A stretch of DNA of 64,000 nucleotides from Micromonospora sp. WMMD1102 (GTDB taxonomy: Bacteria; Actinomycetota; Actinomycetes; Mycobacteriales; Micromonosporaceae): the NCBI RefSeq assembly GCF_029626265.1, contig NZ_JARUBN010000001.1, positions 7,877,001 through 7,941,000 on the forward strand, written 5' to 3'. The notes beneath the pieces are model-generated. The model searched no databases, was not told where the DNA came from, and saw only the letters and a program-made list of their open reading frames with translations. Both the position numbers and the translations under genes were made by a program. Below, one piece after another: positions 1 to 64,000 of this stretch. The first letter of the stretch is position 1. Every line of letters begins with the position of its first letter.

Positions 1-1
1 G

Positions 2-76
2 CCGGCCGACGTGACCGCCGAGGTGTGCCAGATCATCGGCTGCGCCAACGAGGTCGAGGACCTCCGCGAGGCGTGA
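2..76 (+). CDS. C-terminal fragment of the gene upstream of tadA
   Basis: An open frame enters from the left edge and ends in TGA at 74-76, giving a 24-residue tail ending in EVEDLREA. In actinobacteria the gene just before tadA usually encodes the so-called tRNA adenosine deaminase-associated protein, so that is the likely identity, but the fragment is too short to prove it. Its stop overlaps the proposed GTG start of tadA (GTGA), which suggests translational coupling. Confidence 0.5.
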   Translation, partial: PADVTAEVCQIIGCANEVEDLREA

Positions 77-591
77 CCGGACCAGCGGGTCGAAGCCCGG
101 GCGAGTCGGACCTGCCGGGCCAGCCGCTGGCCGGGCGCCGGCACCGGCACGAGGCGTGGATGCGGCGCGCCCTCGAGGTCTCCCGAACGCCATCCGCCGC
201 GCTACCGGCCGAAGACGTCCCGGTCGGTGCGGTGGTCTACGGTCCCGACGGTACGGAGTTGTCGAGCGCCCGCAACGAGCGGGAGTTGACCGGCGACCCG
301 ACCGCGCACGCCGAGATCCTCGCCCTGCGCCGAGCCGCCCGGACGGTCGGCGCCTGGCGACTGACCGGTTGCACCCTGGTGGTGACACTGGAACCGTGCA
401 CGATGTGCGCCGGTGCGCTGGTGCTCGCCCGGATCTCCACGCTCGTCTTCGGCGCGTGGGAGCCGAAGACCGGCGCGGTGGGCTCGCTCTGGGACGTCGT
501 ACGCGACCGGCGGCTCAACCACCGCCCGGAGGTGTACGGCGGTGTCCTGGCCGCCGAGTGCGCCGCCGCCCTGCGATCCTTCTTCCGCTGA
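73..591 (+). CDS. tadA: tRNA-specific adenosine deaminase TadA
   Basis: Deaminates the wobble adenosine (position 34) of tRNA-Arg(ACG) to inosine in the cytoplasm. The protein shows the zinc-dependent cytidine-deaminase fold signature: TAHAEI supplies the zinc-binding His and the catalytic Glu, and EPCTMCAG supplies the two zinc cysteines. The C-terminal stretch RDRRLNHRPEVYGGVLAAEC is typical of TadA. The chosen GTG start at 73 overlaps the upstream stop and gives 172 residues; ATG 160 would also leave the catalytic core intact but would cut the first helix. An upstream ATG at 25 is possible but lies inside the preceding gene. Confidence 0.9.
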   Translation: MTGPAGRSPGESDLPGQPLAGRRHRHEAWMRRALEVSRTPSAALPAEDVPVGAVVYGPDGTELSSARNERELTGDPTAHAEILALRRAARTVGAWRLTGCTLVVTLEPCTMCAGALVLARISTLVFGAWEPKTGAVGSLWDVVRDRRLNHRPEVYGGVLAAECAAALRSFFR

Positions 592-616
592 TCCGCCGCT
601 GTTCGATCCGTCGCAG

Positions 617-681
617 AGTTTTCCACAGTTCGGCGAATGTTGTGCACACCCCTGTGGATAACCCTGGCCAGTTTGTGGAAG
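617..681. promoter_or_regulatory. Cluster of DnaA-box-like sequences
   Basis: The short convergent gap between tadA and the kinase gene holds TTTTCCACA at 619-627, TGTGGATAA at 653-661 (an exact reverse complement of the DnaA box TTATCCACA), and TGTGGAA at 674-680. Three box-like motifs in 65 bases of otherwise GC-rich DNA is more than expected by eye. Function is unknown; it could titrate DnaA or be chance. Confidence 0.4.
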
Positions 682-1944
682 TCAGCTCGCCGGTACCGCC
701 GGTAGGGCCGCTGCCGGCGGAAGCTGCCCCGGACGAGCCGGCCCGGGGTATCCCGGCTGGGTCGGCGGGGCGTGCTCCGGTTCGGCCCGTACCGACGTCT
801 CGGCCGGCAGCAGTACCGTGACGACCAGTCCGCCGCCGTGCCGGGGCTCGGCCCGGACCGAGCCGCCGTGCGCGCCGGCGACCGCCCGGACGATCGACAG
901 CCCGAGCCCGAAGCCCCGGCCGCCGCCGACCCGCTCCTGGCGCAGCCGGCGGAACGGCTGGAACATCGTCTCGACCTCGTACCCCGGCACCACCGGGCCG
1001 GTGTTCGCCACCACCAGGCTCGCCCAACCGTCGACGGTGCCGGTGCTGACCCAGACCTGGCCGCCGGCCGGGACGTTGTGCCGCAGCGCGTTCTCCAGCA
1101 GGTTCTGGGTCAACCGTTCCAGCAGCACCGGATCCCCGGTGGTACGCGCCGGAGCCAACTGCCGGTACACCGGCAGCTCCGTACCCAGTTGCTCGGCGAC
1201 GTGCCCGACCACCTCGGCCAGGTCGACCGAGGTACGGTCCACCACCTGCTGCTCCGAGTCGGCGAGGGTGAGCAGCCCGTCGATCAACCGCTCGTGCCGC
1301 TCGTTGACCGCCAGCAGCGTCTCGCCGAGCTGCCGCAACTCGGCCGGCGCCCCGGGCCGGGTGATCGCGAGTTCCAGCAGTGACCGGTTCAGCGCCAGCG
1401 GCGTACGCAGCTCGTGCGAGGCGTTGGCGACGAACCGCCGCTGCCCGTCGAAGGACTGGTCCAGCCGTTCCAGCATCAGGTTGAAGGTGTCGGCGAGTTC
1501 CCTGACCTCGTCCCGGGGGCCGTCCAGCGCGATCCGCTCGTGCAGCCCGCGACCGGCGATGCCGGCTCCGGCGATCCGCCGGGCGGTACCGGTGATCTGG
1601 TGCAGCGGTTGCAACGCCCGGCCGGCGATCAGCCAGCCGAAGGCGAACGCGGTCGCCGAGACGATGGCGAGTGCGATGCCGCCCTGGGTCAGCAGGCTCT
1701 CCAGGGCGTTCTGCCGGGCCTCGTCCTGCACCTGCCGGGCGAAGACCCGGAGCTGTTCGGCGTCCCCCGGGTCGATGATCCGGTCGAGTTTCGGCGCCGG
1801 CGCACGGTTCAGCGTGACCCCGAAGGTCGCGGGCATCTGTTGGGAGACCAGGACGTAGGTGACCGCCAACAGCACCACCCCGGCGAGCAGGAAGAGGCCG
1901 CCGTAGACCAGGGTCAGGCGGGCGCGGATCGTGAGTCGTTTCAC
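682..1944 (-). CDS. Two-component sensor histidine kinase (HAMP, HisKA, HATPase)
   Basis: Membrane sensor that autophosphorylates on histidine and passes phosphate to the regulator encoded just upstream. The 420-residue protein has an N-terminal membrane helix, a short extracytoplasmic segment of about 60 residues, a second helix (about 85-110), a HAMP linker, the HisKA box FVANASHELRTPLALN, an N box NLLENALRHN and a G box GRGFGLGLS. The GTG start at 1944 overlaps the regulator's TGA by four bases (GTGA), fixing the start and showing coupling. A much longer open frame extends upstream but only shadows the regulator gene. The C-terminal tail is Pro/Ala rich. The signal sensed is unknown. Confidence 0.92.
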   Translation of the reverse strand: MKRLTIRARLTLVYGGLFLLAGVVLLAVTYVLVSQQMPATFGVTLNRAPAPKLDRIIDPGDAEQLRVFARQVQDEARQNALESLLTQGGIALAIVSATAFAFGWLIAGRALQPLHQITGTARRIAGAGIAGRGLHERIALDGPRDEVRELADTFNLMLERLDQSFDGQRRFVANASHELRTPLALNRSLLELAITRPGAPAELRQLGETLLAVNERHERLIDGLLTLADSEQQVVDRTSVDLAEVVGHVAEQLGTELPVYRQLAPARTTGDPVLLERLTQNLLENALRHNVPAGGQVWVSTGTVDGWASLVVANTGPVVPGYEVETMFQPFRRLRQERVGGGRGFGLGLSIVRAVAGAHGGSVRAEPRHGGGLVVTVLLPAETSVRAEPEHAPPTQPGYPGPARPGQLPPAAALPAVPAS

Positions 1945-2597
1945 CTGATCTGATACCCCACTCCCGGCACGGTCTCGACGATCTGCGGATCGCCGAGCTT
2001 GCGGCGCAACTTCATCACTGTCACCCGGACGACGTTTGTGAACGGGTCGATGTGCTCGTCCCAGGCCCGCTCCAGCAGTTCCTCGGCGGATACCACCGCA
2101 CCGCCGGCCCGCATCAGCTCGGCGAGCACCGCGAACTCCTTGCGGGAGAGCGCGACGTACCGGCCGTCGCGGTAGACCTCGTGCCGGGCCGGGTCGACCA
2201 CCAGACCGGCCCGGGTCAGCTTCGGCGGTGCGGCCGGCCTGGCCCGCCGGATCAGCGCGTGTACCCGGGCGGAGAGTTCGACGAGCGCGAACGGCTTGAT
2301 CAGATAGTCGTCGGCGCCCAGGGCGAGCCCGGCCACCCGGTCGCGTACGGCGGCTGCGGCGGTGAGCATCAGCACCCGGGTCGCGCCCCCGCCCTCCACG
2401 ATCGCCCGGCACACGTCGTCGCCGTGCACCACCGGCAGATCCCGGTCGAGCACCACCACGTCGTAGTCGTTGACGCCGAGCCGTTCCAGGGCCGCGTCGC
2501 CGTCGTACGCGACGTCGACGGCGAACGCCTCCCGGCGCAACCACTCGGCGACGGCGTCCGCCAACAGCTTCTCGTCCTCGACCACCAGTACCCGCAC
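1941..2597 (-). CDS. OmpR-family response regulator
   Basis: DNA-binding partner of the adjacent kinase. The 218-residue protein begins with a receiver domain (MRVLVVEDEK, acidic pocket; phospho-acceptor Asp in VVVLDRDLP at about residue 51; Lys in LIKPF at about 100) and ends with a winged-helix OmpR/PhoB domain (DPFTNVVRVTVMKLRRKLG, GVGYQIR). It is the first gene of a two-gene operon and starts with GTG. It is divergent from the lipoprotein / ABC exporter operon, which suggests it may control that operon, as many such systems regulate neighbouring ABC exporters; this is inference. Confidence 0.92.
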   Translation of the reverse strand: MRVLVVEDEKLLADAVAEWLRREAFAVDVAYDGDAALERLGVNDYDVVVLDRDLPVVHGDDVCRAIVEGGGATRVLMLTAAAAVRDRVAGLALGADDYLIKPFALVELSARVHALIRRARPAAPPKLTRAGLVVDPARHEVYRDGRYVALSRKEFAVLAELMRAGGAVVSAEELLERAWDEHIDPFTNVVRVTVMKLRRKLGDPQIVETVPGVGYQIR

Positions 2598-2631
2598 CGT
2601 TCCATGGTGACTCGGTCGCGGATAACGGCGC

Positions 2632-2651
2632 CGTAAACGTCGACGGTTACG
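2632..2651. promoter_or_regulatory. Possible operator in the divergent promoter region
   Basis: The region between the divergent regulator and lipoprotein genes contains the inverted repeat CGTAA (2632-2636) and TTACG (2647-2651) separated by ten bases. Its position suits binding by the neighbouring OmpR-type regulator. A TTGACT at about 2674 could be a -35 element for the rightward operon, but no clear -10 was seen. Confidence 0.3.
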
Positions 2652-2728
2652 CCCCGGATACGGGCCGACGACTTGACTTTGTCCGTATCGGCCGGCGAAC
2701 CGCGCCGGCCCACGGAAGGAGTTGTGCC

Positions 2729-3268
2729 ATGCGCCGACGAATGTCGGGCATCTGGTTGGCCCTCCCCGTCCTCGGCCTGGTGCTCGCCGGCTGCGCCAAG
2801 CCCGACGAGGGGCCAGGGGTGGCCAGCGCCCAGGGCGGCGGGGGTGCCGGTCCTACGGCCAGTGCCAGTGCCGCCGCGATGAGTAACGATGATCGCCGCC
2901 TCGAGTTCGCCAAGTGCATGCGGGAGAACGGGGTGGAGATGCCCGACCCGGAGCCGGGCAAGGGCGGGATCCGGATGCAGCGCAGGCCGGGTGAGGATCC
3001 GGCCAAGGCGGAGGCGGCGATGGAGAAGTGCCGCCATCTGCTGCCGAACGGGGGTCAGCTGGAGCTGACCCCGGAGCAGGTCGAGCAGGTGCGCAAGCTG
3101 GCGAAGTGCATGCGGGAGAACGGGGTGCCGAACTTCCCGGACCCGCAGCCGGACGGCACCATGGAGCTCGGCCAGGGCAGCGGGTTCAAGCCGGACGACC
3201 CGGCGTTCCAGGCTGCCATGGAGAAGTGCCGGGGTGACTTCCCGGTCCGAATCCGAGGTGGCCAATGA
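2729..3268 (+). CDS. Lipoprotein with duplicated CMRENGV motif
   Basis: Predicted surface lipoprotein of 179 residues. It has a signal sequence with lipobox VLAGC at residues 18-22, an Ala/Gly-rich linker, then two copies of a motif: KCMRENGVEMPDPEPG and KCMRENGVPNFPDPQPDG, each followed by a MEKCR segment, giving paired cysteines in each copy. A GGAAGGAG ribosome site lies about eight bases before the ATG. It is the first gene of a four-gene operon, and its stop overlaps the start of the membrane-fusion protein, so it probably works with the exporter, perhaps as a substrate-binding or sensing component. The function of this repeat family is unknown to me. Confidence 0.8.
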   Translation: MRRRMSGIWLALPVLGLVLAGCAKPDEGPGVASAQGGGGAGPTASASAAAMSNDDRRLEFAKCMRENGVEMPDPEPGKGGIRMQRRPGEDPAKAEAAMEKCRHLLPNGGQLELTPEQVEQVRKLAKCMRENGVPNFPDPQPDGTMELGQGSGFKPDDPAFQAAMEKCRGDFPVRIRGGQ

Positions 3269-4560
3269 CGGAGGGCATCTCGGGCACCTCGCTCACCGGT
3301 ACCGGCCCGACTCCAGACGACCCGGCCCGGGACGGCTCGGCTGCCGACGGCTCGGCTCCGGACGGGGCCGGGGCGGGCGGGGGCGCGGCGTCGGCCCCAG
3401 CCGGCCACGCCACGGGGGCGGTTCCGGCGGGCGCCGGACCGGGCAACGCCACGGGGGCGGTTCCGGCCGGCGGCGGACCGGGTCGGCGCCGCCGTCGCCG
3501 GCGGGGCCGGGCGGCGGCGGTGGTCACCGCCACCGCGCTCGCGGTCGCCGCCGGGGCGGCGGCCGCCGTCGGATTCGGCGGCGACGACCCGGGTACGGCC
3601 ACCGCCAGCCACCTGCCACCGGCGAACGCCCAGGTCACCCGGCAGACACTGATCGACTCGGAGACCGCCGACGGCGAACTCGGGTACGGCGAGACGCGCA
3701 CGGTCGCCGCCCGGAAGGCCGGTACCGTCACCTCGTTGGCCGCCGCCGGCACCCGGGTCACCCGGGGCAAGCCGCTCTACTCGGTCGACAACCAGAAGGT
3801 CGTACTCCTCTACGGCGGCCTGCCGGCATACCGGACGCTCCGGTCCGGGGACAGCGGTGACGACGTCGAGCAGTTCGAGAAGAACCTGAGTGCGCTCGGC
3901 TACGACGGGTTCACCGTCGACGACGAGTACACCTCGGCCACCGCCGAGGCGGTGCGGGACTGGCAGGACGACCTCGGGCTGGACGAGACCGGCCGGGTCG
4001 AGCTGGGCCAGGTCGTCTACGCCACCGGCGAGGTACGGGTGGACAGCATCGAGGCCGAGGGCGGCGACGCGGTGCAGCCCGGCGCCGGTGTGCTCAGCTA
4101 CAGCGGTACGTCCCGGGTGGTCACCGTCTCGCTTGACGTGGACGACCAGCGGCTGGCCAAGCGGGGTGCCAAGGTCACGGTCACGTTGCCGGACGGCAAG
4201 GCGGTGCCCGGCACCGTCGCCGCCACCGAGACGGTGATCGAGACCAGCAGCGGCGCCAACGGCCAGGACGAGTCGGAAACCAGGATCGAGGTGACAGTCA
4301 CCGCCGCCGACCCGAAGGCGCTGGCCGGCTTCGACAGCGCCTCGGTCGACGTGGCCTTCACCGCCGCCGAGCGGAAGGACGTCCTCACCGTCCCGGTCGC
4401 CGCGCTGCTCGCCCTCGCCGAGGGCGGTTACGGCGTGGAGATCGTCGAGGGGGACGCGACCCGGATCGTGGCGGTGCAGACCGGGCTCTTCGCCTCCGGC
4501 CGGGTGGAGGTGACCGGCGACGGGCTGGTCGAGGGGGCGACCGTGGGGATGCCGAAGTGA
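3265..4560 (+). CDS. Membrane-fusion (HlyD/MacA-like) protein with peptidoglycan-binding domain
   Basis: Periplasmic-adaptor-type partner of an ABC exporter, anchored in the membrane and reaching the cell wall. The 431-residue protein has a disordered Ala/Gly/Pro N-terminus containing the tandem repeat ATGAVPAG, an Arg-rich stretch, one membrane helix (about 78-100), a peptidoglycan-binding-1-like domain ([17 protein letters not shown] through [11 protein letters not shown], about 193-245), and a C-terminal beta-barrel/HlyD region. ATG 3265 overlaps the previous stop (ATGA). The combination of PG-binding domain, adaptor, ATPase and MacB-type permease is a common actinobacterial export cassette. 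Confidence 0.85.
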
Positions 4561-5390
4561 GCCGGGACGGAACGGCGGTGCGCCATCATGGGCCGGCCGG
4601 CGGGGCGACCGCGCTCGCCGACGCGCCGGCCGGCACCGACGGGGTCGTCGTGCTGGACCGGGTCACAAAGGTCTATCCGGGCGGGGTCACCGCGCTCGGC
4701 GGGGTCACCCTCGCCATCCGGCCGGGCGAACTGGTGGCGATCGTCGGGCCGTCCGGCTCCGGCAAGTCGACGATGCTGCACCTGATCGGCACCCTCGACC
4801 GGCCGTCGACCGGCACCGTGCACATCGACGGGTTCGACGTGGCGAAGCTGTCGGACCGGCAACTCTCCGCGTTACGGTCGTCCCGGATCGGCTTCGTCTT
4901 CCAGCAGTTCCACCTCGCACCGGGCGTACCGGTGCTGGACAACGTGGCGGACGGGCTGCTCTACGCCGGCGTACCCCTCGGGGAGCGGCGGCGGCGCGCG
5001 GAGGTCGCGCTGGTCCGGGTCGGGCTGGGGCACCGGCTCGACCACCGGCCGCACGAACTCTCCGGCGGCGAACGGCAGCGGGTGGCGATCGCCCGCGCCG
5101 TGGTCGGCAACCCGGCGCTGCTGCTGGCCGACGAGCCGACCGGCAACCTCGACTCGACGTCCGGGGCGGGGGTGCTGGCCTTGCTGCGGGAGCTGAACGC
5201 CGCCGGAACCACGGTGATCGTCATCACCCACGACCGGGAGATCGCCGCGAGCATGCCCCGGCAGGTGCAGATGCGCGACGGCCTCGTCCTGTCGGACAGC
5301 GCAGGTGGCGGTCGGCCGGCTGGCGGTGGCTTCGCGCCGATCTCGTCGCTCTCGCCGGTCTCGTCGCTCTCGTCGAACGGGGCGGGCTGA
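4557..5390 (+). CDS. ABC transporter ATP-binding protein (LolD/MacB-type)
   Basis: ATPase that powers the adjacent permease. The 277-residue protein has Walker [10 protein letters not shown], a Q loop in [17 protein letters not shown], the signature [14 protein letters not shown], Walker [14 protein letters not shown], and the switch His in VIVITHD. The first 30 residues and the last 30 are extra compared with typical 220-230 residue members; the tail holds the short repeat [11 protein letters not shown]. The GTG start overlaps the stop of the adaptor gene (GTGA), and the TGA shares a base with the permease ATG, so the operon is tightly coupled. Confidence 0.93.
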
Positions 5391-6610
5391 TGGCCGGGAC
5401 GGGCGGGGCACGGCCCCGGCTGGTACCGGCGCGGATGCGGCCCCGCGACATCCTCCGGGTCGGCGGCGTCGGGCTGCGTACCCGGCCGCTGCGGGCGTTC
5501 CTCTCCGCGCTGGGCATCGCGATCGGCATCGCCGCGATGGTCGCGGTGGTCGGCATCTCGTCCTCCTCCCGGGCGGAGCTGGACCGGATGCTCGACTCGC
5601 TCGGCACCAACCTGCTCACCGTCGGACCCGGCAACACCATGTTCGGCGACGAGGCGCAGTTGCCGGAGGAGTCGGTCGCGATGATCGGCCGGATCGGGCC
5701 GGTCCAGCAGGTCTCCGCCACCGGGATGCTCTCCGACGCCCGGGTCTACCGGTCGGACCGGATCCCGGCGGTGGAGAGCGGCGGGATCGCCGCCAGGGCG
5801 GCCCGACTGGACCTGCTCGACACGGTCGGGGCGACGGTGGTCAGCGGTACCTGGCTGAACGAGGCGACGTCGCGTTACCCGGCCGTCGTGCTGGGAGCCA
5901 CCGCGGCCGAACGGCTGGGAATCGGCAGTGCCGGACCGGACGTACAGGTCTATCTCGGCAGTCGGTGGTTCACGGTGGTCGGGATCCTGGCCCCGGTGCC
6001 GCTGGCGCCGGAACTGGACCTCTCCGCACTGCTCGGCTGGGAGGCGGCGGCGTCGTACCTGGGCTTCGACGGGCACCCGACCACCGTCTACACCCGCTCG
6101 GCCGAGCAGTCGGTCGAGGCGGTGCAGGCCGTGCTCGGCGCCACCGCGAACCCGGAGGCGCCGAACGAGGTCAAGGTGTCCCGGCCGTCCGACGCGCTGG
6201 AGGCACAGCAGGCCACCGACGAGGCGTTCACCGGCCTGCTGCTCGGGCTCGGCGCGGTCGCGCTGCTGGTCGGCGGGGTCGGAGTGGCGAACACGATGGT
6301 GATCTCGGTACTCGAACGGCGGGCCGAGATCGGGTTGCGCCGTTCGCTCGGCGCGACCCGGGGTCAGGTACGCACCCAGTTCCTCGCCGAGTCGCTGCTG
6401 CTATCCGCCCTCGGCGGGGTCGGCGGAGTGCTGATCGGCATCGGGGTGACCGCCGGCTACGCCCTGTCCCGGGACTGGCCGACGGTGGTGCCGAGCTGGG
6501 CGATGGCCGGCGGGGTCGGCGCGACCCTGCTGATCGGCGCCTTCGCCGGGCTCTACCCGGCGATCCGGGCCGCCCGACTGGCCCCGACCGAGGCGCTCGC
6601 CACCCCCTGA
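5390..6610 (+). CDS. MacB-type ABC transporter permease
   Basis: Membrane subunit of the exporter. The 406-residue protein has the FtsX/MacB layout: one N-terminal helix (about 38-62, LGIAIGIAAMVAVVGI), a large extracytoplasmic MacB-PCD domain (about 70-270), then three helices near the C-terminus (LLLGLGAVALLVGGVGVAN, ALGGVGGVLIGIGVTAGYAL, GATLLIGAFAGLYPA) with the cytoplasmic coupling motif ERRAEIGLRRSLGATRGQV. It completes the lipoprotein / adaptor / ATPase / permease operon. The substrate may be a peptide, lipid or drug; the sequence does not say which. Confidence 0.92.
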   Translation: MAGTGGARPRLVPARMRPRDILRVGGVGLRTRPLRAFLSALGIAIGIAAMVAVVGISSSSRAELDRMLDSLGTNLLTVGPGNTMFGDEAQLPEESVAMIGRIGPVQQVSATGMLSDARVYRSDRIPAVESGGIAARAARLDLLDTVGATVVSGTWLNEATSRYPAVVLGATAAERLGIGSAGPDVQVYLGSRWFTVVGILAPVPLAPELDLSALLGWEAAASYLGFDGHPTTVYTRSAEQSVEAVQAVLGATANPEAPNEVKVSRPSDALEAQQATDEAFTGLLLGLGAVALLVGGVGVANTMVISVLERRAEIGLRRSLGATRGQVRTQFLAESLLLSALGGVGGVLIGIGVTAGYALSRDWPTVVPSWAMAGGVGATLLIGAFAGLYPAIRAARLAPTEALATP

Positions 6611-6616
6611 CGGGGC

Positions 6617-6670
6617 GTAAGGAAGGGCCCCTTCTTATCGCTTTTTGTATAGGAAGGGGCCCTTCCTTAC
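6617..6670. repeat. 54-bp palindromic element, copy 1 (intergenic)
   Basis: Outer arms GTAAGGAAGGGCCCC (6617-6631) and GGGGCCCTTCCTTAC (6656-6670) are perfect complements, with 24 bases between; counting inner pairs, 22-base arms carry one mismatch. It lies between the convergent permease and deoD genes, so it could also terminate transcription from both sides. A second copy of the same length lies at 18525-18578 inside a gene. In one orientation both share the inner block CTTATCG followed by a T-rich stretch and TGT, so they are one sequence family. Confidence 0.85.
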
Positions 6671-6678
6671 GTTGTTGG

Positions 6679-7386
6679 TCAGGCGACGATGGTGTCGAGG
6701 GCGATCTCGACCATCTGGCCGAAGGTCTGCTCGCGCTCGTGCGCGGTGGTCTGCTCGCCCCGCTTGATGTGGTCGCTGACGGTCAGCAACGTCAACGCCT
6801 TCGCCCTGAACCGGGCCGCGATCGTGTAGAGCGCCGCCGACTCCATCTCCACCGCCAGCACGCCGTAGTCGGCCAGCGTGTCGTAGAGGTCCGGGCGGTC
6901 GGTGTAGAAGGCGTCCGCGGCCAGGATCGGCCCGACCCGCATCGCGATGCCGCGCCGCTGCGCCACCTCGACCGAGGTACGCAGCAGCCCGAAGTCGGCG
7001 ACCGGGGCATAGTCGATCAGCCCGTCGAACCGCATCCGGTTCATGTTCGAGTCGGTCGACGAGCCGCTGGCCGCGATCACGTCCCGAAGCTGGAGGTCCT
7101 CGCTGAGGGCGCCGCACGAGCCGACCCGGATCAGCGACTTCACGCCGTAATCGTTGATCAGCTCGTGCGCGTAGATGGAGGCGGACGGCATCCCCATGCC
7201 GGAGCCCTGGACCGAAACCTCGGTGCCGGACCAGCGGCCGGTGAAGCCGAGCATGCCGCGCACCGTCGAGTAGCACTTGGCGTCCTCGAGGTAGGTCTCC
7301 GCGATCCACTTGGCCCGCAGCGGGTCGCCCGGCATCAGGACCCGCTCGGCGATCTCGCCAGGCTTGGCGCCAATGTGCGTACTCAT
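6679..7386 (-). CDS. deoD: Purine-nucleoside phosphorylase DeoD-type
   Basis: Cleaves purine (deoxy)nucleosides with phosphate to base and (deoxy)ribose-1-phosphate in the cytoplasm, as part of nucleoside salvage. The 235-residue protein matches the hexameric DeoD family in length and motifs: [13 protein letters not shown] near the N-terminus (phosphate site), [17 protein letters not shown] (nucleoside site) and VSDHIKRGE (catalytic Asp region). It is a single gene with no operon partner; the palindromic element follows its stop directly, and tRNA-Ser lies divergently upstream. Confidence 0.93.
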
Positions 7387-7462
7387 GTGAGGTCATCCTG
7401 CCAGGTCCGTACGGCGGATACCGCCGCGACGTCGACCGGAGGCGTCGGGTACCCTTCTCGGC

Positions 7463-7552
7463 GGTGGTGTGTCCGAGTGGCCTAAGGAGCACGCCTCGAA
7501 AGCGTGTGAGGGTTTACGCCCTCCGCGGGTTCAAATCCCGCCGCCACCGCCA
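7463..7552 (+). tRNA. tRNA-Ser (CGA anticodon)
   Basis: The 90-base class II tRNA has acceptor arm GGTGGTG pairing with CGCCACC, an anticodon stem CACGC/GCGTG around loop CTCGAAA (anticodon CGA, reading UCG), a long variable arm (GAGGGTTTACGCCCTC), T arm GCGGG-TTCAAAT-CCCGC, and an encoded CCA at 7550-7552. Its 3' end is partly repeated at 8443-8489, which suggests use as an integration site. Confidence 0.95.
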
Positions 7553-7564
7553 CTGAACAGGCAA

Positions 7565-7601
7565 AACGCCCGGCAGGTCGGAAAACGACCTACCGGGCGT
7601 T
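7565..7601 (+). terminator. Terminator hairpin after tRNA-Ser
   Basis: A 16-base stem (7565-7580 with 7586-7601, one mismatch) encloses the five-base loop GAAAA. There is no strong T tract, as is common in high-GC actinobacteria. Confidence 0.7.
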
Positions 7602-7788
7602 CGGCTGTCCGCCCCGGCGAGCCGGCAACTCTTCGAGAACCTTCGTGCTCACGGCCTGGACCTGGGCGTCACCGACCTCCCGCCGACCGCATGATCATGA
7701 CGGCGTTGTCGTCCAGTCTCCGTCCAGTCGATTTCCAGTGCGCTCCGGCACTCTACCGGCCTGGAGGTAAGTCCTGAGAGGAGTACGG

Positions 7789-8421
7789 ATGTCAGCCCCC
7801 AACACCCGCAATCCATTCCGCCGGTTCGGTATGGTCACCGTGCTGGCCACGCTGCTGTCGACGCTGACGGTCGTCGCGACAGCGGGCGCCGCGAGCGCGG
7901 ACCCGCCTCAGATTCCCTGCCCGTCGGACGCGTTCCCGGCGACCGTCGGCGCGGCCACCACGTCCGACGTCGGCACCTCGGGGATCATCATCGTTCGACG
8001 GACGCTGTACCGGTACGTCTCGGTGGCCTCGGTGTCGACGACCTTCAACATTGCCTACGCCAGGGTCTTCGACAACGCGGGGAACAGCGCTCCACTCAAC
8101 ACCACCATCGTGACCGAAACGAGCCAGACGTTCAGCGTGACGGTGACCGTGGGTACGACCGCGAAGCTCAGCGAGTTCCTGACCCGCAACGTCAGCGCCC
8201 AGATCGTCGCGTCGATCACCACGAAGTTCGGAGTCACCATCAACACCACAGTCGCGCCGTACAGCCGGCTGCTGGCCGAGTACGGGGTGGAGGCGTTCAA
8301 CGTGACATACAACGTCCAGAAGATCGAACAGATTCAGAACCGGTGCTTCGACCACGGCATCACGCAGGCGGCAACGAACGCGCCGACGTACGTCGAAGGA
8401 TGGCGGCTCAGGAACATCTGA
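7789..8421 (+). CDS. Secreted protein of unknown function
   Basis: A 210-residue protein with a clear Sec signal peptide (positive N-terminus, hydrophobic 15-32, cleavage around AASADP). A GAGAGGAG ribosome site precedes the ATG. The mature part is rich in Thr, Val and Ser in alternating patterns (SQTFSVTVTVG, TNTT-type runs), which suggests beta strands, and has just two cysteines that could pair (IPCPSD and NRCFDH). I do not recognise the family. It is the only gene between tRNA-Ser and a partial copy of the tRNA 3' end, so it may be the cargo left by an integration event. Confidence 0.7.
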   Translation: MSAPNTRNPFRRFGMVTVLATLLSTLTVVATAGAASADPPQIPCPSDAFPATVGAATTSDVGTSGIIIVRRTLYRYVSVASVSTTFNIAYARVFDNAGNSAPLNTTIVTETSQTFSVTVTVGTTAKLSEFLTRNVSAQIVASITTKFGVTINTTVAPYSRLLAEYGVEAFNVTYNVQKIEQIQNRCFDHGITQAATNAPTYVEGWRLRNI

Positions 8422-8442
8422 TCCTTCCATGACCAAGGTTCC

Positions 8443-8512
8443 CAAATCCCGCCGCCACAGCCACTGATCAGGGAAGGCGCCCGGTGTGTCCGAAAGGCCA
8501 GCCGGGCGTCTT
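8443..8512 (+). repeat. Partial copy of the tRNA-Ser 3' end and its terminator (att-like)
   Basis: CAAATCCCGCCGCCAC at 8443-8458 is identical to tRNA-Ser positions 7532-7547. The next bases GCCACTGATCAGG match GCCACTGAACAGG after the tRNA with one change, and the hairpin with GCCCGG arms that follows resembles the tRNA terminator. Such partial tRNA copies are typical of attL/attR pairs left by tRNA-targeted integration. No integrase lies between the copies. Confidence 0.6.
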
Positions 8513-8690
8513 GCCGTCTCGGGATCGCCGGCCCGCCCGTGGACCGCCCGAACCGCCCGTGAATCGTCACGGTCGGGTCGTGGAATTCGACAGCCGGGCA
8601 CCTGTCTGGCGATTCTGGAATCAGGCTGACCATCGCGGATCATCTGGTGGCCAAGATTAATGCAAAGCGCTTGTTCGGTCGGATTTCCGA

Positions 8691-8720
8691 TTGACGCTGG
8701 CATTCTGCGGACCCTAGCCT
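8691..8720 (+). promoter_or_regulatory. Candidate promoter of the IS-interrupted secreted-peptide gene
   Basis: TTGACG (8691-8696) and TAGCCT (8715-8720) are spaced 18 bases apart, matching the vegetative actinobacterial promoter pattern. They lie about 40 bases before the TTG start at 8762 and its GGGGAGGAAA ribosome site. Confidence 0.5.
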
Positions 8721-8785
8721 TAGCCGCTCTGGCTCGATGGATCGGCAGACGGGGAGGAAAGTTGCGGACTCCAGCGGCGACCTTA

Positions 8786-9709
8786 GTGCGCGTTTTAGAT
8801 GTGGCTACTCCGGCGTGTGGAAGGTGCGTCGGGGTTGGCGGGTGGCGGGTCCGCCGCGGTCGAGGTAGCCGAGCATGCCGTTGATCGCGGCCCAGCGGAT
8901 CATGTGTTCGGAGACCTCCGGGTGGGTTTCGTAGTCCCGTGCCAGGCGGCGGTGGAGCATCAACCAGCCGAGCGTGCGCTCTACCGGCCAACGGCGGGGG
9001 GATCAGCACGAATCCCTTCTGCCCTTTGGGTTTGCGGACGATCTCCAAGGTCAGCTTCAGGAACCGCTGGCACCAGTCGACGAGTACACCCGCGAAGCCG
9101 CCATCGGCGAGGACGTATCGGACTCCGAGGGCGTGGTAGAGGCTCAGCAAGGTGCCCTTCGCGCCGTCTCGGTCCTGCACGCTCGTCGCGACCACGCACA
9201 CGACGAGCAGCAGCCCCAACGTGTCGGTGACGACGAACCGTTTCCTCCCACTGATCTTCTTGCCCGCATCGTAGCCCTGGGTGGTCGTCGGGACGGTGTC
9301 GGCGGTCCTGACGCTCTGGGAGTCGATGATCCCCGCACTCGGTTGCGGGTTGCGGCCCTGGCTGATCCGGACCTGTTCGCGCAGCTCGTCCAGGATTCTC
9401 TCGGTGGCGCCGGTCTTGTTCCGCTGCCGGAACCGGCCGTACACGGTCTGCCACGGCGGGAAGTCCGCTGGCAGGTACCGCCAGGCGCAGCCCGTCCGCA
9501 CCACGTACAAGATCGCGTCAACGATGGCCCTGCGGGAGTGCTTCTCCGGGCGGCCCATCCACTTCGGCGGCGGTAGCACCTGCTCGATGAGCGCCCACTG
9601 TAGGTCCGTCAGGTCGGAGGGGTACCGGCGCGATCGATCCATACCGGCACATCGACCACTGCCTCACCTACCGACGCACACGCCGTGCGACCACATCTAA
9701 AACGCGCTC
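8786..9709. mobile_element. IS5-family insertion sequence, 924 bp
   Basis: The terminal inverted repeats GTGCGCGTTTTAGATGTGG (8786-8804) and the complement of GAGCGCGTTTTAGATGTGG (9691-9709) differ by one base in 19. Both sides carry the direct repeat TTA (8783-8785 and 9710-9712), matching the three-base TNA target duplication of IS5-type elements. The element contains one transposase reading frame on the minus strand, split by a frameshift. Confidence 0.88.
8805..9642 (-). pseudogene. IS5-family transposase, frameshifted
   Basis: The first frame begins MDRSRRYPSDLTDLQW and carries a DDE-type nuclease core (SAGIIDSQSVRTAD, GRKRFVVTDTLG, VLADGGFAG). At a run of six G (plus strand 8996-9001) the frame is lost. 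Removing one base restores the expected ending: [13 protein letters not shown], then [10 protein letters not shown], and a TAG at 8805-8807. The C-terminal catalytic Glu lies in the second frame. Either the copy is dead, or the homopolymer is a slippage site, or the base count is a sequencing error. Confidence 0.8.
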
Positions 9710-9940
9710 TTAGGCAAGCGTGCCATCATTCAGGTGGTGGTCATCGGTGCAACCCTGGCCGTAGGACTGGGAATCGGCGGCGCTTCCGCCGCGGCAGCCA
9801 CGAAGATCTATGTGGGCTCCTACCCGGACCAGGTGCTGTGTGCAGAGCAGGGTGAGGGTGACCTGGCGGCGGGTGCGGCCAGCTCGTGGAGTTGCGAGTT
9901 GGAGCCGGACGGCTCCTGGAGCCTCTACGAGGCCCTTTAG

Positions 9941-10248
9941 CCGGCGCCTCTTCGGGTGGACCTCTGCGGGCGCGACGTGCGGCGGACCCCGAAGTGCCGC
10001 CTGACACCGAATGACCGTCGGGCGAGGCGACACACAGTCATGCCTTGATGTCCGAACTGGACTCGGCGGCCGGATGAACGCGCTGGACTGGCGTGTTCAT
10101 CCGGCCGCAGCCGGGCCGGTGGTCCGGGCTTGACGGCTTCACCCACTCGCGGACAGCCGGCTTTTGGCATCGGGTCCGGCGGCGTCGGGTTCGGTGTCGA
10201 GGTGTTCCGCCGTGAGTTGGTGCAGCCACTTCCTCGTGCGCAGTGGGG
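9941..10248. other. Intergenic region with a strong hairpin
   Basis: No gene is seen between the interrupted secreted-peptide gene and the convergent chitinase gene. The one clear structure is the hairpin at 10067-10107, listed separately. Confidence 0.6.
10067..10107. terminator. Bidirectional terminator hairpin
   Basis: CGGCCGGATGAAC (10067-10079) and GTTCATCCGGCCG (10095-10107) form a perfect 13-bp stem with a 15-base loop, located between convergent genes. Confidence 0.65.
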
Positions 10249-11637
10249 TTACGGCGTCCAGAGGCCGAGGTCGATGGTCCGGGTCAGGGTGGCCTGCTCG
10301 TCGTCGCCGTCCAGCGACCAGATCATCGCGCCGCCGAGTCGCTCCGCGCGGATGTACAGCGTCTTCTGGAGCAGCACCGCCGGGTCGTCGTACGTCCAGA
10401 ACGTCGTACCGTCGTAGAGCCATGCCGTGCCGGCGCGCAGGTCGCGGTGTAGCCGGTAGCCGTCCCTGCCCACCTTGGTCTTCAGCACCTTGTAGTCCTC
10501 GTAGCCGGCCTCGAAGGTGGCCGGCGCGGCGCCGCCGGTGGCGGTACCGAACAGCCCGTCGCGCCCGCCGGTGACCCCGGTCCAGCCGCGCCCGTAGTAC
10601 GGGATGCCCAGCACCAGCTTGCGGCGCTCGGCGCCGCGGTCGAGCCAGGCGTCGATGGTGCGGTCGACGGCGAAGTCCGGTTCGGTGGCCCCGGCCGGTA
10701 CCCGCAGGGCGGACTGCTGGTTGGCGACCGGCTCCCAGGTGCCGTGGAAGTCGTAGCCCTGCACGGTGGCGAAGTCCAGGTTCCGGAAGACCTTGCGGAC
10801 CTCGAAGCCGGCGTCGATCGCGGCCGGGTTGGCCGGTACGAAGGCGGTCAGCGCGTAGTGCCGCCGGGCCGGCCTGCCGAGCGCGTCGAGCTGGCGGCGG
10901 AACTCGGCGACCAGCGCGGTGAAGTTCTGCTTGTCCTCGGGCCGGTAGACGGTGTCGACGTCACCGGCCGAGCCCGGCCACTCCCAGTCCAGGTCGATGC
11001 CGTCGAAGACTCCGGCGAGCGAGCCGGGTCCGCCGGCGCTGCCGTCCGGGTTGGGCAGGTTGCCCTTGAGGTAGAGGTCGATGCATGAGGAGACGAACTT
11101 CCGCCGGGACTCGGGGGTGAGCGCCGCGTCGGAGAAGTGCGTCGACCAGCTCCAGCCGCCGAGTGAGATTAGTACCTTCAGGTCCGGATGCAGTGCCTTC
11201 AGCTTCTGCAACTGCCCGAAGTTGCCGTTCAGCGGCTCGCCCCAGCTGTCGGCGACGCCGTCGACGCTCTCCTCGGCGGGCACCGGCCGCTGGTAGTCGG
11301 CCCAGGCGTCGCCCTCGCCCGGCCCGCCGTCGACGTAGCAGCGGCCGTCCGGGCTGACGTTGCCGAAGGCGTAGTTGAGGTGGGTCAGCCGGCCCGCGGC
11401 GCCGGAGTCGTGCAGTTTCTTGATGGTGAAGGCCCGGCCGTAGATGCCCCACTGGGTGAAGTATCCGACCTTGACGTAGTCGCCGCCCCGGCCGCCGTCG
11501 GGCCGGGAGGCGGTCTCGGGCCGGGACGCCGCGCCGGGGGCGGCCGAAGCCGGGGGTACGGCGATGCCGGCGAGCAGGGCGGTGACGGCGGTGGCCGCGG
11601 TGAGGGTACCGAGTCGACAGAGAACGGATCCGCGCAT
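10249..11637 (-). CDS. Secreted GH18 chitinase
   Basis: Extracellular enzyme hydrolysing chitin beta-1,4 links. The 462-residue protein starts at ATG 11637 behind AGGAG and has a Sec signal ending ASAAPG. The mature protein is a single GH18 TIM barrel with no obvious chitin-binding module: YFTQWGIYGR (first strand), LISLGGWSWS (substrate SxGG motif), FDGIDLDWEWPG (catalytic DxxDxDxE, Glu as acid), YDFHGTWE and a late MIWSLDGDD. Longer upstream starts would bury the signal peptide. Its promoter region contains AT-rich stretches but no operator I can name. Confidence 0.92.
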   Translation of the reverse strand: MRGSVLCRLGTLTAATAVTALLAGIAVPPASAAPGAASRPETASRPDGGRGGDYVKVGYFTQWGIYGRAFTIKKLHDSGAAGRLTHLNYAFGNVSPDGRCYVDGGPGEGDAWADYQRPVPAEESVDGVADSWGEPLNGNFGQLQKLKALHPDLKVLISLGGWSWSTHFSDAALTPESRRKFVSSCIDLYLKGNLPNPDGSAGGPGSLAGVFDGIDLDWEWPGSAGDVDTVYRPEDKQNFTALVAEFRRQLDALGRPARRHYALTAFVPANPAAIDAGFEVRKVFRNLDFATVQGYDFHGTWEPVANQQSALRVPAGATEPDFAVDRTIDAWLDRGAERRKLVLGIPYYGRGWTGVTGGRDGLFGTATGGAAPATFEAGYEDYKVLKTKVGRDGYRLHRDLRAGTAWLYDGTTFWTYDDPAVLLQKTLYIRAERLGGAMIWSLDGDDEQATLTRTIDLGLWTP

Positions 11638-11897
11638 ATGCACTCCTGGAGCGGGGGTTGGAGCGTCGGCAAAACAATTAAGAAACTTTCCGGTGTCTGC
11701 CTGCAAGGTAGGGCGGTCGATGTCCGGCGGACAAGTGCGCCGTACGGATCGCACCGAAGGTGTGGCGGTGGGTAGTTAAAGAACATTTAGGAATCCGAAC
11801 TGATCCACTTCGTACCGGTCGCCGTACCCAGCGGTAGCTGCATCCGGCAGCGGGCGAGGCGCTGCGTACGGCGGCGGACGAGGCGAGGGAGCGGTGT

Positions 11898-12584
11898 ATG
11901 AACAGGCGACGCAGGACGACCGGTCGGGGGCGGAAGGTGTTCCTGGGCGTGGCGGCGGCAGCCCTGCTCGGCGGTGCGCTGGCCGTCGGGACCGGACTCG
12001 GCAACGCTGGCGAGAGCTGCGCCGGCCTGGACGCCGCGCTGCGGAACAACCTGAACTTCATCGCCGGTCAGCAGGCCAACCCGGATGCTCTCTCCGAAGC
12101 TCGGATCGCCAACCGGCAGGCTGTGGTCGACCTGATCCAGCAGCGCCGGGCCACCGCCGGCTGCACCGCCGAGGTACGCGCCGACGCGCCCGTCCCGCCC
12201 GCCGCCCCACCGGCCGCCGAGCCGACCACGGCTCCGGCGAAGCCGCCGGCCCAGCCACCCGAGGCGCCCGCCCAGCCGCCGGCCAACCCCGGCGGCGGCT
12301 CGAACGGCAACGACCCGAACGGCGACGACCCGAGCAGTGAGGTGATCTGCAAGGGCGGCACGGTCACCCTGTTCAACGAGGACGCCGGTCCGGCCGCGTC
12401 CAGCGGGACCTTCCCGATCGGTACCACGTTGAAGGTCACCAACCTGGACAACGGCAAGAGCGTCACGGTCAGGGTGACCAGCCCGTCCGGCAGCTGCGTA
12501 CTGCTCAACGACGCGGCCTTCGAGCAGGTCCGGGAGCCGGGCAAGTTCGTGATCCGGCGCCCGGTGGTCGAACGGATCGGCTGA
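11898..12584 (+). CDS. Exported protein with RlpA-like double-psi beta-barrel domain
   Basis: Predicted cell-wall-associated protein of 228 residues. An Arg-rich N-terminus precedes a membrane/signal helix (about 14-34), then a domain with two cysteines (ESCAGLD, AGCTAE), a long Pro/Ala linker (about 95-145), and a C-terminal domain (KGGTVTLFNEDAG, FPIGTTLKVTNLDNGKSVTV, GSCVLLNDAAFEQ) that resembles RlpA/expansin double-psi barrels. The GTLKVTN and LNDAAFE blocks are the usual family markers, although the catalytic Asp of lytic members is not clear. It may bind or remodel peptidoglycan or act as a resuscitation-promoting-like factor; this is inference. Confidence 0.7.
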   Translation: MNRRRRTTGRGRKVFLGVAAAALLGGALAVGTGLGNAGESCAGLDAALRNNLNFIAGQQANPDALSEARIANRQAVVDLIQQRRATAGCTAEVRADAPVPPAAPPAAEPTTAPAKPPAQPPEAPAQPPANPGGGSNGNDPNGDDPSSEVICKGGTVTLFNEDAGPAASSGTFPIGTTLKVTNLDNGKSVTVRVTSPSGSCVLLNDAAFEQVREPGKFVIRRPVVERIG

Positions 12585-12707
12585 CGTCGCCGCCCACGAG
12601 CGACACGCAAAGCACCGTTTCTGCCCGATTTAGTGACCTTCTTCTGTTAAGATCCATTTGTGAAAGATCCTGCTCGAACAGTTCTCGCAGTCGGCGGAGA
12701 AGGAACG

Positions 12708-12929
12708 GTGACCGCCGACCGCGCGGTCATGCGCTCGTCGTGGCGGCGCAGTTCGCGCTGCGTGACCGAACATCATTGTGTCGAGTTCGCGCTCAGCGGG
12801 GACGGGGTGGCACTCCGGAATTCACAGCGCCCCGCGGCCGTGCTCCTGATCGGGCGGAGCGTCTGGCGCGAACTCGTCGCCGGGTTGAAGAACGACGCCT
12901 TCGTGAACCGGGGCGGTCTGGACAGTTAG
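12708..12929 (+). CDS. DUF397-like small protein
   Basis: A 73-residue protein with the DUF397 pattern WRRSSRCVTEHHCVEFAL, VALRNSQRPAAVLL and a late W-x-E segment. The family is very common in actinobacteria, normally encoded beside an XRE-type regulator, and is thought to act with it. No such regulator is adjacent here. GTG 12708 is chosen because AGAAGGA lies just upstream; an in-frame start at 12660 is possible but has no good ribosome site. Confidence 0.65.
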   Translation: MTADRAVMRSSWRRSSRCVTEHHCVEFALSGDGVALRNSQRPAAVLLIGRSVWRELVAGLKNDAFVNRGGLDS

Positions 12930-12967
12930 TCCGCGCCGCCCCGGTTCCGCCGTCCGATCACGACGCT

Positions 12968-13720
12968 CTATTCGCGCGCTCGTGACTCCCTTCGACGCTG
13001 CGGGCGTACCATCTCGTCGCCGAGTCGGGTCGCGCCGCGCAGGCCGTCCCAGGGCGGATTGACCGGCGGCGTCGGCGGCTCGTACGACCGCGAGGGCGGC
13101 CCGGCCTTGACCGCACAGAGGAACTCTTCGTTCACCAGCGCCATGAACCGGGCCGCCCGGGTACGCGGCTTGCGGTGCAGGTGCCAGTCGCCGTGCCGTT
13201 GCCAGAAGAGCCGGGGCACCTCGCTGTCGAAGAACTGGGCCAGGAACTCCCGCGCCTCGCGTTCGGTCAGTCCTCTGCGCTCCCACGCCCTCGTCCAGGA
13301 CTTTATGACCAGACTGCAGTAGTAGAAGAGCCGTTCGTCCACGTGTTCCGGTGACACCCGGGCACCCCAGCACTGGCAGTACTCCGGATTCTCGACGGCG
13401 AGTTGCACGAGGTCGTCGGTGCGGTGGTAGACGGCCTGCACCCGCTCGTACCTGAACTGGTTGTACTGGACCACGAGCGAGGCGCAGACGACCAGCAGGG
13501 CGAGCGCGGCCAGCAGTGCCGAGGCTGCGCCGTACGCCTGCCCGATGTCGCTGGCCGTCGAATAGTCGTGCTGACCGCTGTAGAGCCGGTTCAGGATGGT
13601 GGGCGACACGATCGCGGCGAGGAGCGTCCCAGCCAGCAGCACGGTGGATGCGACGAGCAGCGTGGACCGAACGAGTCGGTGCCTCCGCTCGTCCGAGGCA
13701 TAGGTCTCGCGTACCGCCAT
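12968..13720 (-). CDS. Two-TM membrane protein (DUF6082-like)
   Basis: A 250-residue protein with two membrane helices (about 18-40 and 60-82) followed by a cytoplasmic domain with many conserved-looking aromatic residues (YNQFRYERVQ, NPEYCQCWG, RLFYYCSLVIKSW, REFLAQFFDSEVPRLFW). This layout matches a family of actinobacterial proteins I associate with DUF6082, a tentative assignment. ATG 13720 is preferred because AGAGGAG precedes it; an open frame extends upstream to 13783. The end is Arg-rich. Function is unknown; several such genes lie near signalling or defence loci. Confidence 0.6.
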   Translation of the reverse strand: MAVRETYASDERRHRLVRSTLLVASTVLLAGTLLAAIVSPTILNRLYSGQHDYSTASDIGQAYGAASALLAALALLVVCASLVVQYNQFRYERVQAVYHRTDDLVQLAVENPEYCQCWGARVSPEHVDERLFYYCSLVIKSWTRAWERRGLTEREAREFLAQFFDSEVPRLFWQRHGDWHLHRKPRTRAARFMALVNEEFLCAVKAGPPSRSYEPPTPPVNPPWDGLRGATRLGDEMVRPQRRRESRARE

Positions 13721-13966
13721 CGTGACTCCTCTGTCGGATCTGGTCAGATAGCAATTCTCGCGGCTGCTCCGAGTTGACTCCATCTGTCACGCATGTTCAT
13801 TCACTAACCGGCGCCGGTGCTGCGGATTTGCCCGGCATTATGGCCCGGTGCTCGTGGAACTTCCATTTTCTATTCGAGATCTGGATCAGCCAGGTTTCGA
13901 TGGAGAATGCGTTCCTGTTGCGCACCGTCAGATTGGCAATACGCACCGGATGCGGGAAGGGCACGG

Positions 13967-14608
13967 TCAGCCGGCGGAGGTGGGAAGCAACCGGTGCGGC
14001 AGCTGCCAGCCGTCGGCGAGCCTCGACGGGTGCACGTTGTGGCCGCCGCCGAAGAACTCGCAGAACTTCATGATCAGTGGATCCCAGCCGATCGGGTCGA
14101 CGTGGCGCGTGCCGGGGATGACCAGGGACTCGTCGACGTGGGCGCGGAGTACCTCGACCTGGAAGGCGGTGCAGTCGGGCACCGGCTCGGCCATCGGCAG
14201 TACCGCGACGACCCGGCACTCCAGCTGGATCGGGCACTGCGCGACCCGGGGCGCCCGGACCAGCTCGGACGGCTGCTCGGTGAAACCGGCCAGGGCGAAC
14301 TTGTCCGGCTCGTACCGGTAGCCCTGGGCGAGCTTGTGCTCCGGCACGATCCGCTTCCCGGTGGTGAGCGCGATCCGGTCCACCGCACCGACCATGTTCG
14401 ACGAGGGCAGGTTGAGTACGCACTCCCGCTCCCGGCGCAGGTTCGCCGTCGTCTGGCCGCTGTTGCCCAGGCCGAGCATCCCGGACTGTCCCAGCCACCA
14501 GGCCGACGACATCGGGGCGAGGTTGGCGCTGCCGTCCTCGTTGCGGGAACTGATCAACACCACTGGCGTGCCGAAGTACAGCACCTTGAGCCCGGGAACG
14601 ACGTGCAT
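13967..14608 (-). CDS. Flavin-reductase-like FMN-binding split-barrel protein
   Basis: A 213-residue protein with the split-barrel flavin reductase pattern: LYFGTPVVLISSRNEDGSANLAP near the start, SSAWWLG, and later LECRVVAV and a GIGWDP-type stretch. Members bind FMN and often supply reduced flavin to monooxygenases or act as flavoproteins of unknown role. It is monocistronic, in a row of minus-strand genes of unrelated function. The ribosome site is weak. Confidence 0.75.
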   Translation of the reverse strand: MHVVPGLKVLYFGTPVVLISSRNEDGSANLAPMSSAWWLGQSGMLGLGNSGQTTANLRRERECVLNLPSSNMVGAVDRIALTTGKRIVPEHKLAQGYRYEPDKFALAGFTEQPSELVRAPRVAQCPIQLECRVVAVLPMAEPVPDCTAFQVEVLRAHVDESLVIPGTRHVDPIGWDPLIMKFCEFFGGGHNVHPSRLADGWQLPHRLLPTSAG

Positions 14609-14710
14609 CCGGCAACTCTGTCCGGCGGACCGGCAGAGTCGCTGGCGGAGATCGGACCTGGCGTTCCGGCTGTCCGCCCGAGGCCGCGTCCGGGACGGTG
14701 GCGAGCGGGC

Positions 14711-15265
14711 TCAGCAGGTGCCGAAGCCCTCGTCGAAGAGACGCTTCGCGTAGTCGGTGTAGCCGGCGACGGTCTTGCGGACCGTCCGGCCGTCGTGCAG
14801 GAAGAGGTAGGCCCGGTCCCCCTGCATCGCCAGCAGTCCGTCGTAGCGGTAGCTGCCGGGGGGCGCGGTCAGCCGGGTGGCGGCCGGGTAGGCGGCCTCG
14901 ACCTGGTCGACGGGGGTGCCGGCGGTGACACCTTCCGGGGTACGCACCGGTGGGCTGGCCCAGAGCAGCACCAGCCGGTCGCCGGCGAAGACCGGGCTGA
15001 CCGTGGCCGGCTCGGTCAGGCTCGGGCCGCAGTCGGAGGCGGAGAGGTCGTCGGCGGGGAATGTCGCGTCGAGTTCCCCACGTCGGCGTAACTCCTGGGC
15101 GGTGTCGCCGAACTCGATGTCGTTGACGCCCCTGAGGTGGAGGACGCCCGGCCCGTAACCGGGTGTCGCCGCGGGCTCGTCCGAGAACGTCCGGTACGCG
15201 TGGCAGAGCGCCACCGCGCCCGCCACGAGCACCGCCACGACCCGTACGACTTTCCGTGCCTCCAT
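14711..15265 (-). CDS. Membrane-anchored protein of unknown function
   Basis: A 184-residue protein starting at ATG 15265 behind GGAGGG. One N-terminal helix (VVRVVAVLVAGAVALCHAY) is followed by an extracytoplasmic domain with a GVNDIEFGDTAQELRRRGEL segment, SDCGPSL and a C-terminal FGTC, giving two possible disulfide cysteines. The IEFGDTAQEL pattern resembles SmpA/OmlA-type modules. A similar small module is fused to the kinase encoded upstream at 15411-17102, so the two may be related or act together. Not recognised as a named family. Confidence 0.55.
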   Translation of the reverse strand: MEARKVVRVVAVLVAGAVALCHAYRTFSDEPAATPGYGPGVLHLRGVNDIEFGDTAQELRRRGELDATFPADDLSASDCGPSLTEPATVSPVFAGDRLVLLWASPPVRTPEGVTAGTPVDQVEAAYPAATRLTAPPGSYRYDGLLAMQGDRAYLFLHDGRTVRKTVAGYTDYAKRLFDEGFGTC

Positions 15266-15410
15266 GTAGCCCTCCGGGCACTCAGGGTAGTTTACCCCGC
15301 ATTTGTCCCGTTCGTCGGGGTGGCGGCAGGCAATCCACACCCTGCGGATGGCACATGTGTACGAGCAAGACCGGTGACGGTGGAGTGGCATTGCCGGACC
15401 GCACCGCCAG

Positions 15411-17102
15411 TCATGCCTCGGGAAGCAGGTCCTTCGACACCAGTCGGCCGTGCGCGGCGCAGATCCGATAGACGTCCAGCCGGGGCTGGAGCACGTCGCC
15501 GTGCGAGCGGTAGTAGCGGCAGTCGGCACCGGCGGGCGACGGCAGCGGATCGGGCTCCGGCGGCTCCAGCATCTCCCGCCGGGGCAGCAGGGGGAGCACG
15601 GTGGCCCAGTCCTGCCCGACCCGCAGTTCCGCGTACCGGTGCGGGTTGAGTACGGAGTTGCTGGTCACGTAGAGGTAGTAGCCGAGGGCGGCGCCGCCGA
15701 GCGTAACGGCGAGCGTCGCCAGCACCGTCGTGGCCGCGACCAGACCCCGGCGGGCCTCCCGCTGCACCCGACGACGCAGGTCGGCCGCCGGCACCGCGTC
15801 GGGGAGCAGAGGTTCCACGGGGACCGGTCCGGCGGAGAGCGGTTCGGCTTGGCTCGCGCCGGCGGAGAGCGGTTCGGCCGGGACCGGACTGGAGAGCGGC
15901 GGTTCCGCCGGGACCGGGCGGTCGGCCCGGACGGGCAGCCGGGCGACGACCTCGAAGCCGCCGTCCCGGGCACCGGCGCGCAGCGTGCCGCCGGTCAGCC
16001 GTACCCGCTCACGGAGTCCGACCAGGCCGCGCCCGCCTCGGGCAGAAACCGGCGCGGCCGGTGGCGCACCGGGCGGCGGGGCGGTGTTCGTGACGTCGAC
16101 CAGCACCGCCCCGCTGTCGTCGGCGTCGAGCCGCACGGTGACCGCCGCGCCGCCCGCGTGCTTGTTGGCGTTGGTAAGTGACTCCTGCACCACCCGGAAG
16201 ACGGCCCTGGCCACCAGCGGCGGCATGGGCTCCGCTGGCCGCCCGTCGTGCAGCTCCACAGGCATCCCCGCGGCCCGCGCCCGGCGGACGAGATCGGCGA
16301 CCTCCCCGAGACTCCCGGCTGCCGCGCCGGGGTGCCGAGCGGCCGCCTCGTCGGCCGGGTCGTCCCGGAGCAGTTCGATGATGTCCCGCAACTGGCCGGT
16401 GGCGGCAGCCGCGCCGGCCCGGAGCTGGCCGGCCGCCTCCCGGGTCCGCTCGTCCAGGTCGGGCCGGACCTCCAGGGCACCGGCCCGGAGCGCGAGCAGG
16501 CTCAACTCGTGGCCGAGCGAGTCGTGCATGTCCTCGGCGATCCGGGCCCGCTCGCGCAGCCGTACCTCCCGGGTCAGCATCCGCTGTTCGCGTTCGAGCT
16601 GCTCCGCCCGCTCCCAACCGGCGGCGACGAGGGCACGCTGCTGCCGCCGGTAGCGGCCGACCAACCACGGGAAGAGCCCGGCGTAGACCAGCGCGCCGGC
16701 CATCGTCGCCCAGGGCACGAAACCGGACCGGCTCCACACCAGCGGGGTGCCCAGCACCGCGAGCCCGGAGTAGCTTGCCGCCGCCGGCCAGGTGCTGGCC
16801 ATCCGGCGGCCGAGCAGATAGCTGACCGGCGGCAGGCCGAAGGAGTAGTTGCCGTCCAGCCCGCAGAGCGCCACCACGACGAAGAGCGGGACCAGCGGCA
16901 GGCGCCGTCCCACCGCCAGCGCGCCGCCCAGGGCTGCCAGGCCGCCGAGCAGCAGCCACGGCGGGTACGACCGGTGCCCGGCCCAGCCCGACGTCACCAG
17001 CCCGGCCAGCAGTGCCCAGAGCAGCAGGTCGGCGACGAGGGCCCGGTGGCGTCGTCGCCGCCCGCCCCCGAACCGCCAGGCTGCCTCGGTCGCGGGTCGC
17101 AC
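15411..17102 (-). CDS. Orphan NarL-type sensor histidine kinase with extra C-terminal extracytoplasmic domain
   Basis: A 563-residue protein. The N-terminal half has about six hydrophobic segments (about 20-165), then a coiled region and the HisKA_3 box AEDMHDSLGHELSLLAL (phosphorylated His), the N box VVQESLTNANKHAG and the G box GRGLVGLRERV. After the kinase comes a repetitive Pro/Ala/Glu linker (PAEPLSAG-like repeats), another membrane helix (TTVLATLAVTLGGAALGYYL) and about 80 residues outside the membrane with two cysteines. The start at GTG 17102 is a choice; the frame stays open into the divergent ATPase promoter. No response regulator is adjacent, so its partner is elsewhere. Confidence 0.8.
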   Translation of the reverse strand: MRPATEAAWRFGGGRRRRHRALVADLLLWALLAGLVTSGWAGHRSYPPWLLLGGLAALGGALAVGRRLPLVPLFVVVALCGLDGNYSFGLPPVSYLLGRRMASTWPAAASYSGLAVLGTPLVWSRSGFVPWATMAGALVYAGLFPWLVGRYRRQQRALVAAGWERAEQLEREQRMLTREVRLRERARIAEDMHDSLGHELSLLALRAGALEVRPDLDERTREAAGQLRAGAAAATGQLRDIIELLRDDPADEAAARHPGAAAGSLGEVADLVRRARAAGMPVELHDGRPAEPMPPLVARAVFRVVQESLTNANKHAGGAAVTVRLDADDSGAVLVDVTNTAPPPGAPPAAPVSARGGRGLVGLRERVRLTGGTLRAGARDGGFEVVARLPVRADRPVPAEPPLSSPVPAEPLSAGASQAEPLSAGPVPVEPLLPDAVPAADLRRRVQREARRGLVAATTVLATLAVTLGGAALGYYLYVTSNSVLNPHRYAELRVGQDWATVLPLLPRREMLEPPEPDPLPSPAGADCRYYRSHGDVLQPRLDVYRICAAHGRLVSKDLLPEA

Positions 17103-17257
17103 CGTTGCGACGGTACCCAGGCAGCCCGCTCGAGGAGATCCGGGGCGTCGCCCAGACGACCCGGAAATCGCGGGTACGTCGACCCCGAGAAAGGTCAGGG
17201 TCGGCGGTTGACCATCGGGCGCAGCCGAGCGGCGGCCCGGCTTCGTAGTTTTCGACC

Positions 17258-19624
17258 ATGCTGACAATCGAGTCCGGGCTGACTACCGCCCAGGTCGCCG
17301 AGCGGATCGTGGCGGGGCAGGTCAACGACGTACCGGTGCGGTCGGCCAGGAGCGTCGGGGAGATCGTCAAGGCGAACCTGTTCACCCGGATCAACGCGAT
17401 CATGGGTGTGCTGTTCGGGGTGATCCTCGCGGTCGGCCCGATCCAGGACGCGCTCTTCGGCGGCGTGATCATCGCCAACACCCTGATCGGCGTGGTCCAG
17501 GAGCTGCGGGCCAAGCGCACCCTGGACCGGCTCGCTATCGTCGGCGCCGCCCGCCCGGTGGTACGCCGGGACGGCGACGCCGTCGAGGTGACCGCCGCCG
17601 ACCTGGTGCTGGACGACCTCGTCGAGCTGGGACCCGGCGACCAGATAGCCGTCGACGGGGTGGTGGTCGAGGGCGAGCAGCTGGAGGTCGACGAGTCGCT
17701 GCTGACCGGCGAGGCCGACCCGGTGGTCAAGCAGCCCGGTGACCCGCTGCTCTCCGGCAGCTTCGTCGCCGCCGGTACCGGGGCGATGCGGGCCACCAAG
17801 GTCGGCCGGGCGGCGTACGCGGCCCGGCTCGCCGAGGAGGCCAGCCGGTTCACCCTGGTCGACTCGGAACTGCGCGGCGGGCTGAACACCATCCTGCGGT
17901 TCGTCACCTGGCTGATCGTGCCGACCGGACTGGCCCTGATCGTCAGCCAGTACCTGGTCAACTCCGACGACCTGCCGGAGGCGGTCCGCCGGATGGTCGC
18001 CGGCCTGGTGCCGATGGTGCCGGAAGGGCTGGTCCTGCTCACCTCGGTGGCGTTCGCGGTCGGGGTGATCCGGCTCGGCCGGCGGCGCTGCCTGGTGCAG
18101 GAACTGCCGGCGATCGAGGGACTGGCCCGGGTCAGCGTGGTCTGCCTGGACAAGACCGGCACCCTCACCGACGCGGCGATGACGGTGGCCGAGGTACGCC
18201 GGCTCGACCCGACCGCCCCGGTGCCGGAGCTGCTCGGCCTGCTCGGTGCCGCCGACGAGCGGCCGAACGCCAGCCTCCGGGCGGTCGTCGAGGCGTACCC
18301 GGCGCCGCGTGGATGGCGGATCGCGGAGCGGGTGCCGTTCTCGTCCGCCCGGAAGTGGGGCGGGGCCACCCTCGTCGATCCGGACGGGGCCATCGGGCGG
18401 TGGCGGCTCGGCGCCCCCGACGTACTGCTGCCGGCCGGCCACCCCGCGCTCACCGAGGCGGACGCGTACGGCGAGCGAGGCCTGCGGGTACTGCTACTCG
18501 CCCGCTCAGACTCCACCACCCCGGGTAAGGAAGGGCCCCCGCTACAACAGAAAACGATAAGCGGGGGCCCTTCCTTACACCCGGTGGCGCTGGTGGTGCT
18601 CGCCCAGCGGCTCCGCCCGGAGGCGCCGGACACGCTGCGCTACTTCGCCGAGCAGGGGGTGGCGGTGAAGGTCCTCTCCGGCGACAACGCCCGCTCGGTC
18701 GGTGCGGTCGCCCGCAGCCTCGGGCTGCCCGGCGCCGAACACCCGGTCGACGCCCGGGAACTGCCGACCGATCCGGCGGAACTCGCCGAGGTGGTGCAGC
18801 GGCACACCGTGTTCGGCCGGGTCGGGCCGCAGCAGAAGCGGGACCTGGTGGCGGTGCTCCAGGCCGCCGGGCACACGGTGGCGATGACCGGGGACGGGGT
18901 CAACGACGTACTCGCGCTCAAGGACGCGGACATCGGGGTGGCGATGGGCTCGGGGAGTCCGGCCAGCCGGGCGGTGGCCCAGATCGTGCTGCTGGACGAC
19001 AACTTCGGTGCGCTGCCGGCGGTGGTCGCGCAGGGGCGGCGGGTGATCGGCAACATCGAACGGGTCGCGAACCTGTTCCTGACCAAGACCGTCTACTCGG
19101 TGCTGCTGGCCGTGACGGTGGTGCTGAGCCAGGTGCCGTACCCGTTCCTGCCCCGGCACCTGACCATCATCTCGTCGCTGACCATCGGCATCCCGGCGTT
19201 CTTCCTGGCGCTGGCCCCGAACACGGAACGGGCCCGGTCCGGCTTCGTCAGCCGGGTGCTGCGGTTCGCCGTACCGTCCGGGGTGGTGGCGATGGCGGCG
19301 ACGCTCACGTCGTACCTGTTCGCCCGGAGTGTCTATGACGGCGACCTGGCGGCGGAGACCTCGGCGGCGACGCTCACCCTCTTCCTGGTCGGGCTCTGGG
19401 CGGTGGCGATCATCGCCCGGCCGTACACCTGGTGGCGGATCCTGCTGGTGCTGGCCCTCGGGTGCGCGTTCGCGGTCATCCTGGTGGTGCCGTTCCTCCA
19501 GGACTTCTTCCAGCTGAACCTGGTCGGCACGACCGCGCCGGCCGTGGCGGTGGGGCTCGCGGTCGCCGCCGGAGCGTTGCTGGAACTGGTCCGGCTCGTG
19601 TCACGTCGCGGCGTACGCCGGTGA
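17258..19624 (+). CDS. CtpE-like P-type cation-transporting ATPase
   Basis: Membrane pump that moves cations using an aspartyl-phosphate intermediate. The 788-residue protein shows ANLFTRINAIMGVLF (first helices), DESLLTGEADPV (actuator loop), PMVPEGLVLLTSVAFAVG (transport helix), CLDKTGTLTD (phosphorylated Asp), SSARKWGG (nucleotide domain), GDGVNDVLALKDADIGVAMG (hinge) and six late helices. The PEGL helix and overall length match actinobacterial CtpE, reported as a calcium pump in mycobacteria. A 54-bp palindrome at 18525-18578 adds 18 in-frame codons (starting around GKEGPPLQQ) in the nucleotide domain, which is very unusual for this family. Confidence 0.88.
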   Translation: MLTIESGLTTAQVAERIVAGQVNDVPVRSARSVGEIVKANLFTRINAIMGVLFGVILAVGPIQDALFGGVIIANTLIGVVQELRAKRTLDRLAIVGAARPVVRRDGDAVEVTAADLVLDDLVELGPGDQIAVDGVVVEGEQLEVDESLLTGEADPVVKQPGDPLLSGSFVAAGTGAMRATKVGRAAYAARLAEEASRFTLVDSELRGGLNTILRFVTWLIVPTGLALIVSQYLVNSDDLPEAVRRMVAGLVPMVPEGLVLLTSVAFAVGVIRLGRRRCLVQELPAIEGLARVSVVCLDKTGTLTDAAMTVAEVRRLDPTAPVPELLGLLGAADERPNASLRAVVEAYPAPRGWRIAERVPFSSARKWGGATLVDPDGAIGRWRLGAPDVLLPAGHPALTEADAYGERGLRVLLLARSDSTTPGKEGPPLQQKTISGGPSLHPVALVVLAQRLRPEAPDTLRYFAEQGVAVKVLSGDNARSVGAVARSLGLPGAEHPVDARELPTDPAELAEVVQRHTVFGRVGPQQKRDLVAVLQAAGHTVAMTGDGVNDVLALKDADIGVAMGSGSPASRAVAQIVLLDDNFGALPAVVAQGRRVIGNIERVANLFLTKTVYSVLLAVTVVLSQVPYPFLPRHLTIISSLTIGIPAFFLALAPNTERARSGFVSRVLRFAVPSGVVAMAATLTSYLFARSVYDGDLAAETSAATLTLFLVGLWAVAIIARPYTWWRILLVLALGCAFAVILVVPFLQDFFQLNLVGTTAPAVAVGLAVAAGALLELVRLVSRRGVRR
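18525..18578. repeat. 54-bp palindromic element, copy 2 (inside a gene)
   Basis: Arms GTAAGGAAGGGCCCCCGCT (18525-18543) and AGCGGGGGCCCTTCCTTAC (18560-18578) are perfect 19-base complements with a 16-base loop. The outer 15 bases are identical to copy 1 at 6617-6670, and the total length is the same. Being a multiple of three with no stop in this frame, it is translated as an insert in the P-type ATPase. Confidence 0.88.
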
Positions 19625-19625
19625 G

Positions 19626-19667
19626 TCCCGACTACTCGCCGAGGCGGCACGAATTGGTGAGTCGGGA
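19626..19667. terminator. Weak hairpin after the P-type ATPase
   Basis: TCCCGACT (19626-19633) pairs with AGTCGGGA (19660-19667) across a 26-base loop just after the ATPase stop. The large loop makes this a weak terminator candidate. Confidence 0.3.
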
Positions 19668-19818
19668 GTGGACCCCTTTCTCGTAACGTCGTTGTCGGCC
19701 GGGAAAAACCCAGGTCGGAAACGGGTCGCCCGCCGAAGGAAAACGAATTCGGGAACTGTCGGGGAATTGACAGTACGGGCGATCCGGACATGGAGCGAGA
19801 ACGAGGAGAGGCTGCCCG

Positions 19819-20688
19819 ATGTACGTACGACAGAATGGCGCTGGGCGGGTCCGGCGGATCGCCACCACGGCGGGCCTGGCGTCCGCCGCGCTGCTGGTGA
19901 GCCAGTTGCTGGTCACGCCGGCCAGCGCGGTACCCGGCCTGGTCTTGAAGGTGACGGGCGGCCAGAGCGACAGCGAGTGGAAGACGACGAACGCCCAGTG
20001 CCCGGTCGGCACGACGGTGCTCGGCGGCGGCGGCCGGATCGTGAACGGCAACGGCCAGGTCACGATGGACACCATGCTGCCGCTGGTCGGCGGCGGGGCG
20101 TGGTCGGTGACCGGTCGGGAGGACGGCACCGGCTACGGCAACGACTGGTCGATCACCACAAGTGCGCTCTGCGCACCGGAGCCGGCCGGTCTGGAGACCC
20201 GCACCCAGTTCTCGGACCACAACTCCAACGTGGGCAAGACGATGGACGTCGAGTGCCCGCCCGGCAAGAAGGTCCTCGGGCTCGGTGCGGAGATGTCCGG
20301 CGGCCTGGGCCGGGTCGTCATCGACGACCTGCGGCCGAACGCCGACCTGACCGGCATCACGGTGGCCGGGATGGAGGACGGCGGGCCAAACTACCTCGAC
20401 AAGTGGACGATGGTCGGCAAGGCGATCTGCGCGACCCCGCCGGCCGGACTGGTCCGGATCACCGGCTTCGGGGTGCTGGACTCGACCACTCCGAAGAGCG
20501 CGGTCGCGCGCTGCCCGGAGGGGAAGCGGGTGCACGGCGTCGGCGGTGAGATCGACAACGGTCAGGGTGAGGTGCGGATGACCGCGATGTGGGCGAACTC
20601 GTCGACCACGGTCACCGTGACCGGTGCCGAGGAGGAGGGCGGCTACGGCAACTCCTGGGCCGTCAAGGCGTACGCGATCTGCGCCTGA
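19819..20688 (+). CDS. Secreted protein with three tandem repeats
   Basis: A 289-residue exported protein with a Sec signal ending PASAVPG. The mature part is three copies of an 80-90 residue unit. Each contains a Cys-Pro turn and a GGG/GLG element (CPVGTTVLGGGGRI, CPPGKKVLGLGAEM, CPEGKRVHGVGGEI), a valine-rich strand, a GYGNDW/GYGNSW-type segment, and ends ALCA / AICA / AICA. Each unit thus has one internal and one terminal cysteine that could pair. GAGGAGAG precedes the ATG. The family is common in secreted actinobacterial proteins, but its function is unknown to me. Confidence 0.7.
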   Translation: MYVRQNGAGRVRRIATTAGLASAALLVSQLLVTPASAVPGLVLKVTGGQSDSEWKTTNAQCPVGTTVLGGGGRIVNGNGQVTMDTMLPLVGGGAWSVTGREDGTGYGNDWSITTSALCAPEPAGLETRTQFSDHNSNVGKTMDVECPPGKKVLGLGAEMSGGLGRVVIDDLRPNADLTGITVAGMEDGGPNYLDKWTMVGKAICATPPAGLVRITGFGVLDSTTPKSAVARCPEGKRVHGVGGEIDNGQGEVRMTAMWANSSTTVTVTGAEEEGGYGNSWAVKAYAICA

Positions 20689-20703
20689 TCCCAGCGGCAC
20701 GTC

Positions 20704-20743
20704 CGGATCCCCGCTTCCCCGGCCAGGGCGGAGCGGGGATCCG
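20704..20743 (+). terminator. Terminator hairpin after the triple-repeat secreted protein
   Basis: CGGATCCCCGCT (20704-20715) pairs perfectly with AGCGGGGATCCG (20732-20743), a 12-bp stem with a 16-base loop, 15 bases after the stop codon. Confidence 0.75.
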
Positions 20744-20880
20744 CTGTTCATTCGGCTCGGGCGAGGTGCCCACCGATTTGATCTATCCACTTCCCGATTC
20801 AAAAACGTCTATGGGACGAAATGCGGTACTATTCACTCGATCCATTACGTAGTGAAATGATCTCATTATGCGGAGGAGTG

Positions 20881-21193
20881 ATGGGTGGTCCGCAGTTCGA
20901 AGTCGATCCGGATCGGGTAGAGGCTGTCGCAACCGAGATCACCCAGGTCGCGGAATCGCTGCGCAAGGCGCGTACGGTTCGGGAGCCTGGCCTGGGTCCG
21001 GCAGTGAGCCAGGCGGCAGGCTGGTCGTCGGCGGACGCCGCCCCGGGCTGCGGCGACGTCCTGGGCGGCCTTTCTCGACCGACTGGCCTCCTCGGCGGAC
21101 CGGTTGGCCGCCCGGCTGCGGTCAGCGGCGCTCGCCTACCAGGCCAGCGACGCGCGCGCCGAGGCGAGCCTGCGGAAGCAGTACGCCGAATGA
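20881..21193 (+). pseudogene. WXG100/ESX-like small protein, frameshifted
   Basis: Starts at ATG 20881 behind GGAGGAG and encodes MGGPQFEVDPDRVEAVATEI, a typical start for ESX-type four-helix partners, through QAAGWSSADAA. A run of four C at 21041-21044 then shifts the frame. Dropping one C continues RAAATSWAAFLDRLASSAD to KQYAE and a TGA at 21191-21193, about 103 residues with a central TSW segment. This stop overlaps the ATG of the hydrolase gene (ATGA), supporting the repaired reading. As written, the first frame runs on and fuses to the next gene. It may be a real mutation or a base-count error. Confidence 0.7.
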
Positions 21194-22917
21194 GCGTACT
21201 GACCCTGGCCGACCTGCTCGCCGCCGATCCGGCTTCGTTCGCCGTGGCCGCCGCCACCTGGGAACAGCTGACCCGGGATCTGGACGACGTCGCCGAGGAA
21301 CTGGTCCACCAGACCCGCGCCCTGGAGTACGCCTGGCCGCACGGATCCGGCTCGGAGGCGGCCTACACAGCGGCCGCCACCCTCCGCTCCGAGGTGAGTA
21401 ACGCCTACCCTCCGGCGCGGCGGATTCATCAGGCGCTGAGCCGGCACGCCGACGGGATGCGCGGCTACGCCGGACAGGCGAGGGAAATCGTCGCCGCCGC
21501 GCGACGTGCGGGTTACGCGGTGGACGGCACGACAGGGCTGGTGACCGCGGCATCGCCCGGCAGTTTCGGCGGCGCGGACGTCATGGTGGCCAACCAGGCG
21601 GCCATCGCGGCGCAGGCCGAGCGGTATGCCGACGAACTCGCCACGGTGCTGGACCAGGCCCGACCACTGGACGACAGCACCGCCAGCGCGATCAGTGTCG
21701 AACTCCCACAGCCTGAGCGGGGTTTCGGTCGTGCCAAAGCACCCGATATCGGACGGGAGGAGATCGCTGGTCAGCAGGGCCGCCCGGCCCGGGAGGTCAA
21801 CGACTGGTGGACCGGCCTCACCCCCGAGCAGCAGGAACGGGCCATCCAGCAGTACCCGGATCTAATCGGCTGGCTGGACGGCGTACCGGCCACGGACCGG
21901 GACGCCGCCAACCGGATCTCGCTGGACCGACATCAGGACGAGTTGCAACGCCGGGAAACCGAGCTGGCCAACCAACTGGCCCAGCTGCGATCCGATCCCG
22001 GCGAAACGGACGCGGAGCGAACAGCGGCCAGCCGGGAGATCTGGCGGCTCACCGAGGAGCTACAGGGGATCGACCGGCAACAGGCCACGCTGGACAAGGT
22101 CGACGCCACGCTCACCCGACTAGGTGACCGAGGGCTGTTGCTCGGCATCGATCCGGCTGGCGACGGAAAGGCGATCGTCGCGGTAGGCAACCCGGACTCC
22201 GCCACGCACACCGCCGTCTGGGTCCCGGGTACCAGCACCGAGTTGACCGACATCCGGAGCAACGTGCAGCGGGTGGAGAACCTCCAGCGCGCGGCCGACG
22301 CGTTGACGGCCGCGCCAGGCGATGTCTCGACGATCATGTGGCTGGGGTACGACGCTCCGGAGCTGGGCGTGTCGATGGGAACGGGCGGCCGGGCCGAGCA
22401 GGGCGCGGCGGCACTGGCGCCGTTCGTGGACGGCCTTCGGGTCACCTACGAGGGTGGCGGCTCGCAGCACCTCACCGCGATCGGGCACAGCTACGGATCG
22501 GCGGTGCTGGGCGAGGCGGCGCAGCGCGGTGGCGGCCTCGCCGTGGACGACTTCGTTACCGCGGGCAGCCCCGGCGTACGCGTCGAGCACGCCAGCGACC
22601 TCGGCCTCCCGCCCGGCCACGTCTGGGCCGGCTCCGCCGTCGACGACGGAGTGTCCGAGCCGGTCGACACCCACGGGAAGTACGGCAGCGGCATCCCGCT
22701 TCTCGGACCACACCTGGTCGACGCCTACGACGACACACACGGGGGCAGCCCGCACGAGCAGGAGTTCGGCGCCAACCGTTTCCACGTCGACACGAGCGGC
22801 CACAGCGCCTACTGGCAGGAGGGCAGCGCCAGCCTGCAGAACCAGGCCGGCATCGTCGTCGGCCGGTACGAGATCGTCGGGCTGGATCACGGCCTGCCGC
22901 CGCACGGATGGCGGTGA
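21190..22917 (+). CDS. ESX-associated alpha/beta hydrolase (DUF1023-like)
   Basis: A 575-residue protein. The first 190 residues are helical and WXG-like (SFAVAAATWEQLTRDLDDVAEEL, RALEYAWPHGSGSEAAY), followed by a coiled-coil (RRETELANQLAQLRSD, TEELQGIDRQQATLDKV, about 250-310) and a C-terminal alpha/beta hydrolase with the nucleophile elbow IGHSYGSAVLGEA and a late His in NRFHVDTSGHSAYW. The family, which I know as DUF1023, is often encoded with WXG proteins in actinobacteria. It may be exported by a type VII system or act as a toxin-like hydrolase. Overlaps both the WXG-like gene and the lipoprotein gene by four bases or less. Confidence 0.8.
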   Translation: MSVLTLADLLAADPASFAVAAATWEQLTRDLDDVAEELVHQTRALEYAWPHGSGSEAAYTAAATLRSEVSNAYPPARRIHQALSRHADGMRGYAGQAREIVAAARRAGYAVDGTTGLVTAASPGSFGGADVMVANQAAIAAQAERYADELATVLDQARPLDDSTASAISVELPQPERGFGRAKAPDIGREEIAGQQGRPAREVNDWWTGLTPEQQERAIQQYPDLIGWLDGVPATDRDAANRISLDRHQDELQRRETELANQLAQLRSDPGETDAERTAASREIWRLTEELQGIDRQQATLDKVDATLTRLGDRGLLLGIDPAGDGKAIVAVGNPDSATHTAVWVPGTSTELTDIRSNVQRVENLQRAADALTAAPGDVSTIMWLGYDAPELGVSMGTGGRAEQGAAALAPFVDGLRVTYEGGGSQHLTAIGHSYGSAVLGEAAQRGGGLAVDDFVTAGSPGVRVEHASDLGLPPGHVWAGSAVDDGVSEPVDTHGKYGSGIPLLGPHLVDAYDDTHGGSPHEQEFGANRFHVDTSGHSAYWQEGSASLQNQAGIVVGRYEIVGLDHGLPPHGWR

Positions 22918-23417
22918 TGAGCATGGTCGACGCGGTCAGCCGCACGGTGCTGGCTGCCGGCCTCGCTGGCGTGCTGCTGGCGGGCTGCGGTTCCGGCCGG
23001 AACGGAGATGACATGCGAGAGGTCAACCAGGCCGACGCCAGCGAGCTGGTCGAAGGGTACGGCCGACAGGTCTTCGGCGCCGTCCACGCCCCGGCCCAGG
23101 GGCTCGACCCCATTCCGAACCCCTGCGACGGCAGCTTCGGTGAGGTCTCCGGGACCGTCTATTCGATGGTCGGTCACGGCCAGATTCCAGTGCCAGCGGC
23201 GGAACAGGTCGGCACCCTCGCCCGGCTTCGCGACCACTGGCAACGGCACGGTTATTCCGTTGAGGAAGACCGGGTGTTCCCGGATGGCCGGACTGGAACG
23301 GTGGCCGTACGCAATCCGGTCGACGGGGTGCGCATCCGGGTTACCAGTACCGAACCGCCGACCATGTTCGCGCTGATGATCTCGACGCCCTGCTACCGCT
23401 CGGACGAACCACTCTGA
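22917..23417 (+). CDS. Lipoprotein of the ESX-like cassette
   Basis: A 166-residue protein with signal and lipobox LLAGC (about residues 22-26) that lies in an ATGA overlap with the hydrolase stop. The mature part holds NPCDGSFGEVSG and a late STPCYRSDE, giving two cysteines, and a middle segment LRDHWQRHGYSVEED with the look of a small alpha/beta domain. Similar lipoproteins follow DUF1023 hydrolases in other actinobacteria, where they may serve as immunity or anchoring factors; this is inference from position. Confidence 0.7.
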   Translation: MSMVDAVSRTVLAAGLAGVLLAGCGSGRNGDDMREVNQADASELVEGYGRQVFGAVHAPAQGLDPIPNPCDGSFGEVSGTVYSMVGHGQIPVPAAEQVGTLARLRDHWQRHGYSVEEDRVFPDGRTGTVAVRNPVDGVRIRVTSTEPPTMFALMISTPCYRSDEPL

Positions 23418-23422
23418 AGTGG

Positions 23423-23586
23423 CAGGTCAGCGATGCAGGAGTGGGTGGCCCAGGCTGTACGCCTCGACCTCCGCCCCGGTCCACCAGTTGACCGCGTTCA
23501 GCGCGACAAGCGTCCGGTGGTACGGCGGCTTGCGCTGCACGGTGTACGACAGCTCCAGCTCGACCACCAGCCCGCTGTCGGCGTCC
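23423..23586. repeat. Direct repeat copy A (164 bp)
   Basis: Matches 24441-24604 with about nine differences counted by eye. The two copies, 1018 bases apart and in the same orientation, flank the dihydrofolate-reductase-like gene. Confidence 0.85.
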
Positions 23587-23630
23587 TGCCTGGCCACCGG
23601 CGCCTGCGCCGGGAACCCAGCCAGTGCCAT
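23427..23630 (-). pseudogene. Fragment duplicating the 3' end of the FG-GAP gene
   Basis: A 67-residue frame whose last 50 residues (RQDADSGLVVELELSYTVQR through TGAEVEAYSLGHPLLHR) nearly match the C-terminus of the FG-GAP protein encoded at 24445-26142. The start of the frame is unrelated. It looks like a stranded gene end rather than a working gene. Confidence 0.7.
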
Positions 23631-23792
23631 ACGGCTTCATCCGGCCGCTGTCCGCCAACTCGCACCCGGCCGGGTGCGGAGGCGGAACCGACCGGGTGCG
23701 GAGGTGAGAGAAGTAACCTCGGAGCCCGATGTCGAAAATTCGGTCCGGCCTTCGTTGTGTTGACGGGAGATCCGAACGAAGGGAACAGGACA

Positions 23793-24392
23793 ATGGGCAA
23801 GGTAACCACCGGCGGCACGATGTCGATCGACGGCTACATCGCCGGCCCCGCGGAGAGTGGCTTCGATCTGCTGTTCCAGTGGTACGGCAACGGTGACGTC
23901 GAGATTCCGACCGCCAGTCCGGACGTGCCGCCGCTGCGGCTGTCCGCCGCGAGCGCGGACCTCGTCCAGGAGGAGTGGGGCAACACCGGTGCCCTGGTCG
24001 TCGGCCGGCACCTCTATGACATGACAAACGCCTGGGGTGGCCGGCATCCGATGAACGTCACGGTGGTGGTGCTCACCCATAACCCACCTGAGAACCGACC
24101 GGCGGCGGACGAGAACTTCGTCTTCGTGACCGAGGGCATCGAGGCCGCCGTCGCGAGGGCGCAGGAGATCGCCGGCGACAGGACGGTCGTCGTCAACGGC
24201 GGCCAGATGGCCCGGCAGGCCCTCGAAGCCGGCCTGCTCGACGAGATCGGCATCGAACTCGTACCAGTGGTGCTCGGCAGCGGCACGCCGCTCTTCGCCG
24301 ACCTCGGCGCCGTACCCGCGCAGTTCGAGGGCCCGACCAAGGTGGTGGAGGGCGTGGGCGTCACCCACCTGCGGTACCGCGTCAGGAAGTGA
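23793..24392 (+). CDS. Dihydrofolate-reductase-like (RibD C-terminal) protein
   Basis: A 199-residue protein of the DHFR / RibD C-terminal fold. It shows MSIDGYIAGP at the start, GALVVGRHLYDMTNAWGG, a dinucleotide-binding stretch VVVNGGQMARQALEAGLLDE, and the closing ELVPVVLGSGTPLF. These stand-alone proteins reduce unknown substrates with NADPH and are widespread in actinobacteria. AAGGGA precedes ATG 23793. The gene lies alone between two direct repeats of the 3' end of the neighbouring FG-GAP gene, which suggests it was inserted or rearranged there. Confidence 0.85.
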   Translation: MGKVTTGGTMSIDGYIAGPAESGFDLLFQWYGNGDVEIPTASPDVPPLRLSAASADLVQEEWGNTGALVVGRHLYDMTNAWGGRHPMNVTVVVLTHNPPENRPAADENFVFVTEGIEAAVARAQEIAGDRTVVVNGGQMARQALEAGLLDEIGIELVPVVLGSGTPLFADLGAVPAQFEGPTKVVEGVGVTHLRYRVRK

Positions 24393-24440
24393 CCCGGAGC
24401 CCCGCCGGTGACCGGGGTTCCTCGCCCGGTCACCGGCGAT

Positions 24441-24604
24441 CAGGTCAGTTGTGCAGGAGCGTGTGGCCCAGGCTGTACGCCTCGAACTCCGCGCCGGTCC
24501 ACCAGTCGACCGCGTTCAGCGCGACAAGCGTCCGGTGGTACGGCGGCTTGCGCTGCACGGTGTACGACAGCTTCAGCTCGACCACCAGCCCGCTGTCGGC
24601 GTCC
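24441..24604. repeat. Direct repeat copy B (164 bp), 3' end of the FG-GAP gene
   Basis: Partner of 23423-23586. It contains the last 53 codons of the FG-GAP gene and its stop. Confidence 0.85.
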
Positions 24605-26142
24605 CGGCTGGTCGCGGCGAGCATGTCGAGCGGACCGGTCCCGTCGAGGTTGAGGATCGCGGTCGCCTCGCCGAAGTAGTCGAAAGCCTGCGGCGGCCCG
24701 AAGGAGGTGCTGGGCTGCCCGACCGGCTTCGCGCGGTAGACGTCCTGGGTCACCATCGCCGAGCCCTCGCCGGTCAGTCCCTGTGCGGTGCCGGGGATCA
24801 GCAACACTGCCCCGGCGTCCTGCACGGTGCCCAGGTCGTAGGTGATCGCCCCGGTGAGCACGTCGGCCCGCCCGTCACCGGTGACGTCCCCTGTGGACAT
24901 CCCGGTGCCGAAGTACGAGTGCGGCGAGTCGTCCTCGGGGTAGGTCGTGTGCGGGTCGCCGGGTACCCCCGGGGTCTCCATGCTGATCGTCCTGGCCCGA
25001 GCCGCGTCCAGGCCGGCCGGCACCCCCGGCACGTAGACGAGGTAGCCGATCCAGCTCCGAGGGGCGGCGGCGACCAGGTCGCCGTCCCCGTCCCCGTCGA
25101 CGTCGGCGATCGCCAGCTCGTCGCCGAGCGCGCCGACGCCGACGGCGGTACCGGAGACGGACGTCACGCCGCTGGTGCTGACCCCGCCGGCACCGCCGCG
25201 CAGCAGGGTGACGAGACCGCCCTGGTACGGAGCGACGCCCTCGTCCTCCGAGGGCGCGCTGACCGCGAGGTCGTCGTACCCGTCACCGGTCAGGTCGCCG
25301 ATCGCGACCGCGGTGCCGAAGGTGTCGCCCGAGTGGGCGTCGCCCGGCACGCCCGGAGTCTGCTGGGTGAGAAGCTGGGCGCCGGTGCTGGTGAGCCCGG
25401 TCGAGCTGCCGTAGAGGACGGTTACCGAGCCGGCGTTGACCGCCCCGTTGACCGTCTCGCCGTTCGCGCCGACGGCGAGGTCGTCCCGGCCGTCACCGTT
25501 GAGGTCACCGGCGGCGAGCCCGGTGCCGAACATGTCGTACTCGCCCATCTCACCCGGCACACCCGCGGTGTCCTGGTTGAAATGCTGCGGGCGCCCGGTG
25601 TCGAGGCCGGTGGGGCCACCGTAGAAGATCCAGACCGCACCGCCGAAGGCGGCGCCGGCCGGGGTGAACTCGCCCGGGTTGCCGACGGCCAGATCGGCGT
25701 AGCCGTCGGCGTTGAAGTCCCCGGAGGTCATCTCGTCGCCGAAGTTCGGCCGGGTCGGGGAGCCGATCGGCGCGACGATGTTGTCCCGGTACGGCAGTCC
25801 GGAGTAGTCGACGACGATGCCGTAGCTGCCCGCGTAGAGGAAACCGCCGGTGACGATCTCGTCCCTGCCGTCCCGGTCGATGTCGAGCCGGGAGCTCGTG
25901 GCGGCGGCGGCGATTTTCGGGGCGGCGGTGCCGGTGGTGCCCACGCGCCGCACGGCGATGGTGGTGCCGTCCCGGTTGACGGTGGTGGTGCCGTCCCGGT
26001 TGACGGTGGTGGCGCCGTCCCGGTCGACGGCGGTGCTGGGCCGTGGCGTGGCCGGCGCGGCGGTGGCGGCGGTCGTCGGCAGCATGGCGACGAGCACGGC
26101 GGCACAGGCGGGCACGGCGCACCAGCGCAGGCGAGGGCGCAC
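24445..26142 (-). CDS. Secreted FG-GAP / integrin-alpha-like repeat protein
   Basis: A 565-residue exported protein starting at GTG 26142 behind GGGGAG. The Sec signal (about 1-30) ends in an ATAAPATP region, followed by a Thr-rich segment with three near-identical repeats (DRDGATTV, NRDGTTTV, NRDGTTIA). The rest is seven FG-GAP repeats with calcium-loop motifs: DIDRDGRDEIVTG, DFNADGYADLAVG, DLNGDGRDDLAVG, DLTGDGYDDLAVS, DVDGDGDGDLVAA, DVTGDGRADVLTG and a degenerate LDGTGPLDML. It should form a calcium-binding beta-propeller outside the cell. The C-terminal tail after the last repeat is duplicated at 23427-23630. Confidence 0.88.
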   Translation of the reverse strand: MRPRLRWCAVPACAAVLVAMLPTTAATAAPATPRPSTAVDRDGATTVNRDGTTTVNRDGTTIAVRRVGTTGTAAPKIAAAATSSRLDIDRDGRDEIVTGGFLYAGSYGIVVDYSGLPYRDNIVAPIGSPTRPNFGDEMTSGDFNADGYADLAVGNPGEFTPAGAAFGGAVWIFYGGPTGLDTGRPQHFNQDTAGVPGEMGEYDMFGTGLAAGDLNGDGRDDLAVGANGETVNGAVNAGSVTVLYGSSTGLTSTGAQLLTQQTPGVPGDAHSGDTFGTAVAIGDLTGDGYDDLAVSAPSEDEGVAPYQGGLVTLLRGGAGGVSTSGVTSVSGTAVGVGALGDELAIADVDGDGDGDLVAAAPRSWIGYLVYVPGVPAGLDAARARTISMETPGVPGDPHTTYPEDDSPHSYFGTGMSTGDVTGDGRADVLTGAITYDLGTVQDAGAVLLIPGTAQGLTGEGSAMVTQDVYRAKPVGQPSTSFGPPQAFDYFGEATAILNLDGTGPLDMLAATSRDADSGLVVELKLSYTVQRKPPYHRTLVALNAVDWWTGAEFEAYSLGHTLLHN

Positions 26143-26277
26143 GATGATCTCCCCGTGAGTTTGGCGGTGCGCACATGATGCCAGTGCGCTGACCCGCCCG
26201 GCTCGGCCGTTCGGTGGACGACCGTCCGTCTGCGCCGGCAACTTTCGCCGGTTCTGCGGTCGGCGTACGGCGGGTGG

Positions 26278-26592
26278 TCACCTGGACCGGTCGGCCGCGA
26301 TGGCGAGCACGTCGACCCGCACCAGGAGGTGCAGGCACGGCGGATGCGGATCGACGTACGCCCAGGTGCAGGCCGGATGCTCGTGCCCGGCCACCCAGAC
26401 CCAGAGCCCGACCTCGTCCGCCCGGACGGCGTGGCGGTGGACCCGGGTCACGGTCATCTCCAGGTACGTCCCGAGTCGCGCCGTCGCGCAGTGCGACCAC
26501 TCCCCGGGCGCGAGCCGGAGCAGGGTGCCGGCCGACAATTCGGGGATCCGATCCTGCGCGACGTCGTCGATGCTCGGAGACGGCTCGGTCAT
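26278..26592 (-). CDS. Small protein of unknown function, second gene of a pair
   Basis: A 104-residue protein starting at ATG 26592, overlapping the stop of the upstream gene (ATGA). Recognisable stretches are RLAPGEWSHCATARLG, DEVGLWVWVAGHE and WAYVDPHPPC. The composition is consistent with a small soluble beta-rich protein. The family is not recognised. It forms a coupled pair with 26589-26960, upstream of which lie the divergent CutA and XRE/TPR genes. Confidence 0.6.
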   Translation of the reverse strand: MTEPSPSIDDVAQDRIPELSAGTLLRLAPGEWSHCATARLGTYLEMTVTRVHRHAVRADEVGLWVWVAGHEHPACTWAYVDPHPPCLHLLVRVDVLAIAADRSR

Positions 26593-26960
26593 CGCCACTC
26601 GTGGTACCGACGCCAGCGCCGCCCGTCCCACCGGTAGTCCCGCACGTAACCCGGCCCGCACGCGGCACACCAGCGGCGCAGCCAGCTCGACACGGTTGCC
26701 CCGGTCGGTACTGCCGCTGCTGCTCGTAGCTGAGCAGGGACAGGCCGGGGAGGGCGGTCGGGTGGTGCCAGGCGCGGACCTGCTGGGCGGACCTGCTGAG
26801 TGGAGTCGGACCCGTCCTCGTGGTCCGGGTCGTCGCGCTGCCGGCGGGCCAGGTCGAGTACCCGCTGACGCGCCGCTTCCGCCTCGGCCGCGTCCCGCTC
26901 CCACGCCGCCCGCTCGACCTCGGCAACCCGGCGATCCTTCCACCATCTCAATGGGTTCAC
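26589..26960 (-). CDS. Small Arg/Trp-rich protein of unknown function
   Basis: A 123-residue protein beginning MNPLRWWKDRRVAEVERAAW, with a charged helix that could form a coiled coil (about 8-45), a Pro-rich middle, and a C-terminal segment with RWCAACGPGY (CxxC) and RWDGRRWRRYHEW. The CxxC could bind a metal. First gene of a two-gene operon. No family recognised. Confidence 0.55.
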   Translation of the reverse strand: MNPLRWWKDRRVAEVERAAWERDAAEAEAARQRVLDLARRQRDDPDHEDGSDSTQQVRPAGPRLAPPDRPPRPVPAQLRAAAAVPTGATVSSWLRRWCAACGPGYVRDYRWDGRRWRRYHEWR

Positions 26961-27193
26961 TCTGCGTCGCTCCTACGTCATCTGAGGAGCCGACCCCGGG
27001 CTTGGTAAGGAAGCCGATACCCCGGGCCGACAGGGCGCTCGGGTTGCGACTCGGATGCCGTAAGGCCTGTTGCGCGCCCCGGCTCGTAGCCTTTCGATTG
27101 CGGTCTCCGAGTGACAGAGTCGCAGCGTCCTCCGACCGTCCGCTGCCGTTTGTTTGCTGTCCGCAGACGGCGGGACCGCTACGCTCTGACCCC

Positions 27194-27523
27194 GTGACGG
27201 ACTATCTCGAGGTGGCCACCGCAACCGAGACGCGCGAGGCAGCGGTAGATCTCGCGGAGCACGTCGTCGCTGCGCGGCTGGCCGGCAGTGCTCAGATCAT
27301 CGGCCCGGTAACAAGCGTCTTCTGGCACGTGGGGGAGCAGGGGACCGGCGAGGAGTGGCGACTGTTGCTCTACACGACCGGCGACCGATACCCAGCACTT
27401 GAGGCTGTCCTGTTGCATCGGCATCCCTGGGACAATCCGCAGGTGACGGCTACTCAGATTGTCGCTGGCTCCGCTGCCTGTCTGCGCTGGCTTCGCGAGT
27501 CCGTCACGGAGCAGATCGGGTAA
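27194..27523 (+). CDS. CutA-like divalent-cation tolerance protein
   Basis: A 109-residue protein with the CutA1 fold pattern: VATATETREAAVDLAEHVVAARLAG, a VFWHVGEQGTGEEWRLLLYTT core strand set, RYPALEAVLLHRHPWDNPQV, and an AACLRWLRESV end. CutA trimers are linked to copper/divalent ion tolerance, but the role in actinobacteria is uncertain. GTG 27194 follows a short spacer. Its last 20 bases overlap the convergent XRE/TPR gene. Confidence 0.75.
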   Translation: MTDYLEVATATETREAAVDLAEHVVAARLAGSAQIIGPVTSVFWHVGEQGTGEEWRLLLYTTGDRYPALEAVLLHRHPWDNPQVTATQIVAGSAACLRWLRESVTEQIG

Positions 27524-28694
27524 CCATCGAATCCCGTAGCGCGGCGACACATGTCAGTTCCGCATGAGGAGCAAGCCGCGTGAGCAGTGCCTCGATTCGC
27601 TGCTTGGGGCGGACCGACGCGACGCCGGAAGACAGCCGTACGGCCTTCTCGGCGGTCACACAGCACTGCTCGATCTCGTTGACGTCCAGATAGGCATCGG
27701 CGAGCCAGGACAGGTACAACGCCTTGTCGCGGGCGTGGGTGTCGTCGTAGCGGCGGAGCACCGATTCGAGGACGGGGATCGCCCGCAGCGGCCGACGCAG
27801 GACCGTCCAGCATCGTCCAGTCATGATCTCGGCTTCCTGCTGGTCGACCCAGTACACCCAGTCCGGCTCCGGCCGGTCGTCCTGATCTGTCAGGCAGCTC
27901 ACGCCGATGTCGAGATGTCGCTCGGCGTCCTCGGGTTGCCCGTGCACGGCGTGAATCCAGGCGCGACGCATGTGCAACAGTGCGCGGACGCTTGGCGTCG
28001 CAGTCGGATCGGCAGTCTCGCAGGCTTCCACGATCGTCGGTGTCGCGGGCCTACCCAGGGCTAGCTCCTGATACGCGAGAAAAGCCATGGCATTGCCGGC
28101 GAGCGGCGCGTCTCCGGCGTCACGGGCGGCGGTGAGGCTGGTGCCGTAGAGCCGCTCCGCGTCGTCGTACCGTCCGGCATCAAACGCGGCCCAACCGGCC
28201 ATCTGCGCCTGCTCGGCGCAGACCGACAGCAGCGCCCGGCCGGTACGGTCGGGGTAACTTCCGTCCTGGATCAGCCGCCGAGTCGAGTCCAACTCGGTGG
28301 TGTACATCTGGTACGTGTCGGCCCCGCCGAGGTAGTCGTCGATCCGTCGCAGCCGGGCGGTGCGGTCGGCAATCTGCCGCGGCACATCAGCGGAGACTCT
28401 ACGGCCGTAATCGAGAATCGCCTCGGGGAGGACGACGGCGATTCCGGCATGTGCGATCACCGCACGCCGACGTACGCCCGTCTGCGCGAGGGCCGCCAGG
28501 GCACCATCGGCGCCGAGGGCTCCGTCGATGCGCAGAGCCGCCTGCTGTGTCGGCTCCTTGGCTCCGGTCTCCAACTCGTGCAGGTAGCTCTTGCCGTAGA
28601 ACGCCACCCGCGCGAGTTCACGCAGCGACAACCCGCGCTCGGCCCGGAGCCGGCGCATCTGATCTCCCAATCTTGGCGTAGCAGAGTCGTGCAT
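27504..28694 (-). CDS. XRE-family regulator with TPR-like repeats
   Basis: A 396-residue protein starting at ATG 28694. The N-terminal helix-turn-helix is MRRLRAERGLSLRELARVAFYGKSYLHELETG (about 12-45). The rest is helical with repeats consistent with TPRs (WAAFDAGRYDDAERLYGTSL, HMRRAWIHAVHGQPEDAERHL, YLSWLADAYLDVNEIEQCC). Such helix-turn-helix plus TPR proteins sense peptides or small signals in actinobacteria. It is divergent from the NACHT/TIR genes across about 290 bases, so it may control them; this is positional inference only. A longer frame upstream lacks a good start. Confidence 0.85.
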   Translation of the reverse strand: MHDSATPRLGDQMRRLRAERGLSLRELARVAFYGKSYLHELETGAKEPTQQAALRIDGALGADGALAALAQTGVRRRAVIAHAGIAVVLPEAILDYGRRVSADVPRQIADRTARLRRIDDYLGGADTYQMYTTELDSTRRLIQDGSYPDRTGRALLSVCAEQAQMAGWAAFDAGRYDDAERLYGTSLTAARDAGDAPLAGNAMAFLAYQELALGRPATPTIVEACETADPTATPSVRALLHMRRAWIHAVHGQPEDAERHLDIGVSCLTDQDDRPEPDWVYWVDQQEAEIMTGRCWTVLRRPLRAIPVLESVLRRYDDTHARDKALYLSWLADAYLDVNEIEQCCVTAEKAVRLSSGVASVRPKQRIEALLTRLAPHAELTCVAALRDSMVTRSAP

Positions 28695-28986
28695 CGGCGG
28701 CTTCTCCGTACTGGATCGGGCCGGTGTCCCGGGCGTTCTGGGCTTCGGGGCGACTTCTCGGACGATACCGGGCTGAGAGCTGCCTTGGAACCCGGCTGGA
28801 GCCGCGATCAACGAGTCGAAAATACTCCGCGAGGCGGTAAAAATATGATCTTGGAAACGCCGAGCTTCGAGATTCACGCGGCCTACCGGACCTGGTGGAC
28901 CGGCCTGCGATGACCAGCACTTTGGGCTGACGCACGCTTCGCTGGCCGTGCGTATGCTGAGGCTCCGTCGCTGTCTTGGAGCTGTG
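28695..28986. promoter_or_regulatory. Divergent intergenic region between XRE/TPR and NACHT genes
   Basis: About 290 bases with a marked AT-rich patch at 28820-28855 (TATGAT at 28844-28849 is a possible -10, with no clear -35). No gene is supported here. The location makes it the likely control region of the NACHT/TIR pair and of the XRE gene. Confidence 0.4.
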
Positions 28987-30822
28987 GTGACCAAGGTCTA
29001 CGTATCGGCAACCTTCAGAGATCTGCAGGAACATCGCGCGGCCGTCCAGCTCGCGTTGCGCCGGCTGCGCGTGGAGGACACGGCAATGGAGTCGTACGTC
29101 GCCGAGGATCGCCGTCCGCTGGAACGGTGCCTGGCCGACGTGGCGGACTGCGATGTCTACATAGGCATATTCGCCTGGCGGTACGGGTTCATCCCGCCGG
29201 GCTTCGACCGCTCCATCACCGAGCTGGAGTATCGCGAGGCGCTCGCACACGGAAAGCGCTGCCTGATCTTCCTGGTCGACGAGGAAGCGCCATGGCCGCG
29301 CAGTTACGTCGATCGGGGCAACGACGCGGTCCGCATCGAGGCGTTCCGCGCGGAGTTGGCCGACCGCCACATGTGCAGTCTCTTCAGCGATCCTTCCCAG
29401 CTCGCGGCAATGGTGACCGCGGCGGTGGCCAACGTGCTGAGCGAGGCGAACTTTTCGCAGTACCCGTCCTCTACCCTGGGTCAGGACGTGCTACGGCGAT
29501 ATTTCGGTCGTCTGCGACAGCACTACGGCGTGCTCGACCTGGACGTCCTGACGCCAGCGCACTCGGAGGAGCACTTCCAACTCCAGTTGGCGTCGGTGTT
29601 CGTCGAGCAGTCGGTGCTCCCGGTGTCGTCCGGGATTTTGAACACCTCGGATCGTTCGGCCGAGCCGGTCGACCCCTGGGCGTCTCCGCCGCAGCCCCTG
29701 TTCGACGCCCTCGCTGATCCGGAGAAGCGCAGGATTGTCCTGCTCGGTGCCCCGGGCTCCGGGAAGTCGACCATCATCCGATACCTGGCACTTACCCTTA
29801 GCCAGGAGGATCACGATCATCGACTGACTACGTTGGCCGATCACGTTCCACTGCTGGTCCAGCTCCGGTCGTACGCTGCTCTCGCGGCCGACGGACGCTG
29901 CGAGGGGTTCGTCGCCTATCTGGACTACCTGGCCCGTACGAACGGGTTGGGCATCGACCGGCGCATGCTGGTCCGTCATCTCAGGACGGGCAGGACGCTT
30001 GTCCTGTTCGATGGGCTCGACGAGGTTCTCGATCCGCGTCAACGTGAGGAGGTGTCCAGCCAGATCGCGGGATTCGCAACCGAGTTTCCGAACGTCCGGA
30101 TGGTCGTCAGCAGCCGGCCCTACGGCTACGCCAAGCGGGTCTTCGTGGCTGCCGGGTTCAGTGACCTAATGCTCCAGCCCTTGGACGCCAAGCAGATCGC
30201 GGCGTTCCTCTCGTCCTGGTATCGGCTGACCTCGACGACGAAGGCGGTCGAGGAAGAGGCGCCGGCTCGGGAGGCGCGTCTGCTCGACGCGATTGAGCAC
30301 TCACCGTCGTTGCGGGAGATGGCGGGCAACCCGATGCTCCTGACGATCCTGACGATTGTGGGAAAGCACCAGGTCCTGCCCCGAACGCGCCTGCGTATCT
30401 ACCGGCACGCAACTGATCTGTTGATCGAGTTTTGGGACGTCACCCGCCATCTGCGCACGCCGGAGAGTACCGGCTTCATCGAGATCGAGGACAAGCGGGA
30501 GCTTCTCCGTCGGGTCGCCTATCGTATGCAGGAGGCCGACAACGGCCTGCGTGGTAACGACATCAAATCGGACGAGTTGCGGCGGGTGTTCGAGGAATAC
30601 TTTGTCGATAGATACCAAATGGATCTGGTCGCGGTTCGTGGCATCAGTCAGTCTCTCATCGAATCATTCAGCGTTCGTAGCGGCATCCTGACGGAGGTCG
30701 AGGAAGGGACCTACCGGTTCGCGCACCGCCTCTTCCTCGAGTTCTTCGCGGCGGACGCCATCGTCACCCGGTTCCGCCGTGGCGAGTTGTCGCCCTTGCA
30801 ACTCCGGCGATTGTCGCGTTGA
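28987..30822 (+). CDS. DUF4062-NACHT STAND ATPase
   Basis: A 611-residue protein. Residues 1-150 are a DUF4062-type domain (KVYVSATFRDLQEHRAAVQ, CDVYIGIFAWRYGFIPPG, SITELEYREAL, RCLIFLVDEEAPW), a Rossmann-like fold I regard as TIR-related. A linker follows, then a NACHT ATPase: Walker A LLGAPGSGKST (about 252-262), LVQLRSYAAL, Walker B LVLFDGLDEVLD (about 339-349), SSRPYGYA sensor and the helical NACHT follow-on (LREMAGNPMLLTILTIV). It ends soon after FAHRLFLEFFAADAIV, without leucine-rich or TPR sensor repeats. The GTG start at 28987 has GGAG upstream. NACHT proteins in bacteria are known anti-phage sensors; this gene overlaps the TIR-ATPase gene by four bases. Confidence 0.9.
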   Translation: MTKVYVSATFRDLQEHRAAVQLALRRLRVEDTAMESYVAEDRRPLERCLADVADCDVYIGIFAWRYGFIPPGFDRSITELEYREALAHGKRCLIFLVDEEAPWPRSYVDRGNDAVRIEAFRAELADRHMCSLFSDPSQLAAMVTAAVANVLSEANFSQYPSSTLGQDVLRRYFGRLRQHYGVLDLDVLTPAHSEEHFQLQLASVFVEQSVLPVSSGILNTSDRSAEPVDPWASPPQPLFDALADPEKRRIVLLGAPGSGKSTIIRYLALTLSQEDHDHRLTTLADHVPLLVQLRSYAALAADGRCEGFVAYLDYLARTNGLGIDRRMLVRHLRTGRTLVLFDGLDEVLDPRQREEVSSQIAGFATEFPNVRMVVSSRPYGYAKRVFVAAGFSDLMLQPLDAKQIAAFLSSWYRLTSTTKAVEEEAPAREARLLDAIEHSPSLREMAGNPMLLTILTIVGKHQVLPRTRLRIYRHATDLLIEFWDVTRHLRTPESTGFIEIEDKRELLRRVAYRMQEADNGLRGNDIKSDELRRVFEEYFVDRYQMDLVAVRGISQSLIESFSVRSGILTEVEEGTYRFAHRLFLEFFAADAIVTRFRRGELSPLQLRRLSR

Positions 30823-32384
30823 AGCGCAGCGAGCCGCATTGGCAGGACGTGCTGGAGATGATTGCCGATGCCGTCGGGCCGGAGATGCTCTCGGCAGAGT
30901 TGAGCGACGTCTTCAAGCTGAACGGCACCCCGACCCTCACCTTCGTGGAGCCGCCGGACTTCACCCGCTTCCGGATGGCGCTACGACAGCCGGGACTTGG
31001 GATCGTCCTAGAGGGACCGTCCGGGATCGGGAAGTCCACCTTCCTGCAACAAGCTGTGCGACTTGAGCACGAAAGGGGCCTTCTGATACCCGTACTGAGC
31101 GCCCGGCGTCCCGAGGATCTGCCGAAGATAGCGGTGTTACCCACCGAGCACCGTCGTGGCGTCGTTGCCGTCGACGACTTCCAGCGGTTGCCCGAGGACC
31201 TTCGGGTCAAGCTCGTCGACTACCTGAGGCTTCTCGCGGACGAGGAGTCCCCCGACCGACGGTTGGTCATATCTGGCATCCCCGGTACCGGGCAGAGTCT
31301 CGTCGAGTTGGCCTTCGACCTGGCCACTCGGATCAAGATCTTCCGGGTTCCGATGGCGACCGATGCGCTGATCGACGAGATGATTTCGAAGGGCGAACAG
31401 GCTCTCAACATCAAGTTCACCCATGGGCACGACATCGTCCGACTCGCCAGTGGAAGTCTGCACACCGCCCAGATGCTCTGCTGGCATCTCGCGGCGCACG
31501 GTGGCGTCGCATGCACGTCACCTCGGACGCTGGCCATCGACGATGGGCTGGACGACGCGCTGCGGCAGGTAGAGGACTCCCTGGCACTGAAATACCGCAA
31601 GGTCGTGCAGTCGTTCGCAGCTCTGGACGGCCAGAGCCAGCAGTCCTGCATCGAGCTCCTTCTCATGCTTGCCGAGACGCCGGACGGGATCCTGTCACTG
31701 GACCAGGCTGCGGAGCAGCGACCCCACCTCGCGCGGGCGATAACGTCGCACCTGCTCGAAGCCTCTCCCCAGGGATTCGGTGGTCCGCAGGCAGAACTGG
31801 CCGACCACCTCTTCCTCGACCGGCGGGCTCGGCGGCTCGTCATCGAGGATCCACAACTGCTCTTCTACCTACGCCGCCAGGATCCCGAGATGCTGGCCCG
31901 CGCTGTCGGAAAGCGAGTCAACGCCAAGCGCGATCAGGTATTCGTCAGTTACAGCCATCAGGACCGTGACTGGCTCGACCGATTGGACCGTCATCTCAAG
32001 CCCTTGATGAGGCGAGGGCTGGTGAACGTCTGGACGGACACTCGGATCTTGCCGGGGGACAGTTGGCGGGAAGAGATCGACGCCGCGCTACAACGGGCCC
32101 GGGCGGCAGTACTGTTGGTCAGCCCTGACTTTCTCGCGTCCTCGTTCATCGAGGAGGTCGAACTGCCGGCCCTGCTCTCTGCGGCCTACGACGACGGCTG
32201 CCGGATCCTGCCGGTCATCGTCTCGCCGAGCATCTTCACGAGCATCCCGGAGCTCGCCCGATTCCAGGCGTTCAACTCCCCCTCGATGCCGCTCTTGGGG
32301 CGCAGTGACTACGAGAAGGAGAAGGTCTTCAGCGAGGTCGCGGCTGTCCTGCTTCGGCTCTTCGCCGAACCGCCCGTCGCATAG
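30819..32384 (+). CDS. ATPase with C-terminal TIR domain
   Basis: A 521-residue protein with TTG start overlapping the NACHT stop (TTGA). An N-terminal stretch (about 1-60) is followed by a P-loop ATPase: Walker A VLEGPSGIGKST (about 64-75), Walker B VVAVDDFQRL, arginine-type SGIPGTG loop and a helical lid (about 180-330). After a linker comes a TIR domain (about 372-515): DQVFVSYSHQDRDWLDRL, VWTDTRILPGDSWREEIDAAL, AAVLLVSPDFLAS, FIEEVELPALL (Glu about 448 is the candidate NADase residue) and RILPVIVSP. TIR domains in bacterial defence degrade NAD+ or make signalling nucleotides. With the NACHT protein upstream it forms a two-gene candidate defence module. Confidence 0.9.
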   Translation: MKRSEPHWQDVLEMIADAVGPEMLSAELSDVFKLNGTPTLTFVEPPDFTRFRMALRQPGLGIVLEGPSGIGKSTFLQQAVRLEHERGLLIPVLSARRPEDLPKIAVLPTEHRRGVVAVDDFQRLPEDLRVKLVDYLRLLADEESPDRRLVISGIPGTGQSLVELAFDLATRIKIFRVPMATDALIDEMISKGEQALNIKFTHGHDIVRLASGSLHTAQMLCWHLAAHGGVACTSPRTLAIDDGLDDALRQVEDSLALKYRKVVQSFAALDGQSQQSCIELLLMLAETPDGILSLDQAAEQRPHLARAITSHLLEASPQGFGGPQAELADHLFLDRRARRLVIEDPQLLFYLRRQDPEMLARAVGKRVNAKRDQVFVSYSHQDRDWLDRLDRHLKPLMRRGLVNVWTDTRILPGDSWREEIDAALQRARAAVLLVSPDFLASSFIEEVELPALLSAAYDDGCRILPVIVSPSIFTSIPELARFQAFNSPSMPLLGRSDYEKEKVFSEVAAVLLRLFAEPPVA

Positions 32385-32469
32385 CTACCTAGACCGAAAT
32401 TGAGACCGGACAGTGAACGCCCGGCGGTTCCCGTAGGGCTCTGCCGGGCGTTTCTGCTGGTCAAGCGAG

Positions 32470-32554
32470 CGGAGGATACGAGATTCGAACTCGTGAGGGT
32501 GTTAACCCAACACGCTTTCCAAGCGTGCGCCCTAGGCCTCTAGGCGAATCCTCC
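32470..32554 (-). tRNA. tRNA-Ser (GGA anticodon)
   Basis: Read on the minus strand: acceptor GGAGGAT pairing with ATCCTCC, anticodon stem CACGC/GCGTG around loop TTGGAAA (anticodon GGA, reading UCC/UCU), long variable arm, and T loop TTCGAAT. CCA is not encoded. It lies between the candidate defence genes and the SRP RNA. Confidence 0.93.
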
Positions 32555-32637
32555 GTCCGACAGGATACAGGCTCCGCGCCGGCTGCCCACCCCGGCGGTC
32601 CCCCGGAGATCCCGCCAGCCGGCCGGGTACACTTGGC

Positions 32638-32726
32638 GGCACCCCCCGTGTGGCGTCACCTCGTGAACCTCCCCAGGGCCGGAAGGCAGCAAGGATAAGC
32701 GAGCTCTGTCGGGTGCACGGGGGGCC
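32638..32726 (+). ncRNA. ffs: Small signal recognition particle RNA (4.5S)
   Basis: Contains the conserved SRP domain IV core (CCAGGGCCGGAAGGCAGCAA) closed by a stem formed by GGCACCCCCCGTG and CACGGGGGGCC. It binds Ffh to target membrane proteins. Location between tRNA-Ser and dnaX is the normal actinobacterial order. Ends are estimated from the base pairing. Confidence 0.93.
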
Positions 32727-32935
32727 TTGTCATCCCCCTGACCAGGGCTGCCGGCCGCCGAGCCGGCCTGGCGGATCACTCGGCGCGCGGCCCACCTCAT
32801 GATCACCCCGGACCGGGCGACCACCGGCCGCACCCGCATGATCGACGTGGAAAACGTCGGGCGCGCGTGACAACCTTGGCACTCGGCAGCGTGGCGGCGG
32901 GTGGAGAATGGCCCGGTCGAGAGGAGGCGGGACGA

Positions 32936-35620
32936 GTGGCACTGGCGCTCTACCGCAAGTACCGGCCCCGCACGTTCGCCGAGGTGATCGGCCAGGACCA
33001 CGTCACCGAGCCACTGTCCCAGGCGCTGCGCAGCGGCCGGCTCAACCACGCGTACCTCTTCTCCGGCCCCCGTGGTTGCGGCAAGACGTCCAGCGCCCGG
33101 ATCCTGGCCCGTTCGCTCAACTGCGAGCAGGGGCCGACCCCGGAGCCGTGCGGCGTCTGCGACTCCTGCAAGAGCCTGGCCGCCGACGGCGCCGGCTCGA
33201 TCGACGTGATCGAGATCGACGCGGCCAGCCACGGTGGCGTGGACGACGCCCGCGAGCTGCGCGAACGCGCCTTCTTCGCGCCGGCCAGCAGCCGCTTCAA
33301 GATCTATGTGATCGACGAGGCCCACATGGTCTCGACCCAGGGCTTCAACGCCCTGCTCAAGCTGGTCGAGGAGCCGCCGGAGTACGTCAAGTTCATCTTC
33401 GCCACCACCGAGCCGGAGAAGGTCCTCGGCACGATCAAGTCGCGGACCCACCACTACCCGTTCCGGCTGATCCCGCCGGGAGTGCTCCGCCCCTACCTGG
33501 AGCAGCTCGCCTCGGCCGAGGGCGTCAAGATCGAACCGTCCGTCTTCCCGCTCGTCGTCCGGGCCGGCGGCGGCAGCGCCCGGGACTCGCTCTCGGTGCT
33601 CGACCAGCTCATCGCCGGTGCCGGCCCCGAGGGGGTCAGCTACGCCCGCGCGGTGGCCCTGCTCGGGGTGACCGACGCCGCGCTGATCGACGAGATGTGT
33701 GACGCGCTGGCCGCCGGGGACGGCGCCGCCGCATACGCCACCATCGACCGGGTCGCCGAGGCCGGGCACGACCCGCGCCGGTTCGCCTCCGACCTGCTCG
33801 AACGGCTCCGTGACCTGATCGTCCTGCGTCAGGTGCCGGACGCGGTCGCCAAGGGCCTGATCGACGGCCCGGCCGACCAGATCGAGCGGATGGCCGCCCA
33901 GGCCGAACGGCTCGGCCCGGCCACGCTGTCCCGGTGTGCCGACATCGTGCACAACGGCCTGGTCGAGATGCGCGGCACCACCGCCCCCCGGCTGCTGCTC
34001 GAACTGATCTGCGCCCGGATGCTGCTGCCCGGTGCCGAGGACTCCACCGGCAGCCTGCTGCAACGCCTCGAACGCATGGAGCGCCGGCTCACCCTCTCCG
34101 GCGACGCGACCCCGGCCGCCGCGCCGATCCGCCCGGCCGCCGTCGACCCGGGCCCGCCCGCCGCGACCACCTCCGCACCATCGGCCCCCGCCAGCGCCGC
34201 GCCGGTCGCTCCCCCTCAGGGAGTACGCGAAAGCACCGCACCCAGGCCTGGCCACGCGCCGGCCGCACCCGGCCCCGGCCCGGCGTCCGCCGCACCGGTT
34301 GTGGAGCCACCGACCGCCGTGCAGCCACCGGCCCGACGTCCGGTGCCGCCGGAGGCGGTGATGCCCGACCCGGCCACCCCGGATCCGATGCCGACAGGTG
34401 CCGGACCGACCGGCGAACTCGACGCCGCCGCCGTACGCCGGGTCTGGGGCGAGGTCGTCGGCATGGTCAACCGCAGCAACAAGCGGATCGCCGCCCTGAT
34501 GCGCGATGCGGTGGTACGCGACCTCGACGGCGACACCCTGGTGCTGACCGTCAAGTCCCCGGTACTCGCCCAGATGCTCGCCAACGCCTCCGGCGTGCTC
34601 ACCGACGCTCTCTACGAGGAGCTGGGCGGGCGCTGGCAGATTCGCTGCGAGGTGGCCGGCGAGCAGCGGGCACCGGCGTCGGCAACCCCGCCCCGGCAAC
34701 CGACCGGTCCCGCCAACAGTGGTCCAGTCAGCAATGGCCCAGTCAACAGTGGCCCGGTCAACAGCGGCCCAGCCACCGACGGCCCAGCCACCGACGGCCC
34801 GTCCGGCGGTGCCTCGCCCCGGGGCGGCGTCAACGGCTCGGCCCCGTCCGGTGGTGGCCGGGGGGCGACCGGCGGCCGGGAGCGGTCGACCGGCTCGGGC
34901 GGTGGCGGCGGCGCGGGCCGGGCTGGCAGCGGTTCGAGTGGCGCTGGTGGCGGTTCGAGTAGCGCTGGTGGCGGCTCGCCGTCCAGCGCAGATGACGACG
35001 ACTGGCCGGAACCGGCCCGACCTGGCGGTGCCGCGTCGAGTGGATCCGCACCGGGTGGAGCGGCCGACGACGACTGGCCGGAGCCGACCCCACCCGGCGG
35101 GACCGCTCCCGCCAGCACCACTCCGGCGGCATCGCCCCTCGGCGGCGGCACCCACGCCACGGCCGTAGCCGGTGACCGCAACAGCACCGGACCCAACGGC
35201 AGCGGTGCACAGAAGGCCAGCGGGACCAGTACCAGCGGCGGAGCGGGCGGTGCTGCGGTCAGCGCCGGGCTCGCGGCGGCCCGTGCGGCGGCGGCCGGCC
35301 GGGGACCGAAACCCGCCCCGGCGGCGGAGCGGACGGCGGATTCGGACTGGGCCGGCGAGCCGCCCTACGACCCCGACTACGACGGCCCGCGCGCCCAGAC
35401 CGGGAACGGCCACGACGGCCCGCGCGCCTCTACCGGGATCGGCCACGACGGCCCGCGCGCCTCTACCGGGATCGGCTACGAGGGCTTCGACCCGGGCGAC
35501 GAGCCGCTCGACGAGGTGATCGACGAGCGGACCGCCCGGCAGACCAGCGAGCAGCAGGCGGTGCAACTGTTGCAGCAGACCCTCGGCGCGGAACGGATCG
35601 GCGAGGTCGACCTCAAGTAG
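32936..35620 (+). CDS. dnaX: DNA polymerase III subunits gamma/tau
   Basis: Clamp-loader ATPase of the replisome. The 894-residue protein has Walker A SGPRGCGKTSSARIL, a zinc finger (NCEQG, CGVCDSC), Walker B IYVIDEAHMVS, SRC-like SRTHHYPF and the helical lid and collar (to about 380). A conserved late domain (about 495-570, VRRVWGEVVGMVNRSNKRIAALM) follows a Pro/Ala linker. The region 575-865 is low complexity with repeats (NSGPVNSGPATDGP, DDDWPEP twice, ASTGIGHDGPR). The last 30 residues are ordered. GTG 32936 is chosen over an upstream ATG because of GAGGAGG. Much longer than E. coli DnaX because of the linkers. Confidence 0.95.
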   Translation: MALALYRKYRPRTFAEVIGQDHVTEPLSQALRSGRLNHAYLFSGPRGCGKTSSARILARSLNCEQGPTPEPCGVCDSCKSLAADGAGSIDVIEIDAASHGGVDDARELRERAFFAPASSRFKIYVIDEAHMVSTQGFNALLKLVEEPPEYVKFIFATTEPEKVLGTIKSRTHHYPFRLIPPGVLRPYLEQLASAEGVKIEPSVFPLVVRAGGGSARDSLSVLDQLIAGAGPEGVSYARAVALLGVTDAALIDEMCDALAAGDGAAAYATIDRVAEAGHDPRRFASDLLERLRDLIVLRQVPDAVAKGLIDGPADQIERMAAQAERLGPATLSRCADIVHNGLVEMRGTTAPRLLLELICARMLLPGAEDSTGSLLQRLERMERRLTLSGDATPAAAPIRPAAVDPGPPAATTSAPSAPASAAPVAPPQGVRESTAPRPGHAPAAPGPGPASAAPVVEPPTAVQPPARRPVPPEAVMPDPATPDPMPTGAGPTGELDAAAVRRVWGEVVGMVNRSNKRIAALMRDAVVRDLDGDTLVLTVKSPVLAQMLANASGVLTDALYEELGGRWQIRCEVAGEQRAPASATPPRQPTGPANSGPVSNGPVNSGPVNSGPATDGPATDGPSGGASPRGGVNGSAPSGGGRGATGGRERSTGSGGGGGAGRAGSGSSGAGGGSSSAGGGSPSSADDDDWPEPARPGGAASSGSAPGGAADDDWPEPTPPGGTAPASTTPAASPLGGGTHATAVAGDRNSTGPNGSGAQKASGTSTSGGAGGAAVSAGLAAARAAAAGRGPKPAPAAERTADSDWAGEPPYDPDYDGPRAQTGNGHDGPRASTGIGHDGPRASTGIGYEGFDPGDEPLDEVIDERTARQTSEQQAVQLLQQTLGAERIGEVDLK

Positions 35621-35790
35621 TGGCGCCGACCTGACCGGCTGATCAGACGGCTACCGGGGACCTCGAACGGCTACCGGCGACTCGACTGTCCGCTTTCGAC
35701 ACCGGCCATAAGCGGGACGACGAGAAGATCGTCGATTCTCTAAGATCAGCCGTCCGATCCCGTTTTCTGTGAGCTTCCTGTGAGTGTGGC

Positions 35791-36189
35791 GTGCGCGAGT
35801 TCTCGGTACCCGAGCGGCTCGGGGTGTTCGGTCTGGGCGTGGCGGTCGCGGCGGCGGCGTGGCCGTACCTGACCGACGCCACCGGCCTGGGACTACCGTG
35901 CCCGTCGCGCGTGCTGACCGGGGTGCCGTGTCCGGGCTGCGGCCTGACCACGGCGGCGGTTGCCCTGGTCCGGGGCGACCTGGCCGGCGCGGCGGCGGCC
36001 AACCCGGTAATCGTCGGGCTCGCGGTGCTCACGGTCGTCGTGCTTCCGCTGCTCGCGCTGCGGACGCTCGGCGCGCTGCCACCTCCGGTCCGCTGGTCGG
36101 ACCGGACCCGGCGGCGTACGGAATGGGCGGCGGCCCTGCTCGCCTGCGCGAGTTGGCTGTTCCAGGTACACCGGCTCGGCATCACCTGA
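35791..36189 (+). CDS. DUF2752 membrane protein
   Basis: A 132-residue protein with three hydrophobic segments (about 9-28, 58-85, 110-128) and the DUF2752 hallmark GVPCPGCGLTTA. Function unknown; members occur beside the RDD protein and replication or repair genes in actinobacteria. It sits between dnaX and the RDD gene, in the same direction. GTG start. Confidence 0.85.
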   Translation: MREFSVPERLGVFGLGVAVAAAAWPYLTDATGLGLPCPSRVLTGVPCPGCGLTTAAVALVRGDLAGAAAANPVIVGLAVLTVVVLPLLALRTLGALPPPVRWSDRTRRRTEWAAALLACASWLFQVHRLGIT

Positions 36190-36236
36190 CGCCGGGCTCC
36201 CGATTCTTCACCCCTTTTCATCGCAAGGAGTACCCC

Positions 36237-36656
36237 TTGAACTACGCCAGTTGGGGCCCCAGGGCGGGCGCCTACATCATCGACTTCCTGATCGTCACGC
36301 CGTTCAGCATCCTCGCCGTCGTCCTTGGCGGGCCGGGCGTGGACGCGGAGACCGGCCAGGCGACCGGTCCGGGCCCGCTCTACTGGGTCTTCATCGTGCT
36401 CGGGATCGCGGTCAGTGGTTACAACCGGTGGTACCTGGCCGGCAAGACCGGGCAGAGCTGGGGCAAGAAGGCACTCGGCATCCAGTTGGTCGGCGACGCC
36501 AGCGGTCAGCCGATCGGCTTCGGCATGGCCTTCGTGCGGGACCTGGCGCACTTCGTCGACGGCATCATCTGCTACATCGGTTACCTCTGGCCGCTCTGGG
36601 ACGCCAAGAAGCAGACGCTGGCCGACAAGATCGTGAAGACCGTCGTCGTACGCTGA
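36237..36656 (+). CDS. RDD-family membrane protein
   Basis: A 139-residue protein beginning NYASWGPRAGAYIIDFLIV, with three to four hydrophobic segments and the motifs RAGAYIID and TGQSWGKKALGIQLVG of RDD proteins. TTG 36237 is the start because AAGGAG lies seven bases upstream and no ATG or GTG fits. The family is of uncertain function; some members are linked to sodium/proton antiport or sigma control. Located between DUF2752 and ybaB. Confidence 0.8.
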   Translation: MNYASWGPRAGAYIIDFLIVTPFSILAVVLGGPGVDAETGQATGPGPLYWVFIVLGIAVSGYNRWYLAGKTGQSWGKKALGIQLVGDASGQPIGFGMAFVRDLAHFVDGIICYIGYLWPLWDAKKQTLADKIVKTVVVR

Positions 36657-36747
36657 CCGACCCGCCGGCCGGTCGCGGGGCGTCGAGCCGCCCGCGACCG
36701 GCCGGACTAGGCTGGACGCGACCAGTTTCCGCAACCGAGGAGTCGCC

Positions 36748-37080
36748 GTGCGCCCGGGTGGACAGCCCAACCTGCAGCAGATGATGAAGCAGGCGCAGAA
36801 GATGCAGCAGCAGCTCGCCGCCGCACAGGCCGAGCTGGCCGAGGCGGAGCTGACCGGCACCGCCGGCGGTGGCCTGGTCACCGTGACCATCTCCGGTGCC
36901 GGCGAGGTGAAGGCCATCAAGATCGACCCCAGGGCGGTCGACCCGGAGGACGTCGAGACCCTGGAAGACCTCGTACTGGCCGCCGTGCACAACGCCCACG
37001 ACGAGGTGCGCAAGCTGACCGAGGAGAAGATGGGTCCGGTCACCGGCGGCATGGGCGGCCTCGGCCTGCCCGGTTTCTGA
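36748..37080 (+). CDS. ybaB: Nucleoid-associated protein YbaB/EbfC
   Basis: A 110-residue DNA-binding protein. It opens with the Gln/Met-rich helix [19 protein letters not shown], then a beta segment [41 protein letters not shown], and a Met/Gly-rich C-terminus. GTG start behind CGAGGAG. The dnaX-ybaB-recR order is conserved widely, which supports the call. Confidence 0.95.
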
Positions 37081-37091
37081 GCCACCCCGCG

Positions 37092-37685
37092 ATGTACGAG
37101 GGTGCCATCCAGGATCTGATCGACGAGTTGGGCCGGCTTCCCGGAGTGGGCCCGAAGAGCGCCCAGCGGATCGCGTTCCACGTGCTCTCGGCCGACCCGG
37201 CCGACGTCACCCGGCTGGCCACCGCGCTGCGCCGGGTCAAGGAGCTGGTGCGGTTCTGCACCGTCTGCTACAACGTCGCCGAGTCCGAGCAGTGCCGGGT
37301 CTGCCGCGACCCACGCCGGAGCGAAGAGGTGCTCTGCGTGGTCGAGGAGCCGAAGGACGTGGTGGCGATCGAGCGGACCGGCGAGTTCCGTGGCCGCTAC
37401 CACGTGCTCGGCGGCGCGATCAATCCGCTGGAGGGCATCGGCCCGGACAACCTGCGGATCCGGGAACTGCTGGCCCGGCTCGGCACCGGCGCGGTGCGCG
37501 AGCTGATCCTGGCCACCGACCCGAACACCGAGGGTGAGGCCACCGCCACCTACCTGGCCCTGATGGTCAAGCCGATGGGCATCGCGGTGACCCGGCTCGC
37601 CAGTGGCCTGCCGGTCGGCGGCGACCTGGAGTACGCCGACGAGATCACCCTCGGCCGGGCCTTCGAGGGCCGCCGCGCCGTCTGA
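37092..37685 (+). CDS. recR: Recombination protein RecR
   Basis: Acts with RecF/RecO in recombination repair. The 197-residue protein has an HhH segment ([20 protein letters not shown]), a four-cysteine zinc finger ([18 protein letters not shown]), a Toprim domain ([20 protein letters not shown]) and a Walker-like late segment [16 protein letters not shown]. Normal family length, starts at ATG 37092, 11 bases after ybaB. Confidence 0.97.
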
Positions 37686-37760
37686 ACCCGCGTCGCGCCG
37701 TCTGACATCGGTCGTGCTCGACCTGATGCGCGATGTAACAAATTCGCATAGTCAGATCCG

Positions 37761-37779
37761 GACAAACGATCATATTGTC
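37761..37779. promoter_or_regulatory. Inverted repeat upstream of the peptide-importer operon
   Basis: GACAA (37761-37765) and TTGTC (37775-37779) are separated by nine AT-rich bases in an otherwise GC-rich gap of 259 bases before the binding-protein gene. Possible operator or promoter element; weak evidence. Confidence 0.25.
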
Positions 37780-37944
37780 GGCCGCCCGCGACGCTCTGTC
37801 GCTGGTGCCATGACGGTAAGGACACGATCCGGTACCAACCCGTTCCCCGGCCGTTTCCGGTCGGTCCGCGCGGGGGCTAGTGTCTCGCCATCGGTGGCCC
37901 CCCGTCACCGCGTTTGTCGTATCCACAGGACGAGGTGAAGCACC

Positions 37945-39612
37945 ATGCGTGCACCAAGGCCGAAGGTCGCCATCGCGGCCGTAGCGGTCGCGGCCCTCGC
38001 GGTAGCCGGCTGTGCCGAGAGCGACCGCGGCGATTCGGGCGCAAGCCAGAAGGACACACTGGTCTTCGGCGTGGCCGGTGACCCGAAGGTGCTCGACCCC
38101 AGCCTGGCCAGCGACGGTGAGTCGCTGCGGGTCGCCCGTCAGGTCTTCGAGACGCTGGTCCGCCCCGAGGAGGGCGGCACCAAGATCACGCCGGGCCTGG
38201 CCGAGAGCTGGACCCCGGACGCCACCGGCACCGTCTGGACCTTCAAGCTCCGCTCGGGGGTGAAGTTCCACGACGGTACGGACTTCAACGCCGAGGCGGT
38301 CTGCGTCAACTTCAACCGCTGGTTCAACGCCAAGGGCCTGATGCAGAGCCCCGACGTCACGCCGTACTGGCAGGACGTGATGGGTGGCTTCGCCGCCAAC
38401 GAGCGGGACGACCTGCCGGAGAGCCTCTTCAAGTCCTGCACGGCGAAGGACGCGACCACCGTCGACCTCGCCTTCAGCCGCGTCTCCAGCAAGGTCCCGG
38501 CCGCGCTGATGCTGCCCTCGTTCTCCATCCACAGCCCGAAGGCGCTGGAGCAGTACCAGGCCAGCAACATCGGCGGTAGCGCGGACAACATCCAGTACCC
38601 GTCGTACGCGATGGAGCACCCGACCGGCACCGGGCCGTTCAAGTTCAAGTCCTGGGACGTCGCCAACAAGACGCTGACCCTGGAGCGGAACGACGAGTAC
38701 ACCGGCGACCAGAAGGCCAAGCTGAAGACCCTGATCTTCAAGACGATCTCGGACGAGAACGCCCGGAAGCAGGCGCTGCGCTCCGGCGACATCCAGGGCT
38801 ACGACCTGGTCGGTCCGGCGGACGTCGAGCCGTTGAAGGGCGAGGGCTTCAACATGCTCACCCGCCCGGCGTTCAACATCCTCTACCTGGCGATCAACCA
38901 GAAGGGCGGCAACCCGAAGCTCGCCGACCCGAAGGTCCGGCAGGCGATCGCGTACGCGCTGAACCGGCAGGCGCTCGTCGACTCGAAGCTGCCCCCGGGC
39001 GCCAAGGTCGCCACCCAGTTCATGCCGGACACCGTCGAGGGCTGGAACCCGCAGGTCACCACCTACGAGTACAACCCGGAGAAGGCCAAGCAGCTGCTCG
39101 CCGAGGCGGGTGCCAGCAACCTGACGCTGCGCTTCCACTACCCGACCGAGGTCACCCGGCCGTACATGCCGAACCCGAAGGACCTCTTCGAGCTGCTCTC
39201 GGCGGACCTCCAGGCGGCCGGCATCAAGGTCCAGCCGATCCCGCTGAAGTGGACCCCGGACTACCTCAACGCGGTAAGCACCGGCACCGCCCACGACCTG
39301 CACTTCCTGGGCTGGACCGGTGACTACGGCGACGGCTACAACTTCATCGGCACCATGTTCGACCGGCAGAAGCCGGAGTGGGGCTTCAACAACCCCGAGC
39401 TGTTCGAGCTGTTCAAGCAGGCCGACACCACGGCGGACGCCACCGCCCGGTACGAGCTCTACAAGCAGCTCAACGCGAAGATCATGGAGTTCCTGCCGGG
39501 TGTGCCGGTCTCGCACTCGCCGCCGGCGATCGTGTTCGGCAAGGACGTGACCGGCGTCAAGGCCAGCCCGCTCACCGACGAGCGGTTCGCCACCGCCGAG
39601 TTCAAGTCCTGA
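37945..39612 (+). CDS. Oligopeptide ABC transporter substrate-binding lipoprotein
   Basis: Family SBP_bac_5 lipoprotein of 555 residues that captures peptides or similar solutes. Signal and lipobox AVAGC at about residues 22-26, then the typical opening LVFGVAGDPKVLDPSLASDGES, PGLAESWTPD, FKLRSGVKFHDGTDFNAEAV, GTGPFKFKSWD, and the closing segment DLFELLSADLQAAGIKVQ. First gene of a five-gene operon (binding protein, two permeases, two ATPases). GACGAGGTGAAG precedes the ATG. Confidence 0.92.
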   Translation: MRAPRPKVAIAAVAVAALAVAGCAESDRGDSGASQKDTLVFGVAGDPKVLDPSLASDGESLRVARQVFETLVRPEEGGTKITPGLAESWTPDATGTVWTFKLRSGVKFHDGTDFNAEAVCVNFNRWFNAKGLMQSPDVTPYWQDVMGGFAANERDDLPESLFKSCTAKDATTVDLAFSRVSSKVPAALMLPSFSIHSPKALEQYQASNIGGSADNIQYPSYAMEHPTGTGPFKFKSWDVANKTLTLERNDEYTGDQKAKLKTLIFKTISDENARKQALRSGDIQGYDLVGPADVEPLKGEGFNMLTRPAFNILYLAINQKGGNPKLADPKVRQAIAYALNRQALVDSKLPPGAKVATQFMPDTVEGWNPQVTTYEYNPEKAKQLLAEAGASNLTLRFHYPTEVTRPYMPNPKDLFELLSADLQAAGIKVQPIPLKWTPDYLNAVSTGTAHDLHFLGWTGDYGDGYNFIGTMFDRQKPEWGFNNPELFELFKQADTTADATARYELYKQLNAKIMEFLPGVPVSHSPPAIVFGKDVTGVKASPLTDERFATAEFKS

Positions 39613-39726
39613 CATAACCAAGGGAACGCGGGCGGGCGCGCCCTGGTCCCCGGCCGGTAGACCCCGGCCGGAGGCCAGCCGAGCGCCCGCCCGCGCCACC
39701 CTCCGTACCCCTGCCAGAGGCCGCCC

Positions 39727-40731
39727 GTGTTCCGGTTCATCGTCAGACGCCTGTTGCAGCTGATACCCGCGCTGTTCGGGCTCTCCGTCCTGTTGTTCAT
39801 CTGGTTGCACCGGCTGCCCGGCGGTCCGGAGACCGCGATCCTCGGCGAGCGCGGCACCCCGGAGATGCGCGCCGCGATCCGGGAGAACCTCGGGCTGGAC
39901 GAGCCGATCCTGGTGCAGTACGGCCGGTTCATGTCCCGCATGTTCCGGCTCGACCTGGGCACCTCGATCTCCACCCGGCGTGAGGTGACCACCGAGTTCC
40001 TGCAACGCTTCCCGGGTACCGTCGAACTGGCCGCCACCGCGATGATCATCGCGATCGCCGTCGGCATCCCGCTCGGCTACCTCGCCGCCCGCCGCCGCGG
40101 CCGGCTCCTCGACCACGTCTCGGTCGCCGGATCCCTGATCGGGGTCTGCATCCCGGTCTTCTTCCTGGCGTACGTGCTGAAGGCGATCTTCGCCGAGAAC
40201 CTGAACCTCTTCCCGGCAAGCGGCCGGCAGGACCCGACGATCGACGCGACCCGGATAACCAACTTCTTCGTCCTGGACGGGTTGATGACCCGCGAGTGGG
40301 ACGCCGCCGCCGACGCGCTCTGGCACCTCGTGCTTCCCGGCCTCGCCCTGGCCAGCATCCCGTTGGCGATCATCGTCCGGATCACCCGGGCCAGCGTGCT
40401 GGAGGTGCTCGGCGAGGACTTCGTCCGGACCGCCGAGGCGAAGGGCCTGACCGAGCGGGTGGTACGCCAGCGGCACGTGCTGCGCAACGCCATGCTGCCG
40501 GTGGCCACCTCGATCGGCCTGCTCACCGGCGGCCTGCTCTCCGGCGCGGTGCTCACCGAGACGGTCTTCGCGTTCAGCGGCATCGGGGCGTTCATCGCCG
40601 ACTCGATCGGTCAGCGGGACTATCCGGTGCTGATGGGCTTCATCATGATCATCGCCGTGGTCTTCGTCCTTGTGAACCTGCTGGTCGACCTCTCCTACAG
40701 CCTGATCGACCCGAGGGTGAGGGTCCGATGA
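39727..40731 (+). CDS. Peptide ABC transporter permease (DppB-type)
   Basis: A 334-residue inner membrane subunit with an N-terminal helix (LLQLIPALFGLSVLLFIWL), a short external loop (GGPETAILGERGTPE), and five more helices. The EAA coupling motif is FVRTAEAKGLTERVVRQRHVLRNAMLPV, typical of DppB/OppB. GTG start at 39727. Second gene of the operon. Confidence 0.92.
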   Translation: MFRFIVRRLLQLIPALFGLSVLLFIWLHRLPGGPETAILGERGTPEMRAAIRENLGLDEPILVQYGRFMSRMFRLDLGTSISTRREVTTEFLQRFPGTVELAATAMIIAIAVGIPLGYLAARRRGRLLDHVSVAGSLIGVCIPVFFLAYVLKAIFAENLNLFPASGRQDPTIDATRITNFFVLDGLMTREWDAAADALWHLVLPGLALASIPLAIIVRITRASVLEVLGEDFVRTAEAKGLTERVVRQRHVLRNAMLPVATSIGLLTGGLLSGAVLTETVFAFSGIGAFIADSIGQRDYPVLMGFIMIIAVVFVLVNLLVDLSYSLIDPRVRVR

Positions 40732-40830
40732 GCATCCTTGGGAGTCCTGCGGCGGTGAACGGATGGTGGCGCGGGTGAGCGCGAGGAGTGAGCTTGCGAG
40801 CCCCGCAGTCGCGAACGGAGGGTGGCGCAG
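40732..40830 (+). repeat. Degenerate tandem repeat and short ORFs between permease genes
   Basis: The spacer contains two versions of a roughly 32-base unit: GCGGCGGTGAACGGATGGTGG (40750 region) and GCAGTCGCGAACGGAGGGTGG (40805 region). ATG 40728 overlaps the dppB stop and would encode only 16 residues; a GTG ORF beginning SARSELASPAVANGGW would give 19. Similar segments precede many genes in related actinobacteria, in my recollection, so this is an intergenic repeat rather than a gene. Confidence 0.5.
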
Positions 40831-41808
40831 GTGACGATCACCGAACGGGCCCGGAAGAAGGCCGAGAAGCTCGATCGGCTCGGCGAACTCTCCGCCGCCC
40901 GGGACGAGGAGCGCGGCGTCAGCCTCTGGAAGGAGGCGTTCCGCCGGCTCCGGCGCAACCCGGCGGCCATCGTCGGCAGCGTCGTACTCGGCATCTTCCT
41001 GCTGGTCGCCATCGTCGGGCCGTTCCTGGTGCCGTACGGGCCGACCGACACGATCGGGATCAGGGAGGGTCTGGTCAAGTCGGGCCAGGGCATCATCCCG
41101 GGCCCGACCGGCGACCACTGGCTCGGCTTCGACCACCAGGGGCGGGACGAGTTCAGCCGGCTGATCGTCGGCGCCCGGCAGACCCTGCTGGTCGGCGTGG
41201 TCTCCACGCTCATCGGCCTGGCCGTCGGCGCCCTGATCGGCGGGGTGGCCGGTGCCGCCGCCGGGCTCGGCGGGCGCTGGGGGCGCTGGGTCGACACCAC
41301 CCTGATGCGGATCGTCGACATGATGCTGGCGCTGCCCAGCCTGCTGCTCGCGGTGAGCATCGCGGCGCTGCTCGGGGCCAGCCTCACCACAGTGATGATC
41401 GCGGTCGGCGTGGTCTCGGTGCCGGTCTTCGCCCGGTTGCTGCGCGGCGCGATGATCGCCCAGGCGAACAGCGACTACGTGCTCGCCGCGACCTCGCTGG
41501 GGGTACGCCGCTCGAAGATCGCGATCAGCCACGTGCTGCCGAACTCGCTGGCCCCGGTCATCGTGCAGGCCACCCTGACCCTGGCCACCGCGATCATCGA
41601 GGCGGCGGCGCTCTCCTTCCTCGGCCTCGGCAACCCGGACACGGCGATACCCGAGTGGGGTGTGATGCTCGCCGACGCGCAGTCGTACCTGGGCATCCGG
41701 CCGGCGCTGGCGATCTATCCGGCGGTGGCGATCATCATCACCGCGCTGGGCTTCACCCTGCTCGGTGAGGCGATGCGCGAGGCCCTCGACCCGAAGCTGC
41801 GGAAGTGA
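40831..41808 (+). CDS. Peptide ABC transporter permease (DppC-type)
   Basis: A 325-residue membrane subunit with an N-terminal cytoplasmic extension (ERARKKAEKLDRLGELS), six helices, and the coupling motif YVLAATSLGVRRSKIAISHVLPNSLAPV. A large loop after helix 1 contains GPTGDHWLGFDHQGRDEFSRL, typical of DppC/OppC. GTG 40831 is preferred over GTG 40822 because GGAGGG lies at a proper distance. Third gene of the operon. Confidence 0.9.
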   Translation: MTITERARKKAEKLDRLGELSAARDEERGVSLWKEAFRRLRRNPAAIVGSVVLGIFLLVAIVGPFLVPYGPTDTIGIREGLVKSGQGIIPGPTGDHWLGFDHQGRDEFSRLIVGARQTLLVGVVSTLIGLAVGALIGGVAGAAAGLGGRWGRWVDTTLMRIVDMMLALPSLLLAVSIAALLGASLTTVMIAVGVVSVPVFARLLRGAMIAQANSDYVLAATSLGVRRSKIAISHVLPNSLAPVIVQATLTLATAIIEAAALSFLGLGNPDTAIPEWGVMLADAQSYLGIRPALAIYPAVAIIITALGFTLLGEAMREALDPKLRK

Positions 41809-41814
41809 TCTGTC

Positions 41815-42963
41815 ATGGCACTGCTTGAGGTGGAGGACCTCTCCGTCACGTTCCGGCAGCGCGGCAAGCGTACGGTCCGGGCGGTCGACGGGGTGTCGTT
41901 CTCGGTGGACGCCGGCGAGGTGGTCGGCCTGGTCGGCGAGTCCGGCTGCGGCAAGAGCGTGACCTCGCTGGCCCTGATGGGACTGCTGCCCCGGCAGCCC
42001 GGCATCTCGGTCGAGGGCCGGGCCGACTTCGACGGCACCGACCTGCTCCGGGTGGACCGGCGGACGATGCGGGACATCCGGGGCCGGGACGTCGCGATGA
42101 TCTTCCAGGACCCGCTCTCCTCGCTGAACCCGGTGATCCCGGTCGGCCGCCAGGTGACCGAGGTACTCGCCCGGCACCGGGGACTGGGCGGCGACGCGGC
42201 CCGCAAGGAGGCCGCCGAACTGCTGGACCGGGTCGGCATCCCGGACCCGCACCGGCGGCTGCGGGAATACCCGCACCAGCTCTCCGGCGGGATGCGGCAG
42301 CGGGCGCTCATCGCGATCGCGGTCGCCTGCCAGCCCCGGCTGCTGATCGCCGACGAGCCGACCACGGCGCTGGACGTGACCATCCAGGCGCAGATCCTGG
42401 AACTGCTCAAGGACCTGGTACGCGACTCCGGCACCGCACTCGTGATGATCACGCACGACCTGGGCGTGGTCGCCGGGATGTGCGACACGGTGAACGTGCT
42501 GTACGCCGGACGGGTGGTGGAGACCGCCCGCCGCAAGCCGCTCTTCGCCGAGCCGAGGCACCCGTACACGGTGGGGTTGCTCGGCTCGATCCCCCGGCTG
42601 GACGCCGGCCGGGGCGACCGGCTCTCGCCGATCCCCGGCTCGGTCCGGGACGTGCTGCCCTGGGCGGACGGCTGTGCCTTCGCGCCGCGCTGCGACCGGC
42701 AGGTCGAGGCGTGCCTCGGCCAGCCGCCGCAGCTCGCGCTCACGCACACCGACCGGACGTACCGGTGCGTCAACCCGGTGCCGCCGGTCGGCTCGGCTCC
42801 GCCCCCGCCCGCCTCGCCGACCGCGCCGGAGCCGGCAGCGGAGGGGACCGTCCCGGCCCAGGCGACGGCGACCGGTACCCGGCCGGCACCGGGACAGGAG
42901 CAGCCGGCAACGGCGGAGGAGTGGGGCACCCCGCCCGCCCCGCGCGAGGAGGAGTCGGCATGA
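41815..42963 (+). CDS. Peptide ABC transporter ATPase (DppD-type)
   Basis: A 382-residue ATPase with Walker [10 protein letters not shown], the signature [19 protein letters not shown], Walker [14 protein letters not shown] and the switch VMITHDLG. The C-terminal oligopeptide extension holds [15 protein letters not shown], typical of OppD/DppD (four-cysteine region). The last 60 residues are Pro/Ala-rich and unusual in length. The stop overlaps the next ATG (ATGA). Confidence 0.93.
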
Positions 42964-44090
42964 CCGACGTACAGGAGTCCGGTCCGACCGGGCAGTCCGC
43001 GAACCTGGTCGAGGTCCGGGACCTCAAGGTGCACTTCCCGATCACCCGGGGCGTGATCTTCGACCGGGTCGTCGGGCACGTGAAGGCGGTGGACGGGGTC
43101 GACCTGGCCATCCCGCGCGGCAAGACGTACGGGCTGGTCGGCGAGTCCGGTTGTGGCAAGTCGACGCTCGGCCGGGCCCTGCTCCAGCTGACCCGGCCGA
43201 CCGGCGGGCAGGTGAACTTCGACGGTGTCGAGCTGACCGGGCTGCCGCCGAACCGGCTCCGCGCGATGCGCCGCCGGATGCAGATGATCTTCCAGGATCC
43301 GATGTCGAGCCTGGACCCCCGGCAGAACGTCGAGTCGATCCTGGTCGAGGGCTTGCAGGCGCACGGGATCGGTGCCGACCGGAACGCCCGGCGGGACATC
43401 ATCACCCGGACCCTGGACGCGGTCGGGCTGCCGAAGTGGGCGCTGTCCCGCTATCCGCACGAGTTCTCCGGCGGGCAGCGGCAGCGGATCGGCATCGCCC
43501 GCGCCCTCGTGCTCGGCCCCGAGCTGATCGTCGCCGACGAGCCGGTCTCCGCGCTGGACGTGTCGATCCAGGCCCAGGTGGTGAACCTGCTCGACGAACT
43601 CCAGGACGAGCTGGGGCTCACCTATCTGGTGATCGCGCACGACCTGGCGGTGGTGCGGCACATCTCCGACGTGGTCGGGGTGATGTACCTCGGCGCGCTT
43701 GTCGAGGAGGCGCCGAGCGACCGGCTCTACCGGGAGCCGCTGCACCCGTACACCCGGGCGCTGATGTCGGCGGTGCCGGTGCCGGACCCGGAGGTGGAGG
43801 ACCGGCGGGAGCGGATCCTGCTCGCCGGTGACCTGCCGTCGCCGGCGAACCCGCCGGCCGGCTGCCGCTTCCACACCCGCTGCCCGTGGGCCCAGCCGAC
43901 CCGCTGCGCCGACGAGCGGCCGGTGCTGCGGCAGATCGGCGAGAGCCGGGTGGCCTGCCACTGGGCCGAGCAGATCGCCAGCGGCGAGATCCGGCCGCAC
44001 CGGGTGTCGGCGGAGATCGTCCGGCCGGAGGACGAGGGCGAGGCGCCCGGCGTCGTCTCCGCGCCGAGCGAGCCCGGCTCGTTCGTCTGA
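42960..44090 (+). CDS. Peptide ABC transporter ATPase (DppF-type)
   Basis: A 376-residue ATPase. Walker [18 protein letters not shown], the DppF-type opening [25 protein letters not shown], signature [15 protein letters not shown], Walker [14 protein letters not shown] and switch [11 protein letters not shown]. The tail holds [15 protein letters not shown], the family's iron-sulfur-like cysteine region. Last gene of the five-gene importer operon; a strong terminator follows. Confidence 0.93.
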
Positions 44091-44137
44091 GCCCGACACC
44101 CGGCCCGGGGAGAGGACCCGGCCCGCTGCGACCACGA

Positions 44138-44166
44138 CCCCGGCCCGGGACGAACCCGGGCCGGGG
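44138..44166. terminator. Terminator hairpin after the importer operon
   Basis: CCCCGGCCCGGG (44138-44149) pairs perfectly with CCCGGGCCGGGG (44155-44166), a 12-bp stem with a five-base loop between convergent genes. Confidence 0.75.
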
Positions 44167-44181
44167 GTACGCGGACACCGC

Positions 44182-45060
44182 TCAGCTCTCGGCGTGCGCC
44201 TCGGGCGGTACGACCTCGGTCGGGTCGTAGAGCCAGATCGGGCGCCAGTCCGGCAGCTCGTGGTAGCGGCGCAGCTCGGCGAGCCCGCTGAGCCAGCCGC
44301 CCCAGGCCGCGTACGGCGGCCGGTCGAAGCCGCTCTGCACGAAGGAGAGCTTCGTCTTCCCGCCGCTGCCCTCCAGTTCCCAGCTCACCACGCCGGCCGG
44401 TCCCCAGTCGACGGTCATCGCCCGGCCGGGGGTCAGGTCCAGCACCTTGGCCGGGTTGGGGTCGTTCTCGAAGCCGCCCATCGCGAATCGGCCGCCGACC
44501 TCGGGTTCGATCCCGAGCGGGTAGCCGAACCACTCGCTGACCTTGGCCGAGTCGGTGAGCGACTCGTAGAGCGCCTCGGGGGTGGCGTCGACGACGACCT
44601 CGGCGCGCATGGTCGCCGAGGTGAAGTCGACCTTCGGGGTGAGCGGCCGGCCCTCGACGTGGTCGACCAGGTTGGCGATCGCCAGCGACCAGTACGTCTG
44701 GAGCACGCCCCGGATGCTGGCGCCGGTGATCACGTCCTGGAAGGTCCAGTGCGACTGGGTGAGCGTGACGATCGTGGAGTCGGTGCTCTCCTCGGTCAGG
44801 GTGATCTCGGTGCTGGTCTGCTCGCCGTCCAGCAGCCAGTCGAACCGGAGGCTGTGCTCGCCGACCTCGCGCAGCCGCTGGTGCGGGGCGTCGCCCTCGG
44901 GCACCTGCGGCCCCCGGAACTCGTACCGGTCCGGCAGCTCGACCTCGGCCTGGTCGGCGAGCCAGACGCGCAGTTCGGCGGCGTCGGTGAGGGCGTGCCA
45001 GACGTTCTTGACCGGCGCGGCGGCGCGGGCGCGCAGGGTCAGCGGTGCGGGTGCGGTCAT
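44182..45060 (-). CDS. SRPBCC (AHSA1-like) domain protein
   Basis: A 292-residue protein made of two SRPBCC/START-like halves: APVKNVWHALTDAAELRVWLAD to LVDHVEGRPLTPK, and VVVDATPEALYESLTDSAKVSEWFG to the end. This fold binds hydrophobic ligands or acts as a chaperone cofactor. It is the second gene behind an ArsR-type regulator, overlapping it by ATGA, a pairing seen often in actinobacteria. The ligand is unknown. Confidence 0.85.
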   Translation of the reverse strand: MTAPAPLTLRARAAAPVKNVWHALTDAAELRVWLADQAEVELPDRYEFRGPQVPEGDAPHQRLREVGEHSLRFDWLLDGEQTSTEITLTEESTDSTIVTLTQSHWTFQDVITGASIRGVLQTYWSLAIANLVDHVEGRPLTPKVDFTSATMRAEVVVDATPEALYESLTDSAKVSEWFGYPLGIEPEVGGRFAMGGFENDPNPAKVLDLTPGRAMTVDWGPAGVVSWELEGSGGKTKLSFVQSGFDRPPYAAWGGWLSGLAELRRYHELPDWRPIWLYDPTEVVPPEAHAES

Positions 45061-45611
45061 TTCGTGCCTCCGTGTGGGTAGCAGGCGACGGCGAGTTTGA
45101 AGGCGTCGCCCTCGGCTCCGCCGTAGCGGGTGAACAGCTCTTGCAGTGCGGTCTGTAGGTCGGTGAGGAACTGTTGGCGCTGGTCGGCCGGCACCCGGAT
45201 CTCGCCGGAGAAGCCGATCGACGGCAGCTCGGGGGCGGTCCGGTCGAGCGCGGCGACGTCGGCCTGGACCTCCTCCATCAGGTTGAGCAGGTAGCCGAGG
45301 CTCATCTGGTCCTGTGCCTTGCGCAGCCCGAGCCGGCCGACCAGTCGGGGGGAGAGCCAGTAGGACCTGGCGCTCGCCTGGTAGATGCCCTCGGTGATGC
45401 CGCGGACCCTGCGTTCGGAGACCTGGTCGACGAGGCCCGCCTCGACCAGGCGCTTGACGTGGTAGTAGACCCGCTGCGGGGTCTGGCCGAGCTGGTTCGC
45501 CACCTCGGTGCAGGTGTGCGGCTCGGCGAGTTGCCGCAGCACCTCGATGCGCTGCGGCTTGAGCAGGGTCTCGGCCTGCTCGATCTGCTCCAGGTACATC
45601 ACGTCTCTCAT
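45057..45611 (-). CDS. ArsR-type winged-helix regulator
   Basis: A 184-residue DNA-binding protein. After MRDVMYLEQIEQAETL it has the helix-turn-helix LKPQRIEVLRQLAEPHTCTEVANQLGQTPQRVYYHVKRLVEAGLV, then a helical C-terminal half (LGYLLNLMEEVQADVAAL) that may dimerise or bind a ligand. ATG 45611 is the likely start; TTG 45650 further up would add 13 residues, but the operator-like palindrome covers that region. It probably represses itself and the SRPBCC gene. Confidence 0.85.
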   Translation of the reverse strand: MRDVMYLEQIEQAETLLKPQRIEVLRQLAEPHTCTEVANQLGQTPQRVYYHVKRLVEAGLVDQVSERRVRGITEGIYQASARSYWLSPRLVGRLGLRKAQDQMSLGYLLNLMEEVQADVAALDRTAPELPSIGFSGEIRVPADQRQQFLTDLQTALQELFTRYGGAEGDAFKLAVACYPHGGTK

Positions 45612-45650
45612 GGCAAAAACGATCCTGTACGTAAAACCAGATTTTGCCAA
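45610..45650. promoter_or_regulatory. Candidate operator of the ArsR-type regulator
   Basis: The inverted repeat TGGCAAAA (45611-45618) and TTTTGCCA (45642-45649) spans 39 bases directly over the start of the regulator gene, in an AT-rich island. Placement suggests autoregulation and helps place the true start at ATG 45611 or the nearby ATG 45599. Confidence 0.5.
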
Positions 45651-45701
45651 TCGCCCGCGCGGACGCCGACCGGGGCGTACCCGGTCGGCGTGTTCGGCAG
45701 G

Positions 45702-45965
45702 TCAGCCCTCGGGGCGGTTGAGCAGGCCGACCGCGACGGTGTGCACGGCGGCCAGGTCGGCCGGGTCGGCCAGCGCCGCCCGCCCGCCGGTCACCGAGTA
45801 CCACTCGGCGGCGTCCTTGTACTGCACCCGGAGCACGGCGTCCCTACCGTCCAGCTCGGTGCGGAGCGTCAGGTCACCGGTGACCACCCCGACGTCGTCG
45901 GTCATCACCCCACCCGGGCCGGCGGTGATGTCGGTGCTCTGCGCGGCGCTTCCGGTCTCGGCCAT
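45702..45965 (-). CDS. Small conserved protein encoded with an HNH lipoprotein
   Basis: An 87-residue acidic protein starting at ATG 45965, overlapping the HNH stop (ATGA). It reads as one beta-rich domain (VVTGDLTLRTELDGRDAVLRVQYKDAAEWYSVTG) with a DIAHTVAVGLL-like helix at the end. It contains a GxxGG-type turn but no catalytic motif I can name. Co-transcription suggests a partner or immunity role for the HNH protein; this is inference. Confidence 0.6.
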   Translation of the reverse strand: MAETGSAAQSTDITAGPGGVMTDDVGVVTGDLTLRTELDGRDAVLRVQYKDAAEWYSVTGGRAALADPADLAAVHTVAVGLLNRPEG

Positions 45966-46615
45966 CAGCAGCTCCCCAGCATGTCGTCGAGCGCCGCCTT
46001 CTCGGCGGAGGTCACCGACAGTCGCCAGAAGTGCTTGACCGCGATCCAGTCCTCCGCGTACTGGCACCAGTCGTCCCGGTTCGGCGGCTTCCACTGGGAC
46101 GGGTCCTGGTCGCCCTTTGCCCGGTTCGAGGACGCCGAAACCGCCACCAGCTGTGGCCGGTCCAAGTCGTTGGCGAAGTCGCCGCGCCGCTCGTCGTCCC
46201 ACTCGTCGGCACCCGAGCGCCAGGCGTTGGCCAGCGGCACCATGTGGTCGATGTCCACGTCGGAGGGGTCGCTCAGGGCCCGGTTGTCGTACCGGCTCGA
46301 CCAGCGGCCCCCGACCACGTTGCAGCCGGAGAGCTTGATCCCGGTGCCGTCCCGTTGCAGGACGGTGTCCCGGACGTCACAGTTCTTGCCGGCCTTGCGC
46401 CAGTGCGGGAAGTGCTCCCGGCTGTAGCCGCGCATCGAGCCGGCGCTCGCCACCGTGAGCTGGCCGAGCTGGGCCTGGGTGTCGGCCGGCCCGGACGACT
46501 CCGGGGCCGGCGGGCTCTCCACCGGGGCACAGCCGGCGCCGCCGAGGGCGAGCAGGCAGAGGAGCACGGCCGCGCTTCCCGACCGGGCTATTGATCTGGT
46601 ACGGATGAACGGCAC
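45965..46615 (-). CDS. HNH-family nuclease lipoprotein
   Basis: A 216-residue exported protein with lipobox GGAGC and an extracellular HNH-type nuclease domain. Key parts are DSRYDN-type strand (SSRYDNRALSD), VDIDHMVPLANAWRSG (metal and catalytic DH), NDLDRPQLVAVSASSNRAKGDQDPSQW and WCQYAEDWIAVKHFW. This DHxVPL arrangement is the one in actinobacterial secreted HNH enzymes of the GmrSD-type subfamily. GTG 46615 is chosen for its fit to the signal peptide. Expected to degrade nucleic acid outside the cell. Confidence 0.8.
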   Translation of the reverse strand: MPFIRTRSIARSGSAAVLLCLLALGGAGCAPVESPPAPESSGPADTQAQLGQLTVASAGSMRGYSREHFPHWRKAGKNCDVRDTVLQRDGTGIKLSGCNVVGGRWSSRYDNRALSDPSDVDIDHMVPLANAWRSGADEWDDERRGDFANDLDRPQLVAVSASSNRAKGDQDPSQWKPPNRDDWCQYAEDWIAVKHFWRLSVTSAEKAALDDMLGSC

Positions 46616-46712
46616 GCTTCCAGCCTGCGAGGTGTGGACCGGTGCAGGGGCGACCGGTGCGGGTTCCGGCGTTTCGCGGCATCGTACGACACAGGCAGGG
46701 CAGATTGACACC

Positions 46713-48227
46713 GTGAGCAAATCGTCAGCACCGTTGCGGATGTCCAGCAGGGCCGGCCGGGGTACCCTGTTCGCCGCCGTGGTCGCCTCCGGCATGGTCT
46801 TCCTGGATGCCACCGTGGTCAACGTTGCACTGCCACACATCGGCACCGAGCTTTCCGCCAGTACCGCCGGCCTACAGTGGACGCTGAACGGCTACCTGCT
46901 GACCCTGGCCGCCTTCGTGCTGCTCGGCGGGGCACTCGGCGACCGGGTCGGGCGGCGCCGGGTCTTCCTGGCCGGAGTGCTGGCGTTCACCGCCGCCTCG
47001 ATCCTCTGCGGCGCTGCCCTGAACATCGAGTGGCTGATCGCCGCCCGCTTCCTCCAGGGGCTCGGCGGCGCGCTGCTGACCCCCGGCTCGCTCGCCCTGC
47101 TCCAGTCCAGCTTCCACCCGGACGAGCGCGGCCGGGTGATCGGCGCCTGGTCCGGGCTGGCCGGCGTCTCCACCGCGCTCGGCCCGTTCGTCGGCGGCTG
47201 GCTGATCGACGCGCTCTCCTGGCGGGCGATCTTCTTCCTCAACGTGCCGCTGGCGGTGGTCGTGATCCTGGCCGCGCTGCGCTGGACCCCGGAGAGCCGG
47301 TCCGACGGCGGGGCCGCCGCCCGGTTCGACGTGGCCGGCTCGCTGCTCGGCGCGCTCGGCCTGGCCGGCGTCACGTACGCGCTGATCGAGGCCCAGCAGT
47401 TCGGCCCCGGCTCGGTCCAGGTGATCGGCGCCGCCGCGCTCGGGGTGGCCGCCGCTGTCGCGTTCGTGCTGCTCGAACGGCACCGGGGCGAACGGGCCAT
47501 GCTGCCGCCGACGCTCTTCGCCAGCCGGCTGTTCGGGGTGCTGAACGTCTACACCGTGCTGGTCTACGCCGCGCTCACCGGGTTCACCTTCTTCTTCGCC
47601 GTCTACCTCCAGAACGTCGTCGGCTACTCCGCCCTGGAGACCGGCCTGGCCAGCCTGCCGCTGACCATCCTGCTGCTGCTCGGCTCGGCCCGCTCCGGCG
47701 CGCTCGCCTCCCGGATCGGGCCCCGCCCGCAGCTCACCGTCGGCCCGCTGGTCGCCGCCACCGGGCTGGTCCTGCTGCACTGGGTGAGCCGGGGCGACTC
47801 CTACTGGCTGCGCGTCCTGCCCGGGATCGTCCTCTTCGGGCTAGGCATGACCCTGGTGGTGGCCCCGCTGACCGCCTCGGTGCTGGCCGCCGCCCCGGAC
47901 CGGCTGGCCGGCGCCGCCAGCGGCTTCAACAACGCGGCGTCCCGGGTCGGCGGCCTGCTCGCCGTCTCCGCGCTGCCGCTGGCGGTCGGCCTCTCCGGCG
48001 GCGGGTACGCCCGCTCCGGCCAGCTCACCCCGGCGTACCGGCAGGCGGTGCTCTATTCCGCCGGGCTGATGGTGCTCGGCGCACTGCTCGCCGGCGTACT
48101 CGTGCACCGGCCGGAGCGGGAGCCGAGGAAGTCCCGCCCCTGCCCCACCCTGCCGCCGCCCCCGACCCACCAGCACGAACCGGACCAGGATGCGGACCGG
48201 ACGGCGGCGGGAGAGCACCGCTGGTAG
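46713..48227 (+). CDS. MFS transporter (DHA2-type, 14 TM)
   Basis: A 504-residue exporter. First helix ASGMVFLDATVVNVALPHIG carries the DHA2 hallmark; motif A GDRVGRRRVF and motif C-like GPFVGGWLIDALSWRAIFFLNVP are clear. Many more helices follow, ending in GLMVLGALLAGVLV. The last 50 residues are Pro/Arg-rich. Usual substrates are drugs or metabolites. GTG 46713 is chosen; ATG 46740 is an alternative. No regulator is adjacent, so it may be controlled elsewhere. Confidence 0.88.
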   Translation: MSKSSAPLRMSSRAGRGTLFAAVVASGMVFLDATVVNVALPHIGTELSASTAGLQWTLNGYLLTLAAFVLLGGALGDRVGRRRVFLAGVLAFTAASILCGAALNIEWLIAARFLQGLGGALLTPGSLALLQSSFHPDERGRVIGAWSGLAGVSTALGPFVGGWLIDALSWRAIFFLNVPLAVVVILAALRWTPESRSDGGAAARFDVAGSLLGALGLAGVTYALIEAQQFGPGSVQVIGAAALGVAAAVAFVLLERHRGERAMLPPTLFASRLFGVLNVYTVLVYAALTGFTFFFAVYLQNVVGYSALETGLASLPLTILLLLGSARSGALASRIGPRPQLTVGPLVAATGLVLLHWVSRGDSYWLRVLPGIVLFGLGMTLVVAPLTASVLAAAPDRLAGAASGFNNAASRVGGLLAVSALPLAVGLSGGGYARSGQLTPAYRQAVLYSAGLMVLGALLAGVLVHRPEREPRKSRPCPTLPPPPTHQHEPDQDADRTAAGEHRW

Positions 48228-48313
48228 CGGTGCCGGCAGGCGTGCCGCCACGGGTAGGGCGGGCACGTCGGCGGCGGCGCGCACGGTTCGCGCGGGTCGG
48301 CCGGGGTGACCGG

Positions 48314-48390
48314 TCCGACCCGCCCGATCCGGCGGTTCGACAGGGTGTGGGCCGACCCGCCCGACCCGGCGGGTTCGACAGGGGTGTGGG
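48314..48390. repeat. Two-copy tandem repeat between MFS and leuA genes
   Basis: Unit CCGACCCGCCCGATCCGGCGG with TTCGACAGGGTGTGGG occurs at 48314-48350 and again, slightly changed, at 48352-48390, just past the leuA stop. It could be a terminator-like or duplicated segment; no function is claimed. Confidence 0.5.
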
Positions 48391-48394
48391 CGGC

Positions 48395-50167
<1,773 letters not shown>

Positions 50168-50312
50168 TCATGTGGCGTGAGCGCCGAGTGTCGGATCTGG
50201 ATGTCGGATCCTCGTGCCGGAGCCGGGCGCCGGTGCGAGCCGGATGCCGGGGTCGGACTGTCGAGGAGGCTGGCCGCAACGGGGTCCGGCCGGAATCGCA
50301 GGACGGCGCGCT

Positions 50313-50381
50313 TCAACTCCGCGACGAGGTGCCGGCCTGGGAAGCCTCGTCGCGGCGGCGAAGAAGCAGGGACCGCCACAT
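50313..50381 (-). promoter_or_regulatory. leuL: leuA leader peptide and attenuator
   Basis: A 22-residue ORF begins MWRSLLLRRRDEASQAG with three consecutive Leu codons (CTG CTT CTT) near its start. It ends 163 bases before leuA. Downstream of the Leu codons, an 11-base perfect stem (CCGCGACGAGG with CCTCGTCGCGG) forms across the rest of the leader, as an attenuator or pause hairpin would. AAGGTGA precedes the ATG. Leucine-rich leaders before leuA are known in actinobacteria, so this fits translational attenuation. Confidence 0.65.
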
Positions 50382-50506
50382 GACAAAGTCACCTTAAGCG
50401 CTCGAAGGCGATCGGGTAAGCGTAGTCCGCAATCTGGGAACCGCCCAGGTCACGACCGCTGCTCCCGCCGCTGCCGCTGGTCGCCGCTGGGCCTGACGGC
50501 CGCAGC

Positions 50507-51052
50507 TCAGCGCAGCAGCAGTTCGGCCAGTGGACGGCGCTGGCGCAGGCCGATCTCCCGGGCCCGCAGGTCCTCCGGCAGCGAGTACGGGTCGCCGAGC
50601 CGGCCCACCGCGACCACCACGTGCGGGCGTACCTCGGCGGAGAGGTCGAGGTCGGCCCGGAGCCCGGTGGCGTCGAACGCGGAGATCTGCCGTACGTAGA
50701 GTCGCAGTGCGGTGGCCTGCACCGTGAGATGCGCCACCGCCTGACCGAGGTCGTACGCGGCGTGCGGCAGCGGCCCGCCGCCCGGCCCGGTGGTGGCGTG
50801 CGCGCCGAGCAGCAGCGCCGAGGCCCGGCCGGCCCACCGCTGGTTGCCGGCCGAGAGGTTGGTCAGGATCCGCTTGAACGCCTCGTCGTCCCGGCGGCCC
50901 AGCAGGAAGCGCCAGGGCTGGGTGTTGTCGGCGGAGGGAGCCCAGCGGGCCGCCTCCAGCAGGGACGCGACCTCGGTGTCGGTGAGGTCGGCGACCGGGT
51001 CGAAGGCGTGCGGACTCCACCGGGTCGCCAGTATCGGGGAGAGCTGGGCCAT
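50507..51052 (-). CDS. Nitroreductase-family protein
   Basis: A 181-residue FMN-dependent nitroreductase-like protein. Landmarks are TRWSPHAFDP (FMN site), LEAARWAPSADNTQPWRF, RASALLLGAH and VAVGRLGDPYSLPEDLRARE. Such proteins reduce nitro groups, quinones or flavins; the substrate is unknown. ATG 51052 is chosen for motif fit; the frame extends a little upstream. It is monocistronic between leuA and a lipoprotein gene. Confidence 0.88.
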   Translation of the reverse strand: MAQLSPILATRWSPHAFDPVADLTDTEVASLLEAARWAPSADNTQPWRFLLGRRDDEAFKRILTNLSAGNQRWAGRASALLLGAHATTGPGGGPLPHAAYDLGQAVAHLTVQATALRLYVRQISAFDATGLRADLDLSAEVRPHVVVAVGRLGDPYSLPEDLRAREIGLRQRRPLAELLLR

Positions 51053-51137
51053 GGGGTCGAGTGTGCCGTATCGGCCAGTCTGTCCCGACACCGGGGTCAC
51101 CGGACGTGACCGAGCGCACCCTCAACGTGAAGAAAGA

Positions 51138-52187
51138 TCACCTGCGCTGCCAGTCCGCCGCACCCCCGCCGCCCTCGCTGGTGCCCCCGTTGTCGCTGGT
51201 GCCGTCGCCCCCGTTGTCGTCGGCGCCCTCGGTGTCGTCGGTGCCGCCCCCGTTGTCGTCGGTGCCGCTGCCGTCGTCCGTGGAACCGCCGGGCTGCTCC
51301 GGTGGTGGGCCGGCGATCCGCAGCGGCTCACGCTGGACCAGCGGGCCGGGCAGCGCGACGGTGGCCGGGGCGGCGGTCGGCGTACCGGCCAGGGTCAGGG
51401 TGCCGGCCGGGAGCCGGGCCGCCGTGAGGGTGCCGTCGGAGGCGTAGCAGTAGATGCCGGGATCCAACGGCGGACTGACCGAGGCCGAGGTCGACTCGAC
51501 GGCGAAACAGCTGCCCTGGGCGCCGGGCAGGGCGGCGGCGGAGACCGAGAGCGGCGCCTGCCGGTCGGTGAGCACCTCCGGCCAGTCGGTGAACGGGTGC
51601 CGCAGCGGGGGGTCGATCCCGGGATCGAGTGGCTGGCCCGGGTCGGCCACCCGCACACAGCCCGACTCGGGGTTGCCGGCCGAGGGGAGCGTGCACTGGA
51701 AGACGCCCGCGCCGTTGCGGGCCAGCGAGATGTCGGCGGAGCCGCCGAGCGCGCCGCCCGGGACGTCGACCCGCCAGGAGCGGTCCGCCGCGCGTACCAC
51801 CGAGATCGACCGATCCGGCCGGCCGGGCGCGGTGAGCGTGTAGACGGCCGTGAGTTGGCGGTCCTGCGCGGCGGCGGCGAGCGCGGCGAGCTGCTCCCGG
51901 GCGTCGGCCGGCTGGCTCGCCGCCGGGGCGGTGGGGGTGGCGGCCGGTGCCGGCGTGTCCGTGCCGCAGCCGGCCGACAGCGCCACCCCGGCCAACAACA
52001 GCACACCGAGCAGCGGACGTGCGGGGACGGCGCCGCGAACCGCGGGCGGTGCGGGGACCGGGTGTGGTGCGGGGACCGCGGGCGGTCCGGGGACCGGGCG
52101 CGGGGCGGCGTCGGCGGCGGGCCGGGTCGGGAGGACGGCGGTCCGGCTCCGGTCGGCGTCGGGCAGGGGGGCTACGCCGGGATACAC
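51138..52187 (-). CDS. Lipoprotein with long acidic tail
   Basis: A 349-residue protein with an unusually long N-terminus before the hydrophobic stretch [16 protein letters not shown], so the true start may be further in. The mature part has DREQLAAL-type helix, [34 protein letters not shown] and GSCFAVES (several cysteines), then a repetitive acidic tail with TDDNGG and [11 protein letters not shown] units. The tail may bind calcium or be unfolded. Its neighbours are the divergent aspartokinase pair. Function unknown. Confidence 0.65.
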
Positions 52188-52413
52188 CTCGCCATTCTTG
52201 CCCCGATATCCCGCGACGGGCGGTCGGTGCAGCTACTCTCGCGTGTCGCCGACGGGCCTGCGACAGGTCGGATGGTGGGAACGCCTGGTCGGGCCGACGA
52301 CCACGGCCGGTAGTCTGAGTTGGTCTCACACGGCGCCGCCGGCCTCGACCCGGCGGCGTCGGCACGCTCAGGGTCGTGCGCCTTGCCCGGCCCGGAGGAA
52401 GGAGAGCACCCTC

Positions 52414-53679
52414 GTGGCGCTGGTCGTGCAGAAGTACGGCGGATCCTCGGTCGCCGACGCCGAACGGATCAAGCGGGTGGCCGAGCGGATCGTCGCGGCC
52501 CGCAAAGCCGGCGACGACGTGGTGGTCGTGGTCAGCGCGATGGGCGACACCACCGACGAACTGCTCGACCTCGCCAACCAGGTCAGCCCGTTGCCGCCCG
52601 GCCGGGAGCTGGACATGCTGCTCACCGCCGGTGAGCGCATCTCGATGGCCCTGCTGGCGATGGCGATCCACAACCTCGGCTACGAGGCGCGTTCCTACAC
52701 CGGCTCCCAAGCGGGGGTGCTCACCACCTCGGTGCACGGCAGGGCCCGGATCATCGACGTCACGCCCGGCCGGCTCCGGTCGGCGCTGAACGAGGGCGCC
52801 GTGGTGATCGTCGCCGGCTTCCAGGGCGTCTCCCAGGACACCAAGGACATCACCACGCTGGGCCGGGGCGGGTCGGACACCACCGCCGTCGCGCTGGCGG
52901 CGGCACTCGACGCCGACGTCTGCGAGATCTACACGGACGTCGACGGTGTCTTCACCGCCGACCCGCGGATCGTGCCGAACGCCCGGCACATCAGGACCAT
53001 CACCTACGAGGAGATGCTCGAACTGGCCGCCTGTGGCGCGAAGGTGCTGCACCTACGGAGCGTGGAGTACGCCCGAAGGGCCGGGTTGCCGATCCGGGTA
53101 CGTTCGTCATACTCGACCAACACCGGCACGATGGTGACCGGATCGACGGAGGACCTACCCGTGGAGCAAGCACTTATCACCGGGGTCGCCCACGACCGGA
53201 GCGAGGCGAAGATCACGGCGGTCGGGGTGCCGGACGAGCCCGGCGCGGCGGCCCGGATCTTCGAGACCGTCGCGGCGGCCGAGATCAACCTCGACATGAT
53301 CGTGCAGAACGTCTCGACCGAGGGCACCGGCCGGACCGACATCTCCTTCACCCTGCCCAAGACCGACGGCCCGACCGCGATGGCGGCGCTGAGCAAGGTC
53401 CAGGAGCACGTCAAGTTCAAGGGCCTGCTCTACGACGACCACGTCGGCAAGGTGTCGCTGATCGGCGCCGGCATGCGCTCGCACCCGGGGGTGGCGGCCA
53501 GCTTCTTCGCCGCACTCGGCGAGGCCGGGGTGAACATCGAGATGATCTCCACCTCGGAGATCCGGGTCTCGGTCGTCTGCCGGGACACCGACCTCGACGC
53601 CGCGGTCCGGGCGGTGCACGAGGCCTTCGACCTGGGCGGCAGCGAGGAAGCGGTGGTCTACGCCGGGACCGGGAGGTAG
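52414..53679 (+). CDS. lysC: Aspartokinase
   Basis: Phosphorylates aspartate, the first step to Lys, Met and Thr (and diaminopimelate). The 421-residue protein starts [19 protein letters not shown] (ATP/Asp site) at GTG 52414 behind GGAGGAAGGAG, with [31 protein letters not shown] and two ACT domains (about 265-420) for feedback control. Long upstream frames are not needed. An internal GTG at 53161, preceded by GGAGGA at 53148-53153, would make the known beta subunit of 172 residues. Confidence 0.95.
53148..53163 (+). promoter_or_regulatory. Internal ribosome site and GTG start for aspartokinase beta
   Basis: GGAGGA (53148-53153) lies seven bases before an in-frame GTG (53161) at codon 250. 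The product would begin [18 protein letters not shown], where the ACT domains begin, matching the two-subunit design of actinobacterial aspartokinases. Confidence 0.75.
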
Positions 53680-53684
53680 CCACG

Positions 53685-54752
53685 ATGGGGACGCTCCCCA
53701 CACTCGCGGTGGTCGGGGCGACCGGTGCGGTCGGCACGGTCATGTGCGACCTGCTCTCCTCCCGGAAGAACGTCTGGGGTGAGATCCGGCTGCTCGCCTC
53801 GGCGCGTTCGGCCGGGCAGACGCGGATGTGCCGGGGCGAGGAGCTGACCGTCCAGGCGCTGAGCGCCGAGGCGTTCGACGGCGTGGACGTGGCCATGTTC
53901 GACGTACCGGACGAGGTCTCCGCGCAGTGGGCCCCGGTCGCGGTCTCCCGGGGTGCGGTGGCGGTGGACAACTCCGCGGCGTTCCGGGGCGACCGGGACG
54001 TGCCGCTGGTGGTGCCGGAGATCAACCCGGAGCAGGTGCGCAACCGCCCCAAGGGGATCATCGCGAACGCGAACTGCACCACCCTGACGATGATCGTCGC
54101 CGTCGCGCCGCTGCACCGCGAGTACGGCCTCCGCGAGCTGGTGCTCGCCTCCTACCAGGCGGTCTCCGGGACCGGCCAGGTCGGGGTGGACATCCTGCAC
54201 GACCAGCTCTCCAAGATCGCCGGTGACCGGGTGCTCGGCTCCCGGCCGGGCAACGTGCGGCAGGCGGTCGGCGACGACCTCGGCCCGTTCCCCGCCCCGA
54301 TGGCCCTCAACGTGGTCCCCTGGGCCGGCTCGCTGCGCGACGGCGGCTGGTCGTCCGAGGAACTGAAACTGCGCAACGAGTCACGCAAGATCCTCGGCCT
54401 GCCGGACCTGAAGGTCTCCGCCACCTGTGTACGCGTGCCGGTGGTGACCGGGCACTCGGTGGCCGTACACGCCGTCTTCGGCACCGAGGTGGACGCGGAG
54501 GGTGCCCGGGAGGCGCTGCGGAACGCCCCCGGGGTGATCCTGGTCGACGACCCCGCCGCCGGTGAGTTCCCGATGCCGATCGACGCGGTCGGCACCGACC
54601 CGTCCTGGGTGGGCCGGATCCGCCGCTCGGTCGACGACCCGCGTGCGCTCGACCTCTTCGTCACCGGCGACAACCTGCGCAAGGGCGCCGCCCTGAACAC
54701 CGCCCAGATCGCCGAACTGCTCGCCGCCGAGTTCCTCGCCCGCTCGCGCTGA
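53685..54752 (+). CDS. asd: Aspartate-semialdehyde dehydrogenase
   Basis: Reduces aspartyl phosphate to aspartate semialdehyde with NADPH. The 355-residue protein has GATGAVGTVMCDLL (dinucleotide loop), DNSAAFRGDRDVPLVVPEIN, the catalytic Cys in NANCTTLTMI, and the catalytic His in VPVVTGHSVAVH. It is five bases after aspartokinase and shares its operon, the usual actinobacterial ask-asd order. Confidence 0.96.
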   Translation: MGTLPTLAVVGATGAVGTVMCDLLSSRKNVWGEIRLLASARSAGQTRMCRGEELTVQALSAEAFDGVDVAMFDVPDEVSAQWAPVAVSRGAVAVDNSAAFRGDRDVPLVVPEINPEQVRNRPKGIIANANCTTLTMIVAVAPLHREYGLRELVLASYQAVSGTGQVGVDILHDQLSKIAGDRVLGSRPGNVRQAVGDDLGPFPAPMALNVVPWAGSLRDGGWSSEELKLRNESRKILGLPDLKVSATCVRVPVVTGHSVAVHAVFGTEVDAEGAREALRNAPGVILVDDPAAGEFPMPIDAVGTDPSWVGRIRRSVDDPRALDLFVTGDNLRKGAALNTAQIAELLAAEFLARSR

Positions 54753-54843
54753 CCCCGCCCCGCCCCGCCCCGCGCGGGCGCGGGCGCGGGGATGATCATG
54801 CTACTTAACGGGAAAGAGTCCCCTCGGCCCGCGCCCGAGGCCA

Positions 54844-56304
54844 CTATTTCCCGGGTAGAGCGGGATCTTGCCGGGGGAGCGGGGCCAGGCGTACGCCGTC
54901 CCGGCCCTCGCGCTTGACGTTGTAGAGGGCCTCGTCGGCGCGGCGCAGCGTCAGGTCGGGGGGCTCGCCGGGCTGCTGGACCGCCACGCCGATGCTTACC
55001 GTCCGGCCGGTCTGTCGGGCCGCCTCGACCAGCCGCTGCGCGATCCCGACCGCCTCCTCCGGGCGGAGTACCTCGACCACGGCCACGAACTCGTCGCCGC
55101 CGACCCGGTACAACTCGTCGCCGTGCCGCAGCGCGCTCTGCAACGCCCGGGCGAGGTCGACGAGTACCCGGTCGCCGGCCTGGTGACCGTAGGTGTCGTT
55201 GACGGTCTTGAAGTCGTCGACGTCGACGGCGAGCAGGGCGGTGTGCCCCGGGGTCGACTCGGCGATCCGCTCCCCGAACGACCCCTGGTGGCGCAGCCCG
55301 GTCAGCGGGTCGGAACTGGCCCGCTCGCGCAGCCGGGCCAACCCGCGCAGCCGTTCGAGGCAGATCCACGACTGTGCGGCGAGCAGTTCGATCAGGTTGA
55401 CCGTGGTCGGGTCGGGGCGCATCGTCCGGACGTCGCCGACCAGCAGCACCCCGCAGTACTCGGTCGGGCCGAGCGGCACCGAGATCAGCGTGCGTACCCC
55501 GGCGGCGATCAGCACGTCCTGGTCGGCGGTGGTCGGATGCTGCCCCTCGCCGAGGGTGTAGGAGGCGCCGTAGGCGTGCGCGTGTGCCCGGAGCCGTTCC
55601 AGGACCGGCCGCCCGGCGCCGGCCAGCGCGGCGTGCACCCGGGACTCGAGATCGTCGGGTACCAGGCTCGGGGTGGCCACCCGGGGCCCGGCCGGCCCGT
55701 CCAGCACGAAGACCGCCGAGGTGAGCCCGGAGACGTCCCGGGCGGCGGAGACGGCGGCGGTCATCAGCTCGGCCTCGGTGCCGGCCGAGGTCAGCGCCGA
55801 GGCGTGCCGGAGCAGCTTCTCGCTGCGGCTCTCCGCCGGTGGGCCGCCGAGCTGCCCGATCCTGGTCCCGAGCAGGCCGGCGACCCGTTCGACGGTGCGC
55901 CGCCAGGCGTCCAGGTCGACGTCGGCGGTCGGCCACTCCAGGTCGAGTACCCCGATCGGCTGCCCGGACCGGTCCAGGATCGGGGCACAGATCTCGGCCC
56001 GTACGTCGGGGCGCAACGGTACGTAGTCGGGTTCTTTCGTCACGTCCGGGACCGTTTCGGTCTTTCCGGAGGCGTACACCCGGCCGACCGTTCCGGCACC
56101 GGCCGGTACCGAGGCGAAGACCTGCCACGACCCGGTCGCGGCGACGCAACGGAGCCGGTCGCGGACCCAGAGCAGCACGGCGACCCGTCCCGGCGTGTGC
56201 CGGCCCAGCGCGGCGACCGTGACCTGGCCCGCCTCGACGGCACTGGTCGCCGTGGGCAGCCGGGAGGTCACGTCGCGGACTACGCGGGAGTGGTCGGGGG
56301 ACAC
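54844..56304 (-). CDS. GAF-GAF-GGDEF protein (diguanylate cyclase)
   Basis: A 486-residue cytoplasmic protein. Two GAF-type domains (about 20-160 and 165-310; markers VPAGAGTVGRVYASGKTE, ICAPILDRSGQPIGVLDLEW, VRTLISVPLG) precede a GGDEF domain (about 325-480) with DPLTGLRHQGSF, VDVDDFKTVND and RVGGDEFVAVVEVL. The intact GGDEF supports making c-di-GMP, with no EAL partner here. GTG 56304 start. GAFs would sense a small ligand or redox state. Confidence 0.9.
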   Translation of the reverse strand: MSPDHSRVVRDVTSRLPTATSAVEAGQVTVAALGRHTPGRVAVLLWVRDRLRCVAATGSWQVFASVPAGAGTVGRVYASGKTETVPDVTKEPDYVPLRPDVRAEICAPILDRSGQPIGVLDLEWPTADVDLDAWRRTVERVAGLLGTRIGQLGGPPAESRSEKLLRHASALTSAGTEAELMTAAVSAARDVSGLTSAVFVLDGPAGPRVATPSLVPDDLESRVHAALAGAGRPVLERLRAHAHAYGASYTLGEGQHPTTADQDVLIAAGVRTLISVPLGPTEYCGVLLVGDVRTMRPDPTTVNLIELLAAQSWICLERLRGLARLRERASSDPLTGLRHQGSFGERIAESTPGHTALLAVDVDDFKTVNDTYGHQAGDRVLVDLARALQSALRHGDELYRVGGDEFVAVVEVLRPEEAVGIAQRLVEAARQTGRTVSIGVAVQQPGEPPDLTLRRADEALYNVKREGRDGVRLAPLPRQDPALPGK

Positions 56305-56439
56305 CGTTTCCGATCCGGGGAGGAGGGGTTCCGAGGGGCCCGACCAAGATTACTCAGGGTGCTGAGAATCCGCTGGGTCCGAGTGATCCCCGCCTCCCCG
56401 GTACGCTCCGTTAGTTGATCTTCGTCCGAGTGGTTCGAC

Positions 56440-57056
56440 TCAGTCGATCATCGCGAGGGCGGCTTCCCGGCGGGCGGCCGGCGCCTCGACCGGCGAGCCG
56501 GCGTCGAACGGCGGCTCCGGGTCGTACTCGATGGCCAGTTGGACCGCCTGCGCGGTCGGCACGTCGGTCGCGTCGGCCAGCAGGGTCAGCGCCATGTCTA
56601 TGCCGGCCGAGACACCGGCCGCCGTGATGATCCGGTCGTCCCGGACCACCCGCTCCCGGACCGGCTCGGCCCCGAAGGCCCCGAGCTGGTCGAGCCAGCC
56701 CCAGTGGCTGGTCGCCCGCCGCCCGGCACGGCCGCGCCGAGCAGGAACGAGCCAACGCAGACCGAGGTGGTCCACCGGGTGTGGGCGTGCGCCCGGGCGA
56801 TCCAGCTCACCAGGGCGGTGTCGGCGAGCGCGGCGCGGGTGCCGGCACCGCCGGGCACGACGACCACGTCCGGGCGGGGCAGCTCGGCGTAACCGACGGT
56901 GGCGGAGATCGCCATCGTGCCCCGGTCGTCGAGGACCGGGCCGGGCTCGGCGGCGACCAGGGTCACCGTGACGCCGGGGGCGAAGGCCAGCACCGTGTAC
57001 GGCCCGACGACGTCGAGGGCGGTGAAGCGGGGGTAGAGCGGGATGGCGACGTGCAT
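56440..57056 (-). pseudogene. Frameshifted DJ-1/PfpI-family protein
   Basis: The first frame (57056 to about 56725) encodes MHVAIPLYPRFTALDVVGPY and runs to the class I glutamine-amidotransferase-like SVCVGSFLLGAA (Cys). At about 56717-56735 a small deletion shifts the frame. The second frame continues with RRATSHWGWLDQLGAFGAE and GVSAGIDMALTLL, the usual rest of the family. A few residues (LLAG-like) are missing at the break, near the catalytic site. So the gene looks inactivated or carries a sequence error. It resembles the N-terminal half of the GlxA-type regulator encoded upstream. Confidence 0.8.
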
Positions 57057-57206
57057 GATCGTTCCTCCTGGTTCGGCGGTTTGGGTGCGAGATCGCGTGC
57101 GCGTGCGCGTGGCGTGAGGTGCTTGTCTCGGGCGTGCGGGGGCGGCTCCGGGGGTGCGCAGGCGCGGGCCGGAGGTGCTGATTTCGGGTGTTCGAGGTGG
57201 GCGTGT

Positions 57207-58175
57207 TCAGGGGTGTTCGGCGCGGAATCGGCGGCGGTAGTCGCCGGGGGCGACCCGCCAGTGCCGGCGGAAGACGCGGTAGAGGGTCTCGGCGGCACCG
57301 AGTCCGGACTCCCGGGCCACCCGGTCGAGTGGGTGTGCGGTGTGTTCCAGCAACCGGCGGGCGGCGTCGGCCCGGCTGCGCTCGACGTACCGGCCGGGGG
57401 AGACACCGGTCTGCTCGGTGAAGAGCCGGGAGAGGTGGCGTTCGCTCATCCCGGCCCGCCGGGCCAGCGCCGGCACGCTCAGGTCCTCGGTGGGGTTGCC
57501 GTCGATGAAGCTCTGGAGTTCCCGCAGGGGCTCGCTGCGCGGCACCGGAGTCCGCATCGCGGTGCTGAACTGGCTCTGCCCGCCCGGCCGGTGCAGATAG
57601 ACCACCAGGCCCCGGGCGACGTGCCGGGCGATCTCGTGGCCGTGGTCGGCGGCCACCAGCGCCAGCGCGAGGTCGATGCCGGCGGTGACCCCGGCCGAGG
57701 TCCAGACGTGACCGTCACGGACGTAGATCCGGTCCGAGTCCACCTCCACCGCCGGATACCGCTCGCCCAGCTCCACGGCGCTCAACCAGTGCGTCGTGGC
57801 GCGGCGGCCGTCGAGCAGACCGGCCTCGCCGAGCAGGAGGGCGCCGTTGCAGACCGAACTGACCCGCTCGGCGGCGCCGGCCAGCCGGGCGATCCCGGTC
57901 ACCAGCACCGGGTCGGCCAGGTGTGCCGGTACGGCGCGCCCGCCGACCACCAGCAGCGTGTCGATCGGACCGGTCACCTGGTCGAGCGCCAGCGTCGCCA
58001 GCGTCGCGACCCCGCTGCCGGCCGTCACCGGGCCGGGGCGTACCGCCGCGACCTCCAGCCGGTAGCCGCGGCTCTCGCCGACGATCAGGCTCGCCAGCGC
58101 GAAGACGTCGGCCGGGCCGGCGAGGTCGAGATTCTGGAAGCCCTCGAAGACCACTGCCAGCATTCGCCGTCGCAT
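57207..58175 (-). CDS. GlxA-type AraC-family transcriptional regulator
   Basis: A 322-residue regulator with an N-terminal DJ-1/PfpI domain (VVFEGFQNLDLAGPADVFALA, SSVCNGALLLGEAGLLDGRRAT, SAGVTAGIDLALALV) and a C-terminal AraC helix-turn-helix (MSERHLSRLFTEQTGVSPGRYVER, ARESGLGAAETLYRVFRRHW). ATG 58175 is a choice; an upstream start exists. The family controls neighbouring catabolic genes; here the truncated DJ-1 gene lies downstream. Confidence 0.88.
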   Translation of the reverse strand: MRRRMLAVVFEGFQNLDLAGPADVFALASLIVGESRGYRLEVAAVRPGPVTAGSGVATLATLALDQVTGPIDTLLVVGGRAVPAHLADPVLVTGIARLAGAAERVSSVCNGALLLGEAGLLDGRRATTHWLSAVELGERYPAVEVDSDRIYVRDGHVWTSAGVTAGIDLALALVAADHGHEIARHVARGLVVYLHRPGGQSQFSTAMRTPVPRSEPLRELQSFIDGNPTEDLSVPALARRAGMSERHLSRLFTEQTGVSPGRYVERSRADAARRLLEHTAHPLDRVARESGLGAAETLYRVFRRHWRVAPGDYRRRFRAEHP

Positions 58176-58297
58176 GTGTTCATGCTGCTCGTGGCGGGGT
58201 TCTGGCGTCAACGACGCAGGTATTGCAGATTACGCCATGCGGTGCGGGCTGGCCCAGGGGCCGACCTTGGCTAGGATCGGCCACAGTCTTTCTGATC

Positions 58298-58783
58298 ATG
58301 ACGATGTGGGGTCGGCGGACGGAGAAGCCCGACATGGCGAGGCTGCCCGACGAGGTGATGGCGGCGATCGGCCGGATCACGATCGCGGCCGGCGACCTGG
58401 AACTCATCCTGGCCTGGATCGGTGCCGACCAGGCAGGCGGCAACGCCTTCGAGGTACTGGCCAGACCCGGTGAACCGGTACGTGCCGCCCGCGGCTCCGT
58501 CGAGTTCGCCACCCCGGAGTACCGGCAGGCGTACCTGCCGGTGGTCGAGATCGCGGCGAAGCTGCTCGCCAAGCGGCACGCGGTCGTTTCCGCGATGTGG
58601 GTGAGCGAGGCTCCCGACGAGTCGGCGCAGCGCTGGGAACTGCTCGACGACCGGACCCACATCCGCCAGCTCGTCGACCCGCGCGCCCTGGACGAGCTGT
58701 CCCGGCAGCTGCTGGAGGCGCGGAACCGACTGGTGGCGATCGTGACCGCCCAGCTCAACAACGACCCGGTCCCCGCACCATGA
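58298..58783 (+). CDS. Small protein of unknown function
   Basis: A 161-residue helical protein beginning MTMWGRRTEKPDMARLPDEV, with recognisable ITIAAGDLELILAWIGAD, RQAYLPVVEIAAKLLAKRHAV and RALDELSRQLLEARNRLVAIV. The first helices carry acidic residues, and no known motif is present. ATG 58298 is a choice; the stop overlaps the GNAT start (ATGA), so it is probably translated. No family recognised. Confidence 0.5.
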   Translation: MTMWGRRTEKPDMARLPDEVMAAIGRITIAAGDLELILAWIGADQAGGNAFEVLARPGEPVRAARGSVEFATPEYRQAYLPVVEIAAKLLAKRHAVVSAMWVSEAPDESAQRWELLDDRTHIRQLVDPRALDELSRQLLEARNRLVAIVTAQLNNDPVPAP

Positions 58784-59283
58784 CATCCCGGGTCGACCCG
58801 ATGGCTGACGTGCGGACCGTGACTGTCGGTCCCGACGACTGGAAGTCGTGGCGGGAGATCCGGCTGCGTGCCCTCCGGCAGGATCCGGAGGCATTCGGCT
58901 CGACCCACGAGCGCGAGGCGGCGTTCACCGAGCCGGAGTGGCGGTACCGGCTCGACGGTGCGAGCGGGCCGTCCGTGCTCGCGTACGCCGGGGACGAGCT
59001 CGTGGGGATCGGGGCCGGCTGGTTGTACGAGCCGGGCCGGCTGATGGTGGTGGCGATGTGGACCGAGCCGGACCGGCGCGGCGCGGGCATCGGCCGGCAG
59101 GTCCTCGACCACGTGGTCGGCTGGGCCCGGGAGCGCGACCTGCCGGTCGAGCTGTGGGTCGCCGACGACAATCCCGCTGCCCGCCGCCTCTACGAACGGT
59201 ACGGCTTCCGCCCCGACGGCCGGACCGAACCGATCCGGGAGGGCAGCGACGCCACCATGAGCCACCTGGTACTGCCCGGCTGA
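58780..59283 (+). CDS. GNAT-family N-acetyltransferase
   Basis: A 167-residue acetyltransferase. It shows WREIRLRALRQDPEAFGST, VVAMWTEPDRRGAGIGRQVLDHV (acetyl-CoA loop RRGAGIG) and NPAARRLYERYGFRPDGRTE. The substrate cannot be told from sequence; close types acetylate amines or antibiotics. ATG 58780 overlaps the upstream stop (ATGA); ATG 58801 is an alternative. Confidence 0.88.
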   Translation: MTSRVDPMADVRTVTVGPDDWKSWREIRLRALRQDPEAFGSTHEREAAFTEPEWRYRLDGASGPSVLAYAGDELVGIGAGWLYEPGRLMVVAMWTEPDRRGAGIGRQVLDHVVGWARERDLPVELWVADDNPAARRLYERYGFRPDGRTEPIREGSDATMSHLVLPG

Positions 59284-59407
59284 ACCCGTCTGGTGCGGGC
59301 CGCCCGGCAAATTTCTTGGCCGGGGATGTCGAGAACGAGTGGCCGGCTCCGTCCCCGCGCTGGAAGTGACCAGAATGGGTCGCACCAGCACCGAGGAGAG
59401 ACACGAG

Positions 59408-59815
59408 ATGGCCAAGTACCTGCTGCTGAAGCACTACCGGGGCGCTCCGGCCGCGGTGAACGACGTGCCGATGGACCGGTGGACCCCGGAGGAGATCTCG
59501 GCGCACATGGAGTACATGCGGGACTTCGCGGCCCGGCTGGAGGGGACCGGGGAGTTCGTCGAGGGTCAGGCGCTCGCCCCCGAGGGGACGTTCGTCCGCT
59601 ACGACGGCGAGGGGCGCCCGCCGGTCACCGACGGCCCGTTCGCCGAGACCAAGGATCTCATCGCCGGCTGGATGATCATCGACGTGGACAGTTACGAGCG
59701 TGCCGTCGAGTTGGCCGGGGAGCTGTCGGCCGCTCCCGGGGCGGGCGGGAAGCCGATCCACGAGTGGCTCGAGCTGCGCCCCTTCCTGACCGAGCCACCG
59801 ACCATCACGGAGTGA
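59408..59815 (+). CDS. YCII-related (DGPF) protein
   Basis: A 135-residue YCII-fold protein with AKYLLLKHYRG at the start, DRWTPEEISAHMEYMRDF, and the hallmark VTDGPFAETKDLIAGW. AGGAGAGACACGAG precedes the ATG. DGPF proteins are classically paired with ECF42 sigma factors, as here: the sigma gene begins 11 bases on. Role is thought to be substrate or signal linked to the sigma factor; unproven. Confidence 0.9.
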   Translation: MAKYLLLKHYRGAPAAVNDVPMDRWTPEEISAHMEYMRDFAARLEGTGEFVEGQALAPEGTFVRYDGEGRPPVTDGPFAETKDLIAGWMIIDVDSYERAVELAGELSAAPGAGGKPIHEWLELRPFLTEPPTITE

Positions 59816-59825
59816 CCTGCTGACG

Positions 59826-60965
59826 ATGGACGACGCACTGCTCCGGAGTCTCACCCCGGGCGTGCTCGGCATCCTCGTCCGTCGTGGAGCCGACTTCGCG
59901 GCGGCCGAGGATGCCGTGCAGGACGCGCTGGTCGAGGCGGTCCGGGTCTGGCCGGCGGACCCGCCGCAGGACCCGAAGGGCTGGCTGATCACCGTCGCCT
60001 GGCGCCGGTTCCTCGACGCGACCCGGGCGGACGCCGCCCGCCGCCGCCGTGAGGACCTCGTGGACGAGGAGCCGGCGCCAGGGCCGGCGTCCGGGGTCGA
60101 CGACACGCTCCAGCTCTACTTCCTGTGTGCCCATCCGTCGTTGACGCCGTCGTCGGCGGTGGCGCTCACGCTGCGCGCCGTCGGCGGGCTGACCACCCGA
60201 CAGATCGCCCAGGCGTACCTGGTGCCCGAGGCGACCATGGCGCAGCGGATCAGCCGGGCCAAGCGCACCGTCTCGGGCGTACGGTTCGACCAGCCCGGCG
60301 ACGTCGCCACCGTGCTGCGTGTCCTCTATCTGGTCTTCAACGAGGGCTACTCCGGCGACGTCGACCTCGCCGCCGAGGCCATCCGGCTCACCCGACAGCT
60401 CGCGGCCGTGATCGACCACCCCGAGGTGGCGGGACTGCTCGCACTGATGCTGCTGCACCACGCCCGCCGGGCCAGCCGGATTGCCCCGGACGGCACCCTC
60501 GTGCCGCTCGCCGAGCAGGACCGCAGCCGCTGGGACACCGGGGCGATCGCCGAGGGTGTCACGATCCTCCAGACGGCGCTGGCCCGCGACCGGCTTGGCG
60601 AGTTCCAGGCCCAGGCGGCCATCGCGGCACTGCACGCCGACGCGCCCGTCGCCGAGGAGACCGACTGGGTGCAGATCGTCGAGTGGTACGACGAACTCGC
60701 CCGACTCACCGACAGCCCGGTGGTCCGGCTCAACCGCGCGGTGGCGGTCGGTGAGGCGGACGGTGCCCGGGCCGGGCTGGCGGAACTCGCGGCGCTGGAC
60801 GACGCACTACCCCGCTACGCGGCGGTGGCGGCGTACCTGCACGAGCGCGACGGCGACCTGGCGACGGCGGCCCGGCTGTATGCCGAGGCCGCCCGGAAGG
60901 CGCTCAACCTCGCCGAGCGCGACCACCTGACCCGGCAGGCCGCCCGGCTCAACTCGCGCCGCTGA
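59826..60965 (+). CDS. ECF42-type RNA polymerase sigma factor
   Basis: A 379-residue extracytoplasmic-function sigma factor with long C-terminal extension. Region 2 is DFAAAEDAVQDALVEAVRVWP; region 4 is AVGGLTTRQIAQAYLVPEATMAQRISRAKRTV. The rest (about 185-379) is helical and TPR-like with a NRAVAVGEADGARAGLAEL repeat, a mark of the ECF41/42 groups that lack a separate anti-sigma factor. No anti-sigma gene is adjacent, and the DGPF gene is upstream, matching ECF42. Confidence 0.92.
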   Translation: MDDALLRSLTPGVLGILVRRGADFAAAEDAVQDALVEAVRVWPADPPQDPKGWLITVAWRRFLDATRADAARRRREDLVDEEPAPGPASGVDDTLQLYFLCAHPSLTPSSAVALTLRAVGGLTTRQIAQAYLVPEATMAQRISRAKRTVSGVRFDQPGDVATVLRVLYLVFNEGYSGDVDLAAEAIRLTRQLAAVIDHPEVAGLLALMLLHHARRASRIAPDGTLVPLAEQDRSRWDTGAIAEGVTILQTALARDRLGEFQAQAAIAALHADAPVAEETDWVQIVEWYDELARLTDSPVVRLNRAVAVGEADGARAGLAELAALDDALPRYAAVAAYLHERDGDLATAARLYAEAARKALNLAERDHLTRQAARLNSRR

Positions 60966-61000
60966 CGGTCCTGTCGCACCCGTGTGTGAGGCTTCGGCGC

Positions 61001-61645
61001 GTGGCGACTTTCGTTCTGATCCACGGCGGCGGGGGCAGTGCCTGGGACTGGCACCTTCTGGTTCCCGAGCTGGCCCGGCGTGGCCACGACGTCGTGGTGC
61101 CGGAGCTGCCGATCGAGGACAGGTCGGCGGGGCTCGCCGAGTTCTGTTCGACGGTCGTCGACGCGGTCGGTGACCGGAGCGACCTCGTGCTCGTCGGCCA
61201 GTCGTACGGTGCGTTCACCGCGCCGCTGGTCGCCGACAAACTGCCGGCGCGGCTGATCGTCCTGCTCACCCCGATGGTGCCGAAGCCCGGCGAGAAGCCG
61301 GGAGACTGGTGGGACAACACGGGTTACCGCGGCGTCGAGGGGCTCAGCGAGGAGCAGCAGTTCTACAACGGCGTGCCAGCCGAAATCGTCGCGGAGGCTC
61401 CGGCGCACGTTCGGCAGCAGGTCAGCGCGGAGTGGGACGAGCCGTGGCCGCTGGATGCCTGGCCGGAGGTGCCGACGAGGGTGCTCCTCGCCCGCGAGGA
61501 TCGGTTCTTCCTGCCCGACTTCCAGCGCCGGGTGGCCGCCGACCGGCTCGGCACCGTCCCGGACGAAATCGACGGCGGGCACTGCGTTGCGCTCAGTCAT
61601 CCGGAGCAACTCGCCGACCGGTTGATCGGGTACCTGCTGGATTGA
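61001..61645 (+). CDS. Alpha/beta hydrolase
   Basis: A 214-residue hydrolase beginning VATFVLIHGGGGSAWDWHLLVPELA (HGGG oxyanion motif), with the nucleophile elbow LVGQSYGAFTAPL (Ser), acidic partner in LLAREDRFF, and the catalytic His in DGGHCVALSHPEQ. Substrate unknown (esterase/lipase-like). GTG 61001 is preferred for the GAGG at 60988; GTG 60986 is possible. Confidence 0.88.
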   Translation: MATFVLIHGGGGSAWDWHLLVPELARRGHDVVVPELPIEDRSAGLAEFCSTVVDAVGDRSDLVLVGQSYGAFTAPLVADKLPARLIVLLTPMVPKPGEKPGDWWDNTGYRGVEGLSEEQQFYNGVPAEIVAEAPAHVRQQVSAEWDEPWPLDAWPEVPTRVLLAREDRFFLPDFQRRVAADRLGTVPDEIDGGHCVALSHPEQLADRLIGYLLD

Positions 61646-61970
61646 GGGTGCTGGCCGTCCACCCTGCGGTGCGGGCCGGCGTCTTCCTATTCCCGCTTCT
61701 CTCCGCGCGATTCGAGAAACGCGTCAGGTCCGGCCCGGACCATGGTCAGCGGCTTGTTTTCTGGGCATGGTGCCTGTGGTTGACCATCGTTCTCCGTTGC
61801 TTTCCTGCACCACGGGCACGTAGGGGGCACGGGGTACGAGCGCGGTGGAGGTGGGTCTGTCCGGGTCCTGCTGATGCTTGGCTGAGTGGGCCGGTGGGTG
61901 CGTCTTCTGGGGTGGTTGCGGTGGTCGTTTGTGTGTTGGTCTGGTTGCGACGGTCGGTGATGATGTGTCG
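61646..61970. other. Intergenic region with a change in codon use
   Basis: No supported gene in about 325 bases. From here base composition shifts: third codon positions use more T and A, and words like GTGG and GGTT rise through 63.7 kb. This marks the boundary between the typical chromosome and the right-end accessory segment. Confidence 0.5.
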
Positions 61971-62348
61971 ATGCGACTGCTACGCAAGGTGATCTTTGTG
62001 GTGGGTTTGCTGGTTGCCGGTGCCGGCCTGGCTCTGTTCGTGCGGTTCCTTTCGACGCAGGGTGTGGAGCGGGCGTCCTGGTGGGTGTCGGTGGTGGGGT
62101 TCTTCGTCACCGTGTCCGGGGTGGTGATCGCGGTGTACGCGTGGCGGCGTCCGGTGCCACCGCCCGGGCCGGCGGAGGGCGGAGAGGGGTTGGGGGGCGC
62201 TGTTGGGGTGGGGCCGGTCGCGGGTGATCGGGGGTTCGCGGCGGGGGAGGTGCGGATGGAGGCGCGGGATCAGGCGGTGGTGGCGGGTGTGGTGCAGGGG
62301 TCGGTGTCGACGGCAAACCCTCGCAGGCCGGGTCCGGCTTCGGCCTAG
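61971..62348 (+). CDS. Small two-TM protein preceding a STAND ATPase
   Basis: A 125-residue protein with two membrane helices (about 5-24 and 32-52; VIFVVGLLVAGAGLALFVRF and WWVSVVGFFVTVSGVVIAVY). An exposed Gly/Pro/Val-rich tail follows, including EVRMEARDQAVVAGVVQGS. ATG 61971 is chosen by the start of the hydrophobic segment. Many actinobacterial STAND ATPases sit after such small membrane proteins, which may anchor or regulate them. Function unknown. Confidence 0.6.
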   Translation: MRLLRKVIFVVGLLVAGAGLALFVRFLSTQGVERASWWVSVVGFFVTVSGVVIAVYAWRRPVPPPGPAEGGEGLGGAVGVGPVAGDRGFAAGEVRMEARDQAVVAGVVQGSVSTANPRRPGPASA

Positions 62349-62368
62349 CTGGGCCCGGCTTTGATCGC

Positions 62369-63790
62369 GTGGCGGTGCATGCGCAGACAGCGTTGACGGC
62401 TACCGGTCAGGGGATGGCTATCGGTTCTGTCGGCGCGGTGTACCTGGGTGGTGATGGTGAGCGGCCGGTGGTGTCGGTCGCGCCGCCGATGGGACGGCGT
62501 AGCCGGCATCTGCGGGGCCGGGATGAACTGGTTGATGAGTTGCTTGGGCTGGTCACCGGTGGTGTGGGTGGGTCGCGGGTGCGGGTGTTGCACGGGCTCG
62601 GCGGGTGTGGAAAGACGTCGATCGCGTTGGAGGTGTGCGCGCGGTCGGATGGTGGGCCGGTGTGGTGGGTGTCGGCGGTTGATGAGGTGTCGTGTCGGGC
62701 GGGGTTGACGGCGGTGGCTCGGCTTGCGGGTGCGAGTGAGCAGGAGCTGCGGGCTGGGGATCTTGGAGATGTGTTGTGGGGGCGGCTGGCAGGGTTGGCG
62801 TCGGGGTGGTTGCTGGTTGTTGACAACGCTGATGATCCGGAGGTGCTTGCGGGGTCGGGACAGTTGGCGGATGGGAATGGGTGGTTGCGGCCGGCTGAGG
62901 TGGTCGGGTTGGTGGTGGTGACCAGCCGTAGCGGCGGGTGGCCGTCGTGGTGTCACCCGCAGCGGGTGGGGATGCTGGATGAGGATCTGGCGGCGGAGGT
63001 GTTGCGGGATGCCGCTGGTGAGCAGGCGGGCGGGCGTGATGAGGCGCGGGCGTTGGCTCGCTGGTTGGGCGGGTTGCCGCTGGCGTTGCGGTTGGCGGGG
63101 GCGTATCTGGCGGCTACGAGGGCGGCGCTGCTGCCCGAGCCTGGCCGTCCGGCGACGTTCGTTGAATACCTGGCGGTGCTGCGGGCCGCTGGTGGGCGTC
63201 GGTTCGTGGCGGGTCAGGAGATGGCGGAGGAGGTGACCAGCCGGGCGTTGACGCTTTCGCTGGACCTGTTGGCGAGGCGGGGTCTGGCGCATGCGGAGGT
63301 GTTGCTGCGGTTGTTGGCGCAGTTCGCTGAGGCGCCGGTACCGTTCCGGTTGCTGCTTGATCCTGAGGTGCTCAGCCGGTCGAGGGTGCTGGGAGGTGTC
63401 AGCGCTGGGGACGTCTCCCGGTTGTTGGAGGCGCTGGCAGACATGGCGTTGATCGATGTCGCGGCCGGTGTGGATGTTCAGCGGGTGTTGACCTTGCATC
63501 CGGCGGTGCGGGCGGCCAGTCTGGACACCTTCGCCGCCTCGCACGACGACAATTCCCCCGATGTTGAAACGCTCGCGGCGCTGGCGATCTATTCGGCCAC
63601 TGACGGTGAGTCGACGGGATTACCCGAGGATCCGCAGCGGTGGCCGCTGTGGCAGCTACTCGCCCCGCATGCGTTCGAGCTGTTGCGGCGAGTGTCCCGC
63701 ATCGAATGTCCATCCTCGGACTTGGTTCGCTGGGCGGCCCGCTCTGCTGGAGCCTGTCCGATTGTCTGTGTAACTTCCTATCCTGTCTAA
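62369..63790 (+). pseudogene. STAND (NB-ARC-like) ATPase truncated by an IS element
   Basis: The 473-residue frame starts at GTG 62369 (ATG 62414 is also possible). It has a short N-terminal segment (GSVGAVYLGGD), then an NB-ARC-like ATPase: Walker A LHGLGGCGKTSIAL (about 74-86), Walker B WLLVVDNADDP (about 147-157), VVTSRSGG sensor and WLGGLPLALRLAG (GLPL motif). A winged-helix/arm region follows (FVEYLAVLRAAGGRRFV, VLRLLAQFAE-like). The frame stops at 63790 soon after an IS boundary near 63751, before the expected sensor repeats. It is probably a disrupted defence or signalling ATPase. Confidence 0.75.
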
Positions 63791-64000
63791 CTATCGGACA
63801 TTGATGGGGATACGGTCTGGGAAGAAGATGTCCAGCGAGTTGAGGGCCTGCTTCCAGCCATGGACGCCGGCGCCTTCGACGAGACGGGGCGGTGCCTGTC
63901 GGGCCTGGGTGCGGGGTTTGCCGGCCTCGGCAGCGCGTTGCCGGGCTCGTTTGTCCTCGATGTCGGCGATGGCCAGCCAGATCAGCTTGACCACGGCGTC
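63751..64000 (-). mobile_element. IS256/mutator-type insertion element (left end)
   Basis: The segment from about 63751 begins AGCCTGTCCGATTGTCTGTG, the kind of end found in IS256-type elements, and continues past the window edge. The transposase end lies on the minus strand within it. The right end and any target duplication are outside the window, so the exact junction is estimated. Confidence 0.7.
63791..64000 (-). CDS. IS256-family transposase, C-terminal fragment
   Basis: The partial frame (no start in the window) ends at TAG 63791-63793. It reads VVKLIWLAIADIEDKRARQRA near the edge, then GWKQALNSLDIFFPDRIP at the C-terminus, the characteristic end of IS256/mutator transposases. It interrupts the STAND ATPase. 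Confidence 0.85.
   Translation of the reverse strand, partial: DAVVKLIWLAIADIEDKRARQRAAEAGKPRTQARQAPPRLVEGAGVHGWKQALNSLDIFFPDRIPINVR

Follow-up and report, generated by a model that had tools for sequence, protein, structure and literature searches.

Two overlapping STAND/TIR reading frames in Micromonospora sp. WMMD1102 look like a split or disabled copy of one gene rather than a new two-gene system

Two overlapping genes of Micromonospora sp. WMMD1102, one encoding a NACHT protein and the other an ATPase with a C-terminal TIR domain, raise the question of whether they form a new two-gene defence system or are the remains of something else. They lie in a stretch of 64,000 nucleotides (the window), and a sequence-only reading of it had proposed a module in which the NACHT protein senses phage and the TIR-ATPase is the effector. 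The comparisons described below suggest a single gene, present here as a split or disabled copy, rather than a new two-gene system. The features considered are as follows.

27504-28694, reverse strand: divergent NsdA-family HTH/TPR regulator (NCBIfam NF053720, 239.7 bits, cutoff 75); a neighbour, outside the system
28987..30822, forward strand: gene 1, DUF4062 (TIR-like; Glu81) and NACHT NTPase with a winged-helix region; putative N-terminal part of an ancestral single chain
30819..30822, forward strand: TTGA junction, where the gene 1 stop overlaps the gene 2 TTG start; in the NACHT-to-AAA linker
30819..32384, forward strand: gene 2, linker, ORC/Cdc6-like AAA+ ATPase and TIR (Glu448); putative C-terminal part of the ancestral single chain
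32469-32554, reverse strand: tRNA-Ser(GGA), found by ARAGORN; edge of a variable slot

Domains and junction of the two reading frames

Gene 1 runs from a GTG at 28987 to a TGA at 30822 (611 aa) and has a GGAG 5 nt upstream of its start. Residues 3-85 match Pfam DUF4062 (77.5 bits, cutoff 24.7) and residues 248-412 match Pfam NACHT (41.8 bits, cutoff 26.7), with Walker motifs present and the P-loop residues G254-T262 conserved. The NACHT model is NLRC4/NOD2/NLRP3-like; Foldseek comparisons cover ranked matches only, and families outside those lists are still possible. Gene 2 extends from a TTG at 30819, with no Shine-Dalgarno sequence upstream of it, to a TAG at 32384 (521 aa). It encodes a P-loop ATPase with Walker A at residues 66-73, for which ATPase families scored below the Pfam cut-offs, and a TIR_2 domain at residues 374-484 (68.5 bits, cutoff 28). 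The gene 1 stop occupies 30820-30822, the overlap is 4 nt and the two frames are one base apart. No repeat family was reported at E ≤ 1 for gene 1 (among the best 25 of 29 families) or for gene 2. In these respects the sequence-only reading, which had described the overlapping genes, their domains and the missing sensor repeats, was correct. Third-position G+C favoured the gene 1 frame to about 30800 and the gene 2 frame at 30850-31000, but the gene 1 frame was equal or higher at 31050-31150, and the frame test is therefore not clean. Across the two ORFs the four domains stand in family order, and a single continuous reading frame is absent.

The sequence-only reading missed that DUF4062, too, is a TIR-like enzyme domain. 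It was shown to act as an NADase in the Swarozyc preprint, which also covers the TIR-like DUF4062 domains of human TEP1, NWD1 and NPHP3, where they adjoin NACHT (PMC13174449). The word DUF4062 is absent from the main text of PMC7159879 and PMC8195603. The gene 1 domain matched KpSwz (E 8.8e-6) and TEP1 (E 1.4e-5), and its Glu81, conserved in 135/135 rows, aligns with a position reading Ala in the deposited KpSwz chain, presumably an E97A change. Glu448 is the suspected catalytic residue of the gene 2 TIR and had been proposed earlier as a candidate; 109 of the 124 rows in the alignment, the window's included, have E there, 7 have a gap and 8 another residue. For these residue counts the architecture labels CHAT and WD were pooled as TIR-fold, because those query pieces contain TIR and the labels are thus unreliable. 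The split copy keeps both P-loops as well as Glu81 and Glu448; from these two glutamates it follows that the ancestral chain carried a TIR-fold enzyme at either end, with two NTPases in the middle.

Single-chain relatives and alignment across the junction

In relatives, the two ORFs correspond to adjoining stretches of a single protein, which had also gone unnoticed before. These relatives carry both halves on one polypeptide and occur in two forms: a long form of about 1,780-2,040 aa in which HEAT repeats separate NACHT from AAA (P0243, 1,984 aa; P0244, 1,973 aa; P0248, 1,777 aa; also P0250, P0251 and L051), and a short form of 1,101-1,127 aa without them (P0245, P0246 and P0247). Sensor repeats are absent from the window copy and the scanned short forms, and their absence is a property of the family's short form. 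Among 300 Micromonosporaceae genomes, AAA and TIR were matched jointly in six, the window's own included. Each of the other five encodes them in one open frame (1,629-2,162 aa), which also contains DUF4062-NACHT in four of the five; a separate adjacent DUF4062-NACHT/AAA-TIR pair occurs in none of these five. No further such pair was seen in 394 genomes of the class and 396 of the phylum, screened with gene 2 only at 1e-60. In the genomes searched, the proposed two-gene module therefore failed the co-occurrence check. We found no paper in the open-licence literature describing a DUF4062-NACHT-AAA-TIR protein. Stops listed in Frankia-family copies had raised the suspicion that these frequently decay; the idea was dropped, as the parts of AAA and TIR that align in the 10 loci contain no stop. 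In 4 of these loci (L096-L099) the C-terminal TIR was not found.

Alignment places the break within the linker. The last 30 residues of gene 1 and residues 3-27 of gene 2 adjoin in the short-form linker in four of four proteins (P0245, P0246, P0247 and P0005), with exactly three unaligned end residues between the aligned pieces. The gene 2 piece beat 200/200 shuffles in all four, versus chance-level matches to two long forms (25/200 shuffles as good for P0243, 82/200 for P0244), and the gene 1 tail matched long and short forms equally. In an AAA-TIR tree of 55 rows chosen from 124 aligned (stand-alone AAA-TIR proteins being two rows only), the window falls within a 13-row DUF4062-NACHT(+/-HEAT)-AAA-TIR clade with support 100/99; as it lies inside a single-chain clade, the split is derived. 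Its end branch (0.44) shows no acceleration (L051 and P0003, 0.45; P0243, 0.11; P0244, 0.17), and no further lesion was found in the window copy; this would agree equally with a functional split and with a break of recent date.

The identities to Plantactinospora-type long forms are 78-83% for the window DUF4062 (versus 43-52% to short forms) and 59-66% for the AAA (versus 52-58%), and the history is therefore not simple inheritance of the short form. Exchange between long and short forms is possible, as judged from these alignments. That a long form lost its HEAT repeats recently was rejected, since the beginning of gene 2 suits the short form but neither of the two long forms compared.

Explanations of the split

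We consider it likely that the locus is one ancestral short-form DUF4062-NACHT-AAA+-TIR gene, split by a frame break, whose intact form would be an NAD-depleting abortive-infection receptor. A one-gene origin of both ORFs appears very probable from sequence comparison, and it is reasonably probable that the intact family serves in defence by depleting NAD. A break of frame in the linker that joins NACHT to AAA would have left the ancestral gene as two ORFs. The intact protein would act as an NLR-like receptor: on a phage cue the NACHT ATPase, the AAA+ ATPase or both would switch, the chains would oligomerise, and the N-terminal DUF4062 and C-terminal TIR would both consume NAD+. The balance tips slightly towards the window copy being inactive or altered.

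That the window copy works as two proteins seems fairly unlikely. Gene 2 would then be made by termination-reinitiation at TTGA, and the products would act jointly or separately, in the latter case as a DUF4062-NACHT NADase and an autonomous AAA-TIR. Every motif is retained in both halves, and each half resembles a module that occurs by itself: gene 1 a DUF4062-NACHT-HEAT paralogue in the same genome, gene 2 the stand-alone AAA-TIR genes (about 500 aa), some of which lie on prophages. Both halves are also predicted to fold with good confidence, although predicted folding is no demonstration of function. Against such a fission, the TTG start lacks a Shine-Dalgarno sequence, gene 1 alone has no repeat sensor, and the split was not met in a second genome among those searched; the TTGA overlap is weak evidence, because a start codon overlaps any TGA whose preceding base is not C. 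A broader version, also unlikely, would make the family a novel type of NLR-like receptor, having a TIR-fold NADase at either terminus and NACHT and ORC-like AAA+ as two distinct NTPase switches in the same chain, and would make the locus a natural fission of it into a working DUF4062-NACHT NADase and an AAA-TIR NADase. A sequencing or assembly error in a continuous gene would agree with the one-base offset and with relatives that are single-chain as a rule. However, no homopolymer longer than 3 lies within 30760-30880, the comparable flanking genes (FG-GAP protein, NsdA type, dnaX N-part, RDD, ybaB, recR and a 107-aa gene) each gave one single-frame match against the sister species G032 (the flanking query RibD23788, cut in a wrong frame, was left out), and the listed genome completeness is 100; we regard an error as quite unlikely.

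Recoding or another cause has a small chance. A programmed -1 frameshift yielding the full-length protein from both frames is permitted by the offset and by 138 nt over which neither frame has a stop, but that stretch contains no X-XXY-YYZ heptamer and single-chain relatives need no such device; slippery-site frameshifting was thus rejected and is scarcely credible. The two-gene system of the sequence-only reading, in which the NACHT protein would be the sensor and the TIR-ATPase the effector, is highly improbable. Its domains are of defence type and the slot holds a defence gene elsewhere, but the pair does not recur as separate genes in the genomes searched, and at 18/18 loci of distant AAA relatives (L017-L034, mostly stand-alone; flanks queried by tblastn at 1e-3) the flanks gave no DUF4062, NACHT or other TIR match. 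Moreover, the proposed division of labour is unsupported, since a domain of NADase type is already present in gene 1. The system was rejected, as no second two-ORF case was met in the genomes searched.

Genomic setting and comparison with known systems

The divergent XRE/TPR gene and tRNA-Ser reported beside the pair were confirmed as the NsdA-family regulator, found in 5/7 genus genomes, and tRNA-Ser(GGA). Because the sister species G032 carries Shedu in the corresponding slot beside tRNA-Ser (PADLOC SduA, 4.7e-176), a defence role of the locus is plausible. What stands of the candidate defence module is anti-phage-type STAND/TIR content in that slot; the two-gene system does not. Partial tRNA-Ser copies flank the slot cargo in G032 and G058; a tRNA-flanked insertion was rejected for the window, where, unlike in those two genomes, no tRNA-Ser repeat lies beside the pair.

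A clearer object than a two-gene system emerges, namely bacterial NLR-like proteins with two NADase-type domains and the DUF4062-NACHT core also found in human TEP1, NWD1 and NPHP3. They raise the mechanistic question of why a single receptor would keep a pair of such enzymes along with two ATPases. A broken frame can mimic an operon, and for overlapping STAND/TIR ORFs single-chain relatives should be checked before a system is named.

Gene 2 shares its AAA+TIR order with stand-alone AAA-TIR proteins (PHROG 6841; PADLOC PDC-S59 on the AAA part), at 26-35% identity over most of the AAA. Its PHROG 6841 match is 8e-25 (best stretch aa 110-289) versus 5e-144 for the locus L108, and the two stand-alone rows sit on a separate 2.59-long branch whereas gene 2 groups with fused proteins. 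A partner gene for the stand-alone proteins was rejected, with neighbour families common to only 3-4 loci (four ORFs per side clustered, 30 loci); the members examined, which came from L103 and L108, belong to prophages and encode tail-completion and baseplate proteins. AAA-TIR had no match among 50,697 deposited phage records at 1e-10. The gene 2 TIR matches PADLOC Thoeris ThsB (66.9 bits), a match confined to the TIR, and no ThsA family was among those listed for the three proteins scanned. Gene 1 shares a NACHT domain with Walker motifs with bacterial NACHT (NLR-like) proteins; the ancestral chain differs from them in having two NTPases and two TIR-fold ends, and the window copy and scanned short forms in lacking a repeat sensor. 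With Swarozyc, gene 1 shares a DUF4062 with a catalytic-type Glu, the sequence match being limited to residues 7-103 of the 326-residue KpSwz chain; beyond it, in the part where KpSwz has its C-terminal auxiliary domain, gene 1 has NACHT, and the ancestral chain further differs in its AAA+ ATPase and in another TIR at the C-terminus.

Two open reading frames and their single-chain relatives

The sequence-only reading was right in observing two overlapping genes, one encoding a NACHT protein and the other an ATPase-TIR protein; both ORFs and their domains were confirmed, with an overlap of 4 nt:

28987-30822, + strand: gene 1, DUF4062 and NACHT domains, GTG start, 611 aa
30819-32384, + strand: gene 2, P-loop ATPase and TIR_2 domains, TTG start, 521 aa
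30819-30822, + strand: TTGA overlap of gene 1 and gene 2

Their G+C contents are 63.6% (gene 1) and 63.9% (gene 2) versus 70.7% in the window, which fits acquired DNA without proving it.

The best homologues of gene 2 reach far upstream of its own extent, and the matches in Plantactinospora alkalitolerans (L004) and in the same-genus genome G113 are 65% each. The P. alkalitolerans protein P0243 is one frame of 1,984 aa in the order DUF4062, NACHT, HEAT repeats (10 HEAT_2 stretches), AAA and TIR. Further long forms of this kind were found in P. soyae (P0244), genome G020 (locus L051) and Paractinoplanes rishiriensis (P0248), along with P0250 and P0251. Short forms, in which one chain lacks the HEAT repeats, are P0245 (1,120 aa), P0246 (1,101 aa) and P0247 (1,127 aa), the domain scan among these three covering P0245 and P0247; P0005 is an additional short form with an incomplete N-terminus. 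Among the matches listed, 8 of 15 proteins carry DUF4062, NACHT, AAA and TIR on one chain.

Any match at 1e-20 was present in 15 of 300 Micromonosporaceae genomes, and a match spanning AAA and TIR together in six, the window's own included. Each of the five others has one open frame (1,629-2,162 aa); the TGA listed for the G020 frame falls at the C-terminal end of that frame. Four of the five have DUF4062-NACHT in the same frame, and the fifth, Winogradskya consettensis, has a different NACHT plus a TIR in frame. At 1e-60, gene 2 matches occurred in 10 of 394 class genomes and 1 of 396 phylum genomes (own genome counted). No second two-ORF DUF4062-NACHT/AAA-TIR case was found among the 300 Micromonosporaceae genomes or, with gene 2 at 1e-60, the 394 class and 396 phylum genomes. 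The proposal of a two-gene defence system, with a NACHT sensor and a TIR-ATPase effector, is thus not borne out: none of the five other AAA-TIR Micromonosporaceae genomes splits the pair, and the long-form and short-form relatives carry one chain. The locus is best read as belonging to a single-chain family, in a copy that is split or broken in frame, and not as a two-gene system.

Junction, probable frame break and direction of change

Separate alignments to relatives, with 200 shuffles, were made for the final 30 residues of gene 1 and for residues 1-27 of gene 2. Both pieces lie side by side in all four short forms (P0245, P0246, P0247 and P0005), and the gap between them is exactly three residues, the number unaligned at the two ends. 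None of 200 shuffles was as good as the gene 2 piece against each short form, and 1, 0, 0 and 0 were as good for the gene 1 piece. Against the two long forms tested, the gene 2 piece was at chance (P0243, 25/200; P0244, 82/200); the gene 1 piece matched both as well as the short forms. The 138 nt that are open in both frames contain no slippery heptamer, gene 2's TTG has no Shine-Dalgarno sequence ahead of it, and no homopolymer within 30760-30880 is longer than three. As far as about 30800, third-position G+C is highest in the gene 1 frame, and at 30850-31000 in the gene 2 frame; it is only supportive of a frame break because the gene 1 frame is again equal or higher at about 31050-31150. From these alignments, shuffles and frame checks, we conclude that the window probably holds a short-form gene whose frame was broken within the linker. 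The TTGA overlap says little about coupling, because a start codon arises at every TGA that has no C in front of it.

In the AAA-TIR tree (55 rows, hand-chosen from 124 aligned), the window falls in a 13-row clade (100/99) whose other members are six long forms, four short forms, P0004 and the partial P0003. A nested five-row set (99/93) joins the window to three of the long forms and P0003. Judging from this place among single-chain rows, the split into two ORFs is the derived state. End branches are 0.44 for the window, 0.45 for L051 and P0003, 0.11 for P0243 and 0.17 for P0244, and the window copy shows no clear sign of prolonged decay. By identity, its DUF4062 and AAA domains are nearer to the long forms of Plantactinospora type than to short forms. 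This goes against the simplest history: either HEAT repeats came or went on more than one occasion, or the forms exchanged pieces.

Stand-alone AAA-TIR proteins and the DUF4062-NACHT paralogue

A rival explanation is a working fission, in which both ORFs are translated and the products function as two proteins. The AAA domain is found in proteins of about 500 aa from several phyla, from 15 viral contigs and from five plasmids (four of the five plasmid-borne ones annotated as TIR), and TIR_2 was confirmed in all five stand-alone proteins scanned (L018, L020, L025, L103 and L108). Since such stand-alone AAA-TIR proteins exist and resemble gene 2, gene 2 could in principle act alone, which keeps the working fission alive beside the preferred reading of a frame-broken single-chain gene.

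On four prophage contigs (L103, L108, L110 and L113, two being near copies), the AAA-TIR gene follows a tail-completion gene, with a baseplate gene downstream on three; PHROG checks of the neighbours covered L103 and L108. This prophage protein (PHROG 6841) is a single-gene candidate for phage defence. The AAA-TIR proteins L005:4489-7389, L015 and P0253, from Saccharothrix and a metagenome, have another N-terminal domain in common. It looks cyclase-like only by eye; no cyclase family came up in Pfam for P0253 (1e-4) or for L005 (1e-3). In four Frankia-family loci (L096-L099) the AAA domain is present but no C-terminal TIR could be detected in the examined flank; three of them have a TIR match upstream.

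A DUF4062-NACHT paralogue (frame 1,462-1,634 aa) is present in 7/7 genus genomes, a constancy that is unusual for a defence gene. AAA-TIR is present in 3/7 at 1e-20. No AAA-TIR family was reported in the one paralogue copy domain-scanned:

L080:2151-6512 (C1:7216150): DUF4062-NACHT-HEAT paralogue of the window genome, 1,453 aa

The slot beside tRNA-Ser and known defence proteins

Upstream of tRNA-Ser, SRP RNA and dnaX lies a slot that is occupied by different genes in sister genomes; the SRP RNA of the window and the genes found in the slot in G032 and G058 are:

Window 32640-32729: SRP RNA of the bacterial small type (Rfam RF00169), lying between tRNA-Ser and dnaX
L084:10872-12155: Shedu SduA gene of G032, between an NsdA-type gene and tRNA-Ser (PADLOC SduA 4.7e-176; Pfam SduA_C)
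L090:4772-7785: pentapeptide-repeat gene of G058 at the corresponding site, bounded by tRNA-Ser and a partial copy of it

In G032, tRNA-Ser flanks the Shedu gene on one side and a direct repeat of part of this tRNA (80 nt, 93%) on the other, which makes a small cargo site at tRNA-Ser in Plantactinospora. No such tRNA-Ser repeat as in G032 or G058 was found at the window pair. The Shedu and pentapeptide-repeat genes in the same slot support the view that defence genes use it as a cargo site, with one sister genome and the window as the evidence of defence cargo. The suggested defence-island setting gains from Shedu in G032. The XRE/TPR (NsdA-type) gene counted towards it is a neighbour of the pair and no part of the system. 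This regulator is found in 5/7 genus genomes at 1e-50; it lies at the slot in the window and G032, lies elsewhere in G058, and is absent from the 12 kb upstream of recR in G078.

No published description of a single-chain DUF4062-NACHT-(HEAT)-AAA-TIR family was found in the literature searched; the family has relatives among the known defence proteins with DUF4062 and NACHT domains.
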